From a virus: a DNA stretch of 28,167 bases. Shown here one piece after another: positions 1-28,167 of the stretch. Both the position numbers and the translations under genes were made by a program. Position 1 is the stretch's first letter. Each line of letters begins with the position of its first letter. The stretch spans positions 1-28,167 of the IMG/VR virus record IMGVR_UViG_3300022934_000129; one strand, given 5' to 3'. The notes below the pieces were generated by a model that ran no database searches, was not told the DNA's origin, and saw nothing but the letters and a program-made list of their open reading frames with translations.

Positions 1-3000
1 CTCGATGCCACCCTCTACGTTTCCGAACGCTTCGGGGATGGCGCGGAACATATCGAAGTACTCGGTCAGGGCCGTGTCGATGGCATCGGCGTTGTCCTTC
101 CCGAACCTCTTGAGCAGGACGGAGCGGATAGATGCGTCACGCAAACCCAGCTCCCGACCACGGGCCACGAGGTCAGCGATGGTGGCCGGCTCAGCCATGG
201 CTTCCACCACCACCTTCTGTTCTGCGGCGCGGCCTTCAAAGTCCTTGCCCGTGTATGGGCGCTCATCGGCATTGTAGATTTCGATGATGCGCTCCTCCAG
301 CTCGCGGGCCCGCTGCTCGGCTTCGTATTCAATCCTGTCTTGAATGTCTTCCGACCTCTGCTTGCGGTAAGCCTCAAAGATTCTGAAGAGCCTACCATTA
401 CGAGTAACGTAGCGACTACCATTACTGGCACGACCGAGACCGAAGCCCTCTTTGGCCAACATCTTTCCAAACTGGATGATGTTTTCTGTCGGGGCATCAT
501 TGGGCATGAAGCCCTTCTCGTTCACGTTGTATCTGACGGCAGCGTCATGCAGTGGTTCGCTTATCCTTTGCTCCGCTCCACTCTTCCTAGGGACGGCGTT
601 AACGATAGACTCATTGAGCTTCGGGATGTTGAACACAACAGCCTCGCGCATGGGCGTCATCACGCCACCGACGTAGTATCCGTCAAAGCCTGCGCTCATG
701 AATAGGACTGATAACGCACGAACTCCACCCCCGTCTGGAGGCAGGTATCCATTTGCGATACGTATCGCTCGTTCCGAGTTGGTGACGTCCAACTGAGCGA
801 TATCAAGCACTGCGGCACCGAGAGTCATAAGGCCGATTTGACGACGGTTGTACATCCTTATCAGCTCGATAGACGTCTCCATCGGAGTGTCAGAGTTCTC
901 CTCCGCGTCATTAACGGCATCGTAAAACTCCTTTAGGTAACGCTCTTCAAGGGACTTTACGTCCTCCGCACGCATCCTAGGCTCGTCCCTCGTCATCTCC
1001 TCGGCTGCCATGCGCAGGAGGCCCTCGACATCAATCTTGGTGCCGTCCTCCTCACTCAGCTCGAACATGTTCAGGTTCGACTTATCTACGTACACATCGT
1101 AAGACCCGTAGTCTCGCGCCTTCGTGGCATCGTCGGTGAAGTAGAACCCGTATCCCAGCCTAGCCCTTGAGCCACCCCGTATGTACGCAGGACTGAACGC
1201 AGCAAAAGCGGCGTTAGCCCCGTGCATAAGGAGGCCCTGTGCTTGCGCTTCCTTCAGTGTCGAGGGGAGTTTGGTGTTCTCTGCCTCGTTCTCGGATACG
1301 CGTTGCTCCGCTGCCCCGGGCTTCACATCGTAAATGACCGTGCCGTAGGTGGAGTTGTCCATGTCGCTACCGGGCGTAGCGTACACGCCATCGTAGCCAA
1401 GGACTTTCATCACCACCGTGGACCGTGAGTCTACGTTACCCGGCTCATTGTACATCCGCTTGGCGTCCGACCTGAGCTTCGTCCGTCGAGACTGCACCTC
1501 ACTGTTCCTTCGAATCTGCTCCTGAAGCACCTCATCGGAGGCGTCTATGTCAAGCTGTTCTTCAGCGTAGAACTCATCATACCGGCCCAAAGCCATGATG
1601 ACACGAAAGAAGTCCGATTCACTAAACTCGTCCTTTTCTCTACCATAGGTAGTATTGACATCCCTTAGCGCGTCATGCAGCTTCATGCTTGCCGGAGCGA
1701 GGTTGTAGTCTCGGATGTCTACGGCAGTAACTTCCCGGTCGTCATACTCCTCCGCCTGCTTTCTGTCTCCAAAGAAGTACGCACCGGTACCGAAGTGTCC
1801 CGTGCTTCGGCCGCCGGACATCATGCCTCGCGGCTCAGCCTTGGAGTCTACAGCCCCGGACCGATAGACAATGGTCGGACCCTCGGTGTCTACACTGACG
1901 CGTTGCTCAGCAGCCCCGGGCTTCACATCGTAGATGACCGTGCCGTAGGTGTAGTTGTCCAGCTCAGTACCAACAGCATTGACCCCCTCGTATCCAAGGG
2001 CTTTCATCACCGATGTAGACGGGCTGTCCACATTCCCCGGCTCATTGTACAAGCGAGTAGCCTCAGCCGCAATACGCCGTGCCGTGCTCTCATCAAGGAG
2101 CTGGTCCTTGTAAATCCGCAGGGCATCGTTCATGTAGTAGAAGTCCCTAAAGGACGGCCCTTGCTCTACGGCTACCTGTGCATACTGTATCTCTTTAGGA
2201 GCAATCGTATGTGGACGACCCTCTCTATTGGCCTTCATGGCACGCTTGTTTACTTCCTGTAGTGCTGCATGAAGGAAGTAACTAGCTGGCGCAAGCCTGT
2301 AATCCGTTATGTCCAGCTCGGTAACTGGCCTGTTAGTCCGCTCGGCATTAGATTCCGCCGCGCTCTTATCTCCGAAGAAGTAAAAGCCTGTACCGAAGTG
2401 ACCCGTGCTACGACCGGACAACGCCTCACTTCTGGGCTCTACCTTATTGACTAGGTCTCCGGCACGATAGACGCGTTGCTCAGCAGCTTGCGCACCTCTT
2501 TGCTCAGCGGCGCGGCCTTCGGCAGCCGGTTCACCCACTCGGGCAGCGGCGTCTCCCACGTCTCTTCCGGCGCCTCGCCGTACAGAAAGAACTTCGCGTC
2601 CTCTTGATTCGGCTTGAGCTTCAATGCCTTCGAGTAAGTCAGATAGCTGCGCTTCAATTCCTCTGCTTGTTGCCCACCCGGGGTTTTCGCTTGGGTTCTC
2701 GGCGATGATTCGTCTTGTCCTTTCATATGGCGTTAGTGTTTCGTCGTTGAGCAACCGCTTCAGCAGTTCAACATTGGCTTTAATTTCAGATGCAGTACGG
2801 TTCTTGTTGTTGATGCCCGTGCGCTGTGCCTCCCAAGTGATGGATTGCATCTCGCGTGGCAGTATTCCAGCGATTTCTGCGGCATTGATGTACGCTTCTT
2901 TGATGAGCGCATACTCTATACTGCGCCCACCCTTGAACACACCAAAGCCACCAGCATCATTGGCGGACATAGGAATGCCCAGCGCCACCGAAGCAGCGTG

Positions 3001-6000
3001 AGTATCGGCGGTGACATATGGACTCGTAGAGTTGGGGTCTACGATATTGTTGTAGAAGTTCCGGACCTTGTTTCCCCCGCCCAATTGCTCTCGGATATTT
3101 TCTATCGAGGGGTTGCGGTACATATCCATAGCCTTGGCTATCTCTACCGGAGAGCTCCAACGTATCGGGGTGCTATCGAAACCAATGAAGTCGCCGTCGG
3201 GCGTAGTCATCAGCACCTTACCGGGATACATGGCTTGGTCGATGGCACGCAAGAGGTTGGTCTGCACAGTTACTGGTACCCCTTGAGCCTCCATCTCGTT
3301 GAGCGTCATGCCCTCATACTGAGCAAACTCTGCGGCAAGTTGCTTGCCCCACTTGCTTGGCCCCTTGCGGTCCATATTCAGGGCCAGTGCCTTGTCGAAC
3401 ACCTCCCTTGAGAACGGCGTGTCCGAGTGGTTTTCCAAGACCTCGAACGTGCGCTCAGCAACAGCGATGTTATTGAACCAATCGTTCTGTGGGCTAAGGG
3501 CAGCAAGGACTCCGGCTGCCTCCTCTACAGTAACACCATAGATTTCCGCCATGCGGTTCGCTACCCTGTTGGCTCCTACGTACCACTCCTTCGATGCTGC
3601 CACAAACTCTGGAGTCAGAGTGTCGTAGACGGCGAGGACGTTCTGCGTCATCACCTCCACCGCCTCGGCGAGGATTTCGTTGGTGGTCTCCTTGACGCGC
3701 TCTAGCAGCTTCGCCCTCTTCGCCTTGGCTTTATTGCCGTCTCCCTTTACGGCAGCAACGGCATTGCTCCTGCGATTCAGGAGCGACAGCAGCCTCTTGT
3801 TCTCATACGGCAGCTCGATGGTGTACTTAACGCCATCCTTGGTGTACACGACTTTGCCTGACGCCAGCCGCCTAGCGGTACCCACGGCAGCAGAAACGCG
3901 AGACGTGATGGTCCCATCGATATCGTCAAAGCGGAAATCGTCCTCAAGGAATGCGTCCCTTTTTTCAGTGGCATCAATTCTTACCGTGGGGCTAATCTGC
4001 CCAGCCTTGACTGGCTCATTGCCTTCAATATCAATACCTGTCCCATCGGTCTTGATGTCCACCCGCTGCTCTGCGGCGCGGGTCGGCTCCTGCCCCGGCT
4101 CAATGATGGCGCGGTTGAGCTTGTCGAAGTTCCAGATGGCACTGATGATTCCATACCCCGTCTCATCCATGTTGACCGCACGACCGAAGTCGGCACCGTC
4201 AAAACCAAAAGCCTCTTGAATGAGCGCCGCCACCTGAGCCTGCTGAGGGATGTCGTAGGTGATGACATCGGGTGTGGTGGACCTGTTGGCAAGCTCGCGA
4301 GGTACCATCTTGACATCTCCGAATACCGCCTCAGCGGAACCCTCGATAAGCACATTAGCCCATGCAGCACCGGCCTTCAGCTCTGCCAAGCTTTGAAGGA
4401 CGATGGCCTTTTCAGGGAAGTACACCAACTCACCGGTCTCATCGAGTTCCTCTAGCTCCATCTTCGCGAAGTCGCGCAGCTTCTTGGCTTGCTCCTCGGT
4501 AATGCGAGTATCGCCATCAAGGAGGTTCAACTGATTCAGGTCAATCAGCGTTACGCGGTCTCCATACCTACGGAACACAGAGTTGCTTTGACCCGCCGAG
4601 GTGGTGTAGAAACCGTATCCATAGATGGTACGCTTGAGTTTCTCTGGCAACACCTTCGTGATATCTACGTCTCCGAAGTGGAAGGCCACACCTTGTTTGG
4701 CCATGGACTCCATCTGCTCGTCGGAGAAGTCGTCAACCTTCTGCTCGGCAGCACCGAGGTTCTCTTCAGTCTGTTGGCGGTCGGTCGTTAACGACCGTAG
4801 TGCTTCGGTCTCACGAGCCGTAACGGTTTCGCCACGAGATACCTGACCGGCGAGGCGCTCAAGCAACGAGATGATTTGCTTATCGCGGGCCGTAAGGTCA
4901 GGAGAGAGCGTGAGCTCAACGCCAAGGAGTTTACCAAGGCGCTCGAGGAACCGAGCGATAACGCTCTTGCCCTTCCTGTCCAGCGTGGGGTATGCCGCAG
5001 CCAGCTCACCAAAGAACTCCGCCACATACTCCTCGTTCATCTGCCCCGCATCGTACAGTTGCTGGTACTTGTCCAGCTTGGCAGCCAAAGGCTTGTCCGC
5101 CGGGATGACCTTCTTCAGGGTGGTGACGAACTCACCCATCAGCTCCTGTATCTGCGCACTGTCGATAGTGTTGCGCAGGATAGCGTGGAACGTTTCGTGT
5201 GCTACGGTAGTCTCCGAAGCCAGAGGCGCGAAGATGTGTATGGTCTTGTCGTCCGTACCGATGAATCCAGCAGACCTCTCTCCGGTCAGTCCGTTCTCCT
5301 GTGCAGCCTGTTGGTACGAAGCCTTGTCGTTGTGGATGATGATGTTGGCATCGGGGAAGTTCTTCGCCAAAGCCTTCTTGGCATTGGAGGCCAAACGCTT
5401 CAAACGCTTCAGGGGGATACGCCCCTGCACCTCGGGCTCGCCGAGCACCTCTACTTCGGCAGCCTCTTGGTCGAGAGTCTCAAGCCTCTTCTGGTCCGCC
5501 TCGATATCCTCCTTGTTGTCCTCAAGGAAAGCTTGTTCCACCTCGTTTAGCTCTACCTCATCGTTGAGCTTCTCTGCAATGGACTCAAGGATGACAGCCT
5601 TTCGGTCGGGGTCTAGCGTCCCTTGCTCTTCCGCTTGGAGGTCTTCTTGGGTGGCTTCCCGTACTTGTTCGTCCACTGGCGGGCTAACTCCGGGTTGTTC
5701 GCCCACAGGTACCTCCGCTGCTTCTCGCTTTTGAATGGCATTTCTCCTAGTATCTAGTTCTTGTTTCGTTTGTGGGTCTCCATAGACCTTAGCCTTCTTC
5801 AGTTGCTTCGGCGTAGCCTCTTGAATCTGAGCAAGAAAATCCTCACGCGTTACACTCTTTCCGTTAAACTTGTATGAGGCCGGTATATCCGCACCAAGAC
5901 CCTCGAGGTTGACCCTCTTTTCAGGTAACGCGCTGTTCTCCGCGATGTACGCAATCTCCTCATTGATTTCCGAGATGCGCTTTCCGAACACCTGCTTAGC

Positions 6001-8862
6001 GTTAGGGCCTCGGGACTCAAGGGTTTCTTTAGCCTGAAGCAATTCCATCAACCTACCAACAACACGCCCCTTGGTTCCGGGTCGGGCACCGGGCCGACGA
6101 CCCAAGAGTTCATTAGCGTCACGGCGAAGACCTGTGTTCTTACGGATGGCATTGGCTTGCTCAGGGGTGAGCTGACCAAGCGTTTCCATTTTATTGGCCC
6201 ACTCTACGATACGCTCGTTAGATACGTTCTCCTGTGCCAACCCCTCAGGAGTCATGAGCCTGACACCCAAATCAAAGTTGGACTCCCCTAACACCTGCTT
6301 GGCGTAGCCAACGGCACCAAATGCAGCACCCATGCTCATGCCCATGCCGACAGCACCAATGGCTTCCGCCATAATTTCCTTGAAGTTCTGTGTCGAACCG
6401 GTGTAGTCTCCGACAACACCAAGAGCAATACGCTCACCCAAAGCCTCTGTCGCGGGCTCCACTACAAGACCAGTGCCTATGCCACGAGCCATGCGCTCTC
6501 CTCTGGTGGCCAACCTAGCCGAACCCGATACGGCCTTACCAATAAAGTAGTTGGACAAAATGCCGGTAAGCATAATGGGTACACCACGCTTCCACCCACG
6601 GTCCGAAGCTTCTGCCCACATTTCCTCGTCGTTTAGCGCCTTGAGGGCAGAGTTCGGGTCAGCCCAGTCGTAGCCACGGCTCTCGCCAGCCTCAAGGGTA
6701 GCGTTGCCCAACTCCAAAGCCAACTCAGATACAGGCATGCCAACCGCAGTTATACCAGCTACTGCGCCGCCAAGGAGACCAGTAAATCCCCCACCCAGAA
6801 CACCCACTGGGCCTCCAGCTAAACCATAAGCTCCACCCAGAGCAACCCCGGCAGGAAGTACGCGCCCCCAAATAGGCACGAGCTGCGACAACGATTCAGC
6901 CGTAATCGCGGCTGTGTACATGGCTGGATTACTAGCGATAGAGTTGAGATACGAGTCGGTAGTCCCAGTCATATTAGCCCGAGAGACGATACGCCCACGG
7001 CGCTTGTCCTGACTGTCCATGATGGCAGACACTTCGCGCATAGCCTGCTCCTCAGCACCATCGTCGCCGAAGACGTCGTAATAACCAAACTGCATAAGGA
7101 GAAGCTTGGACATAGCATTGCCGCGCTTCAAACCATTACTCCACGCTACACTTACCTCTTCCCATCCATCGACATACTCTTCCGTTACACCCTTGTCGTA
7201 CTGCTTGTCGTAGTACGTCATGGCCTTCTCGTATCCGAGGGCGGCGGCCTGTCTCTGCGCGGCAGCGTCACCATACTGCCGATACATGTTAATCATATCG
7301 GTCAGCTCCTGCTGACTCTTGGGCTCGTAGTCGACCAAGTCCTCCAACCGTACACCAAACTGAGAGATGGACTGCACCTGTAAGCGATTCTGCATCGCTT
7401 TGGCCTCGTTATTAATTGTCGCGGCTTCAGTTTTTAATTCGTCGTACTTCTTTCCCAGAGCAACGTCGCGGTCCTCCTTGAACCTGAGCAAAACATTGTC
7501 TGAATCAAACTGCCCCTCCAGCGTGGATAGCTCCGCCTCCTTCTCCGCCCGCATGGCTTCGATATCATCACGGACCAGATTGCCGTCAATGAAATACTTG
7601 TCGTAGTCAGCCGGAATTTCTTTCTCATACCTAGTTCCGGGAATCAACTCCTCCAAGAACCTGTATTCTGCGCGGCGAGCATCGACCTCATCCAAGAATG
7701 CCATATCGGCATCGTAGTCTCGTCCCAACTCTTGCGCTCGTCGCTGAAACTCAACATCTTCTGGAACAATATTCTTCCACTTTCCGTCAGCAAACGCAGC
7801 GGCTTCAACGGCAGTATCAAAGAAGAACAACTCACCACGCTTCTCCGCTTCATTCATGGCTTGTGCGCCAAGGCCCAACTCCATCCAATCATTGGGATTG
7901 GTGGATGGTGTTATGTCGGGGTCCTTGGGAAACAGGGTGGGGTATGCGATATACTTACCATCCATTTCGCCCCAAGCCATCTTTACCGTCGATACACCAC
8001 TAGAGTCGAGCCTAGCTACAGGACGCAACTCTTGCAGTCGAAGGGATTTTTCTACGAAACTCTCATCGGTTTCTCCTACTACGCGGGCATTCGTCCTAAC
8101 AAAGTCATCGAGCTTGTCAGCCTCAGATTGGGCTATGTTGCCCCCCTCGTCCAAAGCAAGGCGCATCTCTACGGGTTTTCCCCCGGGCCCCTTTGCTATG
8201 GCTTTAACTATGCGTGCCCCTTGACGCGTAGTAGCCATAGGCACCTTCTCCTCACTGAACTCGATGCCATATGGCCCATATGTCTCAGACAACTGAGATA
8301 CCACACCGGGCACATTGCCCTCTGGAATAGTTACCGGAGCTAAGTCAGCCGTGACCAGCTCGGCCATCTCCTGCGCTGTCGCTTTCCTCTGGGCCTGTAT
8401 GTCGGCCTCACGGATATCCCTTTCGGTCCTAATAGAATCGCGCTTGGCTTGTTCGGCAGGGGTGTAGTACTCACTAGTTGTTGGAGGAACATAGTTATAT
8501 GCCGCGCCTTGGAAGCCAATGTCCCTTATTACTGGAGTCCTGCGTACTCGCTCGGCCTCAAGGTCTCTAGACGCAAGTCGTTGCTCCGATGAACCAACGT
8601 CCGATACAGATTCCGTAACGGCGGGCTCCTCTTTTTTTTTTACGTTGCTGAAGAACTCGTCGAGGCTCAGGTTATTGACGAGCTCAGGGTCGGCATCAGC
8701 CAAAATCGCATAGGCTTTGGCCGCATACTCAGGGTTCTGAAGGTTCTCAAAAAAGCCCTCGACACTGACGTTCTCAGAGAAGGCCGGGTCGTACTTGGAA
8801 AGGATATCATACGCCGATGCAGAGTAGTCTGTCGGGCTAATACGAGTGGGGTCTTGAGCCAT
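1..8862 (-). CDS. Giant polyvalent protein: metallopeptidase, four ART domains (3' end outside window)
   Basis: The frame is open from the ATG at 8862 (TAA in frame just upstream) to base 1, at least 2954 residues, with the C-terminus outside the window. In order: duplicated N-terminal motif (17-74); a domain with DGKYIAYPTLF (301-311) and FADGKWK (357-363); coiled coil (~385-470); Gly-rich hydrophobic region (660-854); zincin with HETFH (1222-1226); ART1 (~1385-1594); HhH-GPD-like domain (~1735-2035); ART2 (2131-2314); ART3 (2330-2514); ART4 (2543-2755); helical region with unknown fold (2766-2954). Motif A-A-E-Q-R/K recurs at the borders. This matches the architecture called polyvalent proteins (Iyer, Aravind and colleagues): multi-enzyme proteins delivered with the DNA to counter the host. 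The gene directly follows two ejection-type genes. No RNA-polymerase DxDGD motif is visible in this part. Confidence 0.85.
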   Translation of the reverse strand, partial: MAQDPTRISPTDYSASAYDILSKYDPAFSENVSVEGFFENLQNPEYAAKAYAILADADPELVNNLSLDEFFSNVKKKEEPAVTESVSDVGSSEQRLASRDLEAERVRRTPVIRDIGFQGAAYNYVPPTTSEYYTPAEQAKRDSIRTERDIREADIQAQRKATAQEMAELVTADLAPVTIPEGNVPGVVSQLSETYGPYGIEFSEEKVPMATTRQGARIVKAIAKGPGGKPVEMRLALDEGGNIAQSEADKLDDFVRTNARVVGETDESFVEKSLRLQELRPVARLDSSGVSTVKMAWGEMDGKYIAYPTLFPKDPDITPSTNPNDWMELGLGAQAMNEAEKRGELFFFDTAVEAAAFADGKWKNIVPEDVEFQRRAQELGRDYDADMAFLDEVDARRAEYRFLEELIPGTRYEKEIPADYDKYFIDGNLVRDDIEAMRAEKEAELSTLEGQFDSDNVLLRFKEDRDVALGKKYDELKTEAATINNEAKAMQNRLQVQSISQFGVRLEDLVDYEPKSQQELTDMINMYRQYGDAAAQRQAAALGYEKAMTYYDKQYDKGVTEEYVDGWEEVSVAWSNGLKRGNAMSKLLLMQFGYYDVFGDDGAEEQAMREVSAIMDSQDKRRGRIVSRANMTGTTDSYLNSIASNPAMYTAAITAESLSQLVPIWGRVLPAGVALGGAYGLAGGPVGVLGGGFTGLLGGAVAGITAVGMPVSELALELGNATLEAGESRGYDWADPNSALKALNDEEMWAEASDRGWKRGVPIMLTGILSNYFIGKAVSGSARLATRGERMARGIGTGLVVEPATEALGERIALGVVGDYTGSTQNFKEIMAEAIGAVGMGMSMGAAFGAVGYAKQVLGESNFDLGVRLMTPEGLAQENVSNERIVEWANKMETLGQLTPEQANAIRKNTGLRRDANELLGRRPGARPGTKGRVVGRLMELLQAKETLESRGPNAKQVFGKRISEINEEIAYIAENSALPEKRVNLEGLGADIPASYKFNGKSVTREDFLAQIQEATPKQLKKAKVYGDPQTKQELDTRRNAIQKREAAEVPVGEQPGVSPPVDEQVREATQEDLQAEEQGTLDPDRKAVILESIAEKLNDEVELNEVEQAFLEDNKEDIEADQKRLETLDQEAAEVEVLGEPEVQGRIPLKRLKRLASNAKKALAKNFPDANIIIHNDKASYQQAAQENGLTGERSAGFIGTDDKTIHIFAPLASETTVAHETFHAILRNTIDSAQIQELMGEFVTTLKKVIPADKPLAAKLDKYQQLYDAGQMNEEYVAEFFGELAAAYPTLDRKGKSVIARFLERLGKLLGVELTLSPDLTARDKQIISLLERLAGQVSRGETVTARETEALRSLTTDRQQTEENLGAAEQKVDDFSDEQMESMAKQGVAFHFGDVDITKVLPEKLKRTIYGYGFYTTSAGQSNSVFRRYGDRVTLIDLNQLNLLDGDTRITEEQAKKLRDFAKMELEELDETGELVYFPEKAIVLQSLAELKAGAAWANVLIEGSAEAVFGDVKMVPRELANRSTTPDVITYDIPQQAQVAALIQEAFGFDGADFGRAVNMDETGYGIISAIWNFDKLNRAIIEPGQEPTRAAEQRVDIKTDGTGIDIEGNEPVKAGQISPTVRIDATEKRDAFLEDDFRFDDIDGTITSRVSAAVGTARRLASGKVVYTKDGVKYTIELPYENKRLLSLLNRRSNAVAAVKGDGNKAKAKRAKLLERVKETTNEILAEAVEVMTQNVLAVYDTLTPEFVAASKEWYVGANRVANRMAEIYGVTVEEAAGVLAALSPQNDWFNNIAVAERTFEVLENHSDTPFSREVFDKALALNMDRKGPSKWGKQLAAEFAQYEGMTLNEMEAQGVPVTVQTNLLRAIDQAMYPGKVLMTTPDGDFIGFDSTPIRWSSPVEIAKAMDMYRNPSIENIREQLGGGNKVRNFYNNIVDPNSTSPYVTADTHAASVALGIPMSANDAGGFGVFKGGRSIEYALIKEAYINAAEIAGILPREMQSITWEAQRTGINNKNRTASEIKANVELLKRLLNDETLTPYERTRRIIAENPSENPGWATSRGIEAQLSDLLEGIEAQAESRGREVLSVRRGAGRDVGDAAARVGEPAAEGRAAEQRGAQAAEQRVYRAGDLVNKVEPRSEALSGRSTGHFGTGFYFFGDKSAAESNAERTNRPVTELDITDYRLAPASYFLHAALQEVNKRAMKANREGRPHTIAPKEIQYAQVAVEQGPSFRDFYYMNDALRIYKDQLLDESTARRIAAEATRLYNEPGNVDSPSTSVMKALGYEGVNAVGTELDNYTYGTVIYDVKPGAAEQRVSVDTEGPTIVYRSGAVDSKAEPRGMMSGGRSTGHFGTGAYFFGDRKQAEEYDDREVTAVDIRDYNLAPASMKLHDALRDVNTTYGREKDEFSESDFFRVIMALGRYDEFYAEEQLDIDASDEVLQEQIRRNSEVQSRRTKLRSDAKRMYNEPGNVDSRSTVVMKVLGYDGVYATPGSDMDNSTYGTVIYDVKPGAAEQRVSENEAENTKLPSTLKEAQAQGLLMHGANAAFAAFSPAYIRGGSRARLGYGFYFTDDATKARDYGSYDVYVDKSNLNMFELSEEDGTKIDVEGLLRMAAEEMTRDEPRMRAEDVKSLEERYLKEFYDAVNDAEENSDTPMETSIELIRMYNRRQIGLMTLGAAVLDIAQLDVTNSERAIRIANGYLPPDGGGVRALSVLFMSAGFDGYYVGGVMTPMREAVVFNIPKLNESIVNAVPRKSGAEQRISEPLHDAAVRYNVNEKGFMPNDAPTENIIQFGKMLAKEGFGLGRASNGSRYVTRNGRLFRIFEAYRKQRSEDIQDRIEYEAEQRARELEERIIEIYNADERPYTGKDFEGRAAEQKVVVEAMAEPATIADLVARGRELGLRDASIRSVLLKRFGKDNADAIDTALTEYFDMFRAIPEAFGNVEGGIE
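598..1236 (-). other. ART4: ADP-ribosyltransferase-like domain, H-Y type
   Basis: Residues ~2543-2755. GLLMHGANAAFAAFSPAYIR (H2547), then RLGYGFYFTDDATKARDYGS (Y2574), match the canonical phage polyvalent ART layout best of the four. The end is SAGFDGYYVGGV and EAVVFNIPKLN, where the Glu before the final strand is a candidate catalytic residue. Confidence 0.7.
1300..1360 (-). repeat. Direct repeat, copy 2 (end of ART3 and border motif)
   Basis: Partner of 1900-1960, with four mismatches over 61 bases. It encodes the last strand of ART3 (YGTVIYDVK, with the preceding residues) and the following P-G-A-A-E-Q-R border motif. Confidence 0.85.
1321..1875 (-). other. ART3: ADP-ribosyltransferase-like domain, second of the tandem pair
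   Basis: Residues ~2330-2514. VYRSG (R2334), GGRSTGHFGTGAYFFGD (H2356), LAPAS, LYNEPGNVDS-like (here MYNEPGNVDS), VMKVLGYDGV and YGTVIYDVK all repeat ART2 at an offset of 200-201 residues. The middle (about 2405-2465) has diverged strongly. Confidence 0.65.
1900..1960 (-). repeat. Direct repeat, copy 1 (end of ART2 and border motif)
   Basis: 61 bases encoding the end of ART2 and the A-A-E-Q-R motif. It matches 1300-1360 at 57 of 61 positions, exactly 600 bases apart. Conservation at DNA level shows a comparatively recent duplication or gene conversion of the ART unit. Confidence 0.85.
1921..2472 (-). other. ART2: ADP-ribosyltransferase-like domain, first of a tandem pair
   Basis: Residues ~2131-2314. 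It starts directly after an A-A-E-Q-R-V motif with VYRAG (R2133), continues with SGRSTGHFGTGFYFFGD (H2155) and ends with MKALGYEGV and YGTVIYDVK. YR plus ST in this order resembles R-S-E-type ARTs rather than the H-Y type of ART1 and ART4. No catalytic Glu is clearly identifiable. Confidence 0.65.
2758..3660 (-). other. Possible divergent HhH-GPD (DNA glycosylase-like) domain
   Basis: Residues ~1735-2035. AAGVLAALSPQNDWFNNIAV (1782-1801) resembles the LSAQTTDxxVN motif of endonuclease III-type enzymes. TADTHAASVALG (1951-1962, D1953) resembles the VDTHxxRVxxRLG motif carrying the catalytic Asp. The LPGVG hairpin is absent. KVRNFYNNIVDP and LPREMQSITWEAQR recall a phage family I know as DUF7178, from memory. 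Function is inference. Confidence 0.4.
4081..4710 (-). other. ART1: ADP-ribosyltransferase-like domain, H-Y type
   Basis: Residues ~1385-1594. The NAD-binding pattern is FHFG (H1395) followed by IYGYGFYTT (Y1419), like the LYHGT...GYGLYFT layout of phage ART domains. The last strands (AFGFDGADF, then GIISAIWNFDKLNR) fit the end of the fold. The acidic catalytic residue is not clear. The domain lies between two copies of the A-A-E-Q-R/K motif. Confidence 0.65.
4782..4797. repeat. 16-bp palindrome inside the giant gene, same core as 20984-20999
   Basis: The perfect palindrome cggtcgttaacgaccg is identical to the core of the 26-bp palindrome after the capsid gene. Here it lies in codons for LTTDR, shortly before the border motif at residue 1370. 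It lacks the flanking G/C arms, so a hairpin would be weaker. Confidence 0.8.
4927..5400 (-). other. Zincin metallopeptidase-like domain of the giant protein
   Basis: Residues ~1155-1312. The zinc-binding HExxH is HETFH (H1222, E1223, H1226) in TTVAHETFHAILRNTID. Downstream NEEYVAEFFGELAA supplies candidate third-ligand glutamates E1277, E1278 and E1282. The following helix RFLERLGKLLG is the usual end of phage polyvalent zincins. Substrate unknown; it may act on the protein's own linkers or on host proteins. Confidence 0.75.
6301..6885 (-). other. Gly-rich hydrophobic region of the giant protein
   Basis: Residues 660-854 hold three hydrophobic, glycine-rich blocks: around 663-712 (GGAYGLAGGPVGVLGGG), 760-776 (VPIMLTGILSNYFIG) and 834-853 (GAVGMGMSMGAAFGAVG). 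The middle carries EPATEALGERIAL, a pattern I remember before Gly-rich stretches in phage ejection and polyvalent proteins. A role in inserting into, or crossing, the host membrane is inferred. Confidence 0.6.
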
Positions 8863-8879
8863 CGTTTAAATATAAAACC

Positions 8880-10856
8880 TTATCCGCCGTACAGACTCTT
8901 TGCAGAACCAGCCACACCTGCTCCACTACTAGTTCGACGGGCGCCTTCTGCCAAGCCAAGGGCCTTGCGTATTTCTGAACTGTTGTATCCTTTAGCCCCC
9001 TCGTACATGAAGCCCATAATTTCTCCCTCTGTAAGCTGTACTCCGCGCTCCATGGCCGACGCCAAGGCATTGAAGAAACTGTCATACGCCTTTTGATAAG
9101 CGGGTAGAATTACGGGCACCTCCATCTGCCTTGGGAGATAGATACTGATGGCGGGGTAGTCGGCGTAATCACTGCTCTGCTGACCCGCGTTGACCACCAC
9201 CTCCTCATCGTGAGCACGGATATCAGCGTCAAGTATCTTGAGGTCGCTGAACATAGACTTCAATTCCGTTACAGCCTTGTTGGCCTCATCTATGTTTCCA
9301 GCCGCGCCCACTGTAGGCAGGGCCGCAACAACCTCCGAAACCTTCTTCTCCTCCCCGTCCGCTGTGGTCACCTTCTTCTCCAAGAAGTTGGGTATGGTCT
9401 GCTGTATAAACGCCGGGCGACCAGCCCGAACATCCGTCATAGCACCATAAGGCGTCTCGCCCGCTTGCGTCTGCCTTATCAGACTGCGAGCAATAGCTGG
9501 GTCTTCGTACAGGAAGTTGCCCTGCTCGGCCCATTGAATAGCATTAAACGGAGTTCCGTCGGCACTAGTACTTTCGATTGTAATGCTCTCTCCGTCTTTC
9601 AAGGTCAACACCACATCGCCAGAAGTAACGTCAGCACCGACCACCTCTTTGCCCTGATAGAACTGGCCTACGATAGCTTCCTCGGCCTTCTCCTTTTCAG
9701 CCGCAGTCTTCGCGTACTGCAACGCCATCCAGTTGTCCAGCGTGGTAGCAACGCGGTTTTGTAATTGTCCGTACTCAATTTCCGTCTTCGTAGGAGGCTT
9801 AGTAGACGGTGCAAACTCCGCTTGCGGAGTCTCAATCATATTGAACCGGCTCGTAAGGTCTGCCTCAACCCACTTGCGTGCCGCCTTCCGTTGGTCCTCA
9901 GCAATCTTAATCAGACCATCTACGTCAACGCCTTCGGGGAAAATCTCGCGCTTCTGGTCGTCAGTCATTCGGCTCACCTGCTCGACCACCTCAACCAAAG
10001 GAATCTGCGCTCCGCTGCCCGGCTGTCGCGGGTCGTCAATCATAAGGATATCGTTGGCTCCTGCGGTCTTGGGAGAGTATGACGTGCTGTATCCCGGGAG
10101 CTTCCTGTCCAACACCGTAGTCACAGACAGGTTGCCCTCCAGCGTGGCGTCGATGAGGTCGCCCTTTACCTTTTGGTATGCCGGGGAGGCAGTTACATCT
10201 TCGCGGGTCTTGACGCCGCCATCCATAATGGACTTGGTGTACTCCCCTAGCTGCTCCGCTTTTCCAGTCAAGTCGCCGTCGAGGTCGTAGGCGTTGAAGT
10301 ACTGCTTGGTGATGGCGTTCATCTGCGCGGCACTCATCGTCTCGCCAGTACTGTTGTTGTACATGGTGACGTTGCCGTACATATCCATCACGGGAGTAAT
10401 GTTGGCGAAGTTGCCGAAACCCTCTACCACAGCCATACCGTCAGACTCCGGGCTCAAAGACTCGCCGTTCTGCATGCGGGTCATCTTATCGGTGTACACA
10501 TCCTGATACCCCTTAACCATATCGTAGATGCCAGTCACGCTGGACTTCTGGTTCTCGATATAGTTCATGTACTCCGACGGCCTGATTTCGCCGGACTTGA
10601 GAAGCTTGTTCATGCGCAGGGTATCCTGCGTGGCTTGGTCTACGAGCTGCGAGGTAAAGAGGTTGGCGTTCTTATGCTGCCCCATCGGGGCCTCATTAAT
10701 CTTGGTCACCAACTCATCGGTGGCCTTGTCTATCTCCGCCCGCTTCTTGTCACGCTCCGTACCAATCCGAGCAATCTCATCGGAGAACTTCTTGCTGACG
10801 TCAGCCCAGTTGACTTGCGACGTGGCGTCGCGCTTGACATACTTGTAATACGTCAT
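8880..10856 (-). CDS. Large internal cargo/ejection protein
   Basis: The protein has 658 residues. The start TYYKYVKRDATSQVNWADVS resembles the conserved opening I remember for a cargo protein encoded after the nozzle gene in crAss-like and related Bacteroidota phages. The first ~120 residues are a helical, charged coiled coil. The remainder is mixed, without transmembrane segments or catalytic motifs that I can identify. The C-terminus (GEIMGFMYEGAKGYNSSEIR, then a Gly/Ser-rich tail ending SLYGG) suggests a small helical motif plus a flexible end. It shares ATGA with the preceding internal-protein gene, and 17 A/T-rich bases separate its stop from the giant gene. A role as capsid cargo ejected with DNA is inferred from position and resemblance. 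Confidence 0.6.
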   Translation of the reverse strand: MTYYKYVKRDATSQVNWADVSKKFSDEIARIGTERDKKRAEIDKATDELVTKINEAPMGQHKNANLFTSQLVDQATQDTLRMNKLLKSGEIRPSEYMNYIENQKSSVTGIYDMVKGYQDVYTDKMTRMQNGESLSPESDGMAVVEGFGNFANITPVMDMYGNVTMYNNSTGETMSAAQMNAITKQYFNAYDLDGDLTGKAEQLGEYTKSIMDGGVKTREDVTASPAYQKVKGDLIDATLEGNLSVTTVLDRKLPGYSTSYSPKTAGANDILMIDDPRQPGSGAQIPLVEVVEQVSRMTDDQKREIFPEGVDVDGLIKIAEDQRKAARKWVEADLTSRFNMIETPQAEFAPSTKPPTKTEIEYGQLQNRVATTLDNWMALQYAKTAAEKEKAEEAIVGQFYQGKEVVGADVTSGDVVLTLKDGESITIESTSADGTPFNAIQWAEQGNFLYEDPAIARSLIRQTQAGETPYGAMTDVRAGRPAFIQQTIPNFLEKKVTTADGEEKKVSEVVAALPTVGAAGNIDEANKAVTELKSMFSDLKILDADIRAHDEEVVVNAGQQSSDYADYPAISIYLPRQMEVPVILPAYQKAYDSFFNALASAMERGVQLTEGEIMGFMYEGAKGYNSSEIRKALGLAEGARRTSSGAGVAGSAKSLYGG

Positions 10857-11695
10857 CCGATATATCGTCCAAAGGCGTTATAGAAATCACCGTAACCAGC
10901 GTAGGGGTCGGGTTGTCCCCCAACGCCCTGCAAGTATTGCTGAAACTGGTCAGGGGCAGGCGGAGGAGTGAACTGACTTTGCTGTAGCGTAGGCTGCCCA
11001 AGCTGTTGCCGCTGCTGTGGCATACCATACTGACCGAGGGAGCCCAGTACGTCTCCCACATTTTCAGACTGTCGCGCAATCTGTCGTGCCGGAGCACTGA
11101 GCCTGCGGTTTTGACGTGCTTGAGCACCACCACCGCCGCCCACACCACCATACAGCGGGGCGGCACTAGCAGCGGCTGAACCCGCTTGGATGAGACCCTC
11201 GAAACCTTGTTGTATAGCCTGTGCCCGCAGCATCTCAGCATTGGCCGCCGCCTCCTGAGCACCCGCAGCTTCCTCAAGATTTAGGCCCATGCCAAGGTCG
11301 GCGAGGCGAGCCTCTTCGCCCACTATCTGCTGTTGAATTCCTTGCAGCTCCTGACCCATAGCTGCTCGCGTCTGAGCTTGCTCGGCAGCCTGTGCCATAG
11401 CGACGCGGCCAGCCGTAGCCGCTGCGCCACGCTCTGCACCCTCGACGCCAGTTTGCAAAGCTTGGGTACCCGCAACGAGCGACGCCTCACGGGCCAACTC
11501 GTATGGCTCTTTCTGTATGGCGAGCTGCTCGTAGACGTTCACGTCAAGGCGCTTCTTGGCTTCAGCCATGGCTTTCTTAGCCTCCGTCTCTGCCGCACGA
11601 ATCTTCTTGTTCTGCTTGCTCGCCTGACTGAACGAGGAGATAGACCCCGCTACTGCGACAGTGCCCGTGGCGATAGCTGCAATTAAACCTGACAT
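10853..11695 (-). CDS. Internal virion/ejection-type protein, Ala/Gln-rich
   Basis: The protein has 280 residues. I chose the ATG at 11695 because the longer frame upstream reads Arg/Gly-rich nonsense antiphase to the cupin gene, and because an A-rich leader (aaaagaaact) precedes this ATG. The first ~18 residues are hydrophobic (GLIAAIATGTVAVAGSISSF), like the membrane-inserting start of podovirus internal core proteins. A long Ala/Glu/Lys/Gln coiled coil follows (about 25-175). The Gly-rich turn GGVGGGGG (around 195) and a Gln/Pro-rich flexible tail end the protein. This layout resembles T7 gp14-type internal proteins in architecture, not in sequence. The stop overlaps the next ATG (ATGA), so it is coupled to the next, larger internal protein. 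Confidence 0.6.
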   Translation of the reverse strand: MSGLIAAIATGTVAVAGSISSFSQASKQNKKIRAAETEAKKAMAEAKKRLDVNVYEQLAIQKEPYELAREASLVAGTQALQTGVEGAERGAAATAGRVAMAQAAEQAQTRAAMGQELQGIQQQIVGEEARLADLGMGLNLEEAAGAQEAAANAEMLRAQAIQQGFEGLIQAGSAAASAAPLYGGVGGGGGAQARQNRRLSAPARQIARQSENVGDVLGSLGQYGMPQQRQQLGQPTLQQSQFTPPPAPDQFQQYLQGVGGQPDPYAGYGDFYNAFGRYIG

Positions 11696-12162
11696 AGTTT
11701 CTTTTGGATTATGGACTCCGGCAATTCCCGGAAGTCCATGGTGTACACCTCTTTCTCTGCCTCCTCCACCGTCTCTGCGTCGGTGCGGTATACGCACACC
11801 CACCGCGTGTCCTCGTGGATATATGCCACCCGCTGCGTACCCACCTCGGTATGTACCGTCATAGGGGCCTTGACGCGATGGACGGTGCCGTCATCCATGA
11901 GCAACGACATGTCGCCCTCCATAAAGAACGAAGGGTGGTTCTGCTTGTGGATGAAGCTGATGACGAGCTGGCCGGCAGGCATAAAAATCTCACGCGTATA
12001 CAAGCCGTCTTTGATATGATGGCTCACCGGACACACCGCTTGCATAGCGTCGGTATGATGCTCTACACAACCCTCGACACCCACGATGGCCTTATGCAAA
12101 TCCTCGATGGATTCCCACAGCAAACCGCGCTGAGTGTGAATGTGGTGCAGAATCTCTTCCAT
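11683..12162 (-). CDS. Small cupin-like protein of tailed phages
   Basis: The protein has 159 residues when started at the ATG at 12162; a TTG one codon upstream is an unlikely alternative. The core (GLYTREIFMPAGQLVISFIH then KQNHPSFFMEGDMSLLMDDG, KAPMTVHTEVGTQRVAYIHE, DTRWVCVYRTDAETVEEAE) has the spacing of a double-stranded beta-helix (cupin) with several His and Glu residues that could bind metal. I remember near-identical frameworks as small proteins of unknown function in many tailed phages. The N-terminal ~45 residues are helical and His-rich (HHIHTQRG, EHHTDAMQ). The gene lies between tail-surface and cargo genes. The coding end overlaps the start of the next gene by 13 bases. Function unknown; the fold call is inference. 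Confidence 0.7.
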   Translation of the reverse strand: MEEILHHIHTQRGLLWESIEDLHKAIVGVEGCVEHHTDAMQAVCPVSHHIKDGLYTREIFMPAGQLVISFIHKQNHPSFFMEGDMSLLMDDGTVHRVKAPMTVHTEVGTQRVAYIHEDTRWVCVYRTDAETVEEAEKEVYTMDFRELPESIIQKKLCQV

Positions 12163-12180
12163 CAACTATAAAAGTAAGCT

Positions 12181-12963
12181 TTATCCCGGGTACGACTTCA
12201 TCACCTCAGACCGCGCTACAAACAGCTCCACCGCATCGGTATCGGTATTGGTCAGGGTGAACACGCCGTAGTGCCCGAGGATGCCGTGCGACTCAGCCTC
12301 TTGGTTCTTGATGCCCGCGCATAGCGGAGCTACGATACCCGGCGCGGGAGCACCGGCGTTGTCGTGCAACACCTGATTGATGCCAGCGGGGATGTTGACA
12401 TTGATGGCGGTAACGCGCCCAGCATAGACAAGCGTGTCGTAGCCGGGAGCGTCGGCGTAATAGAAGTAGTCGTCAACGCTGAGGATGCTGCTGACGGGCT
12501 GGTCCAGAGGGAAGTCGACCTGACCGGGGACGGTGACGGTACCTACGCCAATGCCATTGAGGGACCGCAGGGCATACTCGTCGGGGTCGGCGGGTACGAT
12601 ACCGGGGTTGCGGACGAAAGCAAACCAGTCGCCCTCTTTCTTCTCGAAGTACGTGTCGGGGATATTGCCTGTGTCCTGTTGGTCCGAAACCAGCGTTGCC
12701 GACCATGGCCTGTTGCCCTCGTACTGTAGCGTCTTGAAAATTTTGTTGACGATAGGCTCGTCGTTGAATACGCTCTGTAGGGTGCTGTTGTACTGGACGC
12801 CATAGAAGTTGTTGCGCGTCTCATTGGTATTGTGTCGGAAGAGGTTGCCGCCATTGAAGGTGTACAGGTACTGGTTCATACCCTGAATCCAGTCAGGATA
12901 GAACGAGTAGAACGAAGGCCAACCCTCGGCAGGGGGACTGTATGTCAGTGTGTAGTTAGGCAT
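12181..12963 (-). CDS. Tail/virion protein related to nozzle-associated beta modules
   Basis: The protein has 260 residues. The opening YTLTYSPPAEGWPSFYSFYP and following NGGNLFRHNTNETRNNFYGV pattern is one I recall from crAss-like tail proteins, either as a separate gene or fused to the nozzle protein. EGNRPWSATLVSDQQDTGNI and FEKKEGDWFAFVRNPG continue that pattern. The C-terminal half (about 150-260) is beta-rich with a single Cys and may be an attachment or capping domain. It starts with a one-base overlap to the previous gene and is followed by a 15-base gap. Its function is inferred as a structural part of the tail tip; there is no sign of enzymatic activity. Confidence 0.6.
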   Translation of the reverse strand: MPNYTLTYSPPAEGWPSFYSFYPDWIQGMNQYLYTFNGGNLFRHNTNETRNNFYGVQYNSTLQSVFNDEPIVNKIFKTLQYEGNRPWSATLVSDQQDTGNIPDTYFEKKEGDWFAFVRNPGIVPADPDEYALRSLNGIGVGTVTVPGQVDFPLDQPVSSILSVDDYFYYADAPGYDTLVYAGRVTAINVNIPAGINQVLHDNAGAPAPGIVAPLCAGIKNQEAESHGILGHYGVFTLTNTDTDAVELFVARSEVMKSYPG

Positions 12964-13889
12964 TACGGGCAGGGAGTGTCGACGAACGTAACGATGCCAT
13001 TGGTGATGGTGTGTAGCGTTCCATTGCCTCCGTCCTCAAATAGATAGATGCCGTCGGGCAACGGAGTTACACCATCGGGGTCTTCAAATATCCAGTCGTA
13101 GAGGGCGGGCGCACCCGGAGTGCCGGTAACAGGAGCGTTGTAGTACGTCCTGTCACGCGTGTCTCCGCAAATGGTGTTGATTTTTCCCGACGCAAAGCCA
13201 GTTAGCTTGACCGGACACGCCACGTCGAGCAGCGTAGCGATACCTGTACACGACTGAGGTGCAGCAACGGTGATGGTGAGCGGAGCGGTGACGGCGCTGA
13301 CCTTGGGAATGACCATGACGCAGGCGCCGGGAGAGCCAGTAGAAGTAAAACTGGCATCGGAAGGGGCTACGAAGACGTTGCTCTGCAAGCCCGTGGCATA
13401 GAACGAGCTGGTAAGCCACTCGTAGTCGGGTACGCCGGCGTAAGGTGAGCCCGAGACAAGGGCCAACGAGCACGCGTCGGCATCGTATCCCAAGTACGTA
13501 GCACGCACGGGGTTGGCGGCAGCGTGGTACCCGTCGACGGGGGAGCTCAGGGCGTTGTACGTCGAGCCAGCGAAGTTGGCGAGGATACCGTGAGGCGTCG
13601 TGCGCGGAGTGAACGTAACGAGGATGGCACCCGTAGCTACACCCATATCGACCTGCACCGTATACAAGCCCACGCCGGGGAAGTTGCTATTGATGGTGAC
13701 GGGGCACGAGGAGATACAGCTCTGGCATGTGTTCAGGGGCCCGAGAACGCCGCCAATAGCCTCACGATATAGACCACCCTGAGAGTAGAAACCGTTAGGA
13801 GCAGGCGTCGTAAGCGCGGCATCGGTGTAGATGTTGGTTGCCGCAGCGAGGCTGGACCCATTCAGATAGTAGTTTCCTATGACGCCCAT
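12963..13889 (-). CDS. Beta-rich, Cys-containing probable tail-surface protein
   Basis: The protein has 308 residues with few charges, rich in Gly, Thr, Ser and Ala, suggesting an all-beta extracellular fold. The N-terminus (YYLNGSSLAAATNIYTDAAL then NGFYSQGGLYREAIGGVLGP) and the segment GLYTVQVDMGVATGAILVTF look like a module I remember from structural proteins of marine Bacteroidota phages. Cysteines at 55, 58 and 62 (TCQSCISSC), with more near the C-terminus (CTGIATLLDVAC, TICGD, DTPCP), could form disulphides or bind metal. The gene sits one base after the nozzle stop and shares a TAATG with the next gene. A receptor-binding or spike role is plausible but unproven; no catalytic motif is visible. 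Confidence 0.55.
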   Translation of the reverse strand: MGVIGNYYLNGSSLAAATNIYTDAALTTPAPNGFYSQGGLYREAIGGVLGPLNTCQSCISSCPVTINSNFPGVGLYTVQVDMGVATGAILVTFTPRTTPHGILANFAGSTYNALSSPVDGYHAAANPVRATYLGYDADACSLALVSGSPYAGVPDYEWLTSSFYATGLQSNVFVAPSDASFTSTGSPGACVMVIPKVSAVTAPLTITVAAPQSCTGIATLLDVACPVKLTGFASGKINTICGDTRDRTYYNAPVTGTPGAPALYDWIFEDPDGVTPLPDGIYLFEDGGNGTLHTITNGIVTFVDTPCP

Positions 13890-13890
13890 A

Positions 13891-16800
13891 TCAGCAGTCG
13901 CATTCGTTAATGGTAATCAACACGTAAGCAGCATCGCCAGCCACCACAACGGGATAGGTGCTTGAGCATACCGTAGTGCCCTGCTTGCTGCCCAGAGTAA
14001 AGTACTCAGTGGTGGCAGTATCGCAGTCGGTGTACTCGAACGTCACGTTGGGGTTGTTGTCGTTGTACACCTCGTACTCGACACAGACCGCAGGGTCGCA
14101 GGTACACCCGCAGCACGCACCCACCTTGGTGGCATCGAAACACAACTGGGTAGGCAACTGCAACGAGTAGTCCCAAATCAAATACAAGTACTGACCCGTA
14201 CCCGCCGTAGACATATTGAACTGACCGGTGTAGATAGCAGGGCCCCCGGCAGGAGTGAGAACGTTGCCTGCCGCAGCGGTAAGCAAAGACGCGATATCGA
14301 CCGGCGTATTGGCATAGTCGGTAGCCGAGCGCAGGTAGTAGAACCTGTCGGTAGGCTTGAGGATGTAGTCGTCAATCTGCGTGCGATGCGAAATCATCGT
14401 CACATCGGCATTGTCAGTAGGGATGACGCCGCCCCCTTGGTAGCCAGTAATCTCTTGGTACTGCGACACCAATGGGATATTGGTCGAGTTGAGGAACTTG
14501 ACCTGCTGCGTATGCAGCGGAGAGACGTAATTGGCTACCTCCCAACGGTAGTTGTTGTGGACAGTCTTACCCGCATCGGCTTGGTTGGTGACAGTAACAA
14601 GCCTGATGGTAATGATGTCTGCATCGGGGCACTCGACGGTAACCTGAACGATGAAGCGCCCCGTACCGAAGAAGTTGATGTTGATATCGACGGTGTCTAC
14701 AACGATGTTGTTCTTATCGACAAGGAACGAGCTCGAAGCCCCCGCTCCGATGAGGCCAGAGTTGGTGGTGACGCCATTGTATAGCGCATTGATTTGCGCT
14801 TGGTCTCCCGGCTCAGCTTGAAGTACGGTATACACCACCGATACATTGCCCACCAAGTCGCCCACGTTGACCGAGTACGACTCCCCGGCAGCGGTAAGCT
14901 GGAACGTCTGCGTGACGCCACACTCTAGCCGCGTATCCTCCCCGGGTAGCGGGGTCTCGTTATTGGCCAACACGTACTCGTTCATATATGGGTCGTAGCC
15001 CCCGAGCTTCTGCGTGCTGAAGTTCTCGATGAACATATCGCGGAACCAGCTCCGCATACCTTGCTCACTGATGACGGTGAGCTGCTCGCTAGTGCCATCG
15101 CCATAGAGGTGGATGACGGACCCCCGCTTGGCGTCGGTGAAGAACTTGTGTGGCCCCCACTCAGCAAAGCTCTCAGGGTTGTTGCTGATGCCGAAGTCTT
15201 CGGTCCTAGCCACCTGCGTACCCAACACCTCAGGCACAGACGTAACCACACTCTCGCCAGTAGAATCGGTGAGCAGGTTCTTTTCTGCCAAGACGTAGCT
15301 AATCTTATCCTCCTGCAACGTGAGGATATCGGTACGCCTGCCGAACAGCTTCTCTACAGGTCCATAGCTCTCCTCTAGTGGCTTGAAGTTGAGCAGCCCA
15401 AGGTTGAACTCGTTGAGCTTGTTTACGTTCGTCTCGTCGTTGTATACGCCGCTGTAGGTGAGGTCAGCGAAACGGCGAATCTGCTTGTAGTCCTGAGCAC
15501 TGACGGTAGTGACGCGGTTGCCCATAGTGATGGGCTTGCCTACCACGGAGTCACGAATCTTGTAGCTCTCTACGCCATTGCCATAGGTGATGCAGTTGAA
15601 GAACGCCGTGTCGATAAGCGCCGATTGCAGTGCCGTCTGGTTCCTGAGGTTGCCTTGGTGGAAGCCGCCCACGATATCATACGATACGCTCGACTCGTAC
15701 CACAGGTCGGGCAGGGCGTCCTGCGGCTGCGTCTCAAAAACAAACAACGTATTGGCCGCCACAATCTTCCATCGCGCCTTGACGCAAGACCGTCGGTTGT
15801 TGTTGAGGTCGAGATTGGTGAAGCCAGTGCATCGCTGCGTACCCGTGGTGACGAACCGAACGACGTTTCCTTGACGGTAAAAGCACAAACGATTTTCGCA
15901 CAAAGACCCGTCACCAAGGCCATAGTTGCCCGCCTGACTGGATGCCAGAGGGAAGACGTTGTTGGTAGGCACACACGCGTCGGGGTCCCCAGCCTGCCCC
16001 TCAGCGTTTTCGATAGACTCAGTAACTCCGGGCTGACCGTAGAACCACTCGGCTATGCTGTTGTAGTCAGCGTCGGCGATATACGTCTGGTCAAAGGCCA
16101 AGTACCTAGACTCACACGAGCCCGTGCCGTCGCCCGTGCCGCTACGGTTGTACTCAACCTCAAAGGTGATGCGGCTGCCCGCAGGGATAGCGGGAACTAC
16201 AACGCCACCGACTATCGTCTCGACAGGGAATCCATCAATGACAAGGGTGGGGAAGTCTTGGTCTGCCCCAGAACCAGTGTCGGTGCAGATGCTTTGCCAA
16301 GCACTATCGTAATCAAACCCAGCTAACGTAGGGTCGGGCGTGACGGGGAAGTCCGCCTTGACCTTCATGTACGTGCCCGGGAGGTTGCCAGTGACAATAT
16401 CATCCTCGGCATAAGAGCTCTTCTCCAATACCGTAGTGTACGTACACGTAGACGTAGGTCCGTCGGCGTCGGCCTTGACGATATACCTGTCTCCCTTCTC
16501 CACCTTGGCTGCCTGCTCACCCTCGAGGAGGAAGTAGGTGTAGCCGTTGGCATCGGTGTAAAGGATGTTGGAATAGATAGTCTCGTAGTTCTCCCGGTCC
16601 GGCTTGATGACGAACTTGTAGCGGTCCGCCCAGAACGGAGGGCGCTCCCATACGGGAATCTCTACACGGATATTGTTGCGGAAGATGGAGTCGCCGCACG
16701 GGATATGTACCGTATTGCTCTCGCTGGTAAGGACCGTAGTAGCGCGGTTGTACTCGTCCATATAGACAATGCCAACCTGATAGGTGCGGTTGCTATGCAG

Positions 16801-18552
16801 ACTGCGCTGCGAGACGATACTGAAGTACTGCGCGACAGCACTGGTGACCGTAAGGCTCTCGTAAGAGTCGGTAGCCCCGCTCTGATACTGTGGCATAGGG
16901 AATGCCAGAGTGAATGAGTTGTCGGTAGACGCCACCACCTGTATCGGCTCGGCCAAGGCGTTGACGCCTGTGCCGATAAGGTTTTGTGGGTCAGGTATAC
17001 CACCCGTCTGCGTCAGCGGGAAGATGGCGTTCCACGCGTTGGTGAAGATGCTCTGGTCGGCAGCGGCGTAGTTGGCGGGGGTAGTCTCGATATTGGCTGC
17101 GGTACCGATAGCCTCTAAGAAGCTCGCGCTACTGACCATCTCAGCTACCGTAGAGAAGTTCTCAGTAAGTGGGTAGATGAAGGTGACCGTACTCTGCGGG
17201 GTAGTGGAGGTGGGCGCAAAACCACTGACGGTAAGCCACCCGTTCGGCACCTGACCGTCGTGGCTGACGCTCAACTCAATCTGTATGGTGTCGCCGATGG
17301 TGAAGTTGTAATCGGTGAACGTGAACTGTATCGTCGTGTTCGGCGTACCGGGAGTAGGCGGGAGGTTGTAGGTGGTGCTGCGACTGACGACAGAAGCCAC
17401 ATTGGCCATACCGGCCTGAAGCTTGATTTGTCCGATGAAGTAATCGAGGCGGATAGGCACACCGTACTGGTCGAGCAGGTCGTAGCCCTCGGTGTAGTTG
17501 CCGTAGACGAGCCTGTTGCCCATCATCGTCTGCGCCTTGGCTAGTAGCGGGACGTTATCGTACAGCCTGAGAATCTCACTCTCCGGAAGGATGGTGTAGA
17601 TTTTATTGTTGTCGAAGACGTACTCGTAGTTGGTGTTGTCGGCGAGGCCAGCAGAGTCCTTGTCTATCTTCTCTATGACGCGGATGATGCTGTCGTCCAT
17701 CTCCTTGAACAGGAGGTCGACGCCCACCACAAGCTCGCTACCGCTGTTGTAGGTGATGGTACACGCGTTGGTGACGTTCTCCATGCCCTCGTTGGTGAAC
17801 GACTCAGGCGTAAAGAGGAACGGCTTGGCAACGAAAGAAGGGGCCGAGAACTGCGAGGTGGCGGAGTACTCACCGTTGGCGTACCGATAGCGATACGCGA
17901 AACAGATGAGGCGGTCCTCCATATAGGTGTTTTGCTCGTCACCAGAATCGAAGGGGACGATAGCAGGCGAGTTGTCCGGCGGAGCCTTGATAACCAAGAT
18001 GTCCTCACCCAACAGCGGCGAGTCGACAGCGCCGGTAGGGTTGGGATAGTTGGTGGTGACGTTGATGCGGCGCGGAGGGTTCCTGTCGTCGGTGAAGAAG
18101 AGCAGGTCCTCAACCAAGTCTACGCCCGTAACAAGGTTGTACTGGTCGAAGTTGAGGGTGGTATCGAAGCCACCGCCATCGTCGATACTCACCACATGGT
18201 AAGTGATGATTTGCGTAACGGTATTGTACGATACGATGAGGTCGAGCTTGCCCGTCAGGCCTGTAGCTGCAAAGCCCGGGTCATGGACGAACCAGTACAT
18301 GGTCTCGTTGGCGCCGTCAGCATAGGCTCCGATACATACAGCATTGGCACTCAGGGGGTCGCCCGTAGGTGGGTATACCAGCGTTGTGAGCTGCTCGTTG
18401 CCCTTGGTGTTTTCTACCGCACCTATCTCGGATTCCTCGGTGGAACCCATACGGATATTCTGTGCGTCGATATACTCTCCATCGGGAACAAGGCGCTCGT
18501 CGACGCTCTTGTTCATCCGCCCCTTGATGAAGTTCCTGACCAGATTCGCCAT
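13891..18552 (-). CDS. Giant nozzle/'stabilisation' tail protein with Cys-rich C-terminus
   Basis: The protein has 1553 residues. The first 50 (FIKGRMNKSVDERLVPDGEY, then IDAQNIRMG and EIGAVENTKGN) match the start I remember for phage stabilisation/tail-nozzle proteins, which close the short tail below the ring proteins. The body is beta-rich and propeller-like. Around residues 1200-1340 a beta-sandwich insertion (CGVTQTFQLTAAGESYSVNV) resembles an Ig-like tail-surface module. The final ~80 residues hold a cysteine cluster (GACCGCTCDPAVC) and a VTFEYTDCDTATTEYF repeat-like sandwich ending in NECDC. Similar Cys-bearing modules recur in the next gene. The protein is longer than I expect for crAss-like homologues, probably because of the added C-terminal modules. 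The one-base ATG/TAA overlap with the upstream gene and one-base gap to the downstream gene suggest a tight operon. Confidence 0.75.
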   Translation of the reverse strand: MANLVRNFIKGRMNKSVDERLVPDGEYIDAQNIRMGSTEESEIGAVENTKGNEQLTTLVYPPTGDPLSANAVCIGAYADGANETMYWFVHDPGFAATGLTGKLDLIVSYNTVTQIITYHVVSIDDGGGFDTTLNFDQYNLVTGVDLVEDLLFFTDDRNPPRRINVTTNYPNPTGAVDSPLLGEDILVIKAPPDNSPAIVPFDSGDEQNTYMEDRLICFAYRYRYANGEYSATSQFSAPSFVAKPFLFTPESFTNEGMENVTNACTITYNSGSELVVGVDLLFKEMDDSIIRVIEKIDKDSAGLADNTNYEYVFDNNKIYTILPESEILRLYDNVPLLAKAQTMMGNRLVYGNYTEGYDLLDQYGVPIRLDYFIGQIKLQAGMANVASVVSRSTTYNLPPTPGTPNTTIQFTFTDYNFTIGDTIQIELSVSHDGQVPNGWLTVSGFAPTSTTPQSTVTFIYPLTENFSTVAEMVSSASFLEAIGTAANIETTPANYAAADQSIFTNAWNAIFPLTQTGGIPDPQNLIGTGVNALAEPIQVVASTDNSFTLAFPMPQYQSGATDSYESLTVTSAVAQYFSIVSQRSLHSNRTYQVGIVYMDEYNRATTVLTSESNTVHIPCGDSIFRNNIRVEIPVWERPPFWADRYKFVIKPDRENYETIYSNILYTDANGYTYFLLEGEQAAKVEKGDRYIVKADADGPTSTCTYTTVLEKSSYAEDDIVTGNLPGTYMKVKADFPVTPDPTLAGFDYDSAWQSICTDTGSGADQDFPTLVIDGFPVETIVGGVVVPAIPAGSRITFEVEYNRSGTGDGTGSCESRYLAFDQTYIADADYNSIAEWFYGQPGVTESIENAEGQAGDPDACVPTNNVFPLASSQAGNYGLGDGSLCENRLCFYRQGNVVRFVTTGTQRCTGFTNLDLNNNRRSCVKARWKIVAANTLFVFETQPQDALPDLWYESSVSYDIVGGFHQGNLRNQTALQSALIDTAFFNCITYGNGVESYKIRDSVVGKPITMGNRVTTVSAQDYKQIRRFADLTYSGVYNDETNVNKLNEFNLGLLNFKPLEESYGPVEKLFGRRTDILTLQEDKISYVLAEKNLLTDSTGESVVTSVPEVLGTQVARTEDFGISNNPESFAEWGPHKFFTDAKRGSVIHLYGDGTSEQLTVISEQGMRSWFRDMFIENFSTQKLGGYDPYMNEYVLANNETPLPGEDTRLECGVTQTFQLTAAGESYSVNVGDLVGNVSVVYTVLQAEPGDQAQINALYNGVTTNSGLIGAGASSSFLVDKNNIVVDTVDININFFGTGRFIVQVTVECPDADIITIRLVTVTNQADAGKTVHNNYRWEVANYVSPLHTQQVKFLNSTNIPLVSQYQEITGYQGGGVIPTDNADVTMISHRTQIDDYILKPTDRFYYLRSATDYANTPVDIASLLTAAAGNVLTPAGGPAIYTGQFNMSTAGTGQYLYLIWDYSLQLPTQLCFDATKVGACCGCTCDPAVCVEYEVYNDNNPNVTFEYTDCDTATTEYFTLGSKQGTTVCSSTYPVVVAGDAAYVLITINECDC

Positions 18553-19457
18553 TACTTAATCAACTTGTCGCGACCACGCAGGTTCATGAGCAACCGTCCC
18601 GGGTGGATGTTGCTGATACGAATCTTGGCATTGCGCAACAAGGCGTTCTTCTTCTTTCGGGCCCGGTTCACGATGTACTCCTGTACGCCCAGCTTGGCGT
18701 CAAGGATAGCGTAGTTGATGTACGCGTAGACGTACTCCTCGAAAAGCTTATTGACCGTAATAGCGGTATTGTCGCCACCCTCCATGCCGTCGCTGACGTA
18801 CTCGAGGATGATGAGGTCGCCGTCGATACCACTGCTGAAGTTGATGACGCCACCCTTGCGGTCGATACTGAAGGTCGGATTGAAGTTCGCCGTCTCGGTA
18901 TTCAATCCATACCGCGCTCCGATGTTGTAGTCGAAGTACCAATCGCCATCACAGCAATACCCCATCTGCCCGTCGAAGTTGCTGTTCTGATTCAGGTAGA
19001 TACTCTTCTTGGTACCCGTGATGCGGTCGTAGTCGATGGTCGAGTTCTGCGGGCGCAGGATGTTGCCGTTCTGGTCGAACAAGATATTGCAGTCGTTGTC
19101 CTGCAAATACGCCGCACTGAAGTTGGTCTGGATATTCTCTGTCAGGGGGCGCAGGAGGCCGTCCTTGTACAGGCTGATGCGCACCCAGTTGACGTAGTCG
19201 GAGGGGAGAACGTACCGCAGTTGGTCGCAGATACTGAGCTCGAGAATCTTGACCTCCTTGAACGCGTCGTAGTTCAACTCTTGGATGGCACGCTTGGCGT
19301 GGAACAGGACCTTGTACCGCTCCTCGTTATTGACCAAGGAGTGGTTGCCCATGTACATGAGCTGGAAGTTGGTTACGATATCCTGCAAGGTGACGTACTG
19401 GTAGCTGCCATAATTGGCCTCATCAGTATAGTAGGCGAAGTCTGATAGATACGGCAT
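18552..19457 (-). CDS. Second ring/adaptor (tail tubular A-like) protein
   Basis: The protein has 301 residues. The segment VTLQDIVTNFQLMYMGN near residue 22 and YKVLFHAKRAIQELNYDAFK near 48-67 follow a pattern I recognise from crAss-like and related podovirus adaptor proteins. LPSDYVNWVRISLYKDG (about 84-100) is the typical next motif. The C-terminus is helical and strongly basic (RARKKKNALLRNAKIRI), which could face DNA or the portal. It begins and ends with one-base TAATG overlaps, tying it translationally to the genes on both sides. Role: it probably links the portal ring to the nozzle. This is inferred from family resemblance and order; no enzymatic motif is visible. Confidence 0.7.
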   Translation of the reverse strand: MPYLSDFAYYTDEANYGSYQYVTLQDIVTNFQLMYMGNHSLVNNEERYKVLFHAKRAIQELNYDAFKEVKILELSICDQLRYVLPSDYVNWVRISLYKDGLLRPLTENIQTNFSAAYLQDNDCNILFDQNGNILRPQNSTIDYDRITGTKKSIYLNQNSNFDGQMGYCCDGDWYFDYNIGARYGLNTETANFNPTFSIDRKGGVINFSSGIDGDLIILEYVSDGMEGGDNTAITVNKLFEEYVYAYINYAILDAKLGVQEYIVNRARKKKNALLRNAKIRISNIHPGRLLMNLRGRDKLIK

Positions 19458-20161
19458 TACTGTTGCTGTTCTTCGGCGTTGGCAAACTGATAAACATCAC
19501 CCTCGCGGATGCTCATGCCAGCCATCTGCAAGATGCGATAAACCAAATTCGGCTCTTCGTCAATAGGAAGCTCAAAGTCTTGGTAGTCAGCAGCGGAAGC
19601 ATTGAACACCGGCTCGCCACCAACGAGAAGCTGGCTGTACGTCCACTTCGGGTCGAAGGGGTATCGGATGTATTGACAAACGATATCGCCCGGCTGGTTG
19701 AAGCTAGTAGGGAACACGGTGAGTGAGTCTCCTTCCAAGGTGTAAGCCGGATATTGTATCGACGGAGCGGTCAACAGACTGCTGTTGAGAAGCGTAATCT
19801 TCCCGTGGCTAACGACCTCAGCCTCGACGCCACCGGCCAGCACCTTGTTCAGCAAGTAGTAGTCGTCGCCCGTAGTGGTCACACTCGGAGCGAAGAAAGT
19901 ATTCCCCGCATTCTGTATCAGCGTAGCCGTGCGAGAGAACCCGTCGATGGCTTCGCGCACCGCCTTGTTGAGGTCGGCGTACTCGGTGCCCGCCATGCGG
20001 GAGTTCTCGGCGTTGATGACCTGATTGAGCTCCTTGAAATACCCATCAAAGATTTCTAGCTGCGCCTGCTTGGCATACAGGTTGAAGTCCCCGGGAGAAA
20101 TGTAACCGTAGTTGTTCTTGTTGAGAATCGACAGTACGGTTTGACGGACCGAGTTAATCAT
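19457..20161 (-). CDS. Ring/adaptor-like head-tail connector protein
   Basis: The protein has 234 residues. The N-terminus (VRQTVLSILNKNNYGYISPG, then FNLYAKQAQLEIFDGYFKEL) is a helical pattern I associate with crAss-like ring or connector proteins that stack under the portal. A beta-rich middle (TLEGDSLTVFPTSFNQPGDI) and a conserved-looking YIRYPFDPKWTY segment follow. The last residues are helical and Gln-rich. Placement straight after the head module and before the nozzle protein supports a neck role. The exact ring identity cannot be read from sequence alone. The ATG lies about 10 bases past the terminator hairpin. Its TAA overlaps the next ATG by one base (TAATG), so translation of the pair is probably coupled. 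Confidence 0.65.
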   Translation of the reverse strand: MINSVRQTVLSILNKNNYGYISPGDFNLYAKQAQLEIFDGYFKELNQVINAENSRMAGTEYADLNKAVREAIDGFSRTATLIQNAGNTFFAPSVTTTGDDYYLLNKVLAGGVEAEVVSHGKITLLNSSLLTAPSIQYPAYTLEGDSLTVFPTSFNQPGDIVCQYIRYPFDPKWTYSQLLVGGEPVFNASAADYQDFELPIDEEPNLVYRILQMAGMSIREGDVYQFANAEEQQQ

Positions 20162-20165
20162 TCTC

Positions 20166-20197
20166 TAAAGATAGAAAAGCCGCCCTAAGGCGGCTTT
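20166..20197 (-). terminator. Intrinsic terminator between head and tail modules
   Basis: On the transcribed strand a 9-bp stem (aaagccgcc / ggcggcttt) closes a four-base ttag loop and runs into a T-rich tail (tctatcttt). It lies in the 57-base gap after the TGA at 20219 and ends just before the ATG at 20161, which limits a full U-tract. It is probably a partial terminator separating head genes from tail genes. Confidence 0.75.
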
Positions 20198-20218
20198 CCG
20201 TATCGGTATGGTTACAGT

Positions 20219-20953
20219 TCACTCCTCAGTCAACGCCTCAAGGGCTCGGAGGTGCTCAAGGCCCTCGTCGCTAAGTAGATAGGAAATCGCAACCGATAAG
20301 TAGTCTTTGCCGTGCGGTACCGTGACCAACTTCTTTTTGTTGGTAGGACCGTTGTACCAAATCTCAGTCTTGTTGCGACGGAAGGAAAGGTGGCCATCGT
20401 CGAAGAACCGCTGCACCTGCCCCTGCAACTTTATGTCGGGGTCATTGACCAACTGCAAGAAGTGCTCGGGGTCGCGGCGTACAGCAACGAGCATATCGCG
20501 GCGAAGCTCAGCCGTAGTGTACTTGCGGGGGTCTACGCCAAGCATAATGCGAGACATGGACTCGAGCTGGTCCATCGTAAGGGCCTTGCACTCGATGAGG
20601 GCGTCGACCTCAAGGTTCAGCTTTTCCACCTCAGCCTCAGCATCGCGCTCGAGGTTGATTTCCTCAAAGCGGCTTCCGTTGAGTGGGTGGATGTCCAAGA
20701 AGTGCTGAAGTACAGGATTGGTGCGCGGAACGCGAAGCAGGCCATCCTCGAAAATGATGGGCTCAACGATAGCGTTGCCATCCTGCTCGTCCTCGAAAGG
20801 GCTCTTCTGGTTCCGTGCGTAGCGGATGGGGCGGTTCTGCCCCATCTCATCATCCCAGTACAAAAGCGGCTTTCGGTTGCTGCCACGACCGGGGATGATA
20901 AAAGATAGCGGGGCCATTTCCCGCTTGAGGCGGTAAGTCTTGTCTTTACTCAT
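20219..20953 (-). CDS. Conserved crAss-like structural protein downstream of capsid gene
   Basis: The protein has 244 residues with an N-terminal basic segment (YRLKREMAPLSFIIPGRGSN). The central block has IRYARNQKSPFEDEQDGNA and then FEDGLLRVPRTNPVLQHFLD, which I remember as highly conserved in the protein encoded right after the capsid gene in crAss-like phages. A helical Glu-rich region (EAEVEKLNLEVDALIE, about 110-125) follows. The C-terminus contains a small hairpin-like part (TEIWYNGPTNKKKLVTVPHG). I know of no biochemical function; a capsid-associated or head-completion role is inferred from position only. It sits between a palindromic hairpin upstream and a terminator-like hairpin downstream, so it probably ends the head-gene transcript. 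The leader is A-rich (aaataaaatagac) with no Shine-Dalgarno. Confidence 0.7.
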   Translation of the reverse strand: MSKDKTYRLKREMAPLSFIIPGRGSNRKPLLYWDDEMGQNRPIRYARNQKSPFEDEQDGNAIVEPIIFEDGLLRVPRTNPVLQHFLDIHPLNGSRFEEINLERDAEAEVEKLNLEVDALIECKALTMDQLESMSRIMLGVDPRKYTTAELRRDMLVAVRRDPEHFLQLVNDPDIKLQGQVQRFFDDGHLSFRRNKTEIWYNGPTNKKKLVTVPHGKDYLSVAISYLLSDEGLEHLRALEALTEE

Positions 20954-20978
20954 GTCTATTTTATTTGGGGTGGATGTA

Positions 20979-21004
20979 GGGGGCGGTCGTTAACGACCGC
21001 CCCC
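20979..21004. repeat. Perfect 26-bp palindrome after the capsid gene
   Basis: Two 13-base arms pair without mismatch around a central GTTAAC. The 16-base core is cggtcgttaacgaccg, flanked by G and C runs. It lies in the 66-base gap between the capsid stop and the next start. No U-tract follows the stem on either strand, so it is not a classical intrinsic terminator. It may be an mRNA-stabilising hairpin, a leaky attenuator, or a binding site for a dimeric protein. The same 16-base core recurs inside the giant gene at 4782-4797. Confidence 0.85.
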
Positions 21005-21019
21005 ATATCCGGTTCACAA

Positions 21020-22447
21020 TCACTCCTCGAAGAGGAAGAAGTTGTTGGCACCCATGGTGCAAACGGCACGCTCGGAAAGGAAGTGGACTTCCATGGCGTC
21101 GAGGTCGCTGGTAGCAGCGCCCCCGGCAGAGCCAGTAATCCACGTCTTGTACCGACGGTCCTCAGTCTCACTAGCGCGGTAGCGGACGTGCAGGAACGGG
21201 CGCTTGGCGTTCTTGCCGAGCACTTGGTCGTACACGGTAGTAGAACCAGCCGGAACCATCATACCATTGATGACGCCGTTGGTCAGTCCGCCACGCATGG
21301 TCGGGTCGTTCAAGTACTTCCAGTCAGACTTGTAGAAGTCGTAACCGCGACGGAAGCCCGTGAAGCCAAGGTTGAGAGCCATCTGCTCGTCGTTGTCGAA
21401 CAGGCCGAAGCTCGTACCGCCCGCACCGTAGCTGTTCTGTGCAGCCAGCATGTCGTCGATATCGAAGCCCATCTGACGATTCACGAACAAGACGTTCTCC
21501 TCGATGGCGCCCTGCTTATCCAGACGTCCGATAATGGTATCGAAGTTGTCGAGAGTAGAGGGGATGCCTGCGGACCACACGTTACCACGGTCGTTGATGA
21601 CGTAGAAGATACCTTCGGTACCCTTGTAGCCAGCAGCGAGGGCACCGCCAGTAGCTTCAGCCGGAACGGCCTCGAGCATAGCGGTCTCGAGGTAGTCGTC
21701 GAAGCGGAGACGGGTCTCGTGCTCGGACTTCAGGTACCACAGGTAGCCCGTGGCTCCGTTCTCGGTAGTCACCTCAACCCAGCCAATCTGAGCCATGTCG
21801 GAACCGTTGACGGCGTACTTGTCCTTCAAGATGATGGGGCTCGTCTCGAAGATTTCGGAGTCAGCCTCAAGGGACTCGGCCATGCCGTTAGTTCCTTTCG
21901 TGAACTCGGAACCGTAAATCATCACGGTACAAGCGACGCCAGCCGCGACAGCCTGACCGCCAGCCTCGTAGTAGGCAACGGTGAACTCGTTCGTGGCGTA
22001 GTTGACGCCGGTGACGATAGCCTTGTTGCTCAGGCCCGTAACGGGAGTGGTGTTGTCAGTGATGAACACCGTCTGACCCTCGCGGATAGCGATACCTCCC
22101 GTACCACCAGTGGTGACACTGCCGGTGGGAACGAGCAAGTCGTTGACCGTCCACGTAGCCGTGGGGTCGGTAGCGGCACCAGCGGATTCGCAATCGACGT
22201 ACTTGGTGTGGAGGCGCCCCTGCTCAACCCACTTGATGAGGTCGGAGTTGGACGGCATCTCGGCACCAACCATGCGCAGGAAGCCAGACACAGTCCGGTT
22301 GCCGTAACGCTCGAACTCCTTCTCGTAAGTATCGGGGAGATACTGATTCAAGAAGTCGAAGTTGGTGATGTAGTTTGTTTGAAGGGGAATCTGTTCCGCG
22401 CTGGGCTGAAGCTGATACCCCGGGGTGGCTTGCAATGAACCGGGCAT
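21020..22447 (-). CDS. Major capsid protein (crAss-like, HK97-fold family)
   Basis: Main shell protein of the icosahedral head. At 475 residues it is in the usual range for crAss-like capsid proteins. The C-terminal half contains stretches I strongly associate with that family: DWKYLNDPTMRGGLTNG, then VYDQVLGKNAKRPFLHVRYR, then TSDLDAMEVHFLSERA and a terminal NNFFLFEE. A Gly/Thr-rich beta segment around 100-180 looks like an insertion or surface domain. HK97 fold is inferred from the family; there is no obvious N-terminal delta domain or protease site. The leader before the ATG is A-rich (agaaaacagaaaac) without Shine-Dalgarno, as in Bacteroidota. The TGA stop is followed after 15 bases by a perfect 26-bp palindrome, which could tune or stabilise this presumably abundant transcript. 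Confidence 0.93.
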   Translation of the reverse strand: MPGSLQATPGYQLQPSAEQIPLQTNYITNFDFLNQYLPDTYEKEFERYGNRTVSGFLRMVGAEMPSNSDLIKWVEQGRLHTKYVDCESAGAATDPTATWTVNDLLVPTGSVTTGGTGGIAIREGQTVFITDNTTPVTGLSNKAIVTGVNYATNEFTVAYYEAGGQAVAAGVACTVMIYGSEFTKGTNGMAESLEADSEIFETSPIILKDKYAVNGSDMAQIGWVEVTTENGATGYLWYLKSEHETRLRFDDYLETAMLEAVPAEATGGALAAGYKGTEGIFYVINDRGNVWSAGIPSTLDNFDTIIGRLDKQGAIEENVLFVNRQMGFDIDDMLAAQNSYGAGGTSFGLFDNDEQMALNLGFTGFRRGYDFYKSDWKYLNDPTMRGGLTNGVINGMMVPAGSTTVYDQVLGKNAKRPFLHVRYRASETEDRRYKTWITGSAGGAATSDLDAMEVHFLSERAVCTMGANNFFLFEE

Positions 22448-22469
22448 GTTTTCTGTTTTCTAAAAAGTG

Positions 22470-23543
22470 TTAGGTGGTGCGCCGCGTCTTAATCTTCAAG
22501 CCTCGGCCTGAATCTTGGTTTACGGCGCGGATTTTCAATCCCCCCTTACTGACGGATTGCGGTGTCGGGCGCTCAGACATGTTGATGTTTTTCGTCTTAC
22601 GCATGACATCGTCAACCGCACTGGCTTGCCCCTGCTCGTAGAAGAACCGGGCAAACTTCTCGGGGTTCATGGCGACAGCCAAAGACTTGTGGTATCCCGC
22701 AGCATCCTTCACCAAGCCACTATCGTCCAGAAACTTGTTCAACCAAGCCTCGGGAGTTTGTTGCAGCTTCTTCAGCTCTGTGCGGTCACCGGGAGTGTAC
22801 ACGTAGGACTTGTCGTCAATGGAAAACTCAAACCCTTTGAACTGTTCACTGAACACCTCGTTGGTTTTCTCATCGAACCACTCTTTCCTGCGCTTCTGTT
22901 CCTCTTGGTACGTCTTCGCCTGCTCAACGTATTGCTTGTACGATTGGTACTCCTCAGAGTCTTCCAGAGAGCCAGCACCCCTTGACTCAAGAGGGGCTTT
23001 ATACTGCTCTTTCTGCTCTTCGAAGTATTTCTTCGCCTTAGCAATAGCTTTCTTCTTGGCCAGCTTGGCCTTCTTGACGTCGCCCTCGTCGTCGAGGTCT
23101 TCGTCGTATGTATATTCCTCAAGCAGGATATCGACATCTTCATCGTCGATGCCTTCCTCCGTCTCAAGGAGATAGTCGCGCAACAGGCGGTCCCCATCCG
23201 ACTCGTCAAGGTTCCTGTTGAGCTTCACAAAATCTTCCAGCCCTCGGCCCGTCTCCTGCTTGTACTTGTAGTACGCGGCTACGTCCTCAGGCAAATCGGG
23301 AGCCGACTCCCGCGCCTCGTTCAGTTCGTCAAGAGAGTTAATCTCCCGACCGTAACGCTCGCTCAAAAACGAACGCACGTCATCCTCCGACAAGCCGGCT
23401 GGCTGGTCGGTTGGTTCTTCGACCGCAGCCTCTTCCTGTGCATCCCCGTTGACTTCCGCCTCATGCTTGGCAAGGAGCTCTTGCTCCACCTCTTGGGTGG
23501 ATTTAGACTCTACCTCGCTAATCTCTCGGACTTTGAATTCCAT
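22470..23543 (-). CDS. Acidic scaffold-like protein between portal and capsid
   Basis: The protein has 357 residues, is very charged and is likely largely helical. The N-terminal ~60 residues are Glu-rich. The middle has an acidic run (DIDDEDVDILLEEYTYDEDL-like, about 130-155), followed at once by a Lys/Ala-rich helix (VKKAKLAKKKAIAKAKKYFE). The C-terminus is basic (GGLKIRAVNQDSGRGLKIKT). This polarity, with an acidic body and a basic tail that could touch the capsid shell, is typical of phage scaffolding proteins, as is the location between portal and major capsid genes. I recognise no enzymatic motif and no prohead-protease domain. The scaffold role is therefore inferred from position and composition; a non-scaffold virion or assembly protein is possible. 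No Shine-Dalgarno precedes the start; the leader is A/T-rich. Confidence 0.6.
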   Translation of the reverse strand: MEFKVREISEVESKSTQEVEQELLAKHEAEVNGDAQEEAAVEEPTDQPAGLSEDDVRSFLSERYGREINSLDELNEARESAPDLPEDVAAYYKYKQETGRGLEDFVKLNRNLDESDGDRLLRDYLLETEEGIDDEDVDILLEEYTYDEDLDDEGDVKKAKLAKKKAIAKAKKYFEEQKEQYKAPLESRGAGSLEDSEEYQSYKQYVEQAKTYQEEQKRRKEWFDEKTNEVFSEQFKGFEFSIDDKSYVYTPGDRTELKKLQQTPEAWLNKFLDDSGLVKDAAGYHKSLAVAMNPEKFARFFYEQGQASAVDDVMRKTKNINMSERPTPQSVSKGGLKIRAVNQDSGRGLKIKTRRTT

Positions 23544-23562
23544 TGCTGTAAAAATATATTAT

Positions 23563-25998
23563 TTATCTCGGACTAAATTCTGCCAAATCGAAGCCATCCA
23601 AGCTGTCTTCATTCGACTCAAAATTCATGGGCGGCAAGTTATTCTTCCGCTGGTCAATGAGCTTACTCTGCTCGGTATTTTGTTGGCTGATGCGTTGAGC
23701 CTTAGCCTTCTCGCGGTTGTCCTCGCGAGCCTGTAAGTTCTGCTCCTGCATGCCGTGTAGCTGCAAGTTGTATTGGAACTCACGTTCCATAAGCGTGGCC
23801 TTGAGCTGTGCCTCGGCTTGCATCTTCTCAATCTCAAATGCAATCTCAGCCTGCTTGACCTGCATCTTGCCCTGCGTCTCGGCCTGAATCTTCTGCATGG
23901 CTGCCTGTGCTGCCATCTCCTGTGACTGTAGGTTGGCCTGTTGCTGCATAGCCTGCTGCTGCATAGCCATCTTCTCCTCCCGCTCCTGCTTGGCGATACG
24001 CTTGACCTTGAGCAGTTGGTTGGCGAGCTTGAGGTTCTTAATCTCCCTGATGTCGATAGCGTCCTCGAGGTTGATATCGCCCTTGCTCAATGCCATTTGG
24101 ATATTGGCTTCGAGCTGCGCACGCTGCTCCTCGTCGGGGCTGACCTCAATGAAGATGCCGAAGTCGTAGATGTACAGGTCGTTAATCTCTCCAAGGATAC
24201 TGACGTTGTACTTACCAATCTGGTTTACAAACTCATCTTTGAAGTCGGCGTACTCGAGGATATCGCTAACGCGGTACGTCAAAGCCTCAGCCAAGGTGCG
24301 GAACATATACAGGCTGCCATCCAAGATGTGGCGGGTAGCCGTATTGCTGTTCGCCGCAGCCAGCTTCTGCAAGCCAACGAGACTATGCGGGTCGGGGGTG
24401 CTCCCGTCGCGGGCTTCGTTCAAGCCCGTTACGTCACGAATCATCTGCAAGTAGTGATTCATGTTGCCGATAAGCATCTGCGTCTTGGCGGCACCACTGT
24501 TGCTATTAAGCTCTTGGATGGGGACCTTGCCGTGATTGAACTCGCCGTCCTGAGTGAACGAACGTCCGATGACGCTACCCGTTTGGAAGTATAGCCGCAG
24601 GGCGTCCTCAGGGTTGTAGGCGTTGCCCGTACCGAGGTCGACCTCGTTGAGTCCGTCAGCGTCGATATACACCCCGTCCGGTACCGTCCTCGCGATGACC
24701 TGCTGGAGCTTGAGGTGCGTAATCTGGATGAGGTCCGCGAAAGGAACCATGCGGCGCACCAGAGACTCGATGACGCCCTTGTACATGCGCGGTGCCGTAG
24801 CCACATAGTTGGGCAGGGCGTGCTGACTGGCAGACTTCGGGCGGACCATATTGTGGGCCACCTCCCACTTGAGGAGGATATTGGTGCCCATGACCATGAC
24901 GCCGTCGTACCAGACGTCGATAGTCTTTTCCACCTTCTCGAAGTTGCCCTCCTCCATCATCTCCTCCGGCGGATTGAACTGGTCGTCCTTTTCAATCATC
25001 CGGGCTCCGTCGCCCTCGAGCTTCTTCTTCTTGTAGACAATCTTCTTGGTTGTCTTGTAGTTGAAGTACATCAGCGTGGCCACGTCACGATAGAACATAT
25101 CGTTCTCGTAGAACTGGGCTACGTTGTAGTAGTCGTACCAACTCTGGCTGTACTTGCTAATCTGCTCCAAGTCCTCGTTGGTGAGGCTCGGGTCAATCTT
25201 CATCAGCTCCGTGATGGGCAGCGTCTTAATCTCTCCCCAGTAAAAGCAGTCCTTGAACTGCGGGTCTTCGGTGTAGCTATACACCACGTTGGCGGGGTCG
25301 ACATACGAGACCTGAACGCCAGAGCCGGGGAGGAACTCGTGCTTAGCAACGCTGATGCCCAAGACCGTAAGGTCGTAGTCGAGGCGCTTACGCAGGTCGG
25401 TATAGTGGTTCTCCTCGAGGATAGTGTTGATGGCTTCCTCCTCAGCAATCTCAATAGCAGGCTTGTAGTTGAGCTGCATATACAGGCTCAGTTCCTCGTC
25501 ACTAGCCGGGAGGTCCTCCGGGTCCATAGTGAATGGGTCTACACCCGTCTTCTGCTGGATGATTTCGAGCACAGGCTTGGCCACCATCTGGCCCTCAATC
25601 ATATCCTGATACTTGCTGCGCTTGGCTTGCGATAGCGCGTCCTGAGCGTACGCCTTGACTTTGAAGAGTCGCTCGGACATACCGTTGACAACGATGTCAA
25701 CGAACTTGGGAAGGATAGGAACTGGCGTCCAGTCCAGATTCAAGTACGACAGGTCGCCGTCGATAGCGAGCTCGTTCTTGTACTTGGCAATATTCTGCTC
25801 GCCACGGGCGTAAAGGCGCAGGCGGTTGAAGTCGCGCCACTGGTTGTAGAATCGGCACTGGTTGCCATCCTTCTTAAACCACTCGTACTGGATGGCTTGA
25901 CCGACCATAAGGCCGTACTCGTCCGTCGCCTTCTCCGCATCAGAAACAAACTGACTGGGGAACCCGGCGGTGGAGATGTTTATCTTGACATCCTTCAT
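23563..25998 (-). CDS. Portal protein (crAss-like)
   Basis: Forms the dodecameric ring at one capsid vertex through which DNA enters and leaves, docking the terminase during packaging and the tail later. The protein has 811 residues. The N-terminal half carries segments I associate with crAss-like portals, including LYARGEQNIAKYKNELAIDG around 62-81 and LNLDWTPVPILPKFVDIVVN just after. The last ~170 residues are a Gln/Ala/Glu-rich coiled coil (many QQQAMQQQANLQSQEM-type runs), which could form the portal crown or barrel inside the head. The start codon lies immediately after the terminase stop. The TAA stop is followed by an A/T-rich 19-base gap before the next gene. Placement between terminase and capsid genes supports the call independently of sequence. 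Confidence 0.92.
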   Translation of the reverse strand: MKDVKINISTAGFPSQFVSDAEKATDEYGLMVGQAIQYEWFKKDGNQCRFYNQWRDFNRLRLYARGEQNIAKYKNELAIDGDLSYLNLDWTPVPILPKFVDIVVNGMSERLFKVKAYAQDALSQAKRSKYQDMIEGQMVAKPVLEIIQQKTGVDPFTMDPEDLPASDEELSLYMQLNYKPAIEIAEEEAINTILEENHYTDLRKRLDYDLTVLGISVAKHEFLPGSGVQVSYVDPANVVYSYTEDPQFKDCFYWGEIKTLPITELMKIDPSLTNEDLEQISKYSQSWYDYYNVAQFYENDMFYRDVATLMYFNYKTTKKIVYKKKKLEGDGARMIEKDDQFNPPEEMMEEGNFEKVEKTIDVWYDGVMVMGTNILLKWEVAHNMVRPKSASQHALPNYVATAPRMYKGVIESLVRRMVPFADLIQITHLKLQQVIARTVPDGVYIDADGLNEVDLGTGNAYNPEDALRLYFQTGSVIGRSFTQDGEFNHGKVPIQELNSNSGAAKTQMLIGNMNHYLQMIRDVTGLNEARDGSTPDPHSLVGLQKLAAANSNTATRHILDGSLYMFRTLAEALTYRVSDILEYADFKDEFVNQIGKYNVSILGEINDLYIYDFGIFIEVSPDEEQRAQLEANIQMALSKGDINLEDAIDIREIKNLKLANQLLKVKRIAKQEREEKMAMQQQAMQQQANLQSQEMAAQAAMQKIQAETQGKMQVKQAEIAFEIEKMQAEAQLKATLMEREFQYNLQLHGMQEQNLQAREDNREKAKAQRISQQNTEQSKLIDQRKNNLPPMNFESNEDSLDGFDLAEFSPR

Positions 25999-28167
25999 TT
26001 AGTCGAGAAGTTCACTCCTGAAACCACGGTTGTTATATCTCGGCAAGGTAATGCTAATTGAACTCTTCACCTGTTCAGGCATATACAGGTGCTTTTGGTT
26101 AGCCATAATAGCCAATCCACTACTAATGGTAGCGTCGAAAGCAGTACGGTTGCTGATGTCAAACCGGGCCCAATCCTCCAGCGTCCGAACGAATGGCATA
26201 GAGCCAATCTCTCCGTCCTCTACGATACCGACGTGCTTCTCGATATAGCTTTCGATAGCTGCGGCGTGGGCCTGCTTGACGTCCTCAGAACTGTTGGGTA
26301 TGCCACCCAGCTCGCGCTCCGTCTTTGAGAGCTTATTGAAGTTCTTGTCAGGACGGTTCATGCAGAAGCCTCGGTACCCACGGTTCTTGAAGTGGTACAG
26401 CAGCCTAGGCTTGTTGTTCTCAATAAGGATGGGCATGCCATAAAAGACGCACGCCATGAGTACCTCCTCAAAGAAAATCTCCGCCGTCTGCGGGCGGGCG
26501 ACATACTCCAAGAAAAACTCGTTGGTAGGCGCATCGTCCATATGGAACTTGGTCATTCCGTGCAGCGCCCCATTACTACCGCCGCCGCCAACAGTACCAC
26601 TAATGTCATAGGAATCGCATCCAAAAGAGCCAATATGTTCATTCCCCGGGTGTTTGATGCCCCTCTTATCTATCAACCTGTTTTGCATACCCTTGGGAGG
26701 GAACCAAGAGATGTTGAACCTTCCCCGCTTGTCGGGACTAAATACTACGCGAGTATCCTTGATTCCGTTCTCCCATTGGAACGAACCTCGTGTCAGATAG
26801 TGCTCTTTTACTAGGCTATCCGCGTAGTCTATCTGCTGGTAAATTTTGGTAAGATTGAACAGGCTCTGCTTGCTCTCGTCCCTAAAGGCGTGCGACTCGG
26901 TACGGGGGAACTGGCGGTAGAATTCGTTGAGCGCATCGGGGTCGTTCTTCAAGCTCTCTACCTCTGCGTCCCAGTAGTCGACAGCGCCGCTTTTAATCTT
27001 CATGCCATCGACACCCATCACGGGCTTCTCAGGGGCGTGGAAGACGGGATGACCAAACTCGTCGATGAAGCCTTCCATGTTGTACTCCATGGGGATGAAC
27101 AAGGAATACATGCCACTCTTGGTCTGGCCGTTGGCGTTGCGTGCGCGAGGGTCAGAGTCCTCGTAGAGCTTCTTGAAGTTGGAACCACCCTTGGCCAAGG
27201 CGTTCGACGTAGAACCCATGAGGCACTTGCCGATAATCTTGCTGCCCAAGCGCAAGCACGTCTTGGTTACCCTCCAGTTGTTGAGGATGTTGTTGGGCTT
27301 AATCCACTTTCCGCTTTCGTCGTGGACGAGGAGGAGGAGCTTCTCTCCGTCGTAGGAGTTGTCGTCGGTGTTCTTCCAGTCGATGGTCGTGTCAAGGCCG
27401 AGAATCTCTTCGTCCTCCACATCGTACATGTTCTTCTTCGTAATCTTTGAAGCAGGTACACGAAACGCCAGTTCCGTCTTCGGCTTGTCCATGCCGTCCT
27501 GTATAGGTTTGAAGAAGAATGGTAGGCGGTTGGCGATAGGAACCACCTTGTCGGTGAACATTTTCTTGGCGTCCGCACCCGTCTTGGAGAGTATCCCAAC
27601 TCGTGAATCCTTAGCTAGTGTACCGGTGTTTACGCACTCCGACGAACCCATAAACGAGAATCCCGAACGGCGAATCTTCAGGTATATCATACCAAAGCTT
27701 CGTGGGTCCGCCTTGCATGCTTCCCAGAAGATAAAGAATATCCTGTTGGCCTCACGGTAGTCGGGATACCCTACGTCGATACTTGTCCACTGCAAGTACA
27801 TGTAGTGGGCGCCAGTGATATACGTCGGCACGCCGTCGTTGCTGAACCAGTGCCCATCCTCGCGGCGGTCAAACTCCGACTCGATATAGTCCACCCACTG
27901 CGTCTTGAACGCCTTGGGCATATCGTTCCATTGGAAGATGCTTTGGATGCGCGAGAGCGGCTTAGGTAGCTCCTCACGAACCCACTTGTTGCCCTCCAGC
28001 TTCTTGGGCGCCAAAGGCAGCGCGATGACCAACCCGTTGATTTCTATGATGTCACCAATCTGTCCGGTCTTGGAGATGACGACCATGTCGTACTTCTCGT
28101 TATAACCGTAGAACCACGTCTTAGCACGGTTCTTATTGGATACTACCCCCTTCGATACATGCCCATG
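25999..28167 (-). CDS. terL: Terminase large subunit, crAss-like (5' end outside window)
   Basis: DNA-packaging motor: an ATPase that drives genome into the prohead through the portal, plus a nuclease that cuts concatemers. The frame has a Met at 28086, but stays open for 27 more codons to the window edge. Those codons (containing AKTWFYGYNEKYD) look conserved, so the true start probably lies outside. Counting from the 28086 Met, a degenerate Walker A-like segment KIRRSGFSFMGSSE is at 137-150 and a Walker B LLLLVHDES at 249-257. The C-terminal RNase H-like nuclease offers acidic residues D491 (GCDSYD), E556 (LIENN) and D651 (AFDATISS). The P-loop lacks the classical GKT/S; I remember crAss-like terminases having the same RRxGFSF style. 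The TAA stop abuts the portal ATG directly, suggesting coupled translation. Family assignment is confident; the catalytic residue choices are inference from motif spacing. Confidence 0.93.
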   Translation of the reverse strand, partial: HGHVSKGVVSNKNRAKTWFYGYNEKYDMVVISKTGQIGDIIEINGLVIALPLAPKKLEGNKWVREELPKPLSRIQSIFQWNDMPKAFKTQWVDYIESEFDRREDGHWFSNDGVPTYITGAHYMYLQWTSIDVGYPDYREANRIFFIFWEACKADPRSFGMIYLKIRRSGFSFMGSSECVNTGTLAKDSRVGILSKTGADAKKMFTDKVVPIANRLPFFFKPIQDGMDKPKTELAFRVPASKITKKNMYDVEDEEILGLDTTIDWKNTDDNSYDGEKLLLLVHDESGKWIKPNNILNNWRVTKTCLRLGSKIIGKCLMGSTSNALAKGGSNFKKLYEDSDPRARNANGQTKSGMYSLFIPMEYNMEGFIDEFGHPVFHAPEKPVMGVDGMKIKSGAVDYWDAEVESLKNDPDALNEFYRQFPRTESHAFRDESKQSLFNLTKIYQQIDYADSLVKEHYLTRGSFQWENGIKDTRVVFSPDKRGRFNISWFPPKGMQNRLIDKRGIKHPGNEHIGSFGCDSYDISGTVGGGGSNGALHGMTKFHMDDAPTNEFFLEYVARPQTAEIFFEEVLMACVFYGMPILIENNKPRLLYHFKNRGYRGFCMNRPDKNFNKLSKTERELGGIPNSSEDVKQAHAAAIESYIEKHVGIVEDGEIGSMPFVRTLEDWARFDISNRTAFDATISSGLAIMANQKHLYMPEQVKSSISITLPRYNNRGFRSELLD

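Follow-up and report, generated by a model that had tools for sequence, protein, structure and literature searches.

Phage-specific peptides repeated at the module borders of a giant polyvalent phage protein as probable polyprotein processing sites

The prohead protease gp21 of phage T4 processes ejection proteins at a short consensus. In phage SPN3US the substrates of gp245 are head and ejection proteins, which it cuts after AXE (PMC10052503). Proteolysis has also been proposed for the polyvalent proteins, which were defined by Iyer et al. in 2017 and in which zincins are the commonest domain (PMC5512222); the embedded zincins were suggested to release domains autoproteolytically, and the arrangement was likened to the polyproteins of RNA viruses (Iyer et al. 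2017, PMC5512222). Two cases described in that work are the packaged anti-host proteins DdrB and DarA of phage P1, which are proteolytically processed and of which DdrB carries a C-terminal zincin, and the virion RNA polymerase of phage N4, which is packaged uncut despite its zincin (PMC5512222). The N4 case counts against reading the peptides described below as processing sites. Zincin cutting of polyvalent proteins has been predicted since 2017, and we found no earlier report of a cleavage site; a term search of the text of PMC5512222 gave no linker or site motif.

The DNA analysed here (the window) is a virus record of 28,167 bases whose major genes all lie on the minus strand, among them the following:

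25999-28086, minus strand: terminase
23563-25998, minus strand: portal
21020-22447, minus strand: capsid-position protein
8880-10856, minus strand: 658 aa protein, adjoining the giant gene on its upstream side
8862 to 1, minus strand: gene for the giant polyvalent (multi-effector) protein, 2954 aa, truncated at the 3' side where the contig ends

Further virion proteins, including one of 1553 aa, belong to the same block, in which the giant ORF comes last. The ORF has no stop before the contig ends, so the protein is incomplete and further residues are missing; a complete homologue, L044, is 4248 aa long. For its portal, terminase and capsid-position protein the window shows 71-79% identity to MW202828 (L012 among our records), a circular complete genome named 'Podoviridae sp.', and 45-49% identity to Flavobacterium phage elemo. 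The giant gene has the marks of a polyvalent protein: it adjoins virion late genes, the terminase, the portal and further virion families lying with it in one block on that strand, and it joins at least two unrelated predicted effector domains in one chain (DUF7178, a zincin and several ART-like modules). A related giant protein, L007, matches ART-PolyVal above its cut-off and also a GNAT model.

Nine sites of the form [AS][ASG]EQ[RK]-[aliphatic] are found in the giant ORF, and all nine copies listed in an earlier note made from the letters alone (Gln 94, 1374, 1599, 2121, 2129, 2320, 2520, 2765 and 2882) are present with the residues given there; a tenth near-match, EAEQRA (Q2850), falls outside the pattern. 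The strict form [AS][ASG]EQ[RK][VILTG] occurs 8 times against a shuffled mean of 0.0165 (maximum 1 in 2000 shuffles), and it occurs 0 times in the 13 other window proteins (6372 aa). The peptide PSAEQIPL, a partial match, stands near the N-terminus of the capsid-position protein (21020-22447, minus strand). When codons for the same amino acid were compared between copies (n=158 pairs), 63 were identical and 62.0 were expected from codon usage; agreement at this chance level means that the peptide is constrained and the DNA is not, as the note had concluded from its differing codons. The modules and sites are laid out along the protein as follows (all minus strand; the fold names ART1 to ART4 and GPD-like are the labels of the earlier note):

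8593..8862, minus: N-terminal repeat module, aa 1-90, matching L044 aa 2-95 at 86% identity
8575..8592, minus: punctuation site SSEQRL (Q94); L044 counterpart SSEQRI
5449..8574, minus: long conserved core, aa 97-1138, site-free, 70% identical to L044 and 34% to L045
4765..5448, minus: metallopeptidase domain of zincin type, aa 1139-1366, with HETFH (aa 1222-1226); HExxH + EE invariant in homologues (n=64)
4735..4752, minus: punctuation site AAEQKV (Q1374), past the zincin
4078..4734, minus: module ART1, aa 1377-1595, whose homologues, likewise running from motif to motif, are in L044, L082 (two copies) and L045
4060..4077, minus: punctuation site AAEQRV (Q1599)
2512..4059, minus: DUF7178 module, aa 1602-2117 (the GPD-like domain of the earlier note)
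2494..2511, minus: punctuation site AAEQRG (Q2121)
2470..2487, minus: punctuation site AAEQRV (Q2129)
1915..2469, minus: module ART2, aa 2132-2316, 48% identical to ART3 and 45% to an L087 module
1897..1914, minus: punctuation site AAEQRV (Q2320)
1315..1896, minus: module ART3, aa 2323-2516
1297..1314, minus: punctuation site AAEQRV (Q2520)
580..1296, minus: module ART4, aa 2523-2761, with weak Pfam ART-PolyVal/DUF3990 matches only (~2545-2613)
562..579, minus: punctuation site GAEQRI (Q2765)
229..561, minus: small module, aa 2768-2878, its end 82% identical to an L044 module
211..228, minus: punctuation site AAEQKV (Q2882)
1..210, minus: beginning of the C-terminal conserved region, aa 2885-2954, truncated where the contig ends, 90% identical to L044

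Pfam places DUF7178 at aa 1732-1809 (E 2.7e-34). From Q94 to Q1374, a span of 1280 aa that comprises the core and the zincin, the protein is free of sites, as are the last 1214 aa of L044. The counterparts of the Q2882 site are APEQRV in L044, AREQKD in L006 and SSQQKL in L045.

The sites were said in the earlier note to fall at domain borders, and the scan of homologues that it proposed bears this out: 33 of 41 pooled sites from six proteins lie no more than 7 aa from a BLAST homology breakpoint, where 10.3 are expected (0 of 20000 rotations reach the observed value), and in the window itself the figure is 7/9. A previous border statistic, in which breakpoints were counted per site, was non-significant in 5/6 proteins (p 0.04-0.39) because a few borders gather most of the breakpoints, and it was replaced by presence or absence of a breakpoint within 7 aa. 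One repeated junction motif is thus common to the module borders of one protein, as in a polyprotein. A structure model of an ART-linker-ART segment reached a mean pLDDT of only 47, and with so poor a model disorder at the sites has weak support. Judged from sequence comparison, the sites are real, peptide-level and interdomain, and their positions are retained in relatives.

Relatives with the same motif show that what lies between the sites is exchangeable. (Some records are duplicates of one phage: L044 = L039, L006 = L093, L082 = L043 and L045 = L007.) L044 has nine sites, seven of them AAEQR, and a cargo unlike the window's; beyond ART1 lie a second module of zincin-like type, one that L087 also has, an ART, a module resembling GNAT, the YHVT module and a small module. 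The second zincin-like domain (L044 aa 1690-1925, E 6.9e-29 to the zincin profile) is exchangeable and stands between punctuation sites. In L006 and L082 the N-terminal half is unrelated to that of the window, yet AAEQR is found at the joints, and L082 has two ART1-type modules in succession. Motif-to-motif segments align across phages despite their differing order; across L044, L082, L045 and L087, module order and content vary and the sites stay. Between the window and L006 the DNA of the DUF7178 module is mostly 90-100% identical exactly between site 1599 and sites 2121/2129 and less so on either side, from which it follows that modules move as motif-bounded units. This sharp boundary is what would be expected if the sites were recombination seams, short homologies that promote module shuffling, but such seams would not hold a peptide in place while synonymous positions drift, and the chance-level codon agreement means that the DNA of the copies is not kept alike; we regard this explanation as very improbable. 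A DNA-level repeat or recombination scar as the main cause was ruled out by the codon test, although module exchange with breakpoints at the sites is real.

Other relatives carry a different peptide at the same joints. In L045 the homologous positions have SSQQ, as in RSSQQRAMETDG compared with the window's RAAEQRVDIKTDG, and SSQQKL stands where the window has AAEQKV. APRQQ and variants of it are found in L087 and L127, PRKQ in L115, AREQ[RK] (three times, plus PREQR) in L125, IRMQA/LRFQA/IRLQA (class IRMQAP or IRxQA) in L130-L132 and ESSS[RK] in L186 and L188; these classes were drawn post hoc from repeated k-mers and take their support from the shuffle and codon, border and 4-mer counts. One and the same module end, YGTV[IVL]YD, is followed by AAEQRV in the window and L044, AREQRV in L125, APRQQ in L127, VATRQQ in L087 and IRMQA in L130-L132. 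The YHVT module is preceded by AAEQRV in L044 and by APRQQL in L087, the APNGKPSNL module by SSQQR in L045 and by APRQQ in L087, and the start of ART1 carries AAEQ, ASQQ, AREQ or ESSS depending on the phage. The 4-mers that follow the YGTVIYD module recur 109 times elsewhere in the same protein, where the proteins of other phages give an expectation of 18.1. The junction motif therefore changes in concert between lineages, and the punctuation is a property of the phage rather than of the module.

In L188 (ORF at L188:5609-13153) and L186 the giant ORFs carry LK[GDE]SSS or ESSS[RK] peptides as a separate punctuation class: the SSS sites of L188 follow the N-terminal repeat and the zincin and flank the ART, and the ESSS-type peptides of L186 follow the zincin and flank the ART module. 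The giant ORFs of L161 and L159 repeat RYSxK(E) or NPDIRYSxK behind several unlike modules, which may be another instance of this phenomenon in a separate group of phages. Eight copies of a TDLGQLQSI-containing repeat were seen in the giant ORF of L072, and a PNSVTS repeat in another ORF of L165. A single universal consensus was tried and rejected: across the whole set of giants [PILAVS]RxQ shows no more than a modest excess (283 occurrences, with 223.7 in shuffled and 214 in reversed sequences), so there is no family-wide motif. Rules based on R-x-Q and on an aliphatic P1' were dropped, as ESSS and IRxQAP do not fit them, and no P1 or P1' rule is common to all variants.

Punctuation of this kind is confined to certain lineages, and no phage in culture was found to have it in repeated form. 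None was found to be repeated in polyvalent proteins with an FGDWE module (Pseudoalteromonas Y7, Shewanella Y11, Bacteroides BF1-TP2 and three crAss-like phages) or in the giant proteins of MW202828 and elemo, and it is therefore not a general feature. Many zincin-bearing giants have no repeated motif, and elemo has a zincin and no punctuation; MW202828, a close relative in backbone, has neither this zincin family nor the motif. Its giant protein has two HEFGH sequences (aa 1615 and 2500) of another metallopeptidase-like type, and Ala/Pro-rich linkers.

Are these peptides, then, cut, or do they serve as linkers of a standard type? The earlier note had left processing sites and hinge linkers side by side. 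As hinges they would space the modules or allow unfolding for ejection; they do sit in linkers, and other giants in the family have Pro/Lys or Ala/Pro linkers in their stead (PTKKVAP in L009, AAPA in L012). For a hinge, however, composition would suffice, and here each phage keeps to its own sequence, so that a given joint bears unlike peptides in different phages, which makes this explanation improbable. With positions constant and the peptide switched as a set, specifically read sites are favoured over generic hinges; neither module ancestry nor a generic linker accounts for phage-specific punctuation, and the matched switching suggests a cognate trans-acting reader. That part of the note's claim which concerns sites as opposed to hinges is thus strengthened, and cleavage itself is the part that we infer: the AAEQR/KV peptides are probably polyprotein processing sites.

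A reader need not cut. The peptides could be docking or packaging tags, bound by a partner (a scaffold, a portal or ejection protein, or a chaperone) that loads or extrudes the giant protein, and this would account equally well for phage-specific, jointly changing peptides. In favour of such tags, no other shared virion protein tracks motif class as well as the 658 aa protein encoded next to the giant gene: its identity is 48-76% in AAEQ phages, 29% in L125 (AREQ) and 26% in L045 (SSQQ), and for several of the others L045 is no more distant than the AAEQ phages. The gene of this 658 aa protein may merely be linked to the giant gene, however, and the location of sites at borders, one of them right past the zincin, and the doubling of sites 8 aa apart (Q2121/Q2129) fit cutting better, so we consider docking unlikely. 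No peptidase family was recognised in the 658 aa protein; between the window and L006 its N-terminal ~340 aa are nearly identical and its C-terminal half is divergent.

If the sites are processed, the embedded zincin is the leading candidate enzyme, to which we would give about half of the confidence that we place in processing itself. By sequence it is catalytically intact: H100, E101, H104, E155 and E156 of its profile are invariant among 64 homologues, that is, the HExxH and the downstream Glu of zincins are both there. Its structure model is fairly confident (mean pLDDT 81.6); a fold search against the PDB gave nothing at E below 0.001, the sequence profile gave only a weak IrrE match (E 0.04), and a scan of genome contigs with the zincin gave no matches. 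The zincin was found inside the punctuated ORF in 9/9 punctuated contigs tested (AAEQ, AREQ, SSQQ, APRQQ, PRKQ and ESSS phages), several of which had come from the zincin search itself, L125, L127 and L188 having been reached by way of ART modules; the IRMQ phages have a zincin variant, HEIIH/HEIVH. The covariation with the junction motif that would mark a polyprotein and its enzyme was not seen among the zincins compared: the window's zincin is 33% identical to that of L006, which has the same motif (AAEQRV), and 49% identical to that of L045, which has different motifs. A zincin tree accordingly fails as proof of the reader. The suggestion in the earlier note that the protein's own peptidase is the processing enzyme thus gains an intact zincin in every punctuated contig tested and lacks the expected agreement between zincin identity and motif.

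That independence would suit a reader other than the zincin, either a protease of the host or a phage enzyme so far unrecognised, possibly of prohead type, and AAE would fit the AXE rule of SPN3US gp245 (PMC10052503). But SSQQ, APRQQ and ESSS relatives do not fit AXE, and no S78, S14, S49 or Trypsin_2 family was found in the 10-11 related records searched per family, several of which are fragments; the search for an S77 prohead protease, run without a positive control on records of which several are fragments, also found none. We rate such an enzyme as possible though doubtful, a weight that overlaps with those above because it is a sub-case of processing.

Taken through to a mechanism, the giant gene would encode a polyvalent polyprotein, probably virion-associated, made of an N-terminal repeat module, a zincin-bearing core, exchangeable modules of presumed effector role (several ART-like ones and DUF7178; in relatives also GNAT and others) and a long C-terminal part that is conserved. 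Its linkers would have the AAEQR/KV peptides as processing sites, and a phage- or host-specific protease would recognise the six-residue site and free the modules, which may separate ahead of packaging, inside the capsid or once injected. Since the sites of a phage would all have to fit one enzyme, they would change together between phages, and a captured module would come under the local peptide, giving the lineage code AAEQ[RK], AREQ[RK], SSQQ[RK], APRQQ, PRKQ, IRxQA and ESSS[RK]. We hold as evenly balanced the wider proposition that true polyproteins exist among tailed phages, as multi-effector chains packaged in the virion in which every joint is cut by a cognate protease at a lineage-specific code that evolves in concert and defines pluggable modules.

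The feature is real and striking, belongs to a known protein class in which it appears to be undescribed, and is best explained by cleavage. No description of such sites or of a lineage-specific punctuation code was found in the open-access literature. The earlier note had said that it knew of no description of such a motif; the motif itself does seem to be new, but cutting by embedded zincins and the comparison with RNA-virus polyproteins were published in 2017 (PMC5512222), so that part is not new. The peptides provide exact, testable candidate sites in several phages and could mark module borders in unannotated giant phage proteins; if cleavage holds, they would also point to a group of phage proteases that are site-specific and differ in the sequences they recognise.

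How does this locus compare with the systems outlined at the start? Like the polyvalent proteins of PMC5512222, the giant protein is large, combines zincin, ART and GNAT domains, lies beside virion genes and is of a kind thought to be packaged and injected; processing was predicted there, whereas here lineage-specific peptides mark the joints. The Elemovirus homologue KNV11_gp18 (NC_055853), annotated as a structural protein, has a homologous zincin (30% identity) and the same end position in the virion gene block, and differs in that no repeated punctuation peptide was found in it. DdrB and DarA of P1 are alike, by description, as packaged anti-host proteins that are proteolytically processed, with a zincin in DdrB; they are set apart, again by description, by one packaged fragment, no repeated-site series being described in PMC5512222. 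SPN3US gp245 and T4 gp21 share processing at a short consensus, but they are separate enzymes that mainly remove propeptides, and no such family was found in the related records here. With RNA-virus polyproteins the giant protein shares one chain, several enzymes, an embedded protease and matching junction peptides; there is no homology, and the chain here is that of a dsDNA tailed phage and is built of interchangeable modules.
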